The translations under genes were made by a program, and so were the position numbers. Under the pieces are notes generated by a model that saw only the letters and a list, made by a program, of their open reading frames with translations, made no database searches and had not been told where the DNA came from. A stretch of 64,000 nt of DNA from a virus: positions 1 through 64,000 of the IMG/VR virus record IMGVR_UViG_3300007539_000011; one strand, given 5' to 3'. Positions 1-64,000 of this stretch are shown in pieces. How positions within the stretch are numbered: position 1 is the first letter of the stretch; every line of letters starts with the position of its first letter.

Positions 1-489
1 AAGTACAGTATCGCTGATGATAGACAAGAAGTAGAGCTGGCCGTAAGTCCGTCCCTCACACCCTCAAGCTACTATGACTCAGGCGCCATGCTCCGGGGTA
101 AGATAGACAGACTAATGATCTCCGAAGATGAAAAAACAGCGGTGGTCATTGATCTTAAGACGTCTAAAAGAGCTACTCTGCAATATGCGGGACCTCAATT
201 AGACTTCTATACTACTCTAATTTTTGGCGCCTATCCAAAGGTGCAAACTGTCAAGCAGGGCTTGTACTTCCTCACTCTAGGGCAGATGCTTTGGGCCCCC
301 ACAGCCAGAAGAATCTCCTATAAAATGGACGGTGAGAATAGTATAGTAGGGCGGGTCAACGGCGCGGTGAACGAATTCTACACTCAAGTAGTGCCTGAAA
401 TCCGAGTGCATACTCTATGTAAGTGGTGTATTTACAGGGAGATATGCAAGAAGGAGAGGAGGGCTCGTAGGGCTGCAGCAAAGGCCTAG
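1..489 (+). CDS. Cas4/RecB-like PD-(D/E)XK nuclease, C-terminal part
   Basis: The frame is open to the left edge, so only the C-terminal part is here; the Met at base 88 is internal. Visible motifs are GKIDRL, then VVIDLKTSK (the D-x-K of the PD-(D/E)XK nuclease core), then QLDFY (the QxxxY motif of RecB-type nucleases), and a terminal CKWCIYREIC cluster whose spacing fits the iron-sulfur cysteines of Cas4/AddB-type exonucleases. It lies 8 bases before the primase-helicase gene, so it is probably a replication or recombination exonuclease. The first Fe-S cysteine, usually near the N-terminus, would be outside the window. Confidence 0.75.
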   Translation, partial: KYSIADDRQEVELAVSPSLTPSSYYDSGAMLRGKIDRLMISEDEKTAVVIDLKTSKRATLQYAGPQLDFYTTLIFGAYPKVQTVKQGLYFLTLGQMLWAPTARRISYKMDGENSIVGRVNGAVNEFYTQVVPEIRVHTLCKWCIYREICKKERRARRAAAKA

Positions 490-497
490 GAGAGAGA

Positions 498-3400
498 ATG
501 AAGACCGGTAAGGTTTGGAAAGAACTAGGTCCTGAAACATGGGCCTCAATACTAGCAGACACTAAGTCCACATCTATTACTACAAGTGGCGCAGTAGTAA
601 AAGCCACATGCCCCTACCCGGACCATCATGATAACACCCCTAGCTTCTACATCAGAACCGACCTAGGTTTTGCTAAATGCTTCGGGTGTTCTAAATACTG
701 CTCTAACCCTGTACAATTTCTAGCCGCCATAAAAGGCGTATCAGATGCAGAGGCATTCCTAGAGCTTAGGTCTCACGGGGCTAAGCTGCCTCAGAGCCTA
801 GGAAAGAAGATCCGAGAGCAGGAGACTCGTAGGAAAATAAACGGAGAGATAGCTCTAGTGGCTAACTCCACGTTAGTATCTGCTGCTAAGAATAGGAAGA
901 ACCCTAGGTGGTCCTTCGCACAGAAGACTCTAGACTTTCTGGAATCTAGAGGCATACAAGCAGACCCTGCGCTTATCAGCCAGCTCCCTATCGGAGTTCT
1001 GCCTCCCTTTAGCGAGATAGAAAGAAGCTCCGAGCTTACCTGTAAGCCAGGTATAATGGAGTTCTTTAAGGGCTGGCTGCAAGATAGCTACAGTAACTTT
1101 GTAGGAGCCCTAGTCTTCTTCTACTATACAAGCCCCACAGAGATCTCCGGGTTTAGAATCAGGTATGAGTTCCTCAAGCCTGCTGTGTACAAAGACAAGC
1201 AGATCTTAGCTATAGGCCCAAAAGGGGACGATACTGAGATAGGGTTCTTTGGGCTGGGTAACTTTGCAGCAAAGATCGGTGGCAATCAAAGGGCTAAGAA
1301 CCCGTGGAAAGCCTCTGATGCTCTGGTCGTAGAGGGAGAGTTCGACCTTCTATCCATACTTGTCAAATATCACACAGTAGAGAAGGTTACCTTAGACCCT
1401 ATCCTCTGCACTCAAGGCAGCCTGATGTCCAACCTGGACTCTGCTAAAACCTTGGGAATAGACAAGTTATACCTCTGCCTAGACAATCACCATAAAGACT
1501 CCGGTGGGCTGCTAAGGCTAAAAGAAGTCCTCTCGTCTACAAGCCTAGACTGTTACGTGTTTGATTGGACTCTGGATGTAAAAGACCCTGACGAAGCCGT
1601 GTCGTTCCTAGGGTGGGACGTAACTAAGGAGGCGATGTTCTCCTACGTCCGAGGAAAGAGAAAGAACTTTACAAGAGCTGTGCGGTGGTGCGTAGATGTA
1701 GCTAAAGATGCTATAGATGCGTGCGACCCGGATGATCTTAGATCTATTCTCTCTGAGACCTCTGCTATAGGAAAGTGCCTGCTTAATCCTTTGGATAACA
1801 GAGCGTTCGTCTCCACTGTAGCGGAGGAGACGGGGATCTCTAAAGCTTTACTGACAGAATCTATCCTGGGTAGAGCTGAGACAGAGAAGGGGTTTATCTA
1901 TCGAACTGCTATGGAAGTTCGAGAGATATACGAGTTCATAGGTTTAGAGTTTGACAGCTCTCGTACTAACCTTCTCGTATGGCAAAAAGAGCACCGAAGG
2001 CTTAGGTCTATCGATGTGACTAAAGGCCTAGGAGACCTTATTTCTTCCATGTCCACAGACCTGGGCGCCCTTGTTTGCTGGGCGGAAGAAAACTTAGGGC
2101 TGCCTGACTTTGTTAAGTACACGGGAACCGGGGAAAAAAGAGTAGAGAACTCTCTCCTGCGGCAAACTCAGCTTCAAGAGTCGTACCTAAGGCTGTCCTT
2201 AGCTGAGATCCTAAAAGTTACTCCTATGGCTGGGAACTTAAGAAAGTTCGGCCAGGGCGCTCACTACGTAAACACTGGAGATAGTAGCTCCGACAAAGTC
2301 TTTAAATGGGTAGTAGTAAACGGGGATGCGGTATATGTATCCTCTCCGGTCACGGGAGAAGATCTTACTTGGCAAGAGTACACAGAGCCTACCCTGGGAG
2401 ATATCTACTTCGATCTAGATAAGAGGGCCTACTGGTCCGAAGAGCTCTCTACTGTGGCCGACTTAAATAATGCTTCCACGGAAGAGCTCACAATCTCAGA
2501 GTGCTGGGAAACTGTCTTCAATATGCTGAAGGACGGGTGGACTATAGAAGAGGGCGACGCTGGTATGGAATACCTAACGAACGCCTTCTTCGTAAACACG
2601 ATTAATACATGCGTAGGCAGGCATCTGTACACTATTATAAACGGAGAGAGGAGCACGGGTAAATCCTCCCTCGCAGAGCTTCTATGCAGCTCCAACTATG
2701 ACTGGAGGCTGCTTGAGTGCGTGCACAGCTCTGATACTTACTCATCTGCAGGCGTTAGAAACTCTATGGACGGCAGAGCCGGCGGGTACTTCTGTGATGA
2801 GTTCGAGCTAAGCCATAAGAATCCTAAGAGGTCTAAGGCTGTAACAGAGATCCTAAGCGATCAGAGAGGCCTAGTTCAAAAGTCTGAGCACGTAGTACAG
2901 CACGGGGCACCTGGGGGCGGTCAGCGTAGGTATGTACTTAAGTACCAAGCTTGGGCGTGCGCTATCGAGTCTTTAAGAGACCCTGCTGACATCAGCCGAT
3001 ACGTAAAGCTAAAGACCAAAAAGATAGAAGGAAAGACCTCTCCCAAGAAAACAATCTCTGATAAGTATGGAGTAGAGGTTGTACGTAAATGCAGAAGGTT
3101 CTTAACTCTAGGTGTATACAAGTACGCTCCAGAGTTCCTTCAGAATATAAAAGAGCTTAAAGACGCTTTCCACGGGGATGGAACCTCTACCGAGGTAACC
3201 AAGCAGATGAAAGAGCTGCAAAAGCAAGCAGGAGGGCCGGTCCCCGGCCGCCTACTAGAGTCTGCTATAATCACAGCAGCCATCGGCAAGCTTGCTGGTA
3301 GGAACCCTTTTAAGTACATCTCAGAGTTCGTGAGGAGCCAAAAGACCTCTATTAGCGTGATGACTGACTCTGTTGAAAGTCGAGACCTACTCAGTGATAT

Positions 3401-3821
3401 CCTCTCTAGTTCTGTGCGGTATCAAGAGATTGGTAATGTTACCGGAAAGGTAACCATACGCCATCTACTGACAGACAGCACTGACAGGGAGCGTTTGGGG
3501 AGCTTAGGAGTAGGGTTAACCTATAAGGCCTACATGGATAAAAGGTCCTCTAAGAAAGTGCACCACTACCTAGTGATCGAGTGGAACACTCTTCTCCTTA
3601 ACCTACTAAGGCCCAATAAGCCTCAAGAGTACGGCAGGTACGAAACTGCCCAGAAGCTAAAGGCACGGCTATCCACAGACCCCTGCGCACTAGAGTGGTC
3701 AGACACTCTAAGAAAGCGCCTTGGGAGCAAAAAGAAGTTTGTGAAAGTCGGAGTTAAGTCTAGCGATATGACTATCTACGACCTTACACCTATGTTCGAG
3801 GACTGGGAAAATGATGATTAA
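498..3821 (+). CDS. Primase-helicase (CHC2 zinc finger, TOPRIM, P-loop helicase)
   Basis: This 1107-residue protein probably makes RNA primers and unwinds DNA at the phage fork. Near the N-terminus, CPYPDHHDNTPSF followed by CFGCSKYC is a CHC2-type zinc-binding primase domain. ALVVEGEFDLLSIL and LYLCLDNH are TOPRIM motifs. A C-terminal ATPase shows Walker A GERSTGKSS near residue 720 and an acidic Walker B in YFCDEFELSH. That ATPase looks more like the D5/SF3-type helicases of large viruses than like DnaB/T7 gp4; I infer this from layout only. SD sequence AGGAGAGAG precedes ATG 498. It overlaps the polymerase gene by 11 bases. Confidence 0.85.
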   Translation: MKTGKVWKELGPETWASILADTKSTSITTSGAVVKATCPYPDHHDNTPSFYIRTDLGFAKCFGCSKYCSNPVQFLAAIKGVSDAEAFLELRSHGAKLPQSLGKKIREQETRRKINGEIALVANSTLVSAAKNRKNPRWSFAQKTLDFLESRGIQADPALISQLPIGVLPPFSEIERSSELTCKPGIMEFFKGWLQDSYSNFVGALVFFYYTSPTEISGFRIRYEFLKPAVYKDKQILAIGPKGDDTEIGFFGLGNFAAKIGGNQRAKNPWKASDALVVEGEFDLLSILVKYHTVEKVTLDPILCTQGSLMSNLDSAKTLGIDKLYLCLDNHHKDSGGLLRLKEVLSSTSLDCYVFDWTLDVKDPDEAVSFLGWDVTKEAMFSYVRGKRKNFTRAVRWCVDVAKDAIDACDPDDLRSILSETSAIGKCLLNPLDNRAFVSTVAEETGISKALLTESILGRAETEKGFIYRTAMEVREIYEFIGLEFDSSRTNLLVWQKEHRRLRSIDVTKGLGDLISSMSTDLGALVCWAEENLGLPDFVKYTGTGEKRVENSLLRQTQLQESYLRLSLAEILKVTPMAGNLRKFGQGAHYVNTGDSSSDKVFKWVVVNGDAVYVSSPVTGEDLTWQEYTEPTLGDIYFDLDKRAYWSEELSTVADLNNASTEELTISECWETVFNMLKDGWTIEEGDAGMEYLTNAFFVNTINTCVGRHLYTIINGERSTGKSSLAELLCSSNYDWRLLECVHSSDTYSSAGVRNSMDGRAGGYFCDEFELSHKNPKRSKAVTEILSDQRGLVQKSEHVVQHGAPGGGQRRYVLKYQAWACAIESLRDPADISRYVKLKTKKIEGKTSPKKTISDKYGVEVVRKCRRFLTLGVYKYAPEFLQNIKELKDAFHGDGTSTEVTKQMKELQKQAGGPVPGRLLESAIITAAIGKLAGRNPFKYISEFVRSQKTSISVMTDSVESRDLLSDILSSSVRYQEIGNVTGKVTIRHLLTDSTDRERLGSLGVGLTYKAYMDKRSSKKVHHYLVIEWNTLLLNLLRPNKPQEYGRYETAQKLKARLSTDPCALEWSDTLRKRLGSKKKFVKVGVKSSDMTIYDLTPMFEDWENDD

Positions 3822-6800
3822 GCCATCCTCTTGTATGGGGTGCCCCCTATACGAGAGTAAATGCTACGAGCCTGGAGGTATCTCCAGCAACTGTAAAACA
3901 GTGATCATGTCGAGCTGCCCTCCTAGCTGGGGGGGCCTGTTCACAGATAAAGGCGCTCAGCTTCTGAGAGGAGTAGTATACAACCTTATCCAGGAAGAGA
4001 GAGGTCAAGAAGTACAGCCGGTAACAGAGATGGCCGCATCTCTTCAGTATATGTACACTACTTACTGCCACTCAGAGTCTCTGGTAAAGAAAGAGATAGA
4101 GTACTGCAGAAACACACTAGGAATGCAGAAGCTATGTGATCTCTCTCCCGACATGATTATCTGCCTGGGAACAGAGCCGGCTGTATTCTTCCAGCTTCCT
4201 AAGGTAAACCAGAGAGATCTTCGCGGTAGGGTAATGGAGTACACCTTACCCACTGGGAAGAAAGTAAGCTTAGTGTTCACCCTAAGCTTGCATTATCTAC
4301 TTGGCAGTCCCGGAGTGTACTCGCTTATAAAGGGAGATATCAGCCGAGCAGCTAAGATCCTAAAGGGCCTCCAAATGGAGCCCGTTGATCCGGAGAAGTT
4401 TAGGGATGTGTATGATATTCCTTGGACTCTCGAAGATGTAAAAGAGGCTTGCGCGGAGTACAGCTCCTACTCAGATGGAAAGCCAGTCTCCCAAACTCTT
4501 ATGAGCTTAGATACAGAGACTAACACTCTCCATGCCTGGTGGCATGAGAGCAAAATCATCTCTGTCTCTGCAGGCTTCGGAAAGGGGAAGGCTCTTAGCT
4601 TTATGGTAGAGCATAAAGAGGCTCCTTACTCCCTAGAAGACGTAGCCCCGCACGTATTCAAAGTAACTATGTCTGACCACCCTAAAGGCTGGTGGAACTA
4701 TAAGTTCGACTTGAATATGTTCAGACACTCTCTTGTAAGAAGGGTAGAGGCCAGAATGACTCCCGGTCTTCTATCGGACATTGAGAGAGAAGTCGGAAAG
4801 CCTTGGTCTCAGATAAAAGAAGCCGGAGGTGTGTACAACACTCGTTGGGACGGGCTGCTGGGAGAGCATATCCTAGATGAGGATAAAAACGGGTGGTACG
4901 GCTTAAAGACAGCTGTAGCTGACTATAAGTTTGAGCTGTACGGTTATGAGGACATGCTATCTACAGAGTTTAGTAAGATAGAGACTTCGGCTAAAGAAAG
5001 AGTGCAGAGCCAGCTAAGCTCAATGTCCTTAAAAGACTTGGGAGTAGCTTCACCTAACTACGCCGACAGCGTTACTCCCTCTACTCTCAAAGAAGAGTAT
5101 GAGAGCCTAAAGTCTGGAATGAAGAGAAAGCTCAAGAGGGCCAAGTCAAGAGGAGAAGAAATTAAAACTCTTCGACTGCAAGACAAGATCTCTGAGGCTC
5201 AGCAGGAGTACAAGTCGCTTAAGTCGAGAGTAGATAAGGCTACCAAAAAAGAGACTGAGAAGTTCTACGTCAAGAAGCCTAAGGTTGCCGGAGAGCCTAC
5301 TCTTTACACGTATGAAGACCTTCCTGCCTCTACTCTTCTCCTATACGGCGCTATAGATGCTGATGCTACGGCTGAGATATGCCTAGAGCAAAGAAGAAAA
5401 GTAGCTAAAGAAGACCCTAAGAGTGCAGCCGAGGCGTCTTCAAGAAAGAGAATGCTGAACCTAATGGACCGGCACTACCTGCCTCTTACGGAAAGATTGG
5501 CCCTTATGCAGGTAGAGGGCGTATTTACTGACAAAGCTCACATAGAAGAGCTCAGGTCTCGGCTGACTAATGATATAGAAGCCGTGGACTCTGAAATTAG
5601 GTCTAAGCTAGCGGAAGACTTTCCAAGCATGGATCTGACCTCTGTTAACCTTAACAGCGGGTCTCAGCTAGGTAATATAATCTTCGGATACTATGGCCTT
5701 CCAGTCCTAGAAGAGACAGAGAAGGGCGAGCCTAGCCTCACGGATTCGGTCCTGCAGAGGTATCACAAAGAGCACGGTAACTCTGTCGCTATGCTCGTCT
5801 CCAAGTACAGGAAGCTGAACAAAGCCCTGTCAGACTTTGTAGAGAAGCTAGACTATCTATCTGGCTACGACTCTAGGCTTCACGGCAATATACACCTTAA
5901 CGGAGCTAAGACCGGCCGTACCTCTTCCTCTGACCCTAACCTCCAAAACATCACTGAAAGAGTCGTGATCACGGAGCCGGATGAAACCAAGTCAGAGTAT
6001 GTTATTAAGAAGATTATTACAGCTTCACCTATAACAGACCCAGATAACCCAGGGTGGTCCTTTGGTCTTCCCAGAAGTTACTTCATGGATAAGTATAACT
6101 GGGAAGAAGGCGAAAAGCTTGTTGTAGTCGATGCAGATCTTAGTGGGGCCGAGGTTAAAGTAATGACTCGGTTTGCGCCGGATAAAGGGCTAATAAAAGC
6201 CCTGACCGACGGGTTCGACGCCCACAGCTGGATAACCTCTGAGATCCACGGGATACCATACGAGGATATACAGACAAAGAGAAAGCTGGATACGGAAGAG
6301 GGTAAGCGCTTGGACAACCTGCGTGGCGGGACTAAAGGCGTTGTCTTTAAGATTCTCTACGGAGGTGAGCCAGACGATCAAGCACTAAAAGAGCTAATCT
6401 TTCAAAGATTTCCCGGCATTCCTAAGTACCTAGAAGAGGTCCGTAGGGCTGTGCATAGGGACGGTAAGGTGTTTACCCCTAATGGTAGGGCTAGAAGATT
6501 TCCTCTGGTTAAAGTAGATAGGTGGGTCGCTTCTCGTAATGAGCGACAGGCTATCAACTATAACATTCAAAGCTACTGCTCAGACATTGTCCTTAACATG
6601 CTCGTTAACCTGGCTAACAACATGCATGAAATTAGGGGCCGAATGATGCTTACAGTGCACGACTCAGTGGTTTTTGAGTGCCCTGAGTCTGAGGTTAGTA
6701 AGCTTCCTGACTTTCTGCAGAAGCACATCACAGAGCATATCTCTAATGAGTTCCCGGATATTCCAGTGCCTATGACCTTTGGGTACAAGATAGGATGGAA

Positions 6801-6873
6801 CTACGGTGATATGTACTCACTAAAAGACTGGATAAATATGTCAAAAGATAGCGAACCTACTAAAGGAGTGTAG
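3811..6873 (+). CDS. Family A DNA polymerase with N-terminal uracil-DNA-glycosylase-like domain
   Basis: The phage replicative polymerase, 1020 residues. The first ~170 residues resemble a family 4/5 uracil-DNA glycosylase fold: CMGCPLYESKC, GLFTDKGAQLLRG and DMIICLGTEPA. A DEDD 3'-5' exonuclease follows (SLDTET with D234 and E236, WWNYKFDLNMF, AIDADATAEI). Polymerase motifs are complete: GAKTGRTSSSDPNLQN, motif A VVVDADLSGAE (D774), motif B RGGTKGVVFKILYG (R838, K842), motif C LTVHDSVVFE (H950, D951). A charged, coiled-coil-like insertion lies between exonuclease and polymerase (about residues 390-490). Its start overlaps the end of the primase gene. Whether the glycosylase-like part is catalytic or structural cannot be told. 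Confidence 0.93.
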   Translation: MMIKPSSCMGCPLYESKCYEPGGISSNCKTVIMSSCPPSWGGLFTDKGAQLLRGVVYNLIQEERGQEVQPVTEMAASLQYMYTTYCHSESLVKKEIEYCRNTLGMQKLCDLSPDMIICLGTEPAVFFQLPKVNQRDLRGRVMEYTLPTGKKVSLVFTLSLHYLLGSPGVYSLIKGDISRAAKILKGLQMEPVDPEKFRDVYDIPWTLEDVKEACAEYSSYSDGKPVSQTLMSLDTETNTLHAWWHESKIISVSAGFGKGKALSFMVEHKEAPYSLEDVAPHVFKVTMSDHPKGWWNYKFDLNMFRHSLVRRVEARMTPGLLSDIEREVGKPWSQIKEAGGVYNTRWDGLLGEHILDEDKNGWYGLKTAVADYKFELYGYEDMLSTEFSKIETSAKERVQSQLSSMSLKDLGVASPNYADSVTPSTLKEEYESLKSGMKRKLKRAKSRGEEIKTLRLQDKISEAQQEYKSLKSRVDKATKKETEKFYVKKPKVAGEPTLYTYEDLPASTLLLYGAIDADATAEICLEQRRKVAKEDPKSAAEASSRKRMLNLMDRHYLPLTERLALMQVEGVFTDKAHIEELRSRLTNDIEAVDSEIRSKLAEDFPSMDLTSVNLNSGSQLGNIIFGYYGLPVLEETEKGEPSLTDSVLQRYHKEHGNSVAMLVSKYRKLNKALSDFVEKLDYLSGYDSRLHGNIHLNGAKTGRTSSSDPNLQNITERVVITEPDETKSEYVIKKIITASPITDPDNPGWSFGLPRSYFMDKYNWEEGEKLVVVDADLSGAEVKVMTRFAPDKGLIKALTDGFDAHSWITSEIHGIPYEDIQTKRKLDTEEGKRLDNLRGGTKGVVFKILYGGEPDDQALKELIFQRFPGIPKYLEEVRRAVHRDGKVFTPNGRARRFPLVKVDRWVASRNERQAINYNIQSYCSDIVLNMLVNLANNMHEIRGRMMLTVHDSVVFECPESEVSKLPDFLQKHITEHISNEFPDIPVPMTFGYKIGWNYGDMYSLKDWINMSKDSEPTKGV

Positions 6874-6962
6874 CTATCAAGATAGTACTTCCAAAGTCTA
6901 AAAAGAGCAGCTGTAAGCTGACGGGCTTCTTCAACGCCCTCTTCTTCTGGGTCACTATTATC

Positions 6963-7151
6963 GTGACATTCAAAGAATGGCTTAAGCATAAAAGCATTCA
7001 AGAAGCCAACTCTGCAGTGGTTAAGATTAACGGCAGAGAGATTAAAGCGTCCTCAGTCGAGATAAAAGATGGGCACATATACGTTGACGGAGTGTATGTG
7101 TGCCCATCTAAGGTAGAGAGCGTCTCCTTGAAAGATCCTAATAAAAGTTGA
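6963..7151 (+). CDS. Small unknown protein
   Basis: A 62-residue reading using GTG 6963. The product (TFKEWLKHKSIQEAN..., then GHIYVDGVYVCPSKVES) looks like a small beta-rich domain and matches no family I know. No ribosome binding site precedes this GTG. The same frame is open back to base 6864 and encodes a hydrophobic stretch (GFFNALFFWVTIIV), and a good SD, AAAGGAG at 6862-6868, lies 7 bases before an ATC codon at 6876. The real protein may therefore be about 91 residues with a membrane segment and a non-AUG start. The 3' end overlaps the terminase gene on the other strand by 14 bases. Confidence 0.5.
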   Translation: MTFKEWLKHKSIQEANSAVVKINGREIKASSVEIKDGHIYVDGVYVCPSKVESVSLKDPNKS

Positions 7152-8700
7152 GATCTTTCATCATGACCTTAGCCGCCACCCATGCGAATACTTGAGCGTG
7201 AAAGGCGTCATCCGGGTTAGAAGGACTATGAGTCCAAATCTTCTTTCCTGATGGGGTAGTCTCTTCATAGAGAGCCAGCATGTCCTTAAAGGCCATTCCC
7301 ATCAAATCCCTAGAGAGGTACTTAACTCTCCGCTTCTTAATAGTCATCATATAGTTGTCTATAAGGGTGGTCTTATCTGCTAAGTACCTATCTACTCCAT
7401 TCCACTTGAGCGGAGTTGCACTGGATCCGTATTGCAGCTGAGCCACCTTGGCTTTGCCGCTCACTTTTTTAGCTAGCAGCGAGTTAGCAAGGGCGCCCTC
7501 TCCCGCGTCTCCTACTATAAATGATGCTCCAAACTTGCTCATGTGCTTAGCTATGTCTTCAACTACTTCTACGGGGTTTTGATCTGGGTATATCTTAAAC
7601 CACCTAGTTGTTACACTCCCTGCATGGTCTACCCCAAAGATCCATGCTGCAGTTCTAGACTTACCCTTAGTTCCTCCTCCGCTCCAGTCTATACCTCCGA
7701 CTGTGCACATGAAGGGCCCTACAGGGGGCTTTTCAAATGATGCTAGGCCGCAACACTTATTGAGGTCTTCTATGGATAGCAGCCTAGTACCTAGAGAGTC
7801 ACTTACCCCTAGTACCTCGTTCTTGAATTTAGACTCAGTGTACAGGTTCAACTTCTCTAGTATTCTGCCCCACCTGGTCTGGTCTTCTATGTTCTGCGGT
7901 AGTATTAGCTGAGGTACGTGGAATCCTTTCATCCTAAAAAAAGCGGGGTCGTCAGGGGTGGCGTCCTTAGGTATAGGGTGCATGTCCACCCAGCGCCCTT
8001 CTCTTGGGTTCACGTACTTGGAGCAGTGCAGGCACTCTATTCCCTTCTTTCCTATACCCTTTGTGGTTCTATAAAAGCTGTACTTACCGCATCCTGAGCA
8101 CTTTACGCACCATTCGCTCTGTGTAGAGTTGTCCCACAGAAACTGTATAGTGTTCTCCATGGTAAGAGGGGTCCCCATATAGCTTGTGTATGCAAATGGA
8201 GAGTTAGCCAAGCACTCGTTAATAACAGGCACTACCTCATCGTAGATAATGTTCTGTACCTCATCGTAAACCACTCTATCCGCAGATATACCTCGCGCAC
8301 GATCTGGATTATCTGTGGCATAAGAGAATAGAAGTTCGGAGCCGTTAGCTAGGATCTTCAGAAATACGTTGTCTGAAGCTCCCGCTGCGAAAGCCTTAAT
8401 GTCTGGGCTATGCCTGAGAATCTTTCCTACTCTCGTGGTAGAAAAGGTTGAGGTCTGCTTCAGCGATGGGGATATGTACAAGGTCTTAAAGAAGGGCGTA
8501 CATACCGCATCAACGATGCTAAAGCCCGCGGCTGATACGGATTTACCCACCTGTCGTCCGCACATCAAGATAGAGCTTCTATAATCACCAGAGTACAGCT
8601 GGTGGTAAAACGGGTAGTCTTGCAGGCTAAACCGAGAGCCATCTAGCCATAGTAAATTCTCGGCAACACTCAGTCTGGAGCTAGTAATAGTTATGTCCAA
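7138..8700 (-). CDS. Terminase large subunit, GpA-like
   Basis: The DNA packaging motor and nuclease. An N-terminal ATPase has Walker A CGRQVGKS and Walker B DRVVYDEVQ. A zinc-ribbon-like insertion follows (CSGCGKY ... CLHCSKY), as seen in lambda GpA-type terminases. The C-terminal RNase H-like nuclease has GGIDWSGGGTKGKS (first acidic residue), VGDAGEGALANSLL and a late DDAFHAQVFAW. I chose TTG 8700 because GAGG lies 8 bases upstream and the product then begins just before the adapter segment AENLLWLDGSRF; the frame itself is open to an ATG at 8781 that would run deep into the opposite gene. No small terminase is in view. Confidence 0.9.
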   Translation of the reverse strand: MDITITSSRLSVAENLLWLDGSRFSLQDYPFYHQLYSGDYRSSILMCGRQVGKSVSAAGFSIVDAVCTPFFKTLYISPSLKQTSTFSTTRVGKILRHSPDIKAFAAGASDNVFLKILANGSELLFSYATDNPDRARGISADRVVYDEVQNIIYDEVVPVINECLANSPFAYTSYMGTPLTMENTIQFLWDNSTQSEWCVKCSGCGKYSFYRTTKGIGKKGIECLHCSKYVNPREGRWVDMHPIPKDATPDDPAFFRMKGFHVPQLILPQNIEDQTRWGRILEKLNLYTESKFKNEVLGVSDSLGTRLLSIEDLNKCCGLASFEKPPVGPFMCTVGGIDWSGGGTKGKSRTAAWIFGVDHAGSVTTRWFKIYPDQNPVEVVEDIAKHMSKFGASFIVGDAGEGALANSLLAKKVSGKAKVAQLQYGSSATPLKWNGVDRYLADKTTLIDNYMMTIKKRRVKYLSRDLMGMAFKDMLALYEETTPSGKKIWTHSPSNPDDAFHAQVFAWVAAKVMMKDLNFY

Positions 8701-9958
8701 GATTGATACCTCATCTAATAGAAACGGCGCTATTGCCGAATACTTCCAGTCTATGGGGATTCTTCCTACAGGGGTGAGCACCCTGGCACCGATGATCTAC
8801 ATCAGCTGGAAAGCTGGGCTCGTACCAATGTTGGTTGGTGCTGCTGGCTCAGGCAAGACAGAGATTATCAAACAACTCTGCAAGGTAACAGGGGCAGACC
8901 TGCTACACATCTTCGTAGCACACGTGGGGTCCGAGGAGATCAAGGGCCTCTTCTTCCGTAATGAAGAGTGCGATAAGACCTACAAAGTCTTAGTAAATGA
9001 GGAGATCCACGACGCCGTAAAGAAGGCTACTGACACGGGGACTCCTCTAGTAATCTTCCTCGACGAGCTGAATCGCGCAAGCGATCAAGATAGCCTAAAT
9101 GCTATCTTCAGCATGATATCTAAGAGAGGTGTTCCGGGTATGGACTTCCCGGACAACATCCACTTCGTGGCGGCGGGTAACCCTCCCACAGGTAAGTACT
9201 CTGTGGCGCAGATGGCGGACGACGCGTTTGTTCGTCGCCTGCTATGGATGGGTGTTACGGTGGACCCGGCCTCCTGGCTAAAGTATGCAAGAGGAGAGAA
9301 GCTCTCCGTTAATCTCCCTGCGCCAAAGAAAGGCTTTGAGCTTGTAGAGCTGCCCCTTCACGCTAAGGTACAGAGCTACATCCAAGCTAGGCCGGACGAC
9401 CTCTTTTCCGAAGCTATGGCCAATCAGGGCAAGCCTCACCCTAATCCTGCCTCGTGGACTAGGGTATCTAACGTAGTAAAGACCCTTGAGGCGCACAAGG
9501 TCAAGTCTCCTCAAGTATTTAAGACCCTCATCTCCGGTCTGATTGGTGATGCTATCTGCAATGGCTTCTACGCTAGCTATATCGATGGGCGCTTGCACAT
9601 CCCACCAGAGGATATTCTCGAAGGAGATTGGTCCAAGGTAGAGAAACGCCTGCGCACTATCAGGGAAGAGAATCGGCATGATCTTATGGGGGAGACGATT
9701 AAGGCCGTCTGCTTCAAGATCAAACTTGATAGGCCTGATGCTACCCCGGAGCTTGCTGGAAATCTGGTGTCCTTCCTCGATCAACTCACGGAGGACCAGC
9801 AAGGGACTTTCTCGTCTTTGCTAGGAGTGTCAGACATTCCAGAGAGCGAGAGACTAGCTTACCTGCAGTACAAGAGCTCCCTCACAAAAGAGATGCAAAA
9901 GGACAGCAGATTTATTAAGATCTCTACCAACCTTCTGGATCTTCAAGGAGCCGAATGA
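8693..9958 (+). CDS. MoxR-type AAA+ ATPase
   Basis: A single AAA+ (AAA_5/MoxR) module of 421 residues. Walker A GAAGSGKTE is at residues 49-57, Walker B IFLDELNRA near 121-129, a sensor-like FVAAGNPP follows, and a lid domain fills the C-terminus. MoxR ATPases usually act with a VWA-domain partner to remodel protein or metal complexes; a VWA protein with a metallopeptidase motif is encoded at 13814 in the same orientation. The ATG lies 8 bases inside the start of the divergent terminase gene. A second ATG at 8753 is possible but has no SD. The stop overlaps the helicase start (ATGA). Confidence 0.88.
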   Translation: MSKIDTSSNRNGAIAEYFQSMGILPTGVSTLAPMIYISWKAGLVPMLVGAAGSGKTEIIKQLCKVTGADLLHIFVAHVGSEEIKGLFFRNEECDKTYKVLVNEEIHDAVKKATDTGTPLVIFLDELNRASDQDSLNAIFSMISKRGVPGMDFPDNIHFVAAGNPPTGKYSVAQMADDAFVRRLLWMGVTVDPASWLKYARGEKLSVNLPAPKKGFELVELPLHAKVQSYIQARPDDLFSEAMANQGKPHPNPASWTRVSNVVKTLEAHKVKSPQVFKTLISGLIGDAICNGFYASYIDGRLHIPPEDILEGDWSKVEKRLRTIREENRHDLMGETIKAVCFKIKLDRPDATPELAGNLVSFLDQLTEDQQGTFSSLLGVSDIPESERLAYLQYKSSLTKEMQKDSRFIKISTNLLDLQGAE

Positions 9959-11502
9959 GCTTAGTAGCACACTTTCCGGGGGGTATGACCCCTAGGCCTC
10001 TACAAGTAAAAGCTTTAGAGGCTATAGAGCAGGCCCTAAGAGGCCCTAAAAAGCACATAGTCCTTAGGGCTCCTACGGGAAGTGGTAAGTCTGCTATCGC
10101 AGCTACCGTTTCCCGTTTTTTTAAGTCTCAAGGGGGCGCGTACCTGCTGTGCTCTCGCAAGTATTTGCAAGAGCAATACCTTAGGGACTTCTCTAGGCTA
10201 ATGACTAACTTTTGGGGCAAGTCTAACTATACCTGTCCTATTATAAACAAGAGCTGCTCAGGGTGCCCTGCGGACCAATCTAAGTCATCCGCAGACTATG
10301 CGATGTACCTACGCACCAGGTGTACCGACAAGAAACTGGGCGATAAATGCCCGTACATAGCAGCTAAAGATAGGGCGCTAGAGGCGGCCACTTCTCTTCT
10401 TAATTTTGAAGCTTTTATTTCCCATAACCTCTACGGCAAAGAGTGGCCAGAGCGTGGGGTAATAATTGTAGATGAGGCGCACAACTTCTGCGACCGTCTG
10501 GCAGAGCAATTAGCTGTACCTATACCTAAGATTGCCTTACCCAAAGTAAGGAGTGCTACGTCTCCCGCGCGGTCTATCACTAGCCTAACTGCTTTAAGAG
10601 ACTACTACATACAAGAAGTAGACAGGAAAAAAATGTTGGGGCAAGCTCACTCAAAAGAGCAGCTGTACATTAGACTATTAGAGCAATATCCTCGCGTTGA
10701 CTCTTGGGTAGCGGAGGAGGGAGCTATAAAGCTCTATAAAGTAAGAGATAGCATTAAAGAGCATCTCAGTAGGATGGCTAACAAGGTTATATGGATGTCT
10801 GCATCCATAACTAACAGTCAGTGCCTAGAGATGGGCTTAACCTCGGTCAACTCGGTGGTAATAGATTTACCGAGCGAGTTTGACCTTTCTGACCATCCTA
10901 TAAAGTATAAGGGAATGTTGCCTATCCCTAAGGCTTTCTCTCTTAAGGGACCCTCGGACTGTGTTAAAAGCTTTAAGAGCATTAAGTCACTGCTAGAGCA
11001 GGAAGTATTCCCTGAGCATAAAAGAGGGATCATACATACTCACAGCTACGCTTTAGCTGCAGCTATGAGAGACGGTTGTAAATTCCCTAAGTCACTAAAT
11101 ATTTTATTCCATACAGACCCTAGGAAAACGGAAGAGTCGGTAGAAGCGTTTACCTCCAAGCGAGTAGACTGGATTGTAACTCCTACTCTCTCTGAAGGGT
11201 TTGACGGCGCAGGAGATCTAGTTCAAGCTCAGGTTATACTAAAAACCCCTTGGCCTAGCCTAGCATCAACTAAAATGAAGAGAATGCTTAACTCTACTGA
11301 CTTTGGAAAGAAGCTCTACAGAGCCAGAACTCTCAGCACCTTTATACAGAGCTACGGCAGAGGCTCGCGGTATAAAGGAGATGAGTGCGTTACCTACATA
11401 ATAGATAAGGACTTCTCCAGGCTTCTATCCGGTAGCTGGGAAGACATACCTATGTGGTTTAGGAACGTTCTCACCCACAATGGATTCTGGGAGCAGGGCT
11501 AG
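9955..11502 (+). CDS. DinG/XPD-like iron-sulfur DNA helicase
   Basis: A superfamily 2 helicase of 515 residues. Q-like motif TPRPLQVKALEAI, Walker A APTGSGKS (residues 39-46) and DEAH box VDEAH (about 172-176) are clear. Cysteines at about 94, 101, 104, 123 and 132 lie between the Walker A motif and the DEAH box, where DinG, XPD and Rad3 carry a 4Fe-4S cluster. C-terminal motifs V and VI are TPTLSEGFDGAG and QSYGRGSRYKGDE. It probably unwinds DNA 5'-3' in replication, repair or R-loop removal. Translation is coupled to the MoxR gene by a 4-base overlap, and the 3' end meets the next minus gene with a 4-base overlap. Confidence 0.87.
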   Translation: MSLVAHFPGGMTPRPLQVKALEAIEQALRGPKKHIVLRAPTGSGKSAIAATVSRFFKSQGGAYLLCSRKYLQEQYLRDFSRLMTNFWGKSNYTCPIINKSCSGCPADQSKSSADYAMYLRTRCTDKKLGDKCPYIAAKDRALEAATSLLNFEAFISHNLYGKEWPERGVIIVDEAHNFCDRLAEQLAVPIPKIALPKVRSATSPARSITSLTALRDYYIQEVDRKKMLGQAHSKEQLYIRLLEQYPRVDSWVAEEGAIKLYKVRDSIKEHLSRMANKVIWMSASITNSQCLEMGLTSVNSVVIDLPSEFDLSDHPIKYKGMLPIPKAFSLKGPSDCVKSFKSIKSLLEQEVFPEHKRGIIHTHSYALAAAMRDGCKFPKSLNILFHTDPRKTEESVEAFTSKRVDWIVTPTLSEGFDGAGDLVQAQVILKTPWPSLASTKMKRMLNSTDFGKKLYRARTLSTFIQSYGRGSRYKGDECVTYIIDKDFSRLLSGSWEDIPMWFRNVLTHNGFWEQG

Positions 11503-12164
11503 TAGGCCGCTAAGGCCTGCAGCTCTTTTTTTAGGTTAGACATTCGGTACTTGCAGTACTCCCTAACTTCTTGAAGTTTAGCTACCTGTACTTGTACTAC
11601 GTCTTCCTCATCTACAGCGTCTAGTAACGGCCCACTCGCCATTTCTAAGATCTTGTTGGCTTGATCGTCTGAGATCTTTTTGCTCAGAGGAAACATCCTA
11701 TTGAACTCGTGAAGGCAGAAGCTGAGCTCTTCAGGCACTACAAAAAAGCCCTCATTAGCTACGCACCCTGCTGCGTAGATGCGAGGATCGTCGTTGTACA
11801 TTTCGTAGCTAAAGTCTTCTTGATAGTACTTGCCGAACTCTAGTAGCTCCTCTAAAGCCCAGCAGACTTCCCCTGCGCTGCACTCATTATAAGTGTCGCT
11901 AAGGCACTCTGTGAAGTTTAGTGTCTCTACTAGGTTAGAGAATACCCCTCCGTCCCATAAATGGGCAGGGTTAGCCTTTACCGCTAATAGAGCCATGAGC
12001 CTATCCGCAGCGTCTGAGTCTAGCTCTATGCCTATGTCCTTAAGCTCCTCGAATATAGTATCAAACTCCCAGGCAAAGCATTGGCCCTTAAAGAGCTTAT
12101 CCACTGCCACAACTAGCGACATTCCGCTAGACTCTGGGTTTGTAAGTATATCTCTTGGAGTCAT
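11499..12164 (-). CDS. Unknown acidic protein
   Basis: A 221-residue acidic, mostly helical protein that I do not recognise. It has several cysteines scattered in the middle (NECSAGEVCWALEELL, YAAGCVANEGFFVV) without a clear metal-binding spacing, and a charged helical C-terminus (EVREYCKYRMSNLKKELQAL). It ends 3 bases after the start of the gene upstream (stop to start spacing with 12168 is tight), so both minus genes are one transcription unit. No function can be inferred from context beyond probable late expression with its neighbour. Confidence 0.75.
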   Translation of the reverse strand: MTPRDILTNPESSGMSLVVAVDKLFKGQCFAWEFDTIFEELKDIGIELDSDAADRLMALLAVKANPAHLWDGGVFSNLVETLNFTECLSDTYNECSAGEVCWALEELLEFGKYYQEDFSYEMYNDDPRIYAAGCVANEGFFVVPEELSFCLHEFNRMFPLSKKISDDQANKILEMASGPLLDAVDEEDVVQVQVAKLQEVREYCKYRMSNLKKELQALAAY

Positions 12165-12167
12165 TTA

Positions 12168-13799
12168 CTAACTTCCGCCAGCTAGCTGCTGTTGCCTGCG
12201 GCTCTCATCAAACATAGCCTGCTGAGCGTCCACAGCGTCCAGCGGGTCAAACTGTTGGTAGTGCACAGGGTTAGTAACTGTACTAGTTGGGTTAAGGTCG
12301 CTTAGTCCTCTAAGGTAGTTAAGCTCAGACTGAAAAGAACCTTGTTGGTACGCGTCGGATAACTCTTTAGCTGCCATCTGCTTAGCTATCTGTGCGCTAT
12401 CTTTTTGATTCTGCTCGTATTTTTGTATGTCTGAAAGAAGGTTAAACCTAGCGTCTTGTTCGCGTTTTTCGTCTAAAGTATCTATGAAGCCCAGACGATC
12501 CCCCAGAAAGTAGCTACCTAGGCCTAGACCTGCCCCGACTAAGCCTCCCAGCCCAGCTCCCGCACCAATTCTACCGGCCAGCCTTGGTAAGCCTCTAGCC
12601 GCAGGGATACCTTTGTGTGCGGCTGCGCCTATAGCCGCACCCAGACCTGCGCCTCCTAGGCCAAAGTCTTTATAGTCATATAAAGCATCATTGGGGTCGG
12701 TTAAGTTGAAATCTCTATCGCTTAGGGCCTTTCTCAGTACCCCGAGTCTCTCAGTCTGAGCTTCCATCTCCGACTGGCCAGGGAACTCTCCTCTATACAT
12801 AGAGGGAATAATTACCTCAGAAGCTTCCTTAACCTGATAGCCCATCTTACTAACCAGTAGCTTAAGCATGTCAGCAGGTAAGATAGGTAACTCTTCTACT
12901 AGCTTTGCCTCGTCGAGCTTTCCATCTGTAGTAATCTCGGGAAGAATGTCGTCCCCAAGTACATCCCCATAGAACTCAGGGTCTTTCTTCATGAGGTCGG
13001 CTAGAGGAACATCTGTGCCTGCTAAACTAACCATCTTTTCCATAGAAGTCTTAGTATTAAAGACTGTCTCCATGGGGTTAGGGAGCTTTCGGTTGTAGTG
13101 AACTTGCAGACCGTATACTTCGTCTAGCTTACCTACAGTCTCTGCAATCTTAACAAGGTCATCACGAGTGTTATCCGAATCAAAAGCGCGGACTACGCTA
13201 GCAACCTTAGAGAATACACCGTTAGCCTTGCCGCTAAGGGAGTCTTCTCGCGCCTCAATCCACTCTGCTGCTTTCTCTAGGTCACACTGAGCCAAGCCCG
13301 CCCACTGCATAACTACAGGGCTAACATTCTGGTCGCTATCCGCTGCTGCCTTTACAAGGACAGTCGCTGCGGTAGCAAGGTCTTCAGTGCTCAACTTAGA
13401 GCTAACCCTCTTAAGAGCCGCTTCAGCTTTGGGAACATCACTAGCTGTCTTAATGCCGAATTTCTTCTGCTTAGGTAGCAGGTACCTAGGCTCTTCGTGA
13501 GCAACCTTAACCTGCGCTTTAGGCGGCAGGATTATCCCATAGATCTCCGCCGCCCTAGAAAGGTTGCTAGAGACATGGGGCGCAAGGTCCGCAGTTTTGA
13601 TGGCATAAGCTAGCGACATCGCTGTGTTAGCTGGCGTGTCGATAGGATACGCCCTATTGTACGTATCTGCAAAAGCAGAACTAGGTAGGTTATCTAAGGA
13701 TACGCCGACCGAAGCATGCTTAATGAGGGGCTCGATACCGGGCCTCTCCTGCAGTATATTATATAGGGTCCTATGTGTGAAATCTCGCTGCTGGTCCAT
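12168..13799 (-). CDS. Probable virion-associated protein with glycine-rich membrane segment
   Basis: A 543-residue protein, not recognised by family. The first ~370 residues are alanine-rich and helical (KAEAALKRVSSKLSTEDLA, LATAATVLVKAAADSD). A hydrophobic glycine-rich stretch follows (GLGGAGLGAAIGAA and IGAGAGLGGLVGAGLGLGSY), then a glutamine-rich tail (YQQFDPLDAVDAQQAMFDE). Similar glycine-zipper segments occur in the proteins encoded at 41495, 42437, 50203 and 51226, so it may be an internal or ejected virion protein; that is inference. I chose ATG 13799 because GGAG lies 9 bases upstream; an ATG at 13814 is also in frame but has no SD and would share a base with the divergent start. Confidence 0.72.
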   Translation of the reverse strand: MDQQRDFTHRTLYNILQERPGIEPLIKHASVGVSLDNLPSSAFADTYNRAYPIDTPANTAMSLAYAIKTADLAPHVSSNLSRAAEIYGIILPPKAQVKVAHEEPRYLLPKQKKFGIKTASDVPKAEAALKRVSSKLSTEDLATAATVLVKAAADSDQNVSPVVMQWAGLAQCDLEKAAEWIEAREDSLSGKANGVFSKVASVVRAFDSDNTRDDLVKIAETVGKLDEVYGLQVHYNRKLPNPMETVFNTKTSMEKMVSLAGTDVPLADLMKKDPEFYGDVLGDDILPEITTDGKLDEAKLVEELPILPADMLKLLVSKMGYQVKEASEVIIPSMYRGEFPGQSEMEAQTERLGVLRKALSDRDFNLTDPNDALYDYKDFGLGGAGLGAAIGAAAHKGIPAARGLPRLAGRIGAGAGLGGLVGAGLGLGSYFLGDRLGFIDTLDEKREQDARFNLLSDIQKYEQNQKDSAQIAKQMAAKELSDAYQQGSFQSELNYLRGLSDLNPTSTVTNPVHYQQFDPLDAVDAQQAMFDESRRQQQLAGGS

Positions 13800-13813
13800 A
13801 AGGGGGTACTCCA

Positions 13814-15346
13814 TTGAGACGGCGTAGACGAAGCTTTCTTAATACTAGCGCACTAAGCGCTGAGGTACAAGTTACCGATCTGCCCAAGTATTTCGTACTC
13901 ATGTTTAACAGAAGTACGTTCCTAGCGTCATACTGCTCAGTCATCGCTAGGCTAAGGAGGTCCGAAGCTCCGGGCCTTGGAACTATGGGAGTTCGCAACC
14001 TCCCTCAAGGAGGGGCCGAACTCCTCTATGACCCTCTGTTTAACGACATGGTTAAGGTCCCTGCCCACCGAGATAGTGTGGGCAAGATCCTCATACACGA
14101 GCTTGTGCACCTCCAGAACAACCATACAGGTAGAGGCTTGAGGTTATACCAGCTCGAAATGGATAAAGATCTGTGGGCAAAGGTGTCCCCTGTAGCGGTG
14201 GACTTTGCGTGCAACAGTTCCTGTGTTAAATGGGACCTGTTTACTGAAAAAGATCTTCTATCATCAGAGCCTTATGAGCTAGATGAAGATGGAGCCCCTG
14301 TCATAGACGACAACGGTAGGCCTGTATCTAAATGGCGCGGCCTATGGCCCCCCGAGTACGATCTTCCTGTAGGCCTCTCTTACGAGCAGTACTACAAGAT
14401 TCTATCGGACATCGAGAAAGATAAGCCGCCCCCGCAGTGGCAGCCCTCCGGAGAAGGGGGTGAGAGCGGCGAAGGAAGTTCTGACTCTGAGTCGGGTAAA
14501 GACCTGGAAGAGAAGATGCAGAAGGTCAAAGACCTGCTTGATCGAACCTCTAAAGGTAAGAAGAAGTACGTACACGCAGAGGATCTTACAGATCTCTCAG
14601 AAGAAGAGATCGAGGACCTGATCGCAGCTGCAGAGGCTAATTCGCAAGCGGCTATTAAAGAGATCAGCTCGGAGCTTAAGAGCAGGGGATTAGGGTCTTC
14701 CGCTCTAGCTATGGAGCTTAAGGAGCTCCTTAAAGATCCGGTACTAGACGCTAAGCAAGTTATCCGGTCTATGGTAATCCAAGAGTCCCTTAAAGTGGGC
14801 AAGAAGAAATCACTTAGGGTTCCTAATAGGCGTAGAACTGCACTGGAAAGAACTGGAGTCTGCCTCTTTCCTGGCAAGCTTAAGGACACTCGGGCGCGGG
14901 TAGCTTTCTTTGTAGACACCTCTGGCTCTGTGTCGGAAGCAGAGTTTGAAGAGGGTCGTGCAGAGTTTGTAGGACTGCATAATTACCTTAAAGAGGTTAC
15001 TATCGTGTACTGCGATAGCGATATTACTAATATCGAAAAACTCTCTGGAGATAGTAAGTTCCCTGCGAAGCGCTATGGGTGCGGAGGTACAAGCTTTGAC
15101 CCTCCCTTCCAATGGCTGTCAGAGCAGGCAACAAACTACGATATGGTAGTCTACCTTACAGACGGAGGAGCGCCTCTTCCTGATGAAAGGCTAAGGGCTA
15201 ACATTCCCGTTCTCTGGCTGATCACGAGTAGAGGTCATCTTCCTGGTAGATACTTCGGAGGGGGTAGAATGGATATTGGCCGAATGTACGGGCCCGCAGA
15301 AGGCTTGGACTACGGCACAGCTATCAAGCTTCCAGCTAGGCTGTAA
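13814..15346 (+). CDS. VWA-domain protein with HExxH metallopeptidase motif (DUF2201-like)
   Basis: A 510-residue partner candidate for the MoxR ATPase. The N-terminal half has ILIHELVHLQNNH, a zinc metallopeptidase HExxH motif at residues 95-99. An acidic, serine-rich linker follows (GEGGESGEGSSDSESGKD). The C-terminal VWA-like domain has a MIDAS DTSGS at 368-372, CGGTSFDPPF and VVYLTDGGAPLP. This order matches the bacterial putative metallopeptidase plus VWA-like family found beside MoxR ATPases. The start is TTG with a strong SD (AGGGGG, 7 bases upstream); no ATG is available. It opens the operon that continues through the reverse transcriptase. Confidence 0.85.
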   Translation: MRRRRRSFLNTSALSAEVQVTDLPKYFVLMFNRSTFLASYCSVIARLRRSEAPGLGTMGVRNLPQGGAELLYDPLFNDMVKVPAHRDSVGKILIHELVHLQNNHTGRGLRLYQLEMDKDLWAKVSPVAVDFACNSSCVKWDLFTEKDLLSSEPYELDEDGAPVIDDNGRPVSKWRGLWPPEYDLPVGLSYEQYYKILSDIEKDKPPPQWQPSGEGGESGEGSSDSESGKDLEEKMQKVKDLLDRTSKGKKKYVHAEDLTDLSEEEIEDLIAAAEANSQAAIKEISSELKSRGLGSSALAMELKELLKDPVLDAKQVIRSMVIQESLKVGKKKSLRVPNRRRTALERTGVCLFPGKLKDTRARVAFFVDTSGSVSEAEFEEGRAEFVGLHNYLKEVTIVYCDSDITNIEKLSGDSKFPAKRYGCGGTSFDPPFQWLSEQATNYDMVVYLTDGGAPLPDERLRANIPVLWLITSRGHLPGRYFGGGRMDIGRMYGPAEGLDYGTAIKLPARL

Positions 15347-15347
15347 G

Positions 15348-15881
15348 TTGCCTGCGTACCACATACACCTGAAAAAGCCTAAGAACCTTCCTTTCAGGTC
15401 ATTCTACCTGTGTACAGACTCAGAGGCAGCCGCAGACGTGGCTGCCTCTGTAGATGTGCTTATAGAGCTTCCGGCTAAGCCGTACATTCCTAAGATAAAA
15501 GAGTGTGACTCCTGCGACGATGAGTCAGCTAAAATCCTAGACTCAGCGGAAGACGGAGTAATTCTTGTACCTATGCTTACGGACCGGTCCGGGGCTCCCA
15601 AGTATGTATCGCTGTACAAGCCAGACGTTGAGCGCAGAAGGAAAGAGTACTTCTGGAGTATGCGAGGAGTCTCCTGGGGCTTTCGCAGAGAAGAGGTAAC
15701 TTCTTCTGTAAAGATCTACGAAAGCAGAGTTGGCCTAATAGTTAAGGGCCAAAGGCAAGGCAGCCCCTGCAGTCACTGCCCTAAAGTTCTAGATAGCTTA
15801 GGTGCTGACGCTACTTGTACCTTCGGACTGAAGGTATGCAAAGAAACCCTAAATCTCAAGGAGCTACTCCGTGAAGATTAG
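15348..15881 (+). CDS. Unknown protein encoded directly before the reverse transcriptase
   Basis: A 177-residue protein that I do not recognise. The chosen start is TTG 15348, one base after the stop of the VWA gene; the frame is open further upstream to 15276 but that part shadows the VWA coding sequence. The N-terminus (PAYHIHLKKPKNLPFRSFYLC) is basic. Cysteine pairs CDSCDDES near residue 46 and CSHCP near 143 may bind metal. Its last 11 bases overlap the reverse transcriptase start, so the two are translationally coupled; it could be an accessory or effector of the RT. Confidence 0.65.
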   Translation: MPAYHIHLKKPKNLPFRSFYLCTDSEAAADVAASVDVLIELPAKPYIPKIKECDSCDDESAKILDSAEDGVILVPMLTDRSGAPKYVSLYKPDVERRRKEYFWSMRGVSWGFRREEVTSSVKIYESRVGLIVKGQRQGSPCSHCPKVLDSLGADATCTFGLKVCKETLNLKELLRED

Positions 15882-16929
15882 ACATATCAACTACACTGAG
15901 CCTGCAAACGAGGCTCTTCCTATCCTGCTGGACTATACCAGCTTAGCGTACGCACTTGACTTGGATGGCAGCGGCATAAATGGGCTAGTTAGAGGAGCTA
16001 CTCGGGAAAAGGCCGGAAGCGAAAACTCTCTTTATGAGCACTTTCAAATACCTAAGTCTGGGGGAGGAGTAAGGCACATATACTCCCCCAATGCGATGCT
16101 AAGCGCAGTGCAAACTAAGATCCGAGATAGAATCATCGATAAGGTTCCTAAGATGAGGGAGAGCGCTGCCTACGAGCCAGGATCAAGGCCAGGAGACACG
16201 GCTGCTCTCATAGCAGGGGCGGAAGTGATTGTTAAGCTAGATGTTAAGAATTACTTCCCGAGTATACTTCAGTCTACCGTAAAGAAGTTCTTTGAGCACC
16301 TCGGCTATCCTAGCACTGTGGCAAACCTCCTTGGAGGAGTTTTATGCGTCTTAGACAAGGACGGAAAGAGGTTCGTTCCTCAAGGAGGGCCCGCCAGTCC
16401 TATGCTTGCTAACCGAATAGCGGAGTGGCTCATCGACCCAGAGGTAAAGAAGGTCACTCCCCCCGGGTGGAGTTACAGGAGGTACTGCGACAACCTGTAC
16501 CTATGGCCTGCTAGTCCGGAAGCCCTAGAAGGAGTAGTTCCAAAAGACTTGCTCACAGACCTAAAGAAAGCTGTATGGGCAGCTGGGTTCTGCGGTCACC
16601 AAGGAAAGATAGTACCTAAGCACAAGAGCCAGCGGATCTTGGGTCTATGTGTTAACGTGAAGGCTAACATGCCTAGAGAGAAGTACAAAGCTCTCAAGGC
16701 GTGCCTGCACAACTGCGCGTACCACGGCCTAGAGTCTCAAATGGACAAAGCCATCTTGCTAGGATTTAAGAGAAGGGCTGGCAGCAGCTTGAAGCAAGAG
16801 AAGCTACGGTTCATAAAGTTTCTGTCGGGGTACCTGAGCTACTACAAGCACTTCCTGGTAACAAACAGGATAGAAAAACTTGAGAAGTCCTTCCACGCTG
16901 CGCTGGCAAGAGAGGGTGAGTCAGCTTGA
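15871..16929 (+). CDS. Retron-like reverse transcriptase with YCDN active-site box
   Basis: A 352-residue RNA-directed DNA polymerase. RT motifs in order: GGVRHIYSPNAMLSAVQTKI (residues 65-84, RT0/1 region), VKLDVKNYFPSI (121-132, motif A with D124), VPQGGPASPMLANRI (169-183, the QGxxxSP box), SYRRYCDNLYLW (201-212, motif C), and LGLCVNVKANMPREKYKAL (257-275), which resembles the VTGL/N..PR region of retron and group II RTs. The second aspartate of YxDD is Asn208. The retron NAxxH signature is not kept (DTAALIAG instead). GTG 15871 has AGGAG 7 bases upstream. It overlaps both neighbours. No intron, TR/VR repeat or classical msr-msd is obvious at either end. Confidence 0.88.
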   Translation: MKIRHINYTEPANEALPILLDYTSLAYALDLDGSGINGLVRGATREKAGSENSLYEHFQIPKSGGGVRHIYSPNAMLSAVQTKIRDRIIDKVPKMRESAAYEPGSRPGDTAALIAGAEVIVKLDVKNYFPSILQSTVKKFFEHLGYPSTVANLLGGVLCVLDKDGKRFVPQGGPASPMLANRIAEWLIDPEVKKVTPPGWSYRRYCDNLYLWPASPEALEGVVPKDLLTDLKKAVWAAGFCGHQGKIVPKHKSQRILGLCVNVKANMPREKYKALKACLHNCAYHGLESQMDKAILLGFKRRAGSSLKQEKLRFIKFLSGYLSYYKHFLVTNRIEKLEKSFHAALAREGESA

Positions 16930-18521
16930 GGTTCATCGCTTTAGAGTCAGCTCTTAGCGGAGATATAGTCCGAGACTCTAATTCGCCGGCCAGAAGCGGC
17001 GTAATGGTTATTACCAACGACGGGTCAGAAGAAGAGATAGATAGCTTAGCAGTATCTCTTCAGGAGGTGTCCCAAGATAGTGTGTTTGTCCTTCGTCCTC
17101 AGGTACTTAATTCTTCTAAGGCTATAACCATAGATGCAGCCTCGGGCCGTCGCCTAGATACATGGGTGGGCAGAATTGGAGCTGGGCGTAACATGGTGGA
17201 AGTTTCACTGTTGGACTGCACCTACGCCAGTCATTACCCTATGAGGCTCTCGTCTAAGTTCATAAACAATACCGGAGCGGTCATACAAGTAGGTAGCCCG
17301 CATTCTGCCGTTGATCTATACCCGTATGTAGAAGCAGTAGTGCACGAAGGGCAGGCAGTGGAAGTAGAAAAGCTTAGCGAACTGGTTAGCTATCTTGGAA
17401 GCTGTGCCGATCCTATGCAAATCCTAAGAGGATGCTCCTCTTGCACAGAAAGAGCGTGCTACCAGCATGCCCGAGGCAGTAAGGGCCTAGTGTATGAGTG
17501 GCTAGAAAAGCAAAAGGGCTACATTAAGCCTTCTGGATTTGACTCCGTATTTAGCCCGAGAAGAGTCTCTAGGCTGAGCCTAAGGAACCACTTAGACTGG
17601 GATGGGACTTCTAGGGTAGCTAACGATAGGTTACTCGCCGCAGAAAAAGCGAAGAAGACTCGCCATAAGAAGAAGACGGATTGCTCTAGGTGCGTAGAAA
17701 ACCTTAGGAAGGGGTACTACGCAGATAAAAAGTGCAGCCGAATGAAAGACTGCGAAGGCCCAGTTACTGCGGGTATGACTAGAGAAGCTATGCTGGACTT
17801 CTCTAGGTCTGCGGGGCTAGCTACGCACTATGGCAGTTACCTAGCGCAGGCTAATATACACCTAGCCGGGTGTGGCATAGTTGCACGAATAGGTGGAAGG
17901 AAAAAGCAGCAGTGGCACGTTGCTTACGCTTTTGACCCTAGATCCAAGAGCAAAAACTACCATAGCTTTAGGGTCAGCAAAGTAGAGCCCTACTACACAG
18001 ACTTGGACGTTAGCAAAGTGCCAAGCCGCATAAGAGTACTACTGTACAAAGATCAAAATACCTACACTGGTAGGGAGCCTACCGTAGTACGCCTTAAAGA
18101 CCTTCTCTTAGGGTTGGTGTCTTACACAGGTCTCAATCCCCTAGACTCCGTTCCTACTAAAGCTAAATGGAAAAAAGTCCCTAGGGATGTAATTCTTATG
18201 CACAATACAGTGAACGCAATGCCCTCCGCCAGGTACATATCGTGTGAACACTCTAAGGATAGGGAGTACGATATTTGGGGTTATGGTATAGGGGTAGCTC
18301 TGCCTACAACCGTAGGTAAGATTGCTAAGCTGTTAGACGAACCAGGTAGCCCTTACGCTGTTAAGATGTTCAGCTACAGGCCGTTCCCCCAGACAAGCTT
18401 CAAAAGCTACTATTCGTGGTTAGATAGAAGTAGTCTCTGCCTAAGAAAGGTGGAAGACTTATACAAAAGCACATATACCGGAAGAGGTAACGTCTCTTCT
18501 GCAATACTAGGATCAGCATGA
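16926..18521 (+). CDS. Unknown cysteine-rich protein downstream of the reverse transcriptase
   Basis: A 531-residue protein without a family I can name. It starts at TTG in a TTGA overlap with the RT stop. Two cysteine clusters look metal-binding: CADPMQILRGCSSCTERACY (C160, C170, C173, C178) and CSRCVENL...KKCSRMKDC (C253, C256, C270, C276), the second preceded by a basic patch KAKKTRHKKK. The C-terminal half is rich in aromatic residues (SYRPFPQTSFKSYYSWL). Zinc-ribbon-like clusters plus basic residues suggest nucleic acid binding; that is inference. Coupling with the RT gene argues for a joint function. Confidence 0.7.
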   Translation: MRFIALESALSGDIVRDSNSPARSGVMVITNDGSEEEIDSLAVSLQEVSQDSVFVLRPQVLNSSKAITIDAASGRRLDTWVGRIGAGRNMVEVSLLDCTYASHYPMRLSSKFINNTGAVIQVGSPHSAVDLYPYVEAVVHEGQAVEVEKLSELVSYLGSCADPMQILRGCSSCTERACYQHARGSKGLVYEWLEKQKGYIKPSGFDSVFSPRRVSRLSLRNHLDWDGTSRVANDRLLAAEKAKKTRHKKKTDCSRCVENLRKGYYADKKCSRMKDCEGPVTAGMTREAMLDFSRSAGLATHYGSYLAQANIHLAGCGIVARIGGRKKQQWHVAYAFDPRSKSKNYHSFRVSKVEPYYTDLDVSKVPSRIRVLLYKDQNTYTGREPTVVRLKDLLLGLVSYTGLNPLDSVPTKAKWKKVPRDVILMHNTVNAMPSARYISCEHSKDREYDIWGYGIGVALPTTVGKIAKLLDEPGSPYAVKMFSYRPFPQTSFKSYYSWLDRSSLCLRKVEDLYKSTYTGRGNVSSAILGSA

Positions 18522-18925
18522 AGATATCGGCTAAAGACTTGAGGGCGGGGATACCTCCGTTCCTTAAAGGTCAGATTACTAACATTACCCCTATGGGTAG
18601 CTACTGCATACTTCTTGTAGAATGTGAGACGCACGGCCACGAGTACTCAATTCCAGTAACTAAGGATTTCATGGCAAAGAAGTTCTCGGGCAAGGAGATT
18701 GAAGTATGTCAGCCTGGAGAAGAGCTGCCAAAGCATACTAAGCCCGCAGCCTCAAAGGCAGACTCCGGCAGGTCTGGACCTAGAATTGGCTCTAGGCGTA
18801 AGATTAAAGGTGTGCTAAAGGAATGCATCCGTTACGACTTTGAATCGGTGGATCTCCCCGGTAAGAGGCGTCAAAGGGACCCCGCTTCAGGTAGGCTCGG
18901 GTATCCTGTGTGGGCAGTCATTTGA
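18518..18925 (+). CDS. Small unknown basic protein
   Basis: A 135-residue protein starting with ATGA overlap with the gene before. The N-terminal ~70 residues may form a small beta-barrel (FLKGQITNITPMGSYCILLV, HEYSIPVTKDF), and the C-terminus is strongly basic (GRSGPRIGSRRKIKGVLKE, PGKRRQRDPASGR), as in RNA- or DNA-binding proteins. No family is recognised. It is the fifth gene of the VWA-RT operon. Confidence 0.65.
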   Translation: MKISAKDLRAGIPPFLKGQITNITPMGSYCILLVECETHGHEYSIPVTKDFMAKKFSGKEIEVCQPGEELPKHTKPAASKADSGRSGPRIGSRRKIKGVLKECIRYDFESVDLPGKRRQRDPASGRLGYPVWAVI

Positions 18926-20784
18926 TCTCGCTACCGCATGACTCTGTAAAATTCCTGCGGCCTCTATCTGTCCTTGAGGTCAGCCCTAATGGGGACACTA
19001 AAGACGTAACTCTTCGGCTATGTACTTCATACCTAGGAGAGGACTTATTCCTAGATGAAGATAAGTCCTATGTCATACTCGCGGCTGCCCCGGGCAACAG
19101 GTCCTACTTCGGGTACGGAGGCTCCACACCGTGGGGAGATCACGAAGACTCCGCCTATGTAGCCAGGATGCTCAAAAGCTGTCAGTCCGAGATTATTAAT
19201 AGCCTCATCTGTAGGGTAAGCCTCAACAACTGGTCTACCAATCTAGGCAGAAGGCCTAACTTCTCGGCTAGATATATAAGCACCTCTCAGTGGAGGCAAG
19301 TATGGGTAAACTACAGCTATTATGTAGTAACAAATGACTTCGATAAACTTGAAGAGGTAGCCCCTTGGGTAGGCACCAAGAGCGAGTCCTTCATACTAAG
19401 AAACTTTGCTAGAATGCACCTAGAGTCTAAGGAGTTTAAAAGCGCTCCTAGGCGGATAGATGACGAGCAACTTAAAGTGCTGAACTCTGTACTATCTTCT
19501 AGTTGGGCTACTGAGCCTCCGCCTCTTATCATGAACTACGACTGCCTGGACGAGTTCTTGGCTAGCTATAAAAGGGCCTACAACACGAGTAGTAAGGGAA
19601 TGGTTAACCATAAGAACTACGCATCTGAGGTTAACTATATCATACACATGATCACAAGCTTCTACGAACTAGTAAACCGCAGGATGGACGATAACTCTAT
19701 CTGGAGATGGCTCAAGAACTTCACATCTTTGCACCCTGCACAAGAAGAGGTGGAGCATCGTTATACAAGTGTTCTAGACAGCAATTCAAAAAGGGACCTC
19801 ACCGGGGAGTACGGTGCTTGCTTTGGTGGCAGCCAGTGGTCTTTCCCTGGAAGGCATCTAGAGGCTATAGCGAGTATAAAGACTGACACTCCTCTTATTC
19901 GAGCCCTAAAAAGCCAGCTGTACGAGCTAGTAAAAGTAGTAGTGCAAAGGGATAACTCTCTAAACCTAAACTGGAAGGCTCTAAGGGAAGAGTACAAGCT
20001 CAGCGCTGAGTCCTGCGTTCGCAGAAAAGGGTCAGTAAAAAGAGGTGAGTACATCCTAAGAGAAATCATGGGCTGCGTGGAGCAGACGCTCTTATCTTCT
20101 CTTCCAATGTACAAAAAGTGGTACACCGGAGTAGGCGCGAGAGTGGGCAAGGACTACGAGAGGGCTTTCTATGGTGATAACGGAGCTATCAGCCCTGGAG
20201 TTATCGACGAAAGAGTTCAAAGAATGTCCTCTCGGTCTTCCTACCGGGCTGGGCTATTCTTGGCCTGGTGCCTTCAAGAGAGTCTTAGTCCTAACCGGGA
20301 AGAGGCGAAAGTACCCCTTACGATTAGGCGCGCTCTAGAGGACCCTTCTAAGATGACTGTGTCGTCCCTCGTGCATATATCCGCGGGTCTCGCAGAAGCA
20401 GGATTTACTTCCAGGGTTTTGCCTTACCTTAAAGAGCTAGTTTCAAGGTACTACGAAACCGAAGAAGCTACTCGAAGCGTAAGTCTTACTAGCCTAGACT
20501 CTACTTTTGCTGTTACCGAAGTTAATAAATACGGGCAGCCAGAGCCTTCTTCTCCTTCGCCTATGTCAGTTACCGGTTACTCTACTATTGCCGAGATGAT
20601 CTACCGACTCTGTAGGAAGTTGGAGAGGTCCTTGCCCGAAGAGGTTGGTGAGCTCCTTGATGCTATGGCTAAGCATATGGGCCGGTTGCTAGTAGAAGAG
20701 AAGCCCCAGTGCCTTCGTAAAGAGTACAGGATTATACTCCTTAGAGAGTTAGCGGATCCTGGGCATTGGGTGCGAAAGGCTTAG
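18922..20784 (+). CDS. Large unknown protein ending the reverse transcriptase operon
   Basis: A 620-residue protein not recognised. TTG 18922 is chosen because it gives the same TTGA stop-start overlap seen at 16926; GTG 18910 in the same frame is an alternative. The protein is mostly helical with many Trp, Tyr and Arg residues (SQWRQVWVNYSYYVV, DDNSIWRWLKNFTSLHPAQ) and a serine/proline-rich linker near the end (GQPEPSSPSPMSVTGYS). No catalytic motif stands out. An intrinsic terminator follows 5 bases after the stop, so this is the last gene of the transcript. Confidence 0.7.
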   Translation: MISLPHDSVKFLRPLSVLEVSPNGDTKDVTLRLCTSYLGEDLFLDEDKSYVILAAAPGNRSYFGYGGSTPWGDHEDSAYVARMLKSCQSEIINSLICRVSLNNWSTNLGRRPNFSARYISTSQWRQVWVNYSYYVVTNDFDKLEEVAPWVGTKSESFILRNFARMHLESKEFKSAPRRIDDEQLKVLNSVLSSSWATEPPPLIMNYDCLDEFLASYKRAYNTSSKGMVNHKNYASEVNYIIHMITSFYELVNRRMDDNSIWRWLKNFTSLHPAQEEVEHRYTSVLDSNSKRDLTGEYGACFGGSQWSFPGRHLEAIASIKTDTPLIRALKSQLYELVKVVVQRDNSLNLNWKALREEYKLSAESCVRRKGSVKRGEYILREIMGCVEQTLLSSLPMYKKWYTGVGARVGKDYERAFYGDNGAISPGVIDERVQRMSSRSSYRAGLFLAWCLQESLSPNREEAKVPLTIRRALEDPSKMTVSSLVHISAGLAEAGFTSRVLPYLKELVSRYYETEEATRSVSLTSLDSTFAVTEVNKYGQPEPSSPSPMSVTGYSTIAEMIYRLCRKLERSLPEEVGELLDAMAKHMGRLLVEEKPQCLRKEYRIILLRELADPGHWVRKA

Positions 20785-20788
20785 GCCT

Positions 20789-20818
20789 AAAAATCCAGCC
20801 TCATAAGCTGGTTTTTTT
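20789..20818 (+). terminator. Intrinsic terminator of the VWA-RT operon
   Basis: Stem CCAGC (20795-20799), a 7-base loop, GCTGG (20807-20811), then seven T (20812-20818). It lies directly after the stop of the 18922 gene and separates that operon from the structured region behind it. Confidence 0.85.
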
Positions 20819-20833
20819 AGCTCCCACCGATGA

Positions 20834-20871
20834 CGCAAAACGGGGGGCCTAAATTGGCATAAGAATATGAA
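20834..20871 (+). promoter_or_regulatory. Promoter block shared with 44023-44060
   Basis: CGCAAAAC at 20834-20841 and CATAAGAATATG at 20858-20869 recur with identical 24-base spacing at 44023 and 44047, where a + operon begins. Bases between are partly conserved (G.GGG and TG). A TTGGCA resembling a -35 box lies at 20854, and the paired site has CTGACA at the same place. It sits just after a terminator and before the structured RNA, as expected for that RNA's own promoter. Confidence 0.65.
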
Positions 20872-20872
20872 G

Positions 20873-21590
20873 GTAATCTTTAAGCCTTCCACAAAGGCTT
20901 CTGGTCAAGATTGAATTCTACGACCAGATCAATTTGTGCTTAATCAACCAGGGCCCAAGCCAGGTAGCCAATCCTGTGCAGTGGCCATATGTAGCGCGAC
21001 ACGCGCTAGAGGAGAGAGAAATGCAGAAGTTCGTGACAAGCGGTGTTAGGGGAGGGAAAGATGTATCGAATATCCTTTGGGCTCTCCGGGAGGCCAGGCG
21101 GGCGATTCAGGGCGTAACGGTAAAGATCCCTTTAAAATCGAAGCAGATCCCGGCCTACAAGGCAGCTGAAGATGAGATCAAAAAATACTGCGGCCAGCAC
21201 GCCGCAGATCAATTTTCAGAATTGCTGTGGGAGTTCGGCCAGGACTCCCTGGAGGGAAGCCCCGAAGGCCCCCGCCTTAAGGCGGGTCGGGTGACCTTTT
21301 CTTCCTTTTCAGTATACCTGAGCCCGAACCCTGGATGGGCGGGTATATCGGTCCAAGTAAGCAACCCGAAAGGGTTGCTTAGAGAGGGATTCGACGGGCT
21401 CGAAAAGAGCCTTAAATCGCTCAGCGAAGAACAAAATGTGGGGGTCCATGACCCAGCCGTTGAAGGGCTGGGGATAGAGAACGCTCGAAGAACCCAGGCA
21501 GGGTTCAACTGCCAGAAGAAGGAGGAGGAGGGTTAGCCCTCCGCCTCCTTCTTCTGTCGGTTGGCCCCGCGCAACCCGTTTTTTTTTAGC
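20873..21590 (+). ncRNA. Large structured RNA of about 0.7 kb, class unknown
   Basis: The stretch between a promoter block and a terminator is packed with stems. Examples: AAGCCTT/AAGGCTT (20882/20894), CTGGTC/GACCAG (20901/20922), TAGCGCG-aca-CGCGCTA (20992/21002), CTGCGGC/GCCGCAG (21188/21201), CCCGCC-ttaa-GGCGGG (21271/21281) inside CCCGA/TCGGG, TATACC/GGTATA (21313/21342), a perfect 10-bp stem closed by a GAAA tetraloop (21358-21381), GGCTC/GAGCC (21397/21407), CCCAGCC/GGCTGGG (21452/21466), and a 20-base arm pairing at 19 positions (21513/21537). Size and density recall large ornate phage RNAs such as GOLLD or ROOL, but I cannot assign it. A 200-codon frame crosses it and is probably fortuitous. 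The position right behind the RT operon makes it a candidate RT partner. Confidence 0.7.
21558..21587 (+). terminator. Intrinsic terminator of the structured RNA
   Basis: CGGTTG (21558-21563) pairs with CAACC (21572-21576) around a GC-rich loop, followed by nine T (21579-21587). It closes the structured RNA transcript 3 bases before the stop codon of the convergent tail gene. Confidence 0.7.
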
Positions 21591-21592
21591 TA

Positions 21593-22516
21593 TCAGCTCA
21601 GAGTACTAGGGTCTACCTCTGGGCAGAAAGTAGAAAGGTTGCTAAGCGCCGTAGCTTCGTTGGCACTAAGCCCTGTAATCTCTGAGCTCTTGCTATCCAT
21701 GCTTGCCTTAGAACTAAGCTCCTGCAGAGTAAGAGATTGCAGCTCCGCCTCTCTGTAAGTGTACTGTGCTTGAATAACCTGCAGAAGCCTATAAATCTCT
21801 GCAAGCTTAGCTCCAGTGAAGTAGTCGCCAGTGGTGAGGGATACGGGGTTACCCTCAGCATCGTTAACTACTAGTCCAGAAAAAGTGTTAAACAGCGCCA
21901 GCATTTTGTTATACACGTCATCAGCAATATCACGTGTCTCGCCCACCCACTTCTCGTATGTAGACAGAATCTCATTCTTTACTCGAAGAAGATCATATGA
22001 CGACTGTAAGTCTGAGAGCTCCTCTTCTGCAGTACTCCTAGCCGCAACAGCGCTAGCATACGCAGAGCTATAAACGCTTACTAGGCTAGCGTCAGTGGCT
22101 AAGGGAATGCTGCTAGAGCTGCTACCCTTAAACTGCTGCTGGTACTTAATAAACGCAGCTACTAGCTCAGAAACTCGGCCAGTGACTGTAGTGCTCGCGT
22201 TTATCGCAGTATCTAAGTCCGGGTACCTAAGAACGAGAGTGTTGTCTCTGTACTCGTAATGTCCCGCATTGCTAGCAGCAGCCCTGCTATTTTTTAGGTT
22301 ACCCAAGTCAGAAATACTAGCAATTCTAGCAAAAGATGACTCAGAGTTATCTGCGGTAAAAGAATAAACGAAAACGTTCTGGTCCAGAGTGTAATCAGGG
22401 TCAACTGTAGTCCCGGCAGTGACTCTAGCCGTTACCGTAATCTGGTACTGAGACGACCCATCTGTATCCGTTATGCTAGTCTTTACTTGCTCTAAGCTAA
22501 AAGTATCTAAGGACAT
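21593..22516 (-). CDS. Tail or fibre structural protein, paralogue of 23383 gene
   Basis: A 307-residue virion-type protein at the end of the tail gene block. Residues ~47-130 (VFVYSFTADNSES... ISDLGNLKNSR ... LVLRYPDLDTAI ... AAFIKYQQQF) align by eye with the whole 23383 product, so these are duplicated domains. The middle and C-terminus are helical and probably coiled coil (STAEEELSDLQSSYDLLRVK, YREAELQSLTLQELSSKAS). It probably belongs to the baseplate periphery or fibre attachment. It starts 3 bases after the stop of the next gene, in one operon. Confidence 0.7.
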   Translation of the reverse strand: MSLDTFSLEQVKTSITDTDGSSQYQITVTARVTAGTTVDPDYTLDQNVFVYSFTADNSESSFARIASISDLGNLKNSRAAASNAGHYEYRDNTLVLRYPDLDTAINASTTVTGRVSELVAAFIKYQQQFKGSSSSSIPLATDASLVSVYSSAYASAVAARSTAEEELSDLQSSYDLLRVKNEILSTYEKWVGETRDIADDVYNKMLALFNTFSGLVVNDAEGNPVSLTTGDYFTGAKLAEIYRLLQVIQAQYTYREAELQSLTLQELSSKASMDSKSSEITGLSANEATALSNLSTFCPEVDPSTLS

Positions 22517-22519
22517 AGT

Positions 22520-23383
22520 TTAATCCCCCTTCTGAACAATGGTTAGCACTACGTCCTTAGACTCCCCCGTCTTTGAGTCTGTAATCTTAATCTTAACGGT
22601 TTCATTAGTGTTCCTCGCCACTCGGTACCGGCTCGTAGCGCGGATCTCCGTTAAGAGCTCTGCTTTGTCCACCTCTGATGAGTAGTCTCCGGATCCTCCA
22701 GAAACGCTTAGGTAGACAGAGTCGCCTGCTACTAAGCCTGAAGCCTGTAAGGATCCTGGAGTAAAAGTCCGGCTAGGATGCACTCCTGAGATGCCCACAC
22801 TAAGGGGCAGAGTGCTTGCAGCCGAGTCCTCCAGAAAGTCCCCCGCATACACTCTTAAGTAAGAGTCGTTGGCTTCTTGTATCGTGGCCCCTAAGTCGTA
22901 AGTAGAGTAAGACGCACTAATCTCTTCTACCCTAAACTTGTAGTAACCGGAAATAGGAATATGATCGTAGTGAGAGCTGGCAGTAATCGCGCTAGGGTAC
23001 GTGTAGTCTTCAAAGCTAAAAGCAGGGCCCATTTCTGCTGTGTACTCTGAGTCGTCTCCTACCGAGGTATCCTCCATCCGACCGTCCTGCTTACCCCTTA
23101 GGTCTGTAGCTAGAGCATCCTTACTCGGGGTAGTCTGCAGATCATCAAGAGTAGCCACTCGACGGAAAAGGTACTTAGTAGAGTCGTCGAGCTCTTCTTT
23201 AACCTCTGCCAGAGTCTTTAAAGTTCCGTCATCCTTGAGTAGGTCATCTTCTGAGATGAACCTTTCTACAACAAAAGGAAAAACGCTCACTCCTGCTTGT
23301 CCCGGAGAAACCCGCATAGATAGCTTCCACTGATCGGAATCCTCGTGCCATGTAAGTGTGTTAGTGGCGTACTCTAAGGCCAT
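22520..23383 (-). CDS. Tail or fibre structural protein
   Basis: A 287-residue beta-rich protein, not recognised. The segment YLFRRVATLDDLQTTPSK resembles FARIASISDLGNLKNSR in the 21593 product and ASVATLYEIENLPNSR in the 23383 product, so all three neighbours share one small motif. The C-terminus (GDSVYLSVSGGSGDYSS ... NETVKIKITDSKTGES ... VVLTIVQKGD) looks like an Ig-like beta-sandwich, as found in surface domains of tails. Start and stop touch both neighbours. Confidence 0.7.
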   Translation of the reverse strand: MALEYATNTLTWHEDSDQWKLSMRVSPGQAGVSVFPFVVERFISEDDLLKDDGTLKTLAEVKEELDDSTKYLFRRVATLDDLQTTPSKDALATDLRGKQDGRMEDTSVGDDSEYTAEMGPAFSFEDYTYPSAITASSHYDHIPISGYYKFRVEEISASYSTYDLGATIQEANDSYLRVYAGDFLEDSAASTLPLSVGISGVHPSRTFTPGSLQASGLVAGDSVYLSVSGGSGDYSSEVDKAELLTEIRATSRYRVARNTNETVKIKITDSKTGESKDVVLTIVQKGD

Positions 23384-23751
23384 TAGCTGATCTCCAACGT
23401 GTCGTTCTTCTCGAACTTGTCTTTATAGGTGTTGTACTCTTTGATAAGAGTCTCTAGGGACAGAGTCAACTGGCTCTGGCCGAAGCTGGCCTGCTGAACT
23501 CCGTCATATACTATCGTAACACTATTTTTTAGGTAGCTTACTGCGCCCCCCTGCCTAGAATTAGGGAGGTTCTCTATCTCGTACAAAGTCGCCACGGATG
23601 CGTAAGTATCATACTCTTCTCCTCTATCATCAACAGAGTACACGAACACTTCCGAGCGAATTTCTTGAGCATCAGTTACCTCAAGAGTGGTCTGAGGCTT
23701 ATTGTCCGCATTGATTGTGCTAACCCTAGATAACTGAAGAGATGCTGCCAT
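23383..23751 (-). CDS. Small tail structural protein
   Basis: A 122-residue protein equal to one copy of the domain seen in the 21593 product (VFVYSVDDRGEEYDTYASVA ... IENLPNSRQGG ... LETLIKEYNTYKDKF). ATG 23751 has a good SD (GGGAG, 6 bases upstream). Its start codon overlaps that of the divergent RuvC gene inside CCATGG. A late-type promoter match lies about 50 bases upstream. Confidence 0.72.
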   Translation of the reverse strand: MAASLQLSRVSTINADNKPQTTLEVTDAQEIRSEVFVYSVDDRGEEYDTYASVATLYEIENLPNSRQGGAVSYLKNSVTIVYDGVQQASFGQSQLTLSLETLIKEYNTYKDKFEKNDTLEIS

Positions 23752-24280
23752 GGTTTACTCCCTTGGGATAGATGCTAGCCTGCGCTCTACAGGCTTATCA
23801 ATTATAAGCGCACAAGGTAAGGGTTTTGTAAAAAACCTTAAGCCGGGCAATCTTAAAGGAGGTGCGCGCCTGCAGTTCATGTACGAAGAGACGCTCTCTT
23901 GGATCGAGAGTGTAGACGTAGACTCTTCTCAAATAGGCGTAGTAGTGATGGAGGGTCCTGCTTACTCCGCTAACACTAAGGCTTTCTCGATGGGAGAGGC
24001 CTACGGTATCTTTAAGTTTCTGTGCGCCTCTGAGTATTGCCTTGAACCGCTTACACCAAGCCCAAAAGAGCTAAAAAAATATCTAACAGGTACAGGCGAC
24101 GCAAAGAAGCCCAAGATGAAAGCCTTTGCAGGTGTTCTAGGCTGCCCCAGCAAGCAAGAAGATATCTGTGATTCCTGGGCCGCAGGCCTCCTTGGCTGGG
24201 ACGTCCTTCACAAGAGCAACACTCCCGGAACTAGGGCCGCCCTGGAGGTAATCTCTAAGGTGCAGAAGGAACATAGCTAG
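23750..24280 (+). CDS. RuvC-like Holliday junction resolvase
   Basis: A 176-residue RNase H-fold nuclease. GIDASLRSTG has the first catalytic Asp at residue 8, VVVMEGPAYS gives Glu68, and the C-terminal KQEDICDSWAAGLLG provides Asp138 and Asp141, matching the RuvC D-E-D-D layout. A basic KKPKMKA precedes it. It probably resolves or debranches recombination intermediates before packaging. It is the only + gene within 21.6-40.8 kb, and its 3' end overlaps the convergent tail gene by 26 bases. The SD (GAAGAGA) is weak. Confidence 0.85.
   Translation: MVYSLGIDASLRSTGLSIISAQGKGFVKNLKPGNLKGGARLQFMYEETLSWIESVDVDSSQIGVVVMEGPAYSANTKAFSMGEAYGIFKFLCASEYCLEPLTPSPKELKKYLTGTGDAKKPKMKAFAGVLGCPSKQEDICDSWAAGLLGWDVLHKSNTPGTRAALEVISKVQKEHS
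23799..23808 (-). promoter_or_regulatory. Late-type promoter match
   Basis: On the minus strand the sequence reads CTTATAATTG, about 50 bases before ATG 23751. It resembles three other sites (CTATAATTR) upstream of late genes at 30902, 42342 and 53431. It lies inside the RuvC coding sequence. Confidence 0.4.
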
Positions 24281-26012
24281 CAAGAAGCGGAAGCTCGTTA
24301 CCATGTACTGTCTTAAACGTAAGGCGAAAGAAGAGGTCGTAAGAGGCGGCGGTAACGTTATACCCGTCCGCCCCTATGACAATGTACAGGATAGTCTTAG
24401 CCCTATCTTCTTCCGTCTGTATCAGTAGATTCCCCGTGAGAGTTGTGCCGCTATAGGTTAGGTCCTCGCTGTTTCTATAATACCCTGGCTCTGACTTTAC
24501 TGGCCCGTTATCTGTAATTTCACTAGATGAAGGGCATGCCCCGAAGATGTCGTTCACATTACCTATAGCCGTATATACTATCCTGGACTCTCCTAGATCC
24601 GCGTACTCCTGTATCTTTGATCGGTACTTAGCTACTTGGACTAAGACGGCTATGGGCTTAGAAGTATCGCTTAAGTACGGGCTACCGGAAACAGAGATAG
24701 AGTCTAAATAGTAAGATCTACCAGTAGGTATCTCAGGGATGTCTAAGCTCACTGGTATAGCAAGCAAGTACTGGTTATTTCCTAAGTCCAGTATGTCGTT
24801 TGATAGGCTGTTGCCTTCGACAGAAGTAGAGTTAACTACCAAGCTACTCAGCCTAAAGGTGCTCTCATAGCTTTCAATGGCACCTCCAAGCTCTGTGCTG
24901 GCTACGCCAGTATTGCTTAGAGTAATAGTAGAGTTTGCAGCGTTCTTTACATCGTCCGCATCCACTGCGCCAATGCCGTGAACAATGATCTTAGTTCCTG
25001 TGTAAGACGCAACTGGAATTAAGAACTCTTCTGGAGGAGCTCCCGCGTCCTCCAGGTCGATAGACCCCCAAGAAGGTGTCGCCCCTTCGCCAAAGTACTC
25101 TGTGCCGTCTATAAGGACTGTATCGCTAGAGGCTACCGAGTCAAATGGGAAGGTCGTTCTATTTGGCTCTAAGATATAAGCTACAAGACTGTCTTGCTCA
25201 TCAAAGCGAACGGTAGCCGCATCCAAAGAGTACTCTAGCCCGCCTACATTGATAGCTACCGGGTGATTGCTGCCGCTAGCTGAAGATAGCTTAGACCTAA
25301 AAAGAGCTCCGTCTTCTGTGTCTTTCGTTGTTATCTTAAGGCGGTACTGACTTGGGCTCTTGAAGAGAGCTTTGTCCCCGTCTGCGCCTGAAATATTGTT
25401 TGGCCTGTTAGTATTAGTGAGAAGGTCGTAAAGGCTGGTCACTATGGTGGAATCTTCTACCGCAGGGTTAGAAGTATTAGCGGCTATAAGATCTAGCGGG
25501 TTACTTGCTGCATCAGCTGCGCTGAGTAATGGTAGCCTAAAGCTTATAGAGTCCCCTGGGGATACGAGCCCTAACTTGGGATTATTGCCATTTGCTACCT
25601 CGTCGCTGTAAAAAGCTTCAAAGGCAGATCTGTCTATCGCATACTTCATTCCCGGAACCACCGCCCCCAGAATGGTGAGCGAAGAACTAGAACTAGGTTG
25701 AACGTAGAATGCTGAATCCGCTGCAACCCACTTTACCTCTACAGTACCGTCTATAACGGTACCGCCGGGCTGCACTGCCTCATTGTAGCTATACGAAAGA
25801 AACCCTGCAGACTGCAGAATATCTTCGTACTTTTTTACGTTTCTTTTTAGCTCTTCCGTGCGCAATCGCAGGTTCTCAGAAGGCCTAGACAGTACAGCCT
25901 GGTTTACACTCTGTCCGTTTAAAACAGGCTTGATAGAAGACTGAGTGCTCTCTCCAGAGTCGTACTGGTCGTCTGCATTATTGTAATTTTTGTTCTTAAA
26001 TACTACAGGCAT
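24255..26012 (-). CDS. Baseplate or tail fibre structural protein
   Basis: A 585-residue beta-rich, serine- and asparagine-rich protein with no family I can name. A short helical N-terminal part (SENLRLRTEELKRNVKKYED) may dock it to the baseplate, and the rest resembles extended tail-surface domains. It follows the J-like and adapter genes in transcription order, the place of fibre or fibre-connector proteins in contractile-tail phages. The gap to the gene upstream is 14 bases. Confidence 0.68.
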   Translation of the reverse strand: MPVVFKNKNYNNADDQYDSGESTQSSIKPVLNGQSVNQAVLSRPSENLRLRTEELKRNVKKYEDILQSAGFLSYSYNEAVQPGGTVIDGTVEVKWVAADSAFYVQPSSSSSLTILGAVVPGMKYAIDRSAFEAFYSDEVANGNNPKLGLVSPGDSISFRLPLLSAADAASNPLDLIAANTSNPAVEDSTIVTSLYDLLTNTNRPNNISGADGDKALFKSPSQYRLKITTKDTEDGALFRSKLSSASGSNHPVAINVGGLEYSLDAATVRFDEQDSLVAYILEPNRTTFPFDSVASSDTVLIDGTEYFGEGATPSWGSIDLEDAGAPPEEFLIPVASYTGTKIIVHGIGAVDADDVKNAANSTITLSNTGVASTELGGAIESYESTFRLSSLVVNSTSVEGNSLSNDILDLGNNQYLLAIPVSLDIPEIPTGRSYYLDSISVSGSPYLSDTSKPIAVLVQVAKYRSKIQEYADLGESRIVYTAIGNVNDIFGACPSSSEITDNGPVKSEPGYYRNSEDLTYSGTTLTGNLLIQTEEDRAKTILYIVIGADGYNVTAASYDLFFRLTFKTVHGNELPLLASYVPSAP

Positions 26013-26026
26013 GTCTCACTCCGGGC

Positions 26027-27589
26027 CTACACTAGATTGTGCAATAATAATGTGCCTACTGGCAATGAATCTTGGATAGATCTTATAAGATCTTCTTGCA
26101 CAGAAAACGTCGTAGGCAAAGACGCCGCTGCTGGGCTGAACTTAATACCCACAAGCTTCCACTTAAGAAAGTCTTCTGTAAGCGCGGTAGCGAGCACCCT
26201 TCTCGTAGCGTCACCTATATTAAAGTGGTAGTCCCCTATCCTCTGCTCAGGGATAACCCACTCATCCGGGCTCCCTACTACATTATCGTGCTGTCCTGGG
26301 ATAATCTCCCTATCGAGCTCTTCCACTAGCCCTGGCGCTACATTAAGTGGGATCTCTGGTAGCAAGTTCTCCTCGTGCCACCAGTCAGTGCTAGCCCCTA
26401 CGAATACTTGTATGTCGCTGCACAACGGCTCTAGCTTATCGAACTCTAAAGGCTGCCTAGCCGGCTGCTCCACATCGTCAACTATGTACAGCGCTTGGGA
26501 GACGTCTGATCTTAGGCTAAGCCCACTAGCTACCACGTAGTCGCCTAAGTTAGTCGTTACCTTTACGTTGCCAGAAGGACTCTGAGTCTTAGAAGTGAGC
26601 AATTCCTCTCCCACAAAAGACCCTGCCTCGAACACCGGCATGCCTAAGAACAAATTGCACGCAGATAGTAGAGTCTCTTTAGTAGGCGGAGCTGTGCTTA
26701 GTAGAGCCTTTGCTTTTAGGATTTTCCTGTAATGCTCGTCGCTAGGGCGCACAGCAGTAGAGTATCGGTATCCAAAGTGAGTATAAAGGTACTCAGTATC
26801 TTCTACGTAATCATTGGCTATCAAGTAGCAGGTCCTAGACTCCATGGTAAAGAGCCTAGGAGTGACGTCTAGAGTACTGGCTCCTGCAGAGTAACTAATC
26901 CTGGAACACTCCAGAGTGGCCGGGTGCGACGGCTCTAAGATAATCTTGGACTCATCAACTATGGTGAGCACTCGGCTCGATGAAGATGCTCCCAAATTGG
27001 ACTGCAAAATGATATCGTCACCTGTAGCCAAGTCTCCTGTCCAGTCACTGTTCTCGCTAGAGACGTCTAGCCTATAGTAGTCCTGGACGAGCAGAGTGCT
27101 CTTCTGCGCTCCCGCCGTATCTAGGGGGTTTGTTCTAAACACAATGTAGACGGAAGACTCTTTTATCCAGGAGTTGTCCTCGCTGAATAGGCCCATAAAG
27201 TTGAAGTCATTCCCTCTATAGATGAAAAAGTCTTCGTTTAGTATGAGTCTAGTAGTGGGATCGTCTGCCACGTTGCTAACGATAGACGATATAGAGATGA
27301 GCTGCCTGGGCGCTTCCATCACGTAGTAGAGGTACAAATCGTTAGTCTGAAAGTCTCTTCCCGTTTTAAGAAACATAGTATGCCTAGATACAGGGAGAAG
27401 CCTTCTCTTAGTATTCCTAGTGCTGACTACGCTGTCTATAGACCTGGACACTGCCGCAGAAGAGAGCTTACTGTAGCTATCAGAAGCTGAAGAAAAAACT
27501 CCCTCTACTAGGGCTTTCACCGCATCGTACTGTTTGAAGTGATTCTTCCAGAAATCACTAACAGTAGTTAGTAACAGGTCTGAACTCAT
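26027..27589 (-). CDS. Baseplate structural protein following J
   Basis: A 520-residue virion-type protein. The N-terminus is helical (VSDFWKNHFKQYDAVKALVE), then beta-rich. Its place directly after the J-like gene, with an ATGA overlap (27586-27589), matches the position of P2 gpI-like proteins, but size and sequence do not allow that name. Function in baseplate assembly is inferred from synteny. Confidence 0.68.
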   Translation of the reverse strand: MSSDLLLTTVSDFWKNHFKQYDAVKALVEGVFSSASDSYSKLSSAAVSRSIDSVVSTRNTKRRLLPVSRHTMFLKTGRDFQTNDLYLYYVMEAPRQLISISSIVSNVADDPTTRLILNEDFFIYRGNDFNFMGLFSEDNSWIKESSVYIVFRTNPLDTAGAQKSTLLVQDYYRLDVSSENSDWTGDLATGDDIILQSNLGASSSSRVLTIVDESKIILEPSHPATLECSRISYSAGASTLDVTPRLFTMESRTCYLIANDYVEDTEYLYTHFGYRYSTAVRPSDEHYRKILKAKALLSTAPPTKETLLSACNLFLGMPVFEAGSFVGEELLTSKTQSPSGNVKVTTNLGDYVVASGLSLRSDVSQALYIVDDVEQPARQPLEFDKLEPLCSDIQVFVGASTDWWHEENLLPEIPLNVAPGLVEELDREIIPGQHDNVVGSPDEWVIPEQRIGDYHFNIGDATRRVLATALTEDFLKWKLVGIKFSPAAASLPTTFSVQEDLIRSIQDSLPVGTLLLHNLV

Positions 27590-29283
27590 TGGACTATCCC
27601 CAAAGAGATGTCAGAAGCTAAGCAATGTACCACGCTGGTACTATCTGATACCTGCAGGCTCTCTAAGTACCCGTCAGGCAAGCTGTACTCCACGATAGTT
27701 GACTCGTACTCATAGTATGGGCTTGAGTCGGAGTAAGAGGTGCTAGTGGTGGGCTTGAAGAAGACTTTGTTTCCGTCCGGTAGCAGCACAGAATAGGTAA
27801 AACTAGACGAGCTAAGGTCTATGTTGATTATGTATGAAGAGTACTCTTCCATGATGTAGTGGACTACATCTGAAAGGTTAAGCTCTTCTTTAGTGGCGGG
27901 ATACCTAGAGATATACGAAGCTAAATCAGCTTTTACCGTACTCTCAGGCAGGTCTCCCGGCCTGTCTTCCCTCAGTCTTACCTTTAGAGAGAAGTATATA
28001 TTCTTTACAGTCGGAGTGTACACTAGCTGGTCCACTCCTAAGGGTAAGATATCGGAAGCGCTAGCCGTAGTCTCAGCTAGGCTATGTCCTTTAGGGAGTA
28101 GCGACATGAAGGTTACCGCTTGGTCTTCCACTCTAGTAAGAATCTTCATGTTCTCCAGAGAGGTCCTGCAGTAAATAGGGCCAGACAGGCTAGTTAATCC
28201 GCTAGTGTCTGTCGGAGTATCGTATCTAAGCCTATACTCAGAGGCCTCTAGAGCATCACCATGCGCTCTGTCTATCAGTAGCTCTTTCTCCTTGAGCACT
28301 ACCTCTCTGCCGTCCGAAGTAGTAACTTCGCTGATAAGGCTAAATCCTAGCGCCCGCACATCGGCGGCCTTAGCGACTGAGGCTGGAGCAGAAGTCTCCG
28401 TTCCAACTGTGTCTATATTCTTTGTGTCCTGGTAGTACCCCAAGTTAGCGTAGATGTTGCTCTTCCCTAAGATCCTTACTTCCGTAGAATTTATAGAGAG
28501 AATATCTCTCTTCATAGCGGAAGAGTCTGCTCCGGTAGTACTAACAGACACGCAGGTTTCTAGGGAGTCTAGTAGGTAGGCCTCTATCCCGGACTTAGAG
28601 TACATGCCCCTAGTGGTGAGGGCTCCCTTAATCCTCTGAGCTAAAGAAGAGTTTGTCTCTTCTCCTTCTGCCGGACTAAAGGCGGTCTTGTTATGCACTC
28701 GCACTAGGTTGTCTACGGCAGGGTTCATTCCCTCAAACTCACCTGGAGAGAGAGATGAGCCTATAAAGCTTACAGTGCCTTCCACGACTATATCGTAGTA
28801 GTAGTTCCCTGTAAGCTCTCCGTCGTCTCCTACCTCCTCTAAGAGATCCTCTCCTAGTACAACCAAATCCTGGTCTAAGCCTCCCGCCCCAGCGTAGAAG
28901 AACTCTACTCCAGTAGTCCTCGTAAAGATTGTGTTTGCAGGGACCACAAACCCCTGTCTTTGGCTCACAACTATAGTGGCAACGCCCTGGGAAGTAGTCC
29001 CAGCCTTCCTCTCTATAAAGAAGTTACTGGCTATCTCGTCTAGAACTTGGGCACTAGAGCGGTCTTCTACTTCAGATACTCTACTAATGTCTAAACTATT
29101 GACTACTCTTTGAGCTTCCTTCTCTACTAGAAGCGCAACATAAGCAGCAGGCTTAACTACGAGGTCATTGAAAAAGGAGCCTTCCCTAAGGTTCGAGTCT
29201 CCGATCTTTCCCTGTAAGAAAGCTCGAAGGTATCTCTGCTTATCGAGCACCTCTTGAGTAGTGATCGTTACGCCATTTAGCAT
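27586..29283 (-). CDS. Baseplate J-like wedge protein
   Basis: A 565-residue baseplate wedge protein. The N-terminus has the typical helical lead GSFFNDLVVKPAAYVALLVE with a Glu/Asp-rich stretch, then GQGVATIV-like strand and VPANTIFTRTTGVEFFY, the VPAGT.F.T..G..F signature of J/gp6-like proteins. FEGMNPAVDNLVRV and ETNSSLAQRIKGAL are also typical. It lies one base after the gp25-like gene in transcription order, as W and J do in P2. Confidence 0.85.
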   Translation of the reverse strand: MLNGVTITTQEVLDKQRYLRAFLQGKIGDSNLREGSFFNDLVVKPAAYVALLVEKEAQRVVNSLDISRVSEVEDRSSAQVLDEIASNFFIERKAGTTSQGVATIVVSQRQGFVVPANTIFTRTTGVEFFYAGAGGLDQDLVVLGEDLLEEVGDDGELTGNYYYDIVVEGTVSFIGSSLSPGEFEGMNPAVDNLVRVHNKTAFSPAEGEETNSSLAQRIKGALTTRGMYSKSGIEAYLLDSLETCVSVSTTGADSSAMKRDILSINSTEVRILGKSNIYANLGYYQDTKNIDTVGTETSAPASVAKAADVRALGFSLISEVTTSDGREVVLKEKELLIDRAHGDALEASEYRLRYDTPTDTSGLTSLSGPIYCRTSLENMKILTRVEDQAVTFMSLLPKGHSLAETTASASDILPLGVDQLVYTPTVKNIYFSLKVRLREDRPGDLPESTVKADLASYISRYPATKEELNLSDVVHYIMEEYSSYIINIDLSSSSFTYSVLLPDGNKVFFKPTTSTSYSDSSPYYEYESTIVEYSLPDGYLESLQVSDSTSVVHCLASDISLGIVQ

Positions 29284-29284
29284 T

Positions 29285-29737
29285 TTATACCTCTAGGTGT
29301 AGAAGGCCTGTCTTTCCGGACTCTGCAACTATAAGTATAGATACTTGGGCTGAATCATTGGTAGGGAAGGAAATGCTCACCAGATTGACAGACTTAAGGA
29401 CCGCGTCTTGATCCCCCGGGGTAAAAGAGCTTCTCTGCTCTCTAAGCATGGACTCTTCTATATCTATAAGTGCCCTAGAAAAAACTGTAGAGAAACTAGC
29501 GGAGTCTGAAGATCCGGCTAGCCTGCCAATACTGCCGCCAAGCTGGGGTCGGAGCGGGTCAGACCCCTTAGTAGTAAACAGTAGGTAGAGAACTCTAGAG
29601 GCCAGCGCGCTGAGGCCGCTAGCCTTAACAATCTCCCCCGACTCGTCCGTGCCGAATACAAAGTTAGGCTTTAGAGGGCTGAAGGACGTGGGGGACTCCG
29701 ATGGTTCTAACCCTTCGGGAACTATAGAAATATCCAT
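29285..29737 (-). CDS. gp25/GPW-like baseplate wedge protein
   Basis: A 150-residue member, by pattern, of the gp25/W family, which links tail sheath and baseplate wedges. ASRVLYLLFTTKGSDPLRPQ and LGGSIGRL correspond to the family core in which T..G.....P.FG precedes a conserved helix; IEESMLREQR follows. It precedes the J-like gene, the usual order in contractile-tail phages. The start overlaps the stop of the gene before by one base. Confidence 0.78.
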   Translation of the reverse strand: MDISIVPEGLEPSESPTSFSPLKPNFVFGTDESGEIVKASGLSALASRVLYLLFTTKGSDPLRPQLGGSIGRLAGSSDSASFSTVFSRALIDIEESMLREQRSSFTPGDQDAVLKSVNLVSISFPTNDSAQVSILIVAESGKTGLLHLEV

Positions 29738-30177
29738 CAGCTAAACTCCTCTCCGTACTCCAGTTCGTCCTGACCTGCCTGGACCTCTGACTCTCTCTCA
29801 GCCTCTGCTAGCTGCTCGGAGAACGCTGTATACTGCTCAGAAATTATGTCTCTATCCGAGTCAGCGCGCAATCCGGCATTATGCCTACTAGATAATGAGC
29901 TAAAAGAAAGGGCCCTCCTAGTAGTAACCAGATCATCATAAGCCATAGAGAAAACTCTGTGGTACATATCTGGGAGAGAGTCAGCCTCTGTAGAGGAAAT
30001 ATACTGGTCGGCCTTGCCTATAAGGTAGCCTAGAACCTGTAAAAATAGCTGTACTTCAGACGGCCTAAAAGGTGATTGGCCTTCCGCCATCTTTAGAGTC
30101 TTAGTCTGTACAGCTTGAAGCGTGGCTGAGATGTCCCTCAACAAAACTAAAGCTGAGCTTAAGTTTTGCTCACTCAT
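29737..30177 (-). CDS. Unknown helical protein in the baseplate operon
   Basis: A 146-residue, mostly helical, acidic protein (SEQNLSSALVLLRDISATLQ, AFSEQLAEAERESEVQAGQ). No family is recognised. It sits between the sigma-like factor (4-base ATGA overlap) and the gp25-like gene. It may be a small assembly factor or structural component. Confidence 0.65.
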   Translation of the reverse strand: MSEQNLSSALVLLRDISATLQAVQTKTLKMAEGQSPFRPSEVQLFLQVLGYLIGKADQYISSTEADSLPDMYHRVFSMAYDDLVTTRRALSFSSLSSRHNAGLRADSDRDIISEQYTAFSEQLAEAERESEVQAGQDELEYGEEFS

Positions 30178-30869
30178 TTAAGGCCCCTGTAGGTTAGTAC
30201 TCTGTCCCTAATTCTTCTCTTGCTGTGAGATATCTGGCCTTGCGTTAGCTTAGCCTTCTTAGACAGCCCAGACCCAGATAGAACCGGTGCTCCGCCGTAT
30301 CCGGTAGTGTGCTCGAAGACTACTTTATCCTGGTCATTAAGGTCATGGTAGATGAAGTCCAGCTCTCCCATGTCAGAGTTAAAGCTCTCAAAGCCAGGAG
30401 GAGTAGGCTTAGAAGTACTGTACTGGCCCCGAAGCTCTTCTCTGAATCTACCTACTTCTTTCTGAGACCACTTAAGGTCCTCTGAGAGCTCTACTACGGT
30501 AGGCATTCTTCCCAGCTTATTCGTTAATTCTTCCTGGCTTGTAAGAAACGTCCCTGTCTTGTACGTCCTAGACTCAGGCATTCTAGCCACTTGAGTTTCG
30601 TAAACAGGCCTGGACAGTCCCTTTAAGTGGTTAGTCACATGCGTGTTTAGCTGTGCCTTTGCCGGGTCAAAGTTTTTGACAGCGTCAGCGACTATACCTT
30701 TAGCCTTGATCTTTAGTACCATCGGGGCGACATTGCCTCCGCCCCACTTGTTAACGGCTTTATTTATAGTTCCGTCAAACTGCTTAAGCAGAGGGTTGAG
30801 CGTACTTTTACCTGGGTTGGCGTTGTAGGCCTTCCATAGCTCCATGTCTTTGTCTGATCTAGCGCTCAT
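30174..30869 (-). CDS. Sigma-70-like late transcription factor
   Basis: A 231-residue sigma-like protein. Residues ~55-92 (AKGIVADAVKNFDPAKAQLN, THVTNHLKGLSRPVYE) match the region 2 pattern of FDP..G.F.TY....I.G..R. Residues ~112-145 (SQEELTNKLGRMPTVVELSE then DLKWSQKEV) match region 3, in which E(L)...LGR.PT..EL.....S..EV. The C-terminus (HDLNDQDKVVFEHTTG, LTQGQISHSKRRIRDRVLTY) fits region 4 with its helix-turn-helix. It probably redirects host RNA polymerase to late promoters, like T4 gp55 in role. It is embedded among baseplate genes, and a CTATAATTG element lies 33 bases upstream. Confidence 0.75.
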   Translation of the reverse strand: MSARSDKDMELWKAYNANPGKSTLNPLLKQFDGTINKAVNKWGGGNVAPMVLKIKAKGIVADAVKNFDPAKAQLNTHVTNHLKGLSRPVYETQVARMPESRTYKTGTFLTSQEELTNKLGRMPTVVELSEDLKWSQKEVGRFREELRGQYSTSKPTPPGFESFNSDMGELDFIYHDLNDQDKVVFEHTTGYGGAPVLSGSGLSKKAKLTQGQISHSKRRIRDRVLTYRGLK

Positions 30870-30872
30870 GCC

Positions 30873-33800
30873 TTAAGCTCCTTTAATCGGATTAGTACCC
30901 TCAATTATAGTCAAGTAGTCTAGTAGTAGACTCTGCCAGTCCCTTCTAGAGTCAGCTAAGTCTGTGTATTTAGCTACGTCATCTTGGCTAAAAGACTTGA
31001 ACACCTGGTTGGGGCCCTGCTCCGTAATGGTAGTAAGCTGTAGTGTAGCTGCCTCGGCCCTCTCTCGCTCTTCTAGCTGGTCTAGGTACAGGCCAGAGTC
31101 TTGTAGATCATCGGAGTCTAGGGCCTTGAGCCGGTTAAGGCTGGAGGCTAATGCCCGAGATCTGCCCCTAACGGAAGACCCAGGCTCTAGCCCAGGACCC
31201 CCTATAAACTGCCTGATTACATCGTAGTACTTTGCGCCAGAGAGGGAGTCTATCCTCGGGTTTAGCCTTACACCTCTGCCTCTACCGATAGGGTCTAGAT
31301 TGGCAGCCGTCCTTCCCGCAGTAGCGTAAAAGTCTATATACTGCTCCAGCGTACATACCGGTCTAGAGCAGTACCGCATAGCATGGTCAGTGCTAGAGAA
31401 GTACCTAGAGGCCTCGGGAAGAGGAACTAGCTTGGAGTTCTCCTGATAGCCTTCTTTGCTGAGCCTGCTTTCATCCACGTTAGGTATTTTTTGGCGGGCT
31501 AGTTTGGCGTCGGAATCCCTCATTACGATGAACGAGGGATCCTCAGAATCTACTGATTCCCACCCCAAGAACTGCTTAAAGTCGAAAGCTGAGGGGTGCA
31601 GCAGCAAGGGGTAGTAATCTGGGTTGTCCCTGTCTATTGTCTCGGGGAGAAGGGCGGCTTGCCTCTCCACGTCCCTTGTCTTCGAAGCTACAGCCTCTCG
31701 TAGACCTTCTACGTCTTCTGCAGAAGATGAAACAGATGCGCTTACTGCTTCGAGCCTCGCTTTCAGGTCAGCTAGCTCTTCTTGGAGAGCTTTATACTCC
31801 AATATTGCAGAACGGGTAGCTTCGTCCACCAAGGGAGCCTTACCTATCTCGTTCTTTTTGAATAGCTGACTGTAGTACTCATTTGCGGTCTGGTAAATCT
31901 GCAGAAGGTCCCGAACTTCAGATACCGGCTCTTGGGGCGCCATGTCTAAATTAGCTGCGTCAGACTCAATGTTCTTGAGAGTCTCTTCTATATGTCGAAC
32001 CTTACTGATGTTAACAGAAGTCATAGCGCTAGAAGGGGACAGGCTGTGCTGGATAGAGACTATCTCTCCAAAGATCTGATGTCCTGTCTCGCCATTACTC
32101 AGCAAAGAGCAAGGCATGCCCACTACCATATAAGGGTTGAATACAGTAGAAGCGCTCGCAGAAACAGCTCCATACTTTCTAGATAGGTACTCCTTTTGAG
32201 CAACCAAGAAGTAGAGTCCATAGCTGCTAAACCCATTTGTGCTCATCCTCTGAGCGCTTGCTATGGCCCTGTTAGCTGTCTCTGGGTCTAAGCCTGCAGG
32301 TAAAGCTGTAGCTGCTGAGCGGTTTGAAGGGGCTGAGAACCTGGCTGAGTTAGCGTACTTCTGCAAGTCCATATAGGTTGGGTGCATATTATCTATGACA
32401 GGGTTCGGGCCCTTAAAGTACTCCTCCGGAAAGATAAGGTACTCTAAGCCTTCTCTGGCGCTTCCCGCAGCATTTTGTGCGTGCCCTACCGCTACGCTTG
32501 GGTACCCCACTCTAGAAGGATCCATGTTATAGCCTGGGGACTTATTTGTTAAGTTTAGCTTACCGTATGGCCCTCTTTTGTTATAATAAAGCCTAGTAGG
32601 CTTAGCACTGTAAGAGTCACTAATACTTACAGAGAATGTCATTGAAGGGAATATGGCATTGCATGACGGAGGAATAGAGTAAGAGGATATTGGGTTAGTA
32701 AGATAGCTAGCTATGCAGAGCCTTCTCTTACTCTTGCTGAGTGCCGAGCTCCATCCTGGGTAGTCTATGCCTTCTTCCCCTGGCTTAGACTCTGGCTTAG
32801 AGTCGTAAAAGCTGGCGTGAGGTAATCCGTAATTATCGACTTGGTATGCTGGAGGCGCAAGTACTTCGGTTATACTATAGAAGTACATATTATACAGGTT
32901 CTGGATCAAACCTAGGGCGCTCCCTCCTGGTCCGTACTGAGCGCCCGTCTGTCTAACCATAGACTTAACGAACTTCTTAGCTTTAGCGCTTCTAAGAAAC
33001 GGAAATACCCCTCCACCCATGTGGGCCTTTATAGGGTTGTCGGAGTTTGGAATGCCTTCTAGGTACGGAGAGCAAACCCAGTGCTCTCTGAATCTGAGTA
33101 GTCGCATATACCTAGAGAAGAACCCAGTAATCGCAACCTGACTTCCCTGAATAGCCTTCTCTTGGATATCTCTAGCTATCTCTGCACGTATCAGAAGGTC
33201 TTGAAACTTCGAGATAGAATCTAACGATCCTCCCTGAGATACCGCTACCGAGATCACATCTCTATTGATCCCTTTTAGTAGCGCTTGAGACCTCTGCTCA
33301 TCTGTGATGGCTCCTTGAAAAGAGCCTACACGGTCCTGCAGCCTGCGTATGCGCCTCTTGTAACTCCTATCCAGCTGCCCTGCTTTGCTTCTAACGAGCT
33401 CTTCCAAAGATTCAGCTGATTGCCTAAGGTCTGACCTAGCTGTGTCTCTCTTTACCCCTAAGCAGATGTTAAACACGTTCTCTATAAAGTCGAACGGCCT
33501 AGCTAACGGCCTACCTGAGAGGCTCTCTGTGAGGAAAGAGCTAGCGGTCTTGCCTCGTACAACGATCTGATTAGGGTAATCCTTAGTAGCAGTATTAGAT
33601 CCTCGCTTCTTCTTTAGAAAAGAGAAGTAGAGGCTAGACAAAACGTTTACATTACTCTCGGCGGTAAACCCGCAGCTTTCTCCGTCGGGCTGGTTAGAGT
33701 AGCTCTGCCCTGTTATCCTTCCCTCAAAGAGAAGGCACCAAGTAGGGTTATCGTAGTAGTACACATCTAAATAAAAGATAGCTACATTCAGGTTGTCTTC

Positions 33801-33965
33801 ATCTCCCAGGCCTCTAAGGATAGAGTGAGCAGGTAGAGATAGACTGGCACTGGCGTACCCCCCTGCTTGCACAGACACGCTAGCAGAGCTACAGGGTACT
33901 CTAACTCCATTTATGTATACTAAGAATCCGCCTAGAGTGGCGTCTCTTCCGTAGTCTGAAGCCAT
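30873..33965 (-). CDS. Large baseplate hub or tail protein
   Basis: A 1030-residue virion protein. The N-terminal ~120 residues (FLVYINGVRVPCSSASVSVQ, LSLPAHSILRG, CLLFEGRITGQSYS) look like the first beta domain of gp27/D-like hub proteins. The middle contains a long helical, coiled-coil segment (SAILEYKALQEELADLKARL, VEGLREAVASKTRDVERQA). Its place between the tape measure protein and the gp25/J genes also fits the hub. No lysozyme or peptidase motif is evident. The C-terminal ~170 residues are unassigned. Confidence 0.68.
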   Translation of the reverse strand: MASDYGRDATLGGFLVYINGVRVPCSSASVSVQAGGYASASLSLPAHSILRGLGDEDNLNVAIFYLDVYYYDNPTWCLLFEGRITGQSYSNQPDGESCGFTAESNVNVLSSLYFSFLKKKRGSNTATKDYPNQIVVRGKTASSFLTESLSGRPLARPFDFIENVFNICLGVKRDTARSDLRQSAESLEELVRSKAGQLDRSYKRRIRRLQDRVGSFQGAITDEQRSQALLKGINRDVISVAVSQGGSLDSISKFQDLLIRAEIARDIQEKAIQGSQVAITGFFSRYMRLLRFREHWVCSPYLEGIPNSDNPIKAHMGGGVFPFLRSAKAKKFVKSMVRQTGAQYGPGGSALGLIQNLYNMYFYSITEVLAPPAYQVDNYGLPHASFYDSKPESKPGEEGIDYPGWSSALSKSKRRLCIASYLTNPISSYSIPPSCNAIFPSMTFSVSISDSYSAKPTRLYYNKRGPYGKLNLTNKSPGYNMDPSRVGYPSVAVGHAQNAAGSAREGLEYLIFPEEYFKGPNPVIDNMHPTYMDLQKYANSARFSAPSNRSAATALPAGLDPETANRAIASAQRMSTNGFSSYGLYFLVAQKEYLSRKYGAVSASASTVFNPYMVVGMPCSLLSNGETGHQIFGEIVSIQHSLSPSSAMTSVNISKVRHIEETLKNIESDAANLDMAPQEPVSEVRDLLQIYQTANEYYSQLFKKNEIGKAPLVDEATRSAILEYKALQEELADLKARLEAVSASVSSSAEDVEGLREAVASKTRDVERQAALLPETIDRDNPDYYPLLLHPSAFDFKQFLGWESVDSEDPSFIVMRDSDAKLARQKIPNVDESRLSKEGYQENSKLVPLPEASRYFSSTDHAMRYCSRPVCTLEQYIDFYATAGRTAANLDPIGRGRGVRLNPRIDSLSGAKYYDVIRQFIGGPGLEPGSSVRGRSRALASSLNRLKALDSDDLQDSGLYLDQLEERERAEAATLQLTTITEQGPNQVFKSFSQDDVAKYTDLADSRRDWQSLLLDYLTIIEGTNPIKGA
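30902..30910 (-). promoter_or_regulatory. Late-type promoter match before the sigma-like gene
   Basis: Minus-strand CTATAATTG at 30910-30902, 33 bases before ATG 30869. The same CTATAATTR core is found upstream of 42301 (minus) and 53460 (plus). No clear -35 box is present, as expected for a phage-specific sigma factor. Confidence 0.45.
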
Positions 33966-34480
33966 TAGTTTACATCCATATATAGCAGTATAAGAGCAAG
34001 CGTTCTCAGTAAGTTAGGTATACCAGTGTGAGCTACATCCATGTTCTCGTGCATTGGAGACTGGAACTTGTTGTAGTAGCCACTCTTACTAAGAAGCGCT
34101 CTTGCTCGTTCGTACAATACTTGGTAAGACCCTTCGTCCTCCATTAGGCTAGACACTTTTACTACGTTAGGAAGCGCTGTACCTATAATAGTGTCCGTAT
34201 TTGCAGCAAACATATGCTTTACCAAGTGTGCGCAGCCATTTGTTGCTAGTAGCTGTATGGCCCTATAGGCAGCTAGTCTTAGCTCAGGAGTCCTTCCCTG
34301 GTCATCCTCAGACACGAGAGAGCCTAGAACTGAGTCCCTAAGTGAGTTTAGCTCTGGGACATCCCCGATGTGAGTAGCTATCCGTAGCGCTACCTCCCCT
34401 AGAGGGGTTCCCTGAAGAGCGGCGTGGTGCTCCGTCTTGTAGTCGGGCAGGGATATGTCGTAGTCGTAGGCTAAAGTCAT
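33965..34480 (-). CDS. Unknown tail-operon protein
   Basis: A 171-residue helical protein (LGEVALRIATHIGDVPELNS, ELRLAAYRAIQLLATNGCA, HLVKHMFAANTDTII) without a recognised family. It overlaps the hub-like gene by one base and follows the 34485 gene by 4 bases. Expected to be a tail or baseplate component from operon position only. Confidence 0.65.
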   Translation of the reverse strand: MTLAYDYDISLPDYKTEHHAALQGTPLGEVALRIATHIGDVPELNSLRDSVLGSLVSEDDQGRTPELRLAAYRAIQLLATNGCAHLVKHMFAANTDTIIGTALPNVVKVSSLMEDEGSYQVLYERARALLSKSGYYNKFQSPMHENMDVAHTGIPNLLRTLALILLYMDVN

Positions 34481-34484
34481 CTAG

Positions 34485-35825
34485 CTACTCCTGTTTTGGC
34501 TGCGGAGTTGGAGAAGACTCCTCAGAGGGGGAGGACTTTGTGTCTGCAGGAGGAGTCTTAGTGCCTGCTGCAACTGTAGAATTCAGCTTTCTCAGTGCAG
34601 CAGTAGCCGCAGCCGTATCCACTTTAGTATCAAAGTTAGTTACTTCCTCAATACTCCTAAATCCTTCTCTCTGAAAGAGTGCATCCCTCCTAGCCTTCTC
34701 GCCGGCTGTCAGGCCCGGTATCTCTGTCTGCCTGTAGGCAGCCCTAAGATCCCTAACTTCTGGCTCATTGTTCAGAAGATCTAGTCTCCTTCTTTTTTCT
34801 TCAGCAGAGAGGCTGCTATTGCTCTTTATTCTGTTTATCTTATCCTGGAGTGCTCGTCTCGTCTGGATAATAGAGTCACTGATATCGCACTTTGAAGCCC
34901 TTGGACTTGACAGGAAAGTCCCAGCCTTGGGTGCAGTCCTAGCCGCGGCAGACCCGCCTCTAGCCCGCATGGCGGCCCTATTAACGCGGCAGTTAGGCTT
35001 TCTAACCCCCGAAGCTCTCCTAGGCCGAGGAGGCGGCTTTATTCTTGCTGTGTTCAAGTAATCGTCAAATGCAGGCAAGGCATCTATGCCCTCGACCTTA
35101 TCAAAAGAGCTAAGGCTGCCTGTAAAGTACGCATTGTTATAGCTTAAAGCCTGCTTAGGCGTAAGTATAACCTCTTTACGCACAAGCATAGAAAAGCCAA
35201 AGTTAACCATCATCTCATTCGACGCAGATAAGTTCTGAGATAGGTTAAGGATCCATCCAGATATTATTCTATTGTCGTAAACTACCTGGGTGAGTGTTCT
35301 ATTCTTTGCCGCTGCAGTGCCCCTAAACAAGTAGTCATAGAGCTTAGTAAATATATCCCTGCACGCAGCATTCCTTGTATTGTACAAGATGCCGGAGAAG
35401 CTGTAGGTCCTAGGACTCTCCCCATAGAAAGTAGCTACATAGTTGTCCCCATGAAGAGGCATAGTCTGTACTTTTTCTGACCTATTCTCGCTCACAGAGC
35501 TCAATAGGAATCCTACATACGCAGACCCAGAAGTTATATCTATTCCTGGTATCTGCTCTAAGACCTCTAGCCTGCTCTTAGAGGCCGGCTCAGTAAAGTA
35601 CATTCGTGCCTGGGATACCTCTGCAGACTCTGACCCTTCCGTAATATTGTATCTAGGGAGGAGAGCTTCTACTGACTTTCTAGTAGCGTCTCCCAGCACT
35701 GTGTTGATGTACGGGTTTTCGCTACCATCTTCTGGAAGGTTACCCGGAGGTGGAAGGAACTTAGGGTCGCTGAGTACAGCGCCATTCCTGTAGTAGTTTA
35801 CATGCTCTCTTATATCAGTCCCCAT
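34485..35825 (-). CDS. Tail/baseplate structural protein with disordered C-terminus
   Basis: A 446-residue protein. The core (TPLHGDNYVATFYGESPRTY-like region, then YSFSGILYNTRNAACRDIF, QVVYDNRIISGWILNLSQN, EMMVNFGFSMLVRKEVIL) resembles tail-end or baseplate proteins that wrap the tube exit. The C-terminal third is basic, then rich in Pro/Ser/Thr (KTPPADTKSSPSEESSPTPQ), and probably disordered. It starts 11 bases inside the end of the small gene before it. Confidence 0.65.
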   Translation of the reverse strand: MGTDIREHVNYYRNGAVLSDPKFLPPPGNLPEDGSENPYINTVLGDATRKSVEALLPRYNITEGSESAEVSQARMYFTEPASKSRLEVLEQIPGIDITSGSAYVGFLLSSVSENRSEKVQTMPLHGDNYVATFYGESPRTYSFSGILYNTRNAACRDIFTKLYDYLFRGTAAAKNRTLTQVVYDNRIISGWILNLSQNLSASNEMMVNFGFSMLVRKEVILTPKQALSYNNAYFTGSLSSFDKVEGIDALPAFDDYLNTARIKPPPRPRRASGVRKPNCRVNRAAMRARGGSAAARTAPKAGTFLSSPRASKCDISDSIIQTRRALQDKINRIKSNSSLSAEEKRRRLDLLNNEPEVRDLRAAYRQTEIPGLTAGEKARRDALFQREGFRSIEEVTNFDTKVDTAAATAALRKLNSTVAAGTKTPPADTKSSPSEESSPTPQPKQE

Positions 35826-36042
35826 TTAAGATACCTCCGTCTCCCTTAAATGAAGCTACACTTACAAAAGAGTCCCCATAGGCAACTGCTGACATTCTGT
35901 CATAGTGCCCTGATGTCTCCATGACAAAAGAGCCTTTTTTCCTAAGGTCATTAACCATGAGGCTAAGGAGTGCTGTAAGCTGGCTCTCAGCTGTAGCAGG
36001 GTATGTCTTATAGTAGAGCAAGCTCTCTTCTGACTGTGCCAT
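35815..36042 (-). CDS. Small unknown protein after the tape measure gene
   Basis: A 75-residue protein (SLLYYKTYPATAESQLTALL, FVMETSGHYDRMSAVAYGDS). No family known. It lies 3 bases after the tape measure stop and overlaps the next gene by 11 bases, so it is firmly within the tail operon. The upstream AAAAGGGGC may serve as SD. Confidence 0.6.
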   Translation of the reverse strand: MAQSEESLLYYKTYPATAESQLTALLSLMVNDLRKKGSFVMETSGHYDRMSAVAYGDSFVSVASFKGDGGILNGD

Positions 36043-36045
36043 GGC

Positions 36046-39000
36046 TTAGCCCCTTTTAGATATAGCTGCGGAGTTAGAAGGAGTAGCGAGAGTTGTTAAC
36101 TTGCTCTTTATAGCTTCTAGGTTATCCCTAGCTGCCTTGGTGTCTTCTATGGCCAGAGCTTTTATGATACCTGCTGCGGCCTGTATGAGCATGTTGATCT
36201 TAGTTGCTGCTGCAGCTACCGACGTGTCCCCAGATGAGTCTTGTCCTGGTACCGGTGCGCTACCCATCATATTAAGCACGCCTTCTCTAAAGCGCTTAGA
36301 CGCTTCTTTTACCTTCTCAGTATCCCCTTGCTGTAGGCCTGCAAAGGTCCTAGTAAAGAGCTCGCGTACTCGCTCCTGTACGTCCCCTGATAATCCAGAC
36401 ATGCTTCCGCCTAGAGTTGACTCTATGCTCTCATCAATCTGCATCTGGCCTCCTGCAGATCTAAGAAGACTTATCTCTCCTCTTCTCATGAACTTAAGGA
36501 AGTTACCAGTAGCGTCGTCTCTGTCTCCAAACAGCCCAGCTAGAGGATTATCCTGAAGCATCTCCTCTGCCATGCCCTGGCTCTTAGATGCGGCCCCCGT
36601 AAGCCCTAGCTCGTTCATTTTAGCTGCGAACTGCTCGTCGTTCAACGCCCTATACTGCAGGTTTTCCTTAGTTGCCGGCCCCTCCCGTGTAGCCCCAGTA
36701 GCTGTAATTATATTTTTAAGGTGGGATTTAAGCTTTTCTTTCTCAGAGCTAGAAAGAGCGTCATACTTTTTCTTCTGCTCTGATGTCAGTTTAGTATTTA
36801 TGAACCTTCTTACTGCTAGGTCTTCCTCGCCTACGTATAGCCTTCCCTCTTTTGTTATAAAGTTTCGCATTTGGGCTGACACCTGCCCAAGTGTTGATCC
36901 CAGTTTAGTGTATAGATCGCCAAAGCTTTCTAGTTTTGCTCTAAAGTTTGTTTCGGTCATCTCTGCAGAGGACCCTGTAAGCAAACTAAGAGTAGACACA
37001 CTCCCAGTCTCTTTGCCTAGCTTGGCTGCTGCCTCTGCCGACATGTACGCTCTAGCTTGTATCTCATCCGGGGTTAGAGCCCGCTTATACGTAACGGAGA
37101 CTCCTTCTTCCATTAGCGCCTTGTAGGAAGCTTCCGAGCCTCCTCCGGCTTCTAGAAGAGCGAGACCTGTTAAGCCTACTCTTCCCACTTTACCTAAGAA
37201 AGTATTAAGGTTTCCGCCCTCATTCTCCCTCGCTGCAGCGTATACCCCTTCTGTAAGCCTCTTTACCTCGTCAGGAGAGAGGTCGTTGTACTTAGCGGTA
37301 GCCTCCTCAATGGTCATACTAGGGTCTTCTCGCATAAAAGCTTGGATTAGGAAGTGCCTAGCCGTGGCCGTGGCATCGGATGCGATATCCCTACCTCCGG
37401 AAGGACCTTCTAGAGTTCTTTCTCCGGGCCCGAATATGCTTGTGCTTCCGGGGTTATTCGCAATGTGAAGGCTTGCGAGCCTCTCCGCCCTGTAGACTAG
37501 AGCTCTCTGCTCTGGGCTTAGGTTTAAGTTATCGAATTTAGCTCTAGTATATTTAGCAAAAGTGCCTGTGCCAGCAGCCACCCCTTCTATAACAGTTTCA
37601 TCAAATGCTCTTCTTACTTGCTCTTGGGTCGTGTCTAGAGAAAGGTTATCTCTTAGCTTGCTAATAGCTCCAGTGTCTCCTAAGGTTCCTAGCGCTCTTC
37701 TGGCTTGGCCTAAAGTTCGCTCAGTAAATCCTGCTTCAGCCATTCTCTCTATCTCAGCCAGCCTCTGCAGTCTTATGGCGCCAATATCGCGAGAACCTCT
37801 GCCGTACAGAGCAGTAGTCAGCCCCTCCACATACTCGTATCTGTCTCCACTGAACCCTTCGTTAAATAGATACTCGCCAATAGCTCCACGGCCTTCATTC
37901 TCAAAGAAAGCTTGAGATCCTTTGCCAAAGAAGTCGTTGGCAAAAACACTCCGTAGTCGTTGAGCAGCAAGATTATCGTTCATCTGTCCGTAGCGGTAAT
38001 CTTCTGAAGTGAAAGCATTGTACAACGTGTCAGTGAAGAATCCTCGTTCACTAATATCCCGAGTGTATATCCCACCCCTTCTGTTAGGTCTCAGCAAGCT
38101 TCTGCTTGAGTAGTCTGTTCCTCCTATTAACCCGAGGTAGTCGGCGCTACTGTACTGACCTGGGGTAGCCCCAAACCTATCTCTGGCTTCTCTCCTGAGC
38201 ATATCTTCTCGTCCAGCAGCTCGATCTGCCTCCAGCCTACCTAGAGACTCAAAGTAGCCAGCTCTAGCTGTTTCTTGTATCTGCTCTGCGCTTGTAAAGT
38301 TTCGGAGAGCTAGTTGATCCAACTCTTGAAGCTGCTGGTTTCTAAACGCTTCTCTACGCCTAGACCTGCCTTGGCTGTAAGTCTGCAGCTGAGTAAGGAC
38401 TGCTTTTCCAGACTCTCCGTATAGCTCACTAGCTACTGCATTTAGATCCAGATTGTTTGTGGATAGAGCTCTTTGCACTATCTCTTCGCCCATCATTCCA
38501 AGGCGAGTAGCAGGGTCCATAGAGTTAGCAGCTTCCCTGCTGAGCTTACCTATGTCTCGGCTCAGTACGCTCTGGACTAGGCTTCGAGTAGATCTGTCTC
38601 TTAGCAGCTTGTTAGCCTCAGGGCCTCTAATCAGCCGCATACCTCTCTTGTTCGCTTCCTCTGGGTTGAGCCCTAGCTCAACCATTCTCTGCAAAGCGCC
38701 CTGGTCAATCTTTAGTTGCCCTGATGCTGGGTCTAAGTAGTACGAGCCCATAGCAAGAGACTGGGCGTTCCTGGCTGCAAAAGATGCGTGTGCTTGTGTA
38801 AGGTTATTAGTATACGCTTCGGCAGACCCGCCTACAGCTGCTTGCTGTGCTGCTGACAAGAATCCGAACTGGGAGTTAGCAGTAACAGAGGAAAAGAGAG
38901 CTGACTCTACCCCTAGTTGGCCGCCTAAGCCCGCTCCAGCAGTAGTGCTGGCTGCAGCAGAGAGCGTCTGGTTTGTAGCTTCTAGCGTTTTGCCTGCTAA

Positions 39001-39858
39001 CCTAGCAGCAGTCACTACCTGCCTAGAGATGTTAAGGGACTTAAACTTATCAAGCTTAACACCCATATTCTCTGTGAGCTGCTGCATCTGAAGGGCATCA
39101 GCCGGGGATATCCCTTCTCCTAGATCCATTATACTCTTTGTAAGAGTAGCAAGCTGCTTTACTCTGGATGCTATAGAAGAAGCACTGCCGGTATGACCCC
39201 GCATAAGGCCCATTTCACCGGCCATGCTATGTATCTGATAGACATCCTGCTTGGTGAAGCCAGAACCTTCAGCAGTAGAGTCGAGGGCATTGACTATTCC
39301 CGCGGCGGCAGCGTTTGTCATTCTACCTGTGGTAGGGTCAATCATAGCCCCAGAGGTTATGCCCGAGTACATCTGACGAATGCCTCGAATATCCCCCATA
39401 CGGTTCTCGAAGCCTCTGTAGTACTCCGCCCCTGCGTCGAGGAATTTAGCACCCGCCGTGACTGCTAGTGTAGCAGGGTTAAACATGCCTAGGCCTAAGA
39501 GCATGCTAGCGCCTGCAGTGCCTACGCCTGCCGCTAAGCTTCCGTAGTTCAGTAGTTTAGCCGTGCTCCTAGCATCTAGCTCAGACTTGTAGGCAGAGTA
39601 TATACCTGCGTCCATCGTCCTAGCATCATAATACCCAGGCTGATTAGTCTGGGGATTAGTCATAAATCTGACTGCAGCTTGCTGCGCTTGTGCAGAGAGA
39701 TAGTCTGTACCTAGAGCTGGGTTGTAGATAGGCACATGCGCGGCAGGCGCTGAGATCTGCGGGGCAGCCCTGCCATTGTCCATTGGGGAGTATACGCTAT
39801 TTACGTTGTAAAAGCTCTGGGCTGTAGTAGGGTATACTCCCTGTCCGGACTCATACAT
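36046..39858 (-). CDS. Tape measure protein
   Basis: The 1270-residue length-determining tail protein. It follows directly behind the frameshifted tail chaperone, the hallmark position of tape measure genes. It is alanine-rich and helical throughout, with a hydrophobic stretch near residues 105-140 (GSLAAGVGTAGASMLLGLGM, NPATLAVTAGAKFLDAG) that may be its membrane-inserting part. Many internal Met-free helices with repeated Ala/Gln/Arg are typical. If the usual ~1.5 A per residue applies, the tail would be about 190 nm long; that is a rule-of-thumb inference. It overlaps the chaperone extension by 8 bases. Confidence 0.82.
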   Translation of the reverse strand: MYESGQGVYPTTAQSFYNVNSVYSPMDNGRAAPQISAPAAHVPIYNPALGTDYLSAQAQQAAVRFMTNPQTNQPGYYDARTMDAGIYSAYKSELDARSTAKLLNYGSLAAGVGTAGASMLLGLGMFNPATLAVTAGAKFLDAGAEYYRGFENRMGDIRGIRQMYSGITSGAMIDPTTGRMTNAAAAGIVNALDSTAEGSGFTKQDVYQIHSMAGEMGLMRGHTGSASSIASRVKQLATLTKSIMDLGEGISPADALQMQQLTENMGVKLDKFKSLNISRQVVTAARLAGKTLEATNQTLSAAASTTAGAGLGGQLGVESALFSSVTANSQFGFLSAAQQAAVGGSAEAYTNNLTQAHASFAARNAQSLAMGSYYLDPASGQLKIDQGALQRMVELGLNPEEANKRGMRLIRGPEANKLLRDRSTRSLVQSVLSRDIGKLSREAANSMDPATRLGMMGEEIVQRALSTNNLDLNAVASELYGESGKAVLTQLQTYSQGRSRRREAFRNQQLQELDQLALRNFTSAEQIQETARAGYFESLGRLEADRAAGREDMLRREARDRFGATPGQYSSADYLGLIGGTDYSSRSLLRPNRRGGIYTRDISERGFFTDTLYNAFTSEDYRYGQMNDNLAAQRLRSVFANDFFGKGSQAFFENEGRGAIGEYLFNEGFSGDRYEYVEGLTTALYGRGSRDIGAIRLQRLAEIERMAEAGFTERTLGQARRALGTLGDTGAISKLRDNLSLDTTQEQVRRAFDETVIEGVAAGTGTFAKYTRAKFDNLNLSPEQRALVYRAERLASLHIANNPGSTSIFGPGERTLEGPSGGRDIASDATATARHFLIQAFMREDPSMTIEEATAKYNDLSPDEVKRLTEGVYAAARENEGGNLNTFLGKVGRVGLTGLALLEAGGGSEASYKALMEEGVSVTYKRALTPDEIQARAYMSAEAAAKLGKETGSVSTLSLLTGSSAEMTETNFRAKLESFGDLYTKLGSTLGQVSAQMRNFITKEGRLYVGEEDLAVRRFINTKLTSEQKKKYDALSSSEKEKLKSHLKNIITATGATREGPATKENLQYRALNDEQFAAKMNELGLTGAASKSQGMAEEMLQDNPLAGLFGDRDDATGNFLKFMRRGEISLLRSAGGQMQIDESIESTLGGSMSGLSGDVQERVRELFTRTFAGLQQGDTEKVKEASKRFREGVLNMMGSAPVPGQDSSGDTSVAAAATKINMLIQAAAGIIKALAIEDTKAARDNLEAIKSKLTTLATPSNSAAISKRG

Positions 39859-40213
39859 CAGGTATTTCCTCTAGCTTTTTAAGCATCTCTGCTGCGCTAT
39901 CTGTAGATGAGCTCTGGGAGTCTCTAAACCTAGAGTTTCCGGTTACTCTTCCACTTAAATCGTAGGCGTTGGGGTTGTGTACTACCATGTTGTAGAACTC
40001 GGAGAGATTCTTAGTCACCTCGTCCACCATCTCAGGGCTCTTAGTGATCTGAGCTGCGAGGTTAAATATCTCTACTTGTAGCCTTTTCCACGATCTAAGG
40101 CGCTCCCGATGTACCATCTCCTCCAATACTGCTGATCTTACTGAGCCTCTGGGAGGCAAGGTGACCCCTCGGAGAAGTAGCTCTGCCCTAGCGCTACCCC
40201 AAGGGGCGCTTAA
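39851..40213 (-). CDS. Tail assembly chaperone, T extension made by -1 frameshift
   Basis: This frame has no stop between the slippery site at 40213-40219 and its end at 39851, and gives 120 residues beyond the shift. It contains helical, charged sequence (ERLRSWKRLQVEIFNLAAQI, EMVDEVTKNLSEFYNMVVHN). A TTG at 40159 with GAGGGG upstream could also start a separate 102-residue protein. By analogy with lambda gpG/gpGT, the fusion product (207 + 120 = 327 residues) would bind tape measure protein and recruit tube subunits. Confidence 0.78.
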   Translation of the reverse strand, partial: LSAPWGSARAELLLRGVTLPPRGSVRSAVLEEMVHRERLRSWKRLQVEIFNLAAQITKSPEMVDEVTKNLSEFYNMVVHNPNAYDLSGRVTGNSRFRDSQSSSTDSAAEMLKKLEEIPDV

Positions 40214-40219
40214 AAATTT
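40195..40219 (-). promoter_or_regulatory. Programmed -1 frameshift site with downstream stem
   Basis: Minus strand: heptamer A-AAT-TTT (40219-40213) lies in the right phase, followed at once by the zero-frame stop TAA. Re-pairing gives AAA-TTT and enters the open -1 frame. Downstream, AGCGC-CCC ... GGG-(TA)-GCGCT can form a strong stem-loop starting 2-3 bases after the heptamer, which is closer than the usual spacer. Confidence 0.8.
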
Positions 40220-40833
40220 TCTAGTGCTCTCGCATCGCAGGCCAGGCGGACCTTAGTGTCAAACCGGTTCATAGTCTGAGCTAGAGCAATGAACACCGGC
40301 TGAGGGAGAGATGAGATAAAGTCCCAGCGGTCCTTCCACTCCAGGTCTAGCTCTGCGCGATTGTCGTCGGATGGGTATGTATGCGGAAAAGTCTTATCCG
40401 CAAAGCTGGCTAGGCATGAAGCCAAGTTGATCCTCGATGCTAAGTGGGCGATCTCTGCGTCCGTGCGAGGTTGAATCTCACGCAGCATCTCAATTAGGCG
40501 GTCGCCGTCCACGGTAGTGCGAGTACGAATCTTAAATACTCGCCCTGCCATGCGGTAAGTCTCTTCGTAGAAACCGTTAGTCATAACGGTATCTAGGATC
40601 CTTGCTGCGTCTTTGAGGTCGAGATTATGATCCGAGCACTCCATCTTCCACATCTCTAGAGGAGTAGAGTACGTACTAGAGATAGCCTCAGCGAGTGCGT
40701 CCAGGTTCTCCTGCTCTGCCATCTCCTCAGGAGTTGGTTCTTCACTGACATCTTCTGTTGTGATAAACTTCTCTACGTCAATGGACTTCGAGCCTAGTTT
40801 GACGCTAGCGAGGTCCGTAATCTTACCTGACAT
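40210..40833 (-). CDS. Tail assembly chaperone, G-type
   Basis: A 207-residue protein ending at the frameshift site (…RALENF-stop). It is helical with acidic N-terminus (TTEDVSEEPTPEEMAEQENL) and a core DRLIEMLREIQPRTDAEIAH. Sequence family is not recognised; the call rests on position before the tape measure gene, the slippery heptamer before its stop and the continuous -1 frame. Divergent from the small + gene at 40853, with only 19 bases between. Confidence 0.75.
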   Translation of the reverse strand: MSGKITDLASVKLGSKSIDVEKFITTEDVSEEPTPEEMAEQENLDALAEAISSTYSTPLEMWKMECSDHNLDLKDAARILDTVMTNGFYEETYRMAGRVFKIRTRTTVDGDRLIEMLREIQPRTDAEIAHLASRINLASCLASFADKTFPHTYPSDDNRAELDLEWKDRWDFISSLPQPVFIALAQTMNRFDTKVRLACDARALENF

Positions 40834-40852
40834 GTATTTCTCCTAGGAGTAT

Positions 40853-41017
40853 ATGATGATCCATTCCGACATGGATGACCGAGATAAGCGCCAGAAAGAT
40901 CTAGAGGATCTTCTGGAGCCAGAGCTAAACATAGAAGATGGTGTTCCTACTGTCGAGGGTAAAAAGTTAGCGGACGAAATCATAGAGCCGCTAGAAGAGG
41001 TAGAGGTAGATCTCTAA
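40853..41017 (+). CDS. Small acidic protein
   Basis: A 54-residue acidic protein starting ATGATGATC; AGGAG at 40845-40849 fits the second ATG (40856) best. Its product (DDRDKRQKDLEDLLEPELNI, KKLADEIIEPLEEVEVDL) is a charged helix. The stop overlaps the kinase start (TAATG), so they are coupled. Too short for most gene callers; function unknown. Confidence 0.65.
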   Translation: MMIHSDMDDRDKRQKDLEDLLEPELNIEDGVPTVEGKKLADEIIEPLEEVEVDL

Positions 41018-41529
41018 TGCCAGAAGTAATTAGTCCTAATACATTAATTAAGTCTTACAACCAGGGTGATAAGTTCCTTATTAACCCTAAGTTTACTGCA
41101 CAAGCTTGGGAAGAAAGCTACGCTCGCCTTGGTGAGCTGCTTGCAGAAATAGACGACGGCAGAATGCTTATGGTAGTAGGCTTACCAAGTTCAGGTAAGA
41201 CTACATTCATAGAGAACCACTCAGAAGAGTTGGAAGACTACGACGTTATCTTTGATGGAGGCTTTCCAAGTAAGATAGGCCGTAGCGCCGTAACTAATAT
41301 AGCTAAGGGAGCGGGGTGGGAGGTAGATGCTCTTTACCTAGACACCCCGTATAACGTCTGCCGTAATCGAAACCATAGGAACGCAAACGGTCAGCGTATA
41401 CCCTTTGAAGCTTTTAAGCTAGTGGCTAGAAGCTTTAGTGAACCTAAAAGCTTTGAAGGGTTTAACTCTATTCGCAGAGTTAGCGGAACCAGCTCTAGAC
41501 AGCGAGAGGTGGGCCTAGAGGCTGGCTAG
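41017..41529 (+). CDS. P-loop kinase of the polynucleotide kinase/AAA_33 type
   Basis: A 170-residue kinase. Walker A VVGLPSSGKTT is at residues 53-63, followed by VIFDGGFPSKIGRSAVTNIA, then the lid/substrate pattern ALYLDTPYNVCRNRNHRNAN and a C-terminal PFEAFKLVARSFSEPKSFEG. This order matches the kinase domain of T4 PseT/Pnkp-like enzymes that phosphorylate 5'-OH ends. No phosphatase domain is present. It may repair RNA or DNA ends. It overlaps the convergent 41495 gene by 35 bases. Confidence 0.78.
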   Translation: MPEVISPNTLIKSYNQGDKFLINPKFTAQAWEESYARLGELLAEIDDGRMLMVVGLPSSGKTTFIENHSEELEDYDVIFDGGFPSKIGRSAVTNIAKGAGWEVDALYLDTPYNVCRNRNHRNANGQRIPFEAFKLVARSFSEPKSFEGFNSIRRVSGTSSRQREVGLEAG

Positions 41530-42301
41530 GAGGAGTCTCGGCAAATGCACTTGGAACCCCAGAGTCGGAAAGCTGGTCGTAGCCTATATATCCAAGACCT
41601 AGAGCTGCTAACCCGCCGAGCCCTGCTCTCTGCATCTTAACGTTTTTGAGCTGCTTAGATAAGCCTGAGCCTATGCGCTGCTCAGCAGTCAACGCGCCTT
41701 TAGCTTCTGCGAGAGCTTTCTGCTCAGCAGCTAAAGCCTCCCTAGCTGCCGCTTGCTCAGCCTGCTGTGCTTCTCGAAGTGCTTGAATATCACGTGTTAG
41801 TACCTCGGATTGTGTTCTATATGAGCGCATTTGTCTCTTTGCGGCTTGTTCTGCTTCTACAGCACGCTCTACTTTCATCATTTCCTTTGAAAGGTCTCTA
41901 CTCGTATCTCTGAATCTGCCTCTGTAGTTTTCACCTATCCTTCGTGCCCTCTCAAGCTCACTTTCAAGTCCTTGGCGAGCTCTCAATTGATCGGCGGCCC
42001 CGCTCCTCATGAGATTTATTTCTGATATAAGAGCCTCCCGAGCCGCTGCTTGCTCCGCTTTGAGGGCTTTCATCTGCTCTCGTAGCATTGGTGCTTCGGA
42101 CCTAGTAGTGGCTAGTTCTTGCATTTGAGTAGGAGTCAGGTTACTTGCTCTAGCTTCTGCTGCAGAGGGAATAAAGCGCCTTTTTGAGGACTCCTTAATA
42201 AGCACTTCAAGGGCAGTCTGACCGATGTCACTATCAATTGAAGCTGTCTTAAGGAAGTCTAGAGCTCCTTGTAAGTAAGAATCGTGAGCTAGCTTAGTCA
42301 T
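41495..42301 (-). CDS. Coiled-coil protein with C-terminal membrane segment
   Basis: A 268-residue protein. It begins with a short helical head (DSYLQGALDFLKTASIDSDI) like that of the 42437 product, then ~150 residues of coiled coil with repeated AEQAAAREAL units, and ends in a hydrophobic glycine-rich segment (GLGGLAALGLGYIGYDQLSD) plus a proline-rich tail. It is one of several such proteins here, probably virion-internal or membrane-acting. A late-type promoter match lies 41 bases upstream. Confidence 0.68.
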   Translation of the reverse strand: MTKLAHDSYLQGALDFLKTASIDSDIGQTALEVLIKESSKRRFIPSAAEARASNLTPTQMQELATTRSEAPMLREQMKALKAEQAAAREALISEINLMRSGAADQLRARQGLESELERARRIGENYRGRFRDTSRDLSKEMMKVERAVEAEQAAKRQMRSYRTQSEVLTRDIQALREAQQAEQAAAREALAAEQKALAEAKGALTAEQRIGSGLSKQLKNVKMQRAGLGGLAALGLGYIGYDQLSDSGVPSAFAETPPSQPLGPPLAV

Positions 42302-42341
42302 TGGTGGTACTCCTGCTGAGATGGGTGAGGCCTATTTTCAG

Positions 42342-42350
42342 TAATTATAG
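42342..42350 (-). promoter_or_regulatory. Late-type promoter match
   Basis: Minus-strand CTATAATTA at 42350-42342, 41 bases before ATG 42301 and just behind a terminator. It therefore sits exactly where a promoter is needed, which supports the CTATAATTR element as a real signal. Confidence 0.5.
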
Positions 42351-42363
42351 TAAAAGCTAATCT

Positions 42364-42403
42364 AAAAAAAAAAACGCCCGAGTAGCGTAAAGCTGTAAGG
42401 GCG
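42364..42403 (-). terminator. Intrinsic terminator of the 42437 gene
   Basis: Minus strand: CGCCC (42403-42399), a 19-base loop, GGGCG (42379-42375), then eleven T (42374-42364). It separates the 42437 gene from the promoter of the 41495 gene. Confidence 0.75.
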
Positions 42404-42436
42404 CTTAATTCAAAAAACTCACTGGGAGTTTAGAGC

Positions 42437-42994
42437 TTAGCTTAGAGCTTTGTACGCCCCATAGCCGAGACCACTCAATGCTGCGGTACCTCCGAGAGCG
42501 AGAGCGAGATTCCTCTGGCGCTCTGCAGCTGCTTCTTCCTCTGCTTGAGCAGCAGCGAGAGCCTGAGCCTGAGCTGCCGCGATCTCATCGCTGTCGTCGA
42601 GAGCAGAGGAGATTCCTAGGCCTGCTGCGGTAAGAGCTCCTGCGCCAACAGCTCCCAGACCAAGGTCGCCCAATCCTTGAGCTCTGCGTTCAGCCATTCG
42701 GCCAGCTGCCCCAAGAATACCACGATTTTTCATAGCGTCACGTAGGGCAGCGGCCTCGCCGCCGGCGAACGCGGGCATAGTTAGTGACTTCATTTTTAAA
42801 GCCTCTCGAGCTGCGCCCACATCCTTACCCAAGAGCTTGGCTGCGCCCCCCTCGACTAACTTCTTAGCGCCTGCCCTAAGGCCCTGAAGAGCGACCTTCT
42901 CCAGCTCATTGTAGCTAGCTACTTTGATCTGTGGGTCAACGTTTAGCTGAGAAAGAGTTTCTGCAACACCCTGTAAATATGCCTGATTACTCAT
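42437..42994 (-). CDS. Glycine-zipper membrane protein
   Basis: A 185-residue protein. The head (AYLQGVAETLSQLNVDP, ELEKVALQGLRAGAKKL) resembles the heads of the 41495 and 50203 products. A glycine/alanine-rich segment (LGDLGLGAVGAGALTAAGLG), an acidic AQAQALAAAQAEEEAAAE helix and a C-terminal segment (ALALGGTAALSGLGYGAYKA) follow. The C-terminal GLGYGAYK matches GVGGYKAYK in the 50203 product. Probably an ejected or internal virion protein; inference only. Confidence 0.68.
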   Translation of the reverse strand: MSNQAYLQGVAETLSQLNVDPQIKVASYNELEKVALQGLRAGAKKLVEGGAAKLLGKDVGAAREALKMKSLTMPAFAGGEAAALRDAMKNRGILGAAGRMAERRAQGLGDLGLGAVGAGALTAAGLGISSALDDSDEIAAAQAQALAAAQAEEEAAAERQRNLALALGGTAALSGLGYGAYKALS

Positions 42995-43065
42995 TTTCTA
43001 ACCCTTTCGTAAGTTAGGTTTAAAGCTCGGTACCAAGCCTGGCCGCGTAATAAATTAATCCAGGC

Positions 43066-43080
43066 TGTTATAAGTATATG
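43066..43080 (+). promoter_or_regulatory. Promoter-like TGTTATAAGTATATG
   Basis: TATAAGTATATG lies 24 bases before ATG 43105 in the 110-base gap between divergent genes. It resembles the CATAAGAATATG core of the two blocks at 20834 and 44023 but lacks their CGCAAAAC part, so it may be a variant class. Confidence 0.4.
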
Positions 43081-43104
43081 TCTGCTGCCACTTAGGAGTC
43101 CAGC

Positions 43105-43287
43105 ATGCTGAGAGAAATTCTCTCGTTTACTAAAACAATAGGCAAGTATTGCCTTTCTGCTCTAGAATTTCTAGGTAGTGCTACAGGCATGGGTGCGCTA
43201 AGCTTCCTCAGCATAGTTTACAACCCCTTCATGCTAATTATTACTGTACCTGTAGGCATATACTTGTACGTAGAGGGTGAACGTTGA
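43105..43287 (+). CDS. Small membrane protein
   Basis: A 60-residue, highly hydrophobic protein (FTKTIGKYCLSALEFLGSAT, FLSIVYNPFMLIITVPVGIY) with two probable membrane segments and a charged C-terminus. AGGAG lies 6 bases before the ATG. No family is recognised; roles in lysis or membrane modification are possible but unsupported. Confidence 0.62.
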   Translation: MLREILSFTKTIGKYCLSALEFLGSATGMGALSFLSIVYNPFMLIITVPVGIYLYVEGER

Positions 43288-43300
43288 CTGGAGATTAAAT

Positions 43301-44020
43301 ATGGAACTAAGTACAGAAGCACTAGAAGCTGCGTGCAAACTAGCATATGAACTAGGCCAGCAGCGTGCAAATAATGACTGGGACCTTCTTACGAAAGAAG
43401 CTAGCTGGAGGCAGCTGGGGTCTGAGTTCCTGGGGGGAGCTAAGGCTTTGGCTAACCGGCAGACATTCCAGTCAGGTAGGCAAGCAGCCAGAAGCGCTAT
43501 GGAAAACCCAGCACTTACGGGCGCTGCTGGTGGGTTTAAAGACCTTGCTAGAACTGCCGGACAACAGATGGCTCAGCCTTTTAAGAATGTGTACCAGACA
43601 TTTAGGGGTAAAGGGTACCAAGGAGCTGTATCCCGAGGAGACGCTAATGTAGAGGCGGCGGCTAAGAGGCTTCAGGCTGCTACTACCACTGAAGCTAAGC
43701 AGATTGCCCAGAAAGAGCTGGCAGAAGCCCAGCGAGCGCTAGATACTCAACTCAAGAGCTTCGGCAGCTATGGTTTCTCTAGCCCTCAAGCGGCAAGAGC
43801 TGCAGGGTCTAGAAACTACTTTGGGGCAGGCGGAGCGCTAGAAGGCCAAGCGGGTAACGTCGCAGCTGCGGTTGGCGCTGGTGCTCTAGGTACAGCGGGA
43901 ATATACGGTGCTGGGCAAATGGTCGCTGGGTCTCCGCAAAATACATACGTAACTAACGTGCAGTCTCAGCAGGCCCCGCATGAGTACTACCTGAACCAGC
44001 TAAGCGGCATGTTCTCGTAG
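43301..44020 (+). CDS. Small virion-type protein with glycine-rich C-terminal segment
   Basis: A 239-residue protein starting at ATG 43301, where GGAG lies 7 bases upstream (the frame is open to 43277). The head (ACKLAYELGQQRANNDWDLL) is followed by alanine/glutamine-rich helices, a hydrophobic segment near the end (VAAAVGAGALGTAGIYGAGQ) and a tail QQAPHEYYLNQLSGMFS. It belongs by style to the same glycine-zipper set as 41495, 42437 and 50203. Confidence 0.68.
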   Translation: MELSTEALEAACKLAYELGQQRANNDWDLLTKEASWRQLGSEFLGGAKALANRQTFQSGRQAARSAMENPALTGAAGGFKDLARTAGQQMAQPFKNVYQTFRGKGYQGAVSRGDANVEAAAKRLQAATTTEAKQIAQKELAEAQRALDTQLKSFGSYGFSSPQAARAAGSRNYFGAGGALEGQAGNVAAAVGAGALGTAGIYGAGQMVAGSPQNTYVTNVQSQQAPHEYYLNQLSGMFS

Positions 44021-44022
44021 TG

Positions 44023-44060
44023 CGCAAAACAGAGGGTTCAGTCTGACATAAGAATATGTC
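44023..44060 (+). promoter_or_regulatory. Promoter block shared with 20834-20871
   Basis: CGCAAAAC at 44023-44030 and CATAAGAATATG at 44047-44058, the same 24-base spacing as upstream of the structured RNA. CTGACA at 44043 and ATTATA at 44066, 17 bases apart, could be sigma-70 -35 and -10 boxes. It precedes the 44093 operon. Confidence 0.65.
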
Positions 44061-44092
44061 GGGGCATTATAGCCCATTATAAGGAGAATCAG

Positions 44093-44506
44093 ATGGCACG
44101 TCTGACCTACCTTAATAAAGATCTCGCCGGTATTGGCGGGTCAAACGCGCTTACGCGCGTAAACATTGAGATCCATAAGCTTGGTCTCGATGTAGAGTAC
44201 CACCTCGATGCACTGCTCTCTGCCGAGCGGGACATTGAAGACGGGTACTCAGCCCTCGTTGGAGAGTGGCACTTCCACAACAAGTGGATCAAAGTGCTTA
44301 GCTCCAGGCTCATTAAGCTAAAGGCTAAGGCGAAATCTATTCGTGAAAGCCTTGAGCGAGCAATCGAGGAGGAGCCTCCTGTTCGCACGGGTAGGCTTAC
44401 TCGTGAGTGGCTTCGCTATGAGAGGGGTTGTGGCTCTAAGCCCGATCAAACTCGTAGCCGAGTTGCCCGCATTCGCTCCATCGAGCGCAGGGTGGTGCGT
44501 CGATGA
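44093..44506 (+). CDS. Unknown basic helical protein
   Basis: A 137-residue protein with strong SD (AAGGAG, 6 bases before ATG). It is helical and very basic at the C-terminus (RLTREWLRYERGCGSKPDQT, RSRVARIRSIERRVVRR), suggesting nucleic acid or ribosome binding. First gene of a four-gene + operon whose codon use (more CTC, CGT, CGC, TCC) differs from the surrounding late genes, consistent with early, highly translated genes. Confidence 0.65.
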   Translation: MARLTYLNKDLAGIGGSNALTRVNIEIHKLGLDVEYHLDALLSAERDIEDGYSALVGEWHFHNKWIKVLSSRLIKLKAKAKSIRESLERAIEEEPPVRTGRLTREWLRYERGCGSKPDQTRSRVARIRSIERRVVRR

Positions 44507-44814
44507 GTGAGAGAGGGTGGGATCTCGAAACTCCCATCTTGGTCTTTCTAGTCGGGGTAGCCCTCGTTGGTCTTGGCATTGGCCTCCTCGGGATGGCTAA
44601 GGAAGACCAAGCTCCCTCGCAGCCGGCGGAGCCTCGCTTCTACGAGGTTCACTGCGAGGGTCCTGATGGGTGGGAGAAGTTCACCGTAGACTTCAATGCT
44701 TACGGTAAGCCTCGCTCCTTTCGTCAGGGCGTGATGCGCTTTGAGACTACTCAAGGCGTTGAGGTGCATGGCAGTAACTGTATCGCCAAGCACCCAGCGG
44801 AGTGGCGTCGATGA
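44503..44814 (+). CDS. Small membrane-anchored protein
   Basis: A 103-residue protein coupled to the gene before by an ATGA overlap. One N-terminal membrane segment (PILVFLVGVALVGLGIGLLG) is followed by a small soluble domain with two cysteines (VHCEGPDGWEKFTVDF, GVEVHGSNCIAKH). No family is recognised. It may act at the host membrane early in infection. Confidence 0.62.
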   Translation: MSERGWDLETPILVFLVGVALVGLGIGLLGMAKEDQAPSQPAEPRFYEVHCEGPDGWEKFTVDFNAYGKPRSFRQGVMRFETTQGVEVHGSNCIAKHPAEWRR

Positions 44815-45203
44815 TCGGTGTTGCGGGTGCCGGAAAGACACAGGTTGTTAAAAGCCTCCAGGGGCAGCCTGTAGATTTCTCTCCGCCTCGTCAGCCCTTC
44901 TCTCGGGTATTTGTATCAGGAATACCAATGAGCGAGGAGGACACAGTTAGGCATGAGGACAATATGTGCCTCTCTAACTTCGACGAGGCGGAGGAGGAAC
45001 TCCGGAAAGCGCTTATGCTCTTGGCCGAGGCTAAGAAGCTCGCGCAGGCCGGGGATCTTCCGGGAGCGAATGAATCTCTTCATCGGGTAAAGAGCCATGC
45101 TTCTGAAGCCAAAGAGTACGCTCAAGGCTGTAGGGAGTGGGTTCAGGGTGTGCCCTTGGGTACAGCTCTGCCCGAAGATATAGTTGACTACGAGGACGCT
45201 TAG
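44811..45203 (+). CDS. Unknown helical protein
   Basis: A 130-residue reading from ATG 44811 (ATGA overlap). GVAGAGKTQVV near the N-terminus has the form of a Walker A loop but no other P-loop NTPase motif follows. ATG 44928, with AGGA upstream, would give a 91-residue protein lacking that part. The body is helical (NFDEAEEELRKALMLLAEAK, ESLHRVKSHASEAKEYAQG). Confidence 0.58.
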   Translation: MIGVAGAGKTQVVKSLQGQPVDFSPPRQPFSRVFVSGIPMSEEDTVRHEDNMCLSNFDEAEEELRKALMLLAEAKKLAQAGDLPGANESLHRVKSHASEAKEYAQGCREWVQGVPLGTALPEDIVDYEDA

Positions 45204-45500
45204 ATGCAGTTCGTAGTCTCTGTCTCTTGGAGAGAAAATCTCCGTAAGCTTATATCCGTCCTTGTTAACCTAGAAGAGGATAAGCTTGCGGAGAAAGAGG
45301 CCAAGGAGTTCGAGCTTGCTCACTTCTACCTCGAAGGCTTCTACAAGAAGCATCTGCCCTTCGCACTAGACACTATTCTAGATAAAAGTGAAGGGCAGGT
45401 ACTGAAGTCCTACGTGTGGCGCGTAGAGGCTGCGAATCAAACCGCTGGGGTATGGGAAGTAGAAAAGGCTCTAGCAGCCCTTACTGGCCCCCTACCCTAG
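45204..45500 (+). CDS. Small unknown helical protein
   Basis: A 98-residue protein that begins on the base after the previous stop. Helical and charged (ENLRKLISVLVNLEEDKLAE, KEAKEFELAHFYLEGFYKKH). Last gene of the 44093 operon; an intrinsic terminator overlaps its stop codon. No function inferred. Confidence 0.62.
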   Translation: MQFVVSVSWRENLRKLISVLVNLEEDKLAEKEAKEFELAHFYLEGFYKKHLPFALDTILDKSEGQVLKSYVWRVEAANQTAGVWEVEKALAALTGPLP

Positions 45501-45725
45501 CGGTTTGTCCGCTTTTTTTAGCTCTCGCTCTAAGTACCAGATGGCCTTACGTAGATCTTCTTTTTTTAGCTCAGGATTTTTGATTCCAGCTCTAAGGATA
45601 TACTTAATAGCGTTTCCAAGAGAGAAGTTAAGGCCGAAGTCCTCGATGATATCGATCACTTCATACTTACCGCCCTGGTAATGGTCAGGATGGTTTACCG
45701 TCTCCTTGGATTGCTGGAAGCTCAC
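45492..45725 (-). CDS. DUF3310-family protein
   Basis: A 77-residue protein with the DUF3310 pattern: NHPDHYQGGKYEVIDIIEDF, then LGNAIKYILRAGIKNP and LRKAIWYLERELKK. Family members are widespread in phages beside nucleotide metabolism genes and their function is unclear. I chose GTG 45725 because GGAG lies 6 bases upstream; an in-frame ATG at 45761 has no SD. The start lies within the last 41 bases of the nrdJ gene, so translation is coupled. Confidence 0.78.
   Translation of the reverse strand: MSFQQSKETVNHPDHYQGGKYEVIDIIEDFGLNFSLGNAIKYILRAGIKNPELKKEDLRKAIWYLERELKKADKPLG
45499..45519 (+). terminator. Intrinsic terminator of the 44093 operon
   Basis: AGCGG (45499-45503), loop TTTGT, CCGCT (45509-45513), then a run of T to 45519. 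It starts at the stop codon of the last + gene and lies inside the 3' end of the convergent DUF3310 gene. Confidence 0.75.
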
Positions 45726-47664
45726 AGGCGTCTCCGTCGCAGAACTCGTCGTCTTTTTCATGAGAACTAGTTTCGATTCGGAGGGGTTTGCAGTTGGCCT
45801 GTAGTGACTCATACTCTTCCTTTGTGATCTTGATGTATGGAGCCTGGGGGTAGATGGTGCCAGGATCAATCTTCAAGAAGCTAACGCTCTTCATGGAGTC
45901 TTCAAAGCACTCCAAGCAGAGCTTAATGTCCGCGGCTTCCTCAGGCTTAAAGGTCACCGTAATAGAGACTTGATTGTCAGCCCAGTAGCGCTGAATCTGA
46001 GCGGCGTTGTGCATCTGCTCCCAGATAGAGACATCTTCCTTGGCCTTCTCAAAGTGCTCTTCTTTGATTGGAAAGCTTACAACGTAGGTGTTGTTAGCGT
46101 ACTGGTCTTTCTCTACAGGAAAGCCAGCCTCTTGTGCAATCCCTAGAAGAGGGCTCTCTTCATTCACACGGATATTACGGATGTAATACTCGCTGTGTGG
46201 GTAGTGAATGCCCGGAGTTGCGCCTGCAAGAAGACTCACAGTACCGCTAGGCTTTACACTAGTAGTCTTCTTAGACCTAGGAACGCAGAGCCAGTCACTA
46301 TACTGCGCGTCAAGCTGCTGCAGGTACTTGTACCCTCTATTACAGAGCTTGAGGTACGACCGCCTTCCGTACTTTGCGATTGCCTGGACAATGCCGGACT
46401 GTGAGCATCCGATTCTACGGTTGCGCATCATCACAGCGTTAGTGCGCTTATTATGTGTAGGAATAAGAGTGACTGTCTTTGCGTAGAGATATGCAAACTT
46501 CAGAGTTCGTAGATAGTCTTTCTCTGAATCGTGGTTAGCCGGGAAGGTCTCCACTAGGCAGCATAGCTCGAAGCTCTCAAGGCTCTGCTCGCCGCATGGG
46601 TTAGTTCCCTCTACAAGTGCATCCTTGTAGTCTGGGGCATCCGCCATCCGAGAGTAGTTACGAGCGTGGTCAATCCAGAACATGCCGATGTCAGAGCCCT
46701 CGCCAATGCGCTTAGCGACATACTCATAGTCCATGCCCTCCCAGGCGCGGATAGAGTTGTTACTTGCCCAGCGATGGGACATGAGCATCTCTTGATCGTC
46801 TTTGAGCGTGATGAACTCTTGGTCGTCAGGATCGCCAAGCATAATCTCAGCCGTGCGGCGAATACCGCCTGCTACTACGCATTTTCCAATGAGATTAAAG
46901 ATGTCAACGATGGTTGCGCTACTGATCAGGTAGGGCTTCTCGTCCTTAGGCATAAGGAGCTTGGTCAGGTCACTGACGAGCAACTCCAGTGGCCCTGACC
47001 CAGAGCTAATACCTCCAAAGGTCTTGAGTGGCGTACCTTTAGGCCGAATACGAGAGTAGTCGATGCTCTTAGGGTACAAGCCATTACGGACGAAGCTCTC
47101 AAGGATAGTCTTAATAAGCTCTACCCAGGACTCGCGCGTGTCTTCGACGATAAACTCTTCGGTGCTGTACTCAGGAGTAAAGATACTTACAGTGCCTGCG
47201 CCGTTGGTGTCTCCACCTACGCCGACACCCAGCATGCTCATATCCATGAGAAAGCAGAAGGGTGCGCTGAAGTCACTCGCGAGGTTTTTAGTGCTTACAA
47301 AAGCGCAGTTATTAAGGCAGGCGCCTCCGACCTTTTCTAGAGCTTTGCTGCCCATTGACCAGAGGCCTCGCCCTGGGGGGAGGAACTTGAACTCCCACAT
47401 CCTGCGGTACATCTCTTGAGCAGAGCGCTGAGCTTTGCTGTCGCTCCAAGGAAGCAGCAAGGACTGGCAGTGGTTCTTTTGTGTAGTATACACGCCCTCT
47501 ACCACGCGCTTACAGGTCTGCCAGAACTCTTCAGAAGTTCCATCACCTAGATCTCGTGCGTAAGTGCGCTTGTAGGTAAAGTAGCCTAGAGGCCCCCATG
47601 CTGGCTGTGTGTCTTTAAACTCTTCGAGGAACTTATCATCTAAATGAAAGAGTGCTCTTTGCAT
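45685..47664 (-). CDS. nrdJ: Class II (adenosylcobalamin-dependent) ribonucleoside-triphosphate reductase
   Basis: A 659-residue monomeric-type reductase making dNTPs. GACLNNCAF holds the first redox cysteine (C116), NPCGEQSLE (355-363) has the thiyl-radical Cys and catalytic Glu, FELCCL gives the partner Cys, and PSGTVSLLAGATPGIHYPH is the phosphate-binding/active-site segment. The C-terminal CDGDAC has the same C-x4-C spacing as the redox pair of Lactobacillus RTPR. Absence of an NrdB partner or NrdD glycyl radical motif also supports class II. It overlaps the end of thyX by 25 bases. Needs B12 from the host cell. Confidence 0.9.
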   Translation of the reverse strand: MQRALFHLDDKFLEEFKDTQPAWGPLGYFTYKRTYARDLGDGTSEEFWQTCKRVVEGVYTTQKNHCQSLLLPWSDSKAQRSAQEMYRRMWEFKFLPPGRGLWSMGSKALEKVGGACLNNCAFVSTKNLASDFSAPFCFLMDMSMLGVGVGGDTNGAGTVSIFTPEYSTEEFIVEDTRESWVELIKTILESFVRNGLYPKSIDYSRIRPKGTPLKTFGGISSGSGPLELLVSDLTKLLMPKDEKPYLISSATIVDIFNLIGKCVVAGGIRRTAEIMLGDPDDQEFITLKDDQEMLMSHRWASNNSIRAWEGMDYEYVAKRIGEGSDIGMFWIDHARNYSRMADAPDYKDALVEGTNPCGEQSLESFELCCLVETFPANHDSEKDYLRTLKFAYLYAKTVTLIPTHNKRTNAVMMRNRRIGCSQSGIVQAIAKYGRRSYLKLCNRGYKYLQQLDAQYSDWLCVPRSKKTTSVKPSGTVSLLAGATPGIHYPHSEYYIRNIRVNEESPLLGIAQEAGFPVEKDQYANNTYVVSFPIKEEHFEKAKEDVSIWEQMHNAAQIQRYWADNQVSITVTFKPEEAADIKLCLECFEDSMKSVSFLKIDPGTIYPQAPYIKITKEEYESLQANCKPLRIETSSHEKDDEFCDGDACELPAIQGDGKPS

Positions 47665-48353
47665 ACTGCGTATGTCTCCGGAAACTTTTCCTGTACGTAT
47701 TCGGCCATCGCTTCAGCCATGACTCGAATCTCCCACTGCGCATCTTCCGCTAAGCGTAGCTTTAAAAACTTGATTACATTCAGCAGGTTAGCGGTGGCCC
47801 AATACTCTGTGTACAGCGATTGTGGTAGGACCGACCTTGCTTGCTCTCTCGCCACCCCGGCGTCGAGAAGGTCGTGATACAATTTTAGAGATGCTTTAGA
47901 GTGGCTGGCAATGGCATCTGAAGCCCTTAAAGGCCAGATCATCGTAGCCCCGTGAATTGCATTGATTTCTGGGTCAAAGTTTTCTTTCTCAACACTCGCC
48001 TGTCGGTTGTTCTTGTGCTGCTCGCGAAAGACTTTGGGGTTATAGAACTCAATACTCTCTGAAGTATATCTTCTAGAAACCTCGTTGTAGCTCCAGGTCC
48101 TGTGCCTCATATGTTGCTTAGCGACATACATAGGCACTTTGATCTTAAAGCTCATGGTGCAATGCTCAAAAGGACTGGTGTGCTTATGTTCTGCTAGGTA
48201 CCCGATGAGCTTTCTGTCTCGCGGACTGAGCTCCTCTAACTCTGGAGTGTCGCTCATGAAAGAGACTCTTGCAGCGTCTGCTACCACCTTGTCCACGCCC
48301 ATGTGCTGAAGTAAACTTACGTAACCTATGTTATCGCCATAGATGAACTTCAC
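47640..48353 (-). CDS. thyX: Flavin-dependent thymidylate synthase
   Basis: A 237-residue ThyX converting dUMP to dTMP with FAD and methylenetetrahydrofolate. The family signature RHRxxSxNExSxRY is complete as RHRTWSYNEVSRRY (residues 83-96). SPFEHCTMSFKIKVP and ARSVLPQSLYTEYW are also conserved features. It is the promoter-proximal gene of the thyX-nrdJ-DUF3310 minus operon and works with the dCMP deaminase at 50753. Only 33 bases separate it from the divergent fibre gene. Confidence 0.95.
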   Translation of the reverse strand: MKFIYGDNIGYVSLLQHMGVDKVVADAARVSFMSDTPELEELSPRDRKLIGYLAEHKHTSPFEHCTMSFKIKVPMYVAKQHMRHRTWSYNEVSRRYTSESIEFYNPKVFREQHKNNRQASVEKENFDPEINAIHGATMIWPLRASDAIASHSKASLKLYHDLLDAGVAREQARSVLPQSLYTEYWATANLLNVIKFLKLRLAEDAQWEIRVMAEAMAEYVQEKFPETYAVCKEHSFI

Positions 48354-48386
48354 GTTCTACCCTTTCAGAAAGAGAGTCGCGAAACT

Positions 48387-50198
48387 ATGTCTGCTACCAA
48401 ATTTAAAGTCAAGCAAGTCAAGAACGACTCTGAGACAGGGTTAGAAGCCTTCGTTGAGTTGCCCATTGACCAAGAAGAAACCACTCGCTTGATGCCCAGT
48501 GGAGGGAGCGTAGATATCGGGTCTAGCACCTTTAACTGGGGAGATGCCTACCTTGGGGACTTGGAGTGTGGCGTTATCTCGTGCCTATCGATTAACGCCT
48601 CTAACGGAGATATACCAATATCTACTAACCTAGACGTTCAAGGGTTCATAACTGCGTCAAGTACGATAAGTACGTCCGGTGTTCTGGTGTCGAATGAGCT
48701 AAGGGCGCAGGAAGGTTTTGGTATCAACATAACTTCGGATACGAACGTTATTGTTGATATCGACCATAATGACAATAGTCTTGGCGGTAACTACTTTAAG
48801 GTTAGAAAAGACTTTGAAGACCCTAGCGGACCTGTTGATCTACTTACTCTCGCTGAGAGCGGTAACCTAGAGGTACTCGGAGACATAAGTGCTGCTAGCC
48901 TTAGCCTGACGGGAGAGGTAAGTGCAGCAGACCTATCCTTGTCTGGCAGTGTATCTACAGACTTATCTCTAGACGGAAAGCTAGAAGCTTCCGGAGAAGA
49001 TCCTCTGATTATAGATGCTTCTAGTGTTGTAATAGAAAACTCCAAGACAGCTAATACGTCTTCAGTAACCCTGAGAGACAGTATTAACGCAAATAGCTCT
49101 ATCTCTTTAATAGAGGGAGAGGGCCTATTCGGAGAAGCGAGTAACTATGGCTTCCAGTTAGAGTATAATGGAAGGCTCATGCCTAATAGCTTATCCCTAA
49201 GGAGTGGCTATGGGACTCTTACTGCCGATATCTTTACCGTTGTAAGAGATGTAAGCGGCGTTCCTTCATCCGATATAGAGTTCAAGGGTCTTATTACCTC
49301 AGATAATGATACGGCAGCAGAGCAAGGGGGCGTTCGGAGCACCTACTTCGGGGGAGGGCCTGGGTCGCAAAACGCTATACGGCTCACTACAGTAGACGGG
49401 AATGGTAACTTTAACCCGCACACCACAGATACTGGCACTTTCTATGTAAATGGGCCCAAGGGTGACGACGGTAAGCTTTCCATAGAGGCTTTCGATATAG
49501 ACCTAGTTACAGACGGGCACGTACGTGTAGCCCTGGATCACAATAGCAACGGGACTTTCCAGGTCAAGGATAGTAACAACGACATAGTGTTCAGGGCGAG
49601 AACTGGTACTGTGGATAGGCTTCTAGTGGAAAGCTCCCTAGAGACAGCCATAGATAATGCTACTGTATCGAATAATAATAGCCTTAGACTGCTGGTGGTA
49701 GACCCTACGGGGCATATATACAAGAGTGATGAAAACTCGCACTTGCTACTTAACGCTCCTTTTACAGGAACCCATGTTTACGCTTCTGCCGACGAGTTAC
49801 CTCTGGGCTCTAGTGTAAGTCTAGATGCGGGCACGCTTGCGCTAACTACAAGCGCATCCCAGGCTAACTGCGTAGGTATAGTACAGAGTAAAGAGCTGGC
49901 TACAGAGGATAGCCCACATACTACCTCTCTAGGAGAAGTAATTACCTCTGGCAACATCTACTACGTCGCAGCAGTAGGTGACTCCATCAAAGGAGGCTTG
50001 CGAGGCTTCAAAGTCTGCAACGAAGGCGGAGATATCTCTGCGGGCGACCTACTCGTTACTAGCTCTGTGTCGGGACGACTCATGAAGCAGGCTGATGATG
50101 TGGTCCGAGCGAGCACTGTTGGTAAAGCCATGCAGTCCGTAACCTTTAACGATCAAGGCCAGGCAGATAATGTCTACGGCTTTCTCTACTGCGGGTGA
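48387..50198 (+). CDS. Tail fibre protein
   Basis: A 603-residue host-recognition protein. It is beta-rich with repeated aliphatic-Ser pattern (LSLTGEVSAADLSLSGSVST) suggesting a trimeric beta-helix shaft. The C-terminal ~110 residues (SIKGGLRGFKVCNEGGDISA, GDLLVTSSVSGRLMKQADDV, ASTVGKAMQS) match the terminal domain found in many phage fibres. It is far from the tail operon, flanked by thyX and small genes. ATG 48387 follows a 33-base divergent gap. Confidence 0.78.
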   Translation: MSATKFKVKQVKNDSETGLEAFVELPIDQEETTRLMPSGGSVDIGSSTFNWGDAYLGDLECGVISCLSINASNGDIPISTNLDVQGFITASSTISTSGVLVSNELRAQEGFGINITSDTNVIVDIDHNDNSLGGNYFKVRKDFEDPSGPVDLLTLAESGNLEVLGDISAASLSLTGEVSAADLSLSGSVSTDLSLDGKLEASGEDPLIIDASSVVIENSKTANTSSVTLRDSINANSSISLIEGEGLFGEASNYGFQLEYNGRLMPNSLSLRSGYGTLTADIFTVVRDVSGVPSSDIEFKGLITSDNDTAAEQGGVRSTYFGGGPGSQNAIRLTTVDGNGNFNPHTTDTGTFYVNGPKGDDGKLSIEAFDIDLVTDGHVRVALDHNSNGTFQVKDSNNDIVFRARTGTVDRLLVESSLETAIDNATVSNNNSLRLLVVDPTGHIYKSDENSHLLLNAPFTGTHVYASADELPLGSSVSLDAGTLALTTSASQANCVGIVQSKELATEDSPHTTSLGEVITSGNIYYVAAVGDSIKGGLRGFKVCNEGGDISAGDLLVTSSVSGRLMKQADDVVRASTVGKAMQSVTFNDQGQADNVYGFLYCG

Positions 50199-50202
50199 TG
50201 CT

Positions 50203-50769
50203 ATGAACTACATTGAAGATACTATAGGTGAAGAGCTAGAGAAGACTGCTCTGAAGGGGCTTAGGCAAGCTATAGCTAATAATAAAGGTAAATCGACATT
50301 AATCGGAGCTACCGTAGGTCTGCCTGTAGCTTACTCTCTGCTGCAGTCTGCTAGGGAGGCAGACAGAGAAGCTGGTGGAATCCCTCAAGCGCTAGATGAC
50401 GCTATGGACGGAGTAGACTCCGGACTAGATGAGGTGGATCGGATTATAGATGAGGGCTTTTCAGATAAACAAAAAGCGCTAGCTGCTTTGGGAGCTTTGG
50501 GTCTCGCTGGGGTTGGCGGGTACAAAGCGTATAAGAGTCTGAGTGGAAGGGAGAAGGTGTCTAAGTTGAGTCCAGCAACTAAAGATGCCCTAAAAACTGT
50601 AGTTCCATTCTACCTTGGAGTGGGCGGCCTAGGCACCGCTGCCTACTATGGGACTAGGAGCCCAGGGGGTGACAGTCAAGGCGAAAAGAAGGAAAAAAAG
50701 AAGAAAGAGGATACCTTTAAGTTGCTTAAGGAATTAGCCAAAAAAGAGTTATATGCTCGGTTCTACTAA
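50203..50769 (+). CDS. Glycine-zipper membrane protein
   Basis: A 188-residue protein starting at ATG 50203, 5 bases after the fibre stop (the frame is open to 50170). The head IGEELEKTALKGLRQAIANN resembles the 42437 head. Two hydrophobic stretches (ALAALGALGLAGVGGYKAYK and VPFYLGVGGLGTAAYYGTRS) are present, with a lysine-rich tail GEKKEKKKKEDTF. GGYKAYK parallels GYGAYK of the 42437 product. Probably virion-internal or membrane-active. Confidence 0.68.
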   Translation: MNYIEDTIGEELEKTALKGLRQAIANNKGKSTLIGATVGLPVAYSLLQSAREADREAGGIPQALDDAMDGVDSGLDEVDRIIDEGFSDKQKALAALGALGLAGVGGYKAYKSLSGREKVSKLSPATKDALKTVVPFYLGVGGLGTAAYYGTRSPGGDSQGEKKEKKKKEDTFKLLKELAKKELYARFY

Positions 50770-51223
50770 TATTAAGTCTAAATACTTAAGTACAAGAGTT
50801 AGTCAGTGTGAGCTTCTCGCGGAGCAGAGCACCTGCCCTCGCCGTAAGATAGCTGCTATGCTCATAGACCCAGAGACTAACAGCATAGTTGCTGACGGGT
50901 ACAATGGGCCTCCCAGGGGTGCAGGGTCCTTATGTGGGGAGACCGACTGCCTAAGAGAGACTATGCACGTTAAGTCGGGTACTTCCCTAGAGATAGGGTG
51001 TCACCATGCTGAGATGAACTGCATACTGAATGCAGCTCGCCAAGGGAACAAGACCTCTGGGCGAGTGATGATAGTTACTGCAGAGCCTTGTCTCATGTGC
51101 GCAAAGGCGATACACCACGCCGGAATAAGCGCAGTGTATCTAGTAGAAGGCGGGTACTCTGGGGCTATAAGAACTGGGGTAGAGTACCTGAGGCAGAACG
51201 GAGTAGAGGTAGTTAAGTACTGA
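50753..51223 (+). CDS. dCMP deaminase-like zinc enzyme
   Basis: A 156-residue cytidine/deoxycytidylate deaminase. The zinc site is complete: HHAEMNCIL supplies His and catalytic Glu, AEPCLMCAKAI the two cysteines. CPRRKIAAMLIDP and DGYNGPPRGAG are typical of dCMP deaminases (T4 gpcd-like), as are extra Cys/His residues before the HAE motif (LCGETDC) that bind a second zinc. It makes dUMP for ThyX. It overlaps the 50203 gene by 17 bases. Confidence 0.9.
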   Translation: MLGSTNIKSKYLSTRVSQCELLAEQSTCPRRKIAAMLIDPETNSIVADGYNGPPRGAGSLCGETDCLRETMHVKSGTSLEIGCHHAEMNCILNAARQGNKTSGRVMIVTAEPCLMCAKAIHHAGISAVYLVEGGYSGAIRTGVEYLRQNGVEVVKY

Positions 51224-51225
51224 CT

Positions 51226-53355
51226 CTACTTCTTTCTTTTAGCTTTGCCTTTGGACTTGCGCTCTAGGGCTGCGCGCAACGCTGGAATACCTACAGCTGC
51301 AGCGCCGGTAGCTGCAAGAGCGCCTCCGACTGTATATGGGTTATCAACTGCGTAGTTGCTAGCGCTACGTAGGCCGCGCATAGCGCTATCTCCTAGTGAT
51401 GACCCAGTTGCGGCTAAGTACCTTCCAGCCTGGCCTAGTAGGTTAGCTTCATCAGAAAAAGGCGTAGTCAGTGTTTGCTGTACGCTCTCAGCTGCACTGT
51501 CTATTGGGCTTCTATCTCTGTTATAGAGGTATAGAGCTGTGCCTAGACCAGTAGCGCCTACTGCAGCTTTACCCGCATCGCCAGCGGCCGCGCGTAAGGC
51601 TTGCTCTTGAGCATCTAAAAGATCCCTAGAGTACTGCTCCTGGGCTGTATTGAACTGCTGGGTATACTCATCTTTGACCTGCTTTCGGGTGCTCTTGGTC
51701 TTTGCTTGACCCTTAAGCTCCTTTAGCTGTTGCTTCAAGAAATCTCTTCTAGACTGGTCACCAGCGGAGAGGGTTTTTTGGCTAACTAAGTCCTTAAGAT
51801 CTTTCTCCATGCGCTGAACTTGCCTTGTAGCCTTATCCCTGCGCTTTACTACTTCTTCAGCTACTGCTTTAGTGTCTTCAGCTAGGTTCTTTGGGGCTGA
51901 TTTCCCTGCTGCCCTTAGGCGGCCTGCAGCCGTATACCGCTTTGCTAGCATATCTAAGAGGCTAGCAGTCTTTGGCATCTCAGGGGCTACAGGCTGAGAG
52001 ATATTAACCTGGCCAAGTAGCTGAGGGGCAGCAGCCTGGGCTTCTTCAGCGCTGTACCCCATGTTAGTGAGGTAAGCCACGATCTCGTTGTAGCTCTGGT
52101 TGTAGGCTTCTAGCTGCTTGTCGTACTCAAGTTGCTCTGGAGTTTTATCCGGAATGGCTTCAACCTGAGGGGCCGCTGCTTCTGGGCTAGCATACATTTG
52201 GCTGTACGCTGAGTACACCTCTTCTGGGCTGTAACCCATGGAGATATAATCTTCTGGGCTGTAGGTTTGTACCTGAGGCTCGTAGCCCATAGACGAGTAG
52301 CCCTGCTGGGTGTCGAAGGTAACCTCTGGCTCATAGCCCATAGAAGCGTACTGGTCTTGGGAGTAAGAGGGCTCTGCCTCGTAAGCCATGTTGATGTAGT
52401 CTTCTGGGCTGTAAGTCTGAACCTCGGGCTCGTAACCCATAGTCTCATACTCTGAAGGAGCAGAGCTAAACATGTAGTTCTGCATAGTCTCTTTAGGTGC
52501 GTAGTAATTAGCCATGCCGTCGGCGGGCTCTGGCTGGTACTCCTCCAGATCTTCATTCTCGTACATGGGCTCGTAGTCAGAGACTGCGGCCAGCTTAAAG
52601 AGGTCTCTAGCGGACCGAAATCTGTTGCTACTACCCATAATAACTATCTCCATTGATGACTGCTTAATAAGTGAACTCGCAGCGAGGTTAAGGGCTCTCA
52701 TGGCCTGAAGTCGTTGGTGATCCGCCTGCTCGGCAGCGTTAAGTACTCTGCCCATACGCTTCTCTAGGTACTCCCTGTCCGAGAGTAGCCGCTTATTCTT
52801 ACGCCTAGAGACCCGCTCTACTATGTTTTTTATATCTCTGTACTCACCGACTCCTTGACCTAGGAGCCTTTGGTCTACGTACACGCTGGAGTTACGGTCC
52901 CACTTCTGATTGCCTAACTCAGCTGCGGCATATCCAGGGTCGTAAAACACACCGCCGCCAACTGATGGCGCGCGCCTATCAGCGGGGTCTGTCCAACCAT
53001 GAGTTCGCAATGCTGCAGTTACAACCCTCGATTGAGTGCCTGGGACAGAGTACGTTTGGCTAATCCCCTGCTGTATCTGAGCGATGCCCTTGCCAGTAGC
53101 AGAGGGGGCTGCCGGAGGAGGAGTAAGGTTCTCCTTGAGAGGGGCTGGCTCAGGCTTTCCTAATGGTACCGCTACTTGAGGCTCTGGCTCTCCCATAGGT
53201 ACTGGAGGTGCAAGCGCCTGGTTGGGTTGCGCGGGCATATCATCTTTGAGACCGGGCTCTTGCATCGCGCTATTATTCTGGCGCCCGATCTCCTGAGCAA
53301 GTTTCTCATCCTGCTCATGATCATAAGGATCGCCGTCCATAGTAAGGTAAGGCAT
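51226..53355 (-). CDS. Large virion-type protein with tandem Tyr-rich repeats
   Basis: A 709-residue protein. The N-terminus is proline-rich (QPNQALAPPVPMGEPEPQVA). A middle region (about 295-385) has 5-7 copies of a unit like SMGYEPEVQTYSPEDY. A coiled coil follows (EEVVKRRDKATRQVQRMEKD), and the C-terminus has hydrophobic glycine/alanine-rich segments (VGGALAATGAAAVGIPALRA) ending in KSKGKAKRKK. Such a build suggests a structural, perhaps ejected protein. No enzyme motif is seen. Confidence 0.68.
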   Translation of the reverse strand: MPYLTMDGDPYDHEQDEKLAQEIGRQNNSAMQEPGLKDDMPAQPNQALAPPVPMGEPEPQVAVPLGKPEPAPLKENLTPPPAAPSATGKGIAQIQQGISQTYSVPGTQSRVVTAALRTHGWTDPADRRAPSVGGGVFYDPGYAAAELGNQKWDRNSSVYVDQRLLGQGVGEYRDIKNIVERVSRRKNKRLLSDREYLEKRMGRVLNAAEQADHQRLQAMRALNLAASSLIKQSSMEIVIMGSSNRFRSARDLFKLAAVSDYEPMYENEDLEEYQPEPADGMANYYAPKETMQNYMFSSAPSEYETMGYEPEVQTYSPEDYINMAYEAEPSYSQDQYASMGYEPEVTFDTQQGYSSMGYEPQVQTYSPEDYISMGYSPEEVYSAYSQMYASPEAAAPQVEAIPDKTPEQLEYDKQLEAYNQSYNEIVAYLTNMGYSAEEAQAAAPQLLGQVNISQPVAPEMPKTASLLDMLAKRYTAAGRLRAAGKSAPKNLAEDTKAVAEEVVKRRDKATRQVQRMEKDLKDLVSQKTLSAGDQSRRDFLKQQLKELKGQAKTKSTRKQVKDEYTQQFNTAQEQYSRDLLDAQEQALRAAAGDAGKAAVGATGLGTALYLYNRDRSPIDSAAESVQQTLTTPFSDEANLLGQAGRYLAATGSSLGDSAMRGLRSASNYAVDNPYTVGGALAATGAAAVGIPALRAALERKSKGKAKRKK
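52195..52460 (-). repeat. In-frame tandem repeats in the 51226 gene
   Basis: The DNA encodes 5-7 imperfect copies of a ~20-residue unit with cores SMGYEPEV, TYSPEDYI and SQDQYASMGYEP. Two units (around VQTYSPEDYI) are nearly identical at the DNA level (cataatcttctgggctgtag-type blocks near 52250 and 52395), so recent unit duplication is likely. Confidence 0.75.
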
Positions 53356-53430
53356 AGTAACTCCTGAGAGTATGTCTTTATAAATGTTATGAAGAAGGAT
53401 AATAGCGGGAAAGTAAAGAGAGTGTCCTCC

Positions 53431-53439
53431 CTATAATTA
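53431..53439 (+). promoter_or_regulatory. Late-type promoter match before the holin-like gene
   Basis: CTATAATTA on the plus strand, 21 bases before ATG 53460, in the 104-base gap between divergent genes. Same core as at 30902 and 42342. AGAGGAGG at 53446-53453 follows as SD. Confidence 0.5.
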
Positions 53440-53459
53440 GGCAAAGAGAGGAGGACTGT

Positions 53460-54095
53460 ATGTGGTCTGATAAGGGTAAACGTTCGTGGCTGGCCAGCTT
53501 TGTGTTCCTGACACTCGTGGTTGGCCTTATATTCTTTCTAACCTTCCTAGAGGTTCCTGATAAAAATAAAGACCTCATCACCAGCATTATAGGGATGATC
53601 GTCGGCAGCATCAGCACTGTGATCTCGATCTTTGTAGGTAGAGATCCGGATGATGTCAAAGACCTAAAAGAGGCTATACAAGAGCTTAACAGTGACCGTA
53701 ATGCGCTCATAGAGAGGCTGCGAGACGCCCAGCTAGATAAAGAGACTCTGCGCAAGCAGCTTGAGGCACTACAGACTCAGGTGATTGAGAGGCTCAGTAT
53801 CTTTGTTGGAGAACACAGGCTAGCCGAAGTGGGCGGAGCAGACATACAGTTAAGCCCAGAGGTAGAGCGCTGGATGCCTAAGCCGCACGAGACGCCCATG
53901 CCTAACTCGGTAAGTCCGCTACCACGAAAGCATACTCAGCGCAACCCTACTCCTCCGGTGCCCTCTGGAGGCAGAGTCCCCTCAACGCAGCCTCCAGGGT
54001 CTAGCCCGGCGGTCCAGCCTCAAAAAGCTCCTAAGCCAGAGAAGCAAGAGCCCCTTGATGATTGGATGGATCTCTTTGGTAAGCCAGAGGACTAG
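53460..54095 (+). CDS. Holin-like two-membrane-segment protein
   Basis: A 211-residue protein with two N-terminal membrane segments (SFVFLTLVVGLIFFLTFLEV and SIIGMIVGSISTVISIFVG) separated by a short charged turn, then a coiled coil (DLKEAIQELNSDRNALIERL) and a long proline-rich, probably disordered tail ending in DDWMDLFGKPED. Two membrane segments plus charged tail and the adjacent 31-residue membrane peptide recall phage holin modules, but the tail is long for a holin and no endolysin is nearby. Function is a guess. Confidence 0.6.
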   Translation: MWSDKGKRSWLASFVFLTLVVGLIFFLTFLEVPDKNKDLITSIIGMIVGSISTVISIFVGRDPDDVKDLKEAIQELNSDRNALIERLRDAQLDKETLRKQLEALQTQVIERLSIFVGEHRLAEVGGADIQLSPEVERWMPKPHETPMPNSVSPLPRKHTQRNPTPPVPSGGRVPSTQPPGSSPAVQPQKAPKPEKQEPLDDWMDLFGKPED

Positions 54096-54130
54096 CCTAT
54101 CCTTTGGTCTTTAACCAGGGGAGGCTAATC

Positions 54131-54226
54131 ATGGATGTAATACTTCCAGTATCTGTACTGGCTGCCGCCTACTGCAGCATTATTCTAGAAGCTGTTAAAG
54201 AGTACCGTAGGCGGTCTGAAAGCTAA
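54131..54226 (+). CDS. Very small membrane peptide
   Basis: A 31-residue peptide: one hydrophobic helix (ILPVSVLAAAYCSIILEAVK) followed by a basic tail (EYRRRSES). GGGGAGG lies 6 bases before the ATG, a strong SD, and the gene follows the holin-like gene by 35 bases. It may be a lysis partner or antiholin-like peptide; unproven. Confidence 0.6.
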   Translation: MDVILPVSVLAAAYCSIILEAVKEYRRRSES

Positions 54227-54235
54227 AAAATAGAG

Positions 54236-54718
54236 TTACTCCTCAGAAGAGTTAACTCTACTCATAATCTCTAGGTCCTCTGCGCTAAGAGAAGCTCTTA
54301 GGATCTTATGTAAGGCCTCCGAGTGGGGGCCTGGAACCTCCGGTTCCTGCGTCCACGCTAGCGGAGCGTCCTGAGCCTTTAATACTGGCTCTAAGTCTGG
54401 CTCTAAGCCTGTATCTAATATCTCAGGAAGAAAGTCCTCGGTATCCAGAGGAGTATCTTCCTCAGGTGTACTTTCCGGAATCCTTGCCGCGGATAATACG
54501 CCTGGGTTGAACTCACGTAATGCGATGTAGATGAGCGTACGTATAACCAGGCTAGGAGTGACCTTAAAGTCAGACTCTAACGCCAACGCATCGGCTAGGT
54601 TACCCAGTTCTTCGCGCTGAGCGCGGGTTAATCGAAAAGAAGTGACGGTAATATCGCCGTGGGCCGTAAGTTTAAGCTGTCGGTCCATATCTAACAATAG
54701 TTTTCTGGTTATCTTCAA
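54236..54718 (-). CDS. Ribbon-helix-helix-like DNA-binding protein
   Basis: A 160-residue protein. Residues 23-69 fit a ribbon-helix-helix: strand ITVTSFRL, helix RAQREELGNLADALA, turn, helix SLVIRTLIYIALREF. The C-terminal half is acidic and proline-rich (ESTPEEDTPLDTEDF). It is the first gene left of the ACTTTCCG palindrome region and reads away from it, so it may bind those sites as an initiator or repressor; that link is inferred from position. Confidence 0.62.
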   Translation of the reverse strand: MKITRKLLLDMDRQLKLTAHGDITVTSFRLTRAQREELGNLADALALESDFKVTPSLVIRTLIYIALREFNPGVLSAARIPESTPEEDTPLDTEDFLPEILDTGLEPDLEPVLKAQDAPLAWTQEPEVPGPHSEALHKILRASLSAEDLEIMSRVNSSEE

Positions 54719-54862
54719 GGCTAGGAGCCTCCTCTCTCGTTTTGCATTATTGCAGTACTTTAAGTAGCAATATCAGATTGTATTATGTGTAGTTTAGCAT
54801 ACTTAAGTCTAAAATACAAAAGTTCAGTGTCGATACTTTCCGGAAAATAGATGTTCAGTAGT

Positions 54863-54886
54863 AAAATGCATTACGTAATGCATTTT
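54863..54886. repeat. Perfect 24-bp palindrome
   Basis: The 24 bases centred on TTACGTAA (54870-54877 core, arms AAAATGCA and TGCATTTT) equal their own reverse complement. It may be an operator or form a cruciform. It lies at the left edge of the ACTTTCCG array. Confidence 0.85.
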
Positions 54887-54946
54887 TGCTACATCTAGGT
54901 TACACACACATGTAACTAAACGTCGTAGACTGTATACAATTTCTGC

Positions 54947-54972
54947 TACATCTATGTATACTTTCCGTTTTT
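54947..54972 (+). repeat. Left arm of a 26-bp perfect inverted repeat
   Basis: TACATCTATGTATACTTTCC plus GTTTTT; its exact reverse complement is at 55546-55571, about 575 bases away. The arms include one ACTTTCCG site each and define the symmetry of the whole region around 55259. Confidence 0.9.
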
Positions 54973-55545
54973 CCGTTATACTTTCCGGAAAATAGGTCTG
55001 AATAATATCATACACTTAACTGTACTTTCCGTTTTTTCCGCCTATTTTCCGAAATGGATTTCCTTTTTAATATCATATAGTTACAGCGAAAAATGGCCTA
55101 CTTTCCGTTTTTTTCGGAAAATACCTATATATAGGTACTGAGCCCTACTTTTTTTTTCACTCGCCAAAGGGGCCCGTGAGGGGTACTAAAAATAGTTTAA
55201 TTTTTTTACTTCCTGTATAGGTGTTCAGGTGAGTATATATCGTACTACCTACTGTAATAACCCTTAGCTTTGGACTTAGGCTTAAGTTTGCATGTAAGGG
55301 CAGTAGTTGGACTCCAGAGTATACACAAAGAGTCAACAACTAACTTAAAAAACCAGTAATTCCCTCGCGCGTAACGTATATATAGGTATATAAGTATTTC
55401 CCTGAAAAAGAGGAAAATAGGGTAAAATAGGGGCTAACCCCATAGAATCACTGGGAAAATACTTTCCGGAAAGTATAAACAGAAAACGGAAAGTAGCCGT
55501 AAGTCTATGTAATTGTTAAGATCTATTTTCCGGAAAGTATGGACC

Positions 55546-55571
55546 AAAAACGGAAAGTATACATAGATGTA
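55546..55571 (-). repeat. Right arm of the 26-bp perfect inverted repeat
   Basis: AAAAACGGAAAGTATACATA plus GATGTA, the exact reverse complement of 54947-54972. Confidence 0.9.
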
Positions 55572-55679
55572 TCTTTTGCTCAGCCTACTTTCCGGAAAGT
55601 AGAGCTAAAAAAACGGAAAGTATACATTCCAGTAGCAAAAGCAGCCTTCAACTACTTTCCGTAATACAAAACCCTCGGA

Positions 55680-56690
55680 TCACCTAAATACAACGCTAAG
55701 AGTCCGGTTCCGTATGTTGGCCAGCCTGTCACAGTCATATACTGACAGCTCAACCCTGGAGGCTAGCCCATAGCCTCCAGCCTTCGACCAGATATCAAAG
55801 GCGTCCTCCGGATGCGGGTACTCGGTAGCGGTATGCAGTCGGCCTCTTACGACTTCATGCTCGCCCTCTAGCTTTGGCTCACCGTTGCACAGCAGCTTAT
55901 CTATTGTCATAGTGAAGACCTCCAGCAGCATGTTCCTCTTATGACGTTCGCTGCCGCCGCCAATCTTAGAGAAGTCATCTTCAGATATACTGCCGTAGAT
56001 CAGCTTACTGTAGTAGATAGAGTGAAAGAACTCTGAGCACGTACTTAAGGGTTTCTTCCAAAGTCTATCCTCTGAAGGTATATCCTCTACAAACTCCCCG
56101 CCCTCTCTGTCGCACATATAGACTTTGATCTTTACGGTGTCAGTCTCTGCGTCCCAGAAAAGATCGGAGATTGTCTTACGACCCTCTATGTAGCCCACAC
56201 CCTTATTTACTGTGTAGAGTACGCTTCCATTCGGATATATATGAAAGACGCAGAACCTACTCTCTAGCTGAGGGAGCGCCTTGAGGCACACAGCTCTGCC
56301 GTAGGTATATACCGGAAGTTCATGCATCGGAGTCTCCCGGTAGTAAGGGGACACTGCAGGTACGTAATACAGTATGTTTCCGCACGGATCATTAGAGTCC
56401 CTCTCATCCAGGTACTCTCCTACGTACTCATCTAGGTCCCACTCGTTACTAGGGTCGAACATAGCGATGTACTTAGGGTCGTCCGCAGCAGCCCAACCCG
56501 AGTAGATCGGATCTCTTAGCTCAGGCTTCCAGTAGCTTGCTTCCGCAGAGTAGACAGCACTCTTTACTGCTTTGATACTACTTCCACCTCTAACGTTATC
56601 TCTAGCGATAACTGGCATTCTATTATCTTGAGTAAACGCAAACCCATATAGGCTCGCCATAAAAGGGCTGAAATCAAATGGTCTTTTCAC
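55680..56690 (-). CDS. Unknown protein between the palindrome region and the second structured RNA
   Basis: A 336-residue protein not recognised. GTG 56690 is chosen because GGAG lies 8 bases upstream; the frame runs on to ATG 56750, but that ATG directly abuts an RNA hairpin and has no SD. The product is rich in Tyr, Asp and Glu (EWDLDEYVGEYLDERDSNDP, SRFCVFHIYPNGSVLYTVNK), with no catalytic motif I can identify. Confidence 0.62.
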   Translation of the reverse strand: MKRPFDFSPFMASLYGFAFTQDNRMPVIARDNVRGGSSIKAVKSAVYSAEASYWKPELRDPIYSGWAAADDPKYIAMFDPSNEWDLDEYVGEYLDERDSNDPCGNILYYVPAVSPYYRETPMHELPVYTYGRAVCLKALPQLESRFCVFHIYPNGSVLYTVNKGVGYIEGRKTISDLFWDAETDTVKIKVYMCDREGGEFVEDIPSEDRLWKKPLSTCSEFFHSIYYSKLIYGSISEDDFSKIGGGSERHKRNMLLEVFTMTIDKLLCNGEPKLEGEHEVVRGRLHTATEYPHPEDAFDIWSKAGGYGLASRVELSVYDCDRLANIRNRTLSVVFR

Positions 56691-56711
56691 TGCTAACTCT
56701 CCGTATATACT

Positions 56712-57746
56712 AAAAAAAAAGATCTCTCTAGGTGTAGCGTCCGGTGACATTCCCAGTCGTGGCGACTGGGAGATGTTGCCTAGCAGATAGAAAAGTTACG
56801 CCTAAGCGTCAGTTTTCTGTCTGAGCAAATGCGCCTGTTAGTACTTATAGCCGGAGTTACCCCGACCTAGCATCAGAGATCTTCTAAGTGTACGTGTGTA
56901 CCTGTAGAGGTATTTTCTACGGGTCTCTTTCACTTTACCTAGCGGCGACGTACCTTCGCCATAACTCAAGATCCTCTAAGCGTAGCTTTCCCTGAGGACA
57001 GAGCTCGATTGCGCGAGCTCAGGCCGTAGGGGACGGGGCAACTACTACTCCAGGGTAGTGCCCCGCTCTGCTACTATACGAGCTTAAACCAGTGGTTGAT
57101 GTAACCTCAACCTGATTCTCAGGGTTCTCGAATTTAGTTTAGTGGACTGATTTTATCTCAGCAGTATTACAACAGAATCCTCTAGATGTAGCTGTTCGTG
57201 CCAGGTGGTCGTCTCTACCGACCAAAACCTGGAACAGACGGACATATGTCAATATGTCCGGGTGCCGAACGTACTGCCAATAACAGAGTGTCTGAAGTAG
57301 CTTCAGACTAACCTCAGGATTCTTACATCGCCCTCTAGTTGCTAGGTTTCTTATCCGGCGGTGGACACACGGGTCACCCGCCGGATAAGGCATCGTTCTT
57401 TCGTCCTCCGAAAAATGATGGAATCCTAACGCCTCGACTATAGCTATAGCTGAAGTGGCTCCAGCCTAATATCAGGGCGGGTGCCTCTACTTTCTAGCTT
57501 AAATTTATTAATGGCTAATTAATAAATTTAGCAAGTAGTGAGCAGAGACCTGCACATTGTATTAGCCTCGGTGTGCCTCCGAGTTGTACCTCAGGCAGCC
57601 GCCTACATGTCTAAGTAGACTAGCATTATATTGCGAGATCTTAGAACGACCTCCAGCAGGGGTAACCCCTGCCTGCATCGCGGCATAAAGTGGTACTAGC
57701 TTTACCGGGACGTGACCCCGGCGGCTCTATTAGTAAGGAGAGCCTG
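56712..57746. ncRNA. Second large structured RNA region, about 1 kb, class unknown
   Basis: No plausible gene; instead about 20 stems. Clearest: 9 bp at 56751/56763; 11 bp with one G-U at 56784/56813 enclosing ACGC/GCGT; 8 bp at 56901/56916; GAGCTCG/CGAGCTC (57001/57014); GGGGC+ACTAC/GTAGT+GCCCC (57035/57055); CCAGGT+GGTCG/CGACC+ACCTGG (57201-57232); CGGACATA/TATGTCCG (57239/57253); GTCTGAAG/CTTCAGAC (57290/57301); TTATCCGGCGG with complement (57351/57378); 13 bp at 57500/57518 flanked by CTACTT/AAGTAG; GCAGGGG/CCCCTGC (57656/57666). Flanking genes are on the minus strand, but the wobble pairs in two stems are G-U only if the plus strand is transcribed, and TATACT at 56706 could be a plus -10 box. 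Strand is left open. Confidence 0.7.
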
Positions 57747-58421
57747 CTAGGTCCCTCCCTCTACTAACGAGAGAAGGATCTGCTCCGGGTGGACTACTAC
57801 TCCGGAAGCAGAGAACTCAAGGGTAAGAGACCGGCCGTCCAGCCCATCGTCCCGAAGGTGATGGTACATGTCCTTGTCGATCTTTCTTCCTCGGTAGAAG
57901 TACTCTACCTTTAGCCCAGACAGCGGGTCAAGCTCTGATCGACCGGACCCGGCAACCTCCTCAGAAGCGGTTCCCTCCAGGCGAGAGATGACGCTATTGC
58001 AGGCCTCAACAAGCTTAGGAGTCGCTCCCCACACGTAGGCTCCCATGTAGGTGAGGTACCCCTTCTTGCTGAGCCAAGAGAAGGCGTGAGTGCCGTCATG
58101 GCCAGCCGTCTCATTTCTATGCCTGTGAGAGCTATCGCAGAGAAACTCATCATTCAGCATCGGGAAGATCTCATCATCCACGTTCTGCCGGATCTGAGGC
58201 CCCATGTACCCTCTAGTACGTAGAAAGGTAGTCGCGCCATTGATCATCTGAATAAGGATACTGGCGAGACCTGTGGCTGCTGCCCAGGACTGTGTGTTTG
58301 TGAACTCGTCACAAATGATATGGGCAATGACCTCTTCTTGTAGGATAGTGGAGTGCTCCTCATTACTCATATCGACTCTGATACCAGAGTTATTAAGAGA
58401 TATAGGCTGTGCGTTAGGCAT
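57747..58421 (-). CDS. Unknown protein
   Basis: A 224-residue protein, not recognised (VIAHIICDEFTNTQSWAAAT, SRLEGTASEEVAGSGRSELD, LKVEYFYRGRKIDKDMYHHL). The start is placed at ATG 58421, preceded by GGAGG; the frame is open to GTG 58604, but that upstream part is full of inverted repeats and may be leader RNA. The SD can pair with CCTTCC in CCTTCCAGCTGGAGG, so translation may be controlled by folding. The 3' end directly abuts the structured RNA region. Confidence 0.58.
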   Translation of the reverse strand: MPNAQPISLNNSGIRVDMSNEEHSTILQEEVIAHIICDEFTNTQSWAAATGLASILIQMINGATTFLRTRGYMGPQIRQNVDDEIFPMLNDEFLCDSSHRHRNETAGHDGTHAFSWLSKKGYLTYMGAYVWGATPKLVEACNSVISRLEGTASEEVAGSGRSELDPLSGLKVEYFYRGRKIDKDMYHHLRDDGLDGRSLTLEFSASGVVVHPEQILLSLVEGGT

Positions 58422-58424
58422 AGC

Positions 58425-58640
58425 GTTTTTTCCTCCAGCTGGAAGGATATAGGGTATAATCTCCCCTAGGTATAGTTGGCGGATCCTTCCGCGCGGAGGT
58501 TTGCGTAGGAATACGTAGTATTCTCGTAGCAACTCGTAGCTTCGGAGGGAGAGCTGACTGTACTGTGAAGTCAACGTTCCGGAAAGCTGAGGTAACCTCA
58601 GCACTATCTCGGGAGATTGACCTGAGCTAAGGCGCCCAGA
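58425..58640 (-). promoter_or_regulatory. Hairpin-rich leader before the 58421 gene
   Basis: Minus strand shows GCTGAGGT-ACCTCAGC (near 58587-58603), GAATAC/GTATTC, TCCGCGCGGA and CCTTCCAGCTGGAGG, the last one covering the SD. This suggests a folded leader that can hide the ribosome binding site. The alternative is that the bases are coding for an N-terminal extension. Confidence 0.4.
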
Positions 58641-58658
58641 TCAAATTCTTATAACAAA

Positions 58659-59060
58659 TTAATCCTGATTTTTGCGCGCAGGCATCTTTGTCTTTGCGCC
58701 TACTTTTCTGTAAGCCTCATCAAGCACATCTACTCCGAGGGCAGACGACTTCCAGTAATGGTCCGGTGCGGTCAGAGCCCAAGCAATCAGGGTAGTTACT
58801 CTCTCTACGTACTCAGAGTCCTCAACCATCATATAGTAAGGGACAAGGATCTTCAGGTCCATGCCATCACCGTCCTCTGAGTCCCCATAGGTTACAACTA
58901 GGTCCTGCTTTGAGACTTGAGCTATGTTTGGGTCTACGGCACCCAATAGCTTTCTAAGGGTCTCTAATATCCTAAGAAAGAAAAGTATAACTCTGAACTT
59001 AATTACTTTTATTACGCTTTCTTTTTCTGGCACGCCTAGCCTCCTTGTTCCTCTGCTCAT
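58659..59060 (-). CDS. Unknown small protein
   Basis: A reading of 133 residues. The first ~20 overlap the 58999 gene and may be fortuitous; no clear SD marks any start. The body has a hydrophobic/basic helix (VIKFRVILFFLRILETLRKL) and a soluble part (DLKILVPYYMMVEDSEYVER, ALTAPDHYWKSSALGVDVLD). Not recognised. Confidence 0.55.
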   Translation of the reverse strand: MSRGTRRLGVPEKESVIKVIKFRVILFFLRILETLRKLLGAVDPNIAQVSKQDLVVTYGDSEDGDGMDLKILVPYYMMVEDSEYVERVTTLIAWALTAPDHYWKSSALGVDVLDEAYRKVGAKTKMPARKNQD

Positions 59061-59361
59061 AGTTCCATCTTGCGGACCTTAGCCTGCACTGATCCCCACA
59101 GTATTTCCTGCCAGGAGCTTGAGGCAAGTCGCACTTAAAGAAAGAGCACACGGGAACCTCCGTAGGCTCACATACGGGCTCTGGGAGGGCTTCCTTGGGG
59201 GGCTCGGCCACGGGCTCAGGCTCAACGTAAGGGCCTCTGCCTGGGCAACCCAAAAAGAAGCACTCCTTAAACTTCCTTGGAAATCTAAACTTTTGGAGCT
59301 GGTCCCTACAGATCCATTCCTCTCCGTACCAAATGACTTTGCAGGGTGGCTTTGTATTCAT
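58999..59361 (-). CDS. Small zinc-binding protein
   Basis: A 120-residue protein. The N-terminus (CKVIWYGEEWICRDQLQKFR) is followed by a Pro/Glu-rich linker and a C-terminal zinc-finger-like segment CSFFKCDLPQAPGRKYCGDQ then C-RLRSARWNYEQR, with four cysteines in C-x4-C-x9-C-x3-C spacing and a basic helix, as in small zinc ribbons that read RKYCS..CR. It may bind nucleic acid. Ends in a lysine/arginine-rich tail. Confidence 0.62.
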   Translation of the reverse strand: MNTKPPCKVIWYGEEWICRDQLQKFRFPRKFKECFFLGCPGRGPYVEPEPVAEPPKEALPEPVCEPTEVPVCSFFKCDLPQAPGRKYCGDQCRLRSARWNYEQRNKEARRARKRKRNKSN

Positions 59362-59369
59362 ATGTGTAC

Positions 59370-59837
59370 CTACTCATAGTGGGGCACCTCTGTATCTTGG
59401 TGCTGTCCTGGAGTATCTTCTACCAGAATCTCCATTTCACTTCCCCCCAATACTGAATAGATGTCGCCCCCGTGCTCGTCCTTCCACTTATTCTTTAGGT
59501 ATTCTCTAAGCTTAGACTCTGCGCCCTCGGAGTACTCGAAGGGTATTGTATCCCTAAGATGACTAGTGTTGTACCACCAACCACCTTCTTCAGGCCCTCC
59601 GTAGTGGCGAGTAATTGTATATACAGATAGGTATTTTACTTTAGCCTCGCCCGAAGTGCTACAGAGCGGAGGGTCCTCTTGGTCTAGAACCTCTAGCCCC
59701 ATCCTATCTTTATACTTATACTCTAAGTAGTTAGTGATCTGAGAGGGGTCATCGTACTCGGCCTCGTAGGGAATAGCTTCTATTGGGGTCTTACTGCCCT
59801 GGGTATTACTGTATGCACATAGGTACCTGATGGCCAC
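59370..59837 (-). CDS. Unknown small protein
   Basis: A 155-residue protein. GTG 59837 is chosen since GGAG lies 6 bases upstream; GTG 59849 in the same frame lacks one. The sequence (EAIPYEAEYDDPSQITNYLE, VYTITRHYGGPEEGGWWYNT) is tyrosine-rich and acidic, with helical end (ESKLREYLKNKWKDEHGGDI). Not recognised. Confidence 0.6.
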   Translation of the reverse strand: MAIRYLCAYSNTQGSKTPIEAIPYEAEYDDPSQITNYLEYKYKDRMGLEVLDQEDPPLCSTSGEAKVKYLSVYTITRHYGGPEEGGWWYNTSHLRDTIPFEYSEGAESKLREYLKNKWKDEHGGDIYSVLGGSEMEILVEDTPGQHQDTEVPHYE

Positions 59838-59839
59838 TG

Positions 59840-60097
59840 TTAGCTCCACTCTGCTTTGATCTTGCTGATCATAATTCTAGTCTCTTCTAGCGCGGCGTAC
59901 TCCAGGGCACTTGCCATTGTCCCCGGATCTAGAGATAGCTTAATCTCTATTACACCGCAGGGGTACTGATCCCCATGCTCTTTATGGTGAGCCATGTACT
60001 CTTCGGCTTTTTCCCTTGCGTCGAAGTACTTAATAAACCAGAACTTATTGTTCCTATCTACCCTCAGCCTGTAGAGCCTTTGAGCTTCAGTTGCCAC
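59840..60097 (-). CDS. Unknown small protein
   Basis: An 85-residue protein from GTG 60097, which has AAGG 6 bases upstream; TTG 60103 is the longer alternative. The product (RLYRLRVDRNNKFWFIKYFD, AREKAEEYMAHHKEHGDQYP) looks like a small alpha/beta domain. It overlaps the end of the 60087 gene by 11 bases. Function unknown. Confidence 0.6.
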   Translation of the reverse strand: MATEAQRLYRLRVDRNNKFWFIKYFDAREKAEEYMAHHKEHGDQYPCGVIEIKLSLDPGTMASALEYAALEETRIMISKIKAEWS

Positions 60098-60344
60098 CAG
60101 CAACCTTCTCTAGGTAGCGCATGAAGCTTATCCAGCCGTATGCCGATATGTCAGGGCTGGCATCTTTAAGAAGAAGGGAAGTGTAGAACTCTTCCTTAAC
60201 CTCCTTCTTACCGATGATAGACCGCTGAGACTTATCCCAGAGCTTTTTGAAGTCCCCGTAAGTGTAGGCGGCGTTCCTGCAGGCAATCAGCAGGCATATC
60301 TCGGCGGGAGTGAAACCTTCTAGATCTACAGCCCACTCAGGCAT
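60087..60344 (-). CDS. Unknown small helical protein, paralogue of 63105 gene
   Basis: An 85-residue protein starting at ATG 60344 behind GAAGAGGAG; the ATG at 60359 is inside the gene before. FTPAEICLLIACRNAAYTYG-DFKKLWDKSQ lines up with YTPAERALQLICAKAGLSYE-EFSKLMEQSQ of the 63105 product, so the two are duplicated genes with a shared ~30-residue motif that could be a helix-turn-helix-like unit. Confidence 0.63.
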   Translation of the reverse strand: MPEWAVDLEGFTPAEICLLIACRNAAYTYGDFKKLWDKSQRSIIGKKEVKEEFYTSLLLKDASPDISAYGWISFMRYLEKVAGGN

Positions 60345-60345
60345 G

Positions 60346-60534
60346 TCACTCCTCTTCATTTCTAGAACTGATCACGCCGTCCATAAACGATACAAAGGCT
60401 GCCTTTACTTGAGCATCTGTCCTCAGTAATTCTGCACCAATCTTACGAGTGAGCTCTAGCTCCGCCTTGATGTAGTGCTCAGGCGGAAGCTTCTCTTGGC
60501 TTTCTTTACTACGAGTACTTTCGTCTATAGCCAT
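60346..60534 (-). CDS. Small unknown charged protein
   Basis: A 62-residue protein from ATG 60534, with GGAG 7 bases upstream. The frame is open to 60831 but that part is shadow of two small membrane protein genes in other frames. Helical, charged (STRSKESQEKLPPEHYIKAE, LTRKIGAELLRTDAQVKAAF). Confidence 0.6.
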   Translation of the reverse strand: MAIDESTRSKESQEKLPPEHYIKAELELTRKIGAELLRTDAQVKAAFVSFMDGVISSRNEEE

Positions 60535-60547
60535 ATTTATTCTCCAG

Positions 60548-60640
60548 CTAATATAAGTAAAGCAGAGTTGCAGCAGCTCCCAAGAGCACTGCAAAAAGAA
60601 CACAGCTGCCGTACATAGCGACTTTGTATACTGTTTCCAT
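60548..60640 (-). CDS. Very small membrane peptide
   Basis: A 30-residue peptide, METVYKVAMYGSCVLFAVLL then GAAATLLYLY, one membrane helix with a short N-terminal tail. AAGGAG lies 8 bases before ATG 60640. It lies between two other small genes with short gaps, all on the minus strand. Confidence 0.5.
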   Translation of the reverse strand: METVYKVAMYGSCVLFAVLLGAAATLLYLY

Positions 60641-60659
60641 GGGAAGGGCTCCTTATCTG

Positions 60660-60827
60660 TCAAAGGGCCAAGCAGTACATGAGGGAAATTCTTAGTGTAA
60701 GATAGACCACCGCATAAAACAATGTTGTAACCAACATATCCGATAGGCCTGTGTACACACTGATGTACGCATACGCGTAGCAGGTAACAAAGAGGGCGAT
60801 AACGCCTGCGAGCACCATGCCGAACAT
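60660..60827 (-). CDS. Small two-helix membrane protein
   Basis: A 55-residue hydrophobic protein (MVLAGVIALFVTCYAYAYIS, DMLVTTLFYAVVYLTLRISL). AAGGAGGAG precedes ATG 60827 by 3 bases and ATG 60818 by 12; the start may be either. No family is recognised. Confidence 0.55.
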   Translation of the reverse strand: MFGMVLAGVIALFVTCYAYAYISVYTGLSDMLVTTLFYAVVYLTLRISLMYCLAL

Positions 60828-60936
60828 GCACTCCTCCTTTAAGCGTAAAGTAGTTGCGGCTGACTGTTACTCTTCTATGAGCACGCCACCAGCCTGTACG
60901 ATTTGAGCTGCTTCTTCACACCGTAGGCAACTATAC

Positions 60937-61008
60937 TGGGCCGCCCGGGACTCGAACCCGGAACCAATGGATTAAAAGTCCACTGCTCTACCATTGAGCT
61001 AGCAGCCC
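60937..61008 (-). tRNA. tRNA-Lys (UUU)
   Basis: Minus strand folds as a complete cloverleaf: acceptor GGGCTGC/GCGGCCC, D arm GCTC/GAGC, anticodon stem GTGGA/TCCAT with loop CTTTTAA (anticodon TTT), T arm CCGGG-TTCGAGT-CCCGG. CCA is not encoded. It reads AAA/AAG, codons used often in this genome. Confidence 0.95.
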
Positions 61009-61010
61009 AT

Positions 61011-61028
61011 GCGCCCCTAGCGGGGCGC
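61011..61028. other. Stem-loop between lipoprotein gene and tRNA-Lys
   Basis: GCGCCCC (61011-61017) pairs with GGGGCGC (61022-61028), loop TAGC. No T run follows on either strand, so it is either a processing signal before the tRNA or a weak terminator for the lipoprotein gene. Confidence 0.55.
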
Positions 61029-61031
61029 TGA

Positions 61032-62456
61032 CTAAAAGTCGTCTGTCAGCAAGACGTAGGAACTATACGCTGTTAGGGCCGACAATGCTAGGGTCGTTAT
61101 ACCAAGAATCTTATGGCCAGTAGGATATCTCTCCCCCCAGGTGGACAAGCCTCCATGCACAGAAAGATCCCCTGTGTTTAGGCAGAGGTTACCTTCTTGC
61201 TTATAGTCACGACCACAATCTCTGTAGTACTCACCCGCCAACCAGTTGCCCGCAGCTACCAAAGAGAGCAGGCCCCCTAGAACTACAACAGGGTAGTTCC
61301 ACTCCCCGGGCGCTTCACTGTAGTCCACCAGGCCCCTCGTTACGGCTATTCGGCCCGGCTCTACTTCGGAGTACCTATCGTATGAGCTAAGAGTGTGGAT
61401 ACCCAAGCCATCCTTAAGCACGTGAGTGTAGCCCCAGCCTGGAAGAGAGTCCTGTAGATATTCTCTTAGAGAATGCAGCTCAGCTTCTCTACTAGCCACC
61501 TCTCGAGTTTTCTCCGCTATGGCGGGAGACTCTACGTCTATACCGTAGGCCTCTATCTCTTCATCAAGGTACTCTTGATATCCGAATAGCTGTAGGTGCT
61601 CTAGGACTGCAGCCTTCAGAGTAGCCCCGGACACGCTATCGAAGCCCTGTACCTCTCGCAGCGCGGCTAGGTGTGATTCTCTGCCGATAGGCTCAACCCT
61701 GGGAGAGTTAAGTATCTCAAGAAATCTACTATACTTCCTAGAGTAGTCCCTCAGGTACAGCTTGTAGTGCTGTACTTTACGCAGGGCGAGATCAGAGTAG
61801 TCTGGGTACTGAATTAAATTGTCCCATAACCTGAGGCGCTCGCTAGCGCTTATACTCGGGTCAGAGTCAGATTGGGTAGCGTTCTCCAGAGCTCTCATAG
61901 CCTCCAGGTCCATAGACCGAGAAGCCCTTAGCTCTGCTACTCTAGTTGCATCAAGTAATAACCCTTCTCTTCCCTGGCGAGAGAAGCTAACAGGCGCCTC
62001 CCCTTCCCTGGTAGTAGCGTTTAGCTTCAGAAAGAAAGCGAGCCTTCTAGACAGCTCACCAGTGTTACCTATAGAAGAAGACTCGCTGAAGACACTTGTG
62101 CCTTCTAGTGATCTAAAAACCTCTAAAGATAACCTTCCAGCTAAAAGCCTGCCTGCCACTACCCAGTCTGCCCCGACAGTTCTGCCTATATTTACAGAGC
62201 ACATGTCGGAGCAGTCTTCTAGCTCAGTGCCTTCAGGCAGCAAAGCCTCTACGTTCTCACTACTGAGAGTCCTATAGGCGGCAGGGTCCGAGATAGTCCT
62301 GCGCACTTGCCCAGTGAGATCTATCGCAGCAGTATCTCCCTGTATATTTAGAACTAGTACACGTGGAAGGCTAGAGGACCTCTCTACTGGCTTGGGCCCT
62401 GCGCCACAGCCAAGCAGAAAAGATAAACTAGTAATGCCTACGAATAAGTATCGCAA
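61032..62456 (-). CDS. Predicted lipoprotein
   Basis: A 474-residue protein from TTG 62456, giving the signal peptide RYLFVGITSLSFLLGCGAG with lipobox L-L-G-C; ATG 62498 would add residues that lie inside the Imm gene. The mature N-terminal domain (PRVLVLNIQGDTAAIDLTGQ, YRTLSSENVEALLPEG, GRTVGADWVVAGRLL) resembles FlgO/CsgG/TolB-N-like bacterial lipoproteins. Helical middle; C-terminus has two hydrophobic segments (VVVLGGLLSLVAAGNWLAGE, ILGITTLALSALTAYSSYVL). A phage gene for a sorted lipoprotein suggests a surface function such as exclusion of other phages, supported by its overlap with the Imm-like gene. Confidence 0.7.
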   Translation of the reverse strand: MRYLFVGITSLSFLLGCGAGPKPVERSSSLPRVLVLNIQGDTAAIDLTGQVRRTISDPAAYRTLSSENVEALLPEGTELEDCSDMCSVNIGRTVGADWVVAGRLLAGRLSLEVFRSLEGTSVFSESSSIGNTGELSRRLAFFLKLNATTREGEAPVSFSRQGREGLLLDATRVAELRASRSMDLEAMRALENATQSDSDPSISASERLRLWDNLIQYPDYSDLALRKVQHYKLYLRDYSRKYSRFLEILNSPRVEPIGRESHLAALREVQGFDSVSGATLKAAVLEHLQLFGYQEYLDEEIEAYGIDVESPAIAEKTREVASREAELHSLREYLQDSLPGWGYTHVLKDGLGIHTLSSYDRYSEVEPGRIAVTRGLVDYSEAPGEWNYPVVVLGGLLSLVAAGNWLAGEYYRDCGRDYKQEGNLCLNTGDLSVHGGLSTWGERYPTGHKILGITTLALSALTAYSSYVLLTDDF

Positions 62457-62616
62457 AGCCAAGCAACAAGAACCAGCCAATGCCCGTCCACCCTGCAAAG
62501 ATATTAAGCAGGAAGATACCGGGGGTACGGCGCAGCTTACGGGAGCTAGCGATTATACTCGGTAGGAAGTAGGCTACAGTTATACCAAAGCCGATTACTA
62601 GAGCTTCAACGCTCAT
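62428..62616 (-). CDS. imm: Superinfection immunity protein (Imm_superinfect family)
   Basis: A 62-residue membrane protein matching the T4 Imm-type superinfection immunity family: YFLPSIIASSRKLRR then FLLNIFAGWTGIGWFLLLGF, the conserved FLLN...GWT.IGW core flanked by two membrane helices. In T4, Imm blocks DNA entry of superinfecting phages at the inner membrane. It overlaps the small gene before it and the lipoprotein gene after it, so they are co-expressed. Confidence 0.8.
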   Translation of the reverse strand: MSVEALVIGFGITVAYFLPSIIASSRKLRRTPGIFLLNIFAGWTGIGWFLLLGFAILIRRHY

Positions 62617-62767
62617 CGCGCTTATTCCTCAATTGCTTGAGTGCCCACTTCGGAGGGTTCTTCATAAGATAAACCTTTTGAAGAAACTCCAAAGGATCTT
62701 TATATTCTGACTGGTTACTCCAGTTGCTTAGTACTTCAGGGTGCAACCCTTTGTGCGTCTCTTTCAT
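62606..62767 (-). CDS. Small unknown basic protein
   Basis: A 53-residue protein with a perfect SD (AAAGGAGG, 4 bases before ATG 62767): KETHKGLHPEVLSNWSNQSE, then FLQKVYLMKNPPKWALKQLR. It overlaps the Imm gene start by 11 bases, so Imm is translated by coupling. No family recognised. Confidence 0.65.
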   Translation of the reverse strand: MKETHKGLHPEVLSNWSNQSEYKDPLEFLQKVYLMKNPPKWALKQLRNKRDER

Positions 62768-62790
62768 AGTTCCTCCTTTGAAGAGACAAG

Positions 62791-62864
62791 CGTACCAGGC
62801 AGGGCTCGAACCTGCGACCCTCGGCTTAGGAGGCCGATGCTCTATCCATCTGAGCTACTGGTAC
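62791..62864 (-). tRNA. tRNA-Arg (CCU)
   Basis: Cloverleaf with acceptor GTACCAG/CTGGTAC, D arm GCTC/GAGC, anticodon stem TCGGC/GCCGA with loop CTCCTAA (anticodon CCT), T arm GCAGG-TTCGAGC-CCTGC. Discriminator G, CCA not encoded. It reads AGG, a frequent arginine codon in the phage genes. Confidence 0.95.
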
Positions 62865-62923
62865 CTATGTCCGGGTTTACCGGACTGAGGGCACTTAGTC
62901 CAGAACTTCTACTAGCTCAAGAC

Positions 62924-63124
62924 TTACTCCTCCGTATACCCATCGAACCAAGGCCCAAACCTCTTAGTTCTACGCACAGCCTCAGGACTGGTAGCTGTGC
63001 GGCTACTTGTCTCTGGGTCCCTGCAGTGAGCCTGAGCTTCTTCCTCAGTGAGCCCTGTCTGCCCGTAGTCTCTACGAGAAGAGTCCCTGTAGAAGCGAAC
63101 TATTTTATAAGTCGCCACTACCAT
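62924..63124 (-). CDS. Small phage protein with EEAQAHCRDPETSSRT motif
   Basis: A 66-residue protein from ATG 63124 (frame open to 63178 across the previous gene). FYRDSSRRDYGQTGLTEEEA and QAHCRDPETSSRTAT form a motif that recurs in many unrelated phages in small proteins of unknown function; I know the pattern but no proven role. C-terminus RTKRFGPWFDGYTEE. Confidence 0.68.
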   Translation of the reverse strand: MVVATYKIVRFYRDSSRRDYGQTGLTEEEAQAHCRDPETSSRTATSPEAVRRTKRFGPWFDGYTEE

Positions 63125-63362
63125 ACCCGCTCTTAGGCCCACGCACATGATCGAGCATAGCTTCCCAGTCCTCAGCAAATGTCACTAAGTCTGATAGATA
63201 GTTCTCTTGAACCATCTTATACGAATTCCTAGGGGACACCCTAGGCTCCTTACCCTGAGACTGCTCCATAAGCTTGGAGAACTCTTCGTAGCTAAGTCCA
63301 GCTTTAGCGCAGATCAACTGAAGCGCTCTTTCTGCCGGAGTATAGTTTCGACCTCTAGCCAT
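63105..63362 (-). CDS. Unknown small helical protein, paralogue of 60087 gene
   Basis: An 85-residue protein sharing the YTPAE...(S)YEEF.KL...SQ motif with the 60087 product. N-terminus ARGRNYTPAERALQLICAKA; C-terminus acidic/aromatic (LVTFAEDWEAMLDHVRG). Its ATG overlaps the stop of a tiny leader frame with a strong SD, so it is probably translated by coupling. Confidence 0.63.
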   Translation of the reverse strand: MARGRNYTPAERALQLICAKAGLSYEEFSKLMEQSQGKEPRVSPRNSYKMVQENYLSDLVTFAEDWEAMLDHVRGPKSGYGSGDL

Positions 63363-63411
63363 AACACACGATACCCGTGCTTTTGTAGCATCTACTGCTT
63401 TCGTTGTTCAT
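63355..63411 (-). CDS. Possible leader peptide before the 63105 gene
   Basis: An 18-codon frame, ATG 63411 with GGAGG 6 bases upstream, stop overlapping the next start (TATGGCTAG). The ATG of the next gene has no SD of its own. It may be a coupling leader rather than a functional peptide. Confidence 0.35.
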   Translation of the reverse strand: MNNESSRCYKSTGIVCYG

Positions 63412-63436
63412 GCTTTACCTCCATGAACAGAGTGAG

Positions 63437-63510
63437 TACTCGGAGTGGGACTTGAACCCACGACCCCCGGTATGTAAGACCGGTGCTCTAACCAACTGAG
63501 CTACCCGAGT
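63437..63510 (-). tRNA. tRNA-Val (UAC)
   Basis: Cloverleaf with acceptor ACTCGGG/TCCGAGT, D arm GCTC/GAGC, anticodon stem CCGGT/ACCGG with loop CTTACAT (anticodon TAC), T arm GTGGG-TTCAAGT-CCCAC. Discriminator A, CCA not encoded. It reads GTA, heavily used here. Confidence 0.95.
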
Positions 63511-63570
63511 ATAGATTCCCCACCTCAATGGAGCTTAGTGCAGTAATATTAATAAACGAGGCGGGGAAAG

Positions 63571-63643
63571 TGCTGGAAGAGGGACTTGAACCCCCGGCCG
63601 GCTGATTACAAATCAGCAGCTCTACCAACTGAGCTATTCCAGC
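63571..63643 (-). tRNA. tRNA-Thr (UGU)
   Basis: Cloverleaf with acceptor GCTGGAA/TTCCAGC, D arm GCTC/GAGC, anticodon stem GCTGA/TCAGC with loop TTTGTAA (anticodon TGT), T arm ending GGTTCAAGTCC. Discriminator A, CCA not encoded. It reads ACA. Confidence 0.94.
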
Positions 63644-63761
63644 TTAGGTCCCGCAGTACTAGGCTACCCTGCGGAGCGGTAATGGGCAAAAGGAGGAAAA
63701 TCCCAAGACCCTTTGGCTTAAACTGCTCACCACAAACAATATGCACCTCCGAATCGCCTAC

Positions 63762-63843
63762 TGCCCCGGGCCGGACTCGAACCGGCACGCCTCTCGGCGG
63801 GAGATTTTAAGTCTCCTGTGTCTACCGGTTCCACCACCAGGGC
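63762..63843 (-). tRNA. tRNA-Leu (UAA)
   Basis: Cloverleaf with acceptor GCCCTGG/CCGGGGC (one wobble), anticodon stem GGAGA/TCTCC with loop CTTAAAA (anticodon TAA), long variable arm of class II type, T arm GCCGG-TTCGAGT-CCGGC. Discriminator A, CCA not encoded. It reads TTA. Confidence 0.94.
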
Positions 63844-63882
63844 ATATCCTTCCTTTCCTAGTATCAATGGCGTATATGCGCG

Positions 63883-64000
63883 TCAACACATTTCTGCAAG
63901 CCAAGACTCTCCTGAGGGAGTAACTCGCCAAGTGGCATCGCCCATAGTAACAATGGCGTAGGTTTCTGAAGGCTTCGATACTACTTTGAAGCCCCACTTG
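63883..64000 (-). CDS. Unknown protein, C-terminal part, cut by the window edge
   Basis: Minus frame open from the right edge to TGA at 63885-63883: KWGFKVVSKPSETYAIVTMG then DATWRVTPSGESWLAEMC. It reads like a real protein end (small beta domain with regular codons) rather than a shadow. Start and most of the gene are outside the window. Confidence 0.5.
   Translation of the reverse strand, partial: KWGFKVVSKPSETYAIVTMGDATWRVTPSGESWLAEMC

Follow-up and report, generated by a model that had tools for sequence, protein, structure and literature searches.

Sponge RNAs of the CsrB/RsmZ type are hairpin arrays in which the stems vary and the loop motif is constant, by which GGA is presented to CsrA, and the pRNA of phage phi29 (174 nt) multimerises into a ring on the packaging motor. 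Among the large phage RNAs, GOLLD is phage-encoded, around or above 800 nt in length, ornate and located near tRNA genes, ROOL is located near tRNA islands and is of unknown function, and both of them form cages (PMC12286853). The predicted RNA described here is encoded on the minus strand of the window, that is, the whole stretch of 64,000 nt that was analysed as part of a virus record of 97,789 bases (G000). It resembles GOLLD in being phage-encoded, of this size range, ornate and close to tRNA genes, and ROOL in being a large phage RNA near tRNA genes. In contrast to GOLLD, its domains follow one another in a chain in which a GNNAC-capped hairpin recurs, a universally conserved 3' region was not seen, and the usual site of the RNAs of its clade is beside the terminase gene; in contrast to ROOL, the RNAs of the clade are variable in span and in hairpin number; and neither family gave an Rfam match. 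The hairpin array, the constant loop and the variable stems are shared with the CsrB/RsmZ-type RNAs, whereas the loop is GNNAC instead of GGA and the domains are larger and multi-branched. The likeness to the phi29 pRNA, a packaging-linked phage RNA, lies in the usual position beside the terminase gene, but the RNAs of the clade are each one long chain with a variable number of modules.

The intergenic region (56694-57746) is flanked by the minus-strand genes P0002 and P0001 (Table 1). Codon scores were calculated for the six frames of 56712-57746 and ranged from -0.12 to -1.02, as in wrong-frame DNA (mean -0.57) and unlike genes (mean 0.35, 5th percentile 0.20). This stretch is without coding signal in any frame, in agreement with the first-pass annotation, which had called it a gene-free kilobase, and both P0001 and P0002 are coding. 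A protein-coding or decayed gene at 56712-57746 was excluded by the codon scores together with the fold. The only notable ORF inside the RNA comprises 84 codons (57393-57139, minus) with a codon score of -0.11, in the non-coding range; GGAGGA is located 10 nt 5' of its ATG, within a hairpin loop, and the ORF may be a translated short one despite this score. The RNA likely extends from 57746, directly after the stop codon of P0002, to a run of nine A at 56712-56720, which is read as U9 on the minus strand and for which a simple terminator scan gave no call.

Table 1. Positions of the predicted RNA, its parts and its neighbours in the window (closing helices are given as 5' strand/3' strand; p, pair probability).
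Feature	Position	Strand	Observation
Promoter-like motif	58648..58677	-	GCGCAAAAATCAGGATTAATTTGTTATAAG; loose match to the motif of the relatives
Hairpin-rich leader upstream of P0002	58422..58645	-	directly after the motif; GUUAC hairpin at 58602-58586
P0002, protein-coding gene that separates the leader from the RNA	57747..58421	-	probable ATG at 58421 after GGAGG; codon score 0.31
17-bp hairpin over the stop codon of P0002, bordering the RNA on its 5' side	57729..57768	-	p 0.83-0.91
Predicted giant structured noncoding RNA, body	56712..57746	-	codon scores; fold z -7.2; GNNAC cluster unique in the window
Domain	57586..57696	-	closing GUACC/GGUAC and GCCGC/GCGGC; p 0.97-0.98
Domain	57314..57429	-	closing UUAGGAUUC/GAAUCCUGA; p 0.90
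Domain	56963..57134	-	closing AAUUCGAGA/UCUUGAGUU; p 0.96
3' domain	56718..56884	-	closing GAAGAUCUCU/AGAGAUCUUU; p 0.84
U9 tract, terminator-like 3' end	56712..56720	-	directly after the last closing helix; from the sequence
Hairpin 1	57655..57673	-	loop GUUAC
Hairpin 2	57566..57584	-	loop GGCAC inside A.A mismatch
Hairpin 3	57448..57466	-	loop GCCAC
Hairpin 4	57290..57308	-	loop GCUAC
Hairpin 5	57094..57112	-	GUUAC in 7-nt loop
Hairpin 6	56943..56961	-	GGUAC in 7-nt loop
Hairpin 7	56849..56867	-	loop GUAAC; alternative pairing competes
Hairpin 8	56751..56771	-	loop GCCAC; core CCCAGTCGCCNCGACTGGG common to the RNA of phage G030
P0001, next gene downstream of the RNA	55680..56693	-	GTG start, GGAG before it; codon score 0.33

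The minimum free energy of a 1047-nt stretch was -392 kcal/mol on the minus strand and -392 kcal/mol on the plus strand, compared with -322 kcal/mol in dinucleotide shuffles (z -7.2; about -7 for either strand), and 300-nt windows inside the RNA reached fold z values down to -6.6, with the flanking genes near 0. The minus-strand prediction comprised dozens of helices (3-12 bp), many with a high probability and several nested, and the abundance of hairpins noticed earlier was thus confirmed against shuffled sequences. The predicted architecture begins with the hairpin over the stop codon, continues with several multi-branched domains (closing helices of 5-10 bp) and ends with the last closing helix, which runs into nine U. 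Since the fold energy is equal on both strands, the minus strand was assigned according to the GNNAC loop signature, the orientation of the flanking genes, the U tract and the upstream motif.

Eight minus-strand hairpins with the common loop G-N-N-A-C are spread evenly along the RNA (89-196 nt apart), and their stems are mutually unrelated in sequence yet paired; as many as four pair types occur at a single position (three to four at several stem positions of hairpins 1 and 3-7). At least seven pairs, the closing pair included, are formed in five of the eight, all within 0.9 kb; elsewhere in the window such hairpins numbered at most one per 1035 nt, in 100 shuffles at most two, and the plus strand of the RNA stretch held one GNNAC hairpin only. 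Copies of a mobile repeat were excluded, as the stems have no common sequence.

No match to P0002 was found in PHROGs, Pfam, the phage collection or 50 related records, and homologues of the flanking proteins were found in an identical contig only and not in the profile libraries. Because the flanking proteins have no relatives, the terminase of the window (7138-8781, minus; alignment A1) was used as the probe by which the clade was reached. BLAST of the RNA against the 50 related records gave one notable match, a 26-nt hairpin in G030 (E 3e-4, one genome), the 19-nt core of which occurs in viral_contigs in two phages only (the window phage and G030), and BLAST against phages gave nothing of use. 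Beyond identical contigs, such as G001 (IMGVR_UViG_3300025674_000019, 133,289 bases), which is identical to G000 across the RNA region and has the RNA at 65145-66179, no clearly alignable homologue of the window RNA was found, and its kinship to the elements described below therefore rests on design and context.

In whole-relative scans, the main site of these elements was the gap between the terminase and DNA polymerase genes, on the polymerase strand, and gap RNAs of this design were predicted in G012, G011, G032, G009, G015, G022, G033, G023, G027 and others. In the 33 terminase/polymerase gaps of at least 100 nt, which were chosen without regard to hairpins, GNNAC accounted for 70 of the 130 triloop hairpins, as against 104 of 1378 in the other DNA examined (odds ratio 14, p 7e-37), and the GNYAC form preferred the polymerase strand (40:13). 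Clusters of at least four GNNAC hairpins in 900 nt were found in seven independent places among the loci of at least 9 kb examined, namely the window RNA, the gaps of G011, G012, G022 and G032, and sites outside the gap in G026 and G034. Regions of relatives that appeared structured by fold scans alone were partly coding and were not counted as evidence. Judged by their predicted folds and loops, elements designed like the window RNA are present in other phages of its terminase clade. The terminase clade had no confirmed relative in GTDB genomes, and in the nearest cultured phages by terminase (Salmonella phage Arash and Vibrio phage D181, about 31%) packed genes follow the terminase, with no such gap.

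The off-site copies in G026, G030 and G034 have tRNA or tmRNA genes within about 5 kb, as has the window RNA, for which the nearest tRNA gene is tRNA-Lys (60936-61009) at 3.2 kb. The distance of about 3 kb given in the first-pass annotation was accurate, and the tRNA neighbourhood regarded there as a GOLLD-like trait was found both for the window RNA and for the off-site copies in the relatives. The largest off-site copy seen, in G026 (L149, 5780-8300, minus), measures 2.5 kb and has ten GNNAC hairpins, two of which are identical over 21 nt, and that in G030 is a stretch of about 1 kb with fold z down to -11.7 and a repeated linker of its own (GTAGCAGACGAG or a close variant). The off-site RNA of G030 is located about 4 kb upstream of a block of 38 tRNA genes, which together with a tmRNA gene occupy L138 1049-5724 and L114 7135-7470; the tmRNA gene of G034 is at L200 15829-16207.

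Covariation was counted with two sequences per test among the RNAs of relatives, that of the window RNA being internal only, and the G027/G023 pair was left out as too divergent. When the pairs predicted for G003 were followed in G002, 77 were unchanged, 10 were changed on one side and still paired, 10 were double-changed and paired, and 4 were broken, in comparison with 1.6 double changes and 14.8 broken pairs expected from shuffles. The formal count on the G003/G002 alignment (A2) was six double-changed pairs, of which a single hairpin held five, with 98% of the cells paired as against 38-44% when the alignment was slid. In these two close relatives triloop hairpins are present with loops mostly other than GNNAC. 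From G027 to G025, 10 double changes were recorded versus 2.2 expected, with no excess from G025 to G027. The compensatory changes support a predicted RNA structure in the family, rather than each helix.

In the nearest relatives (G002, G003, G009, G011, G012, G015 and G019), the RNA is headed by a promoter-like motif, CGCAAAA-N16-GTATAAG, which overlaps the polymerase gene at its end. G012 has a single copy in 72 kb, the one at the RNA, and in G007 a motif of this type is found near the terminase end. Loose matches in the window numbered three (20834 +, 44022 + and 58677 -), compared with 0.17 per shuffle. P0002 separates the motif at 58677 from the body of the RNA in the window phage, and the leader between motif and P0002 is strongly folded (z -5.4 for 58350-58649, minus) and non-coding (codon score 0.03 for 58422-58604), and may form the 5' part of one transcript with the RNA. 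Hairpin-rich genes with long ORFs also follow the same motif at 44023-45500 (+) in the window and at 131952 in G001, 23902 in G011 and 25438 in G007, and a small group of strongly folded transcripts seems to be marked by motifs of this type.

The minus strand of 56712-57746 thus very probably encodes a noncoding, heavily folded RNA. A giant structured RNA had been proposed at the outset; the fold statistics, the absent coding signal and the strand-specific loop signature bear this out, with further support from the relatives, which show compensatory changes and have a promoter-like motif of their own. No report of this RNA family was found in the open full-text literature (partial coverage), in which GOLLD, ROOL and OLE are the nearest kind, and on the sequence evidence the family looks new, being so far undescribed and carried by many uncultured phages beside the terminase or near tRNA genes.

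As to its function, we tentatively prefer, at somewhat less than even confidence, that the RNA is a multivalent platform or decoy, the capped hairpins of which are recognised by a protein. The promoter-like motif at 58677, which is phage-specific, would drive its transcription (together with P0002), or a start nearer to the RNA would be used; the transcript would end at the U9 tract, and the giant RNA would accumulate during infection. Its domains, of unrelated sequence, would repeatedly display the same small G-NNA-C-capped hairpin as a site for one RNA-binding protein of phage or host. With several of its copies bound, this protein would be either collected in a single particle or withdrawn from circulation, following the CsrB/CsrA logic. 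A polyvalent partner for one protein is suggested by the constant small loop, the arbitrary stems, the many copies and the free variation of copy number, and because the hairpin number varies from 1 to 10 between phages, a dose-like valency would fit better than a fixed machine. CsrB-type families gave no Rfam match for the window RNA, in which the repeated loop is GNNAC and not the GGA presented to CsrA. A wider reading, possible but held with more reserve, is that uncultured tailed phages of one large clade share a new modular class of RNA, of which only the tiny capped hairpin is kept, domain number and length being free; its phage-specific promoter would be located next to the packaging gene, extra copies would occur at tRNA islands, and it would serve as a polyvalent scaffold in packaging or host takeover. 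As the functions of GOLLD and ROOL are unknown, a second independent design of giant RNA with a simple repeated signature would provide a clear handle, namely a small hairpin to serve as bait, a single promoter-like motif and dozens of natural variants in which the hairpins number 1 to 10, and through the family the use that phages make of kilobase RNAs may come to light.

Assembly of the RNA alone is unlikely, though the best placed of the alternatives; in this case the folded RNA would form a defined multimeric particle in the manner of GOLLD and ROOL, and the capped hairpins would be its contacts. The size, the ornate fold and the tRNA/tmRNA vicinity of the four off-site copies are reminiscent of those RNAs; however, unlike in a fixed cage, the span and the number of modules vary widely between gaps, from about 0.3 kb with one hairpin to about 2 kb with ten, and most copies are located at the terminase and not at tRNAs. 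Covariance-model scans also speak against it: at gathering score, neither GOLLD, ROOL and OLE nor any other Rfam family matched in the window, in the off-site loci of G030 and G026 or in the gaps of the relatives, and at E<=10 none matched within 56600-57850, so that the kinship to GOLLD, ROOL or OLE raised in the first-pass annotation was not upheld. The RNA is not GOLLD or ROOL and is placed among the large ornate phage RNAs.

The position between two minus-strand genes, and the unusual folding of other transcripts behind the same motif, including coding ones, would also suit a structured spacer or UTR of a P0002-P0001 transcript, which would govern translation or stability and have no RNA function of its own. 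This is improbable, because in the relatives the element alone follows the motif and lies tail to tail with the terminase gene, with no gene directly downstream on the RNA strand, and because the structured coding transcripts showed no clusters of this loop signature. Still less probable is a packaging RNA that aids the DNA-packaging motor like the phi29 pRNA, with one motor subunit per module. Its usual site adjoins the large terminase gene, and it has a promoter-like motif of its own, but the gene across the gap is that of DNA polymerase, the number of hairpins is not a constant 5 or 6, the gap is almost absent in several members of the clade, and the window RNA is 48 kb from the terminase, the terminase gap of this phage being about 264 nt and without GNNAC hairpins. 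A function at the DNA level (e.g. a replication start or packaging site) or decayed repeats, to which the palindromes at the terminase/polymerase junction could be ascribed, is very improbable, since stems without common sequence are neither repeat copies nor sequence-specific sites, and the head motif, the strand bias and the compensatory changes suit RNA better.

Besides 56712-57746, other hairpin-rich stretches, some of them coding, are present in the same phage. In 54000-55200, few long ORFs were found with a fold z of about -2 to -4.5, and no GNNAC hairpin cluster. The short intergenic stretch downstream of P0001 (55525-55665) carries several ACTTTCCG/CGGAAAGT motifs in both orientations. 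The element at 20834-21580 (+) is preceded by a motif of the same class as that at 58677 (CGCAAAAC...GGCATAAG), and its ORF of 171 codons (21022-21536), which follows a GGAGAGAG-like (Shine-Dalgarno-like) site, has a non-coding codon score of -0.53; this element could be a structured mRNA or a noncoding RNA.
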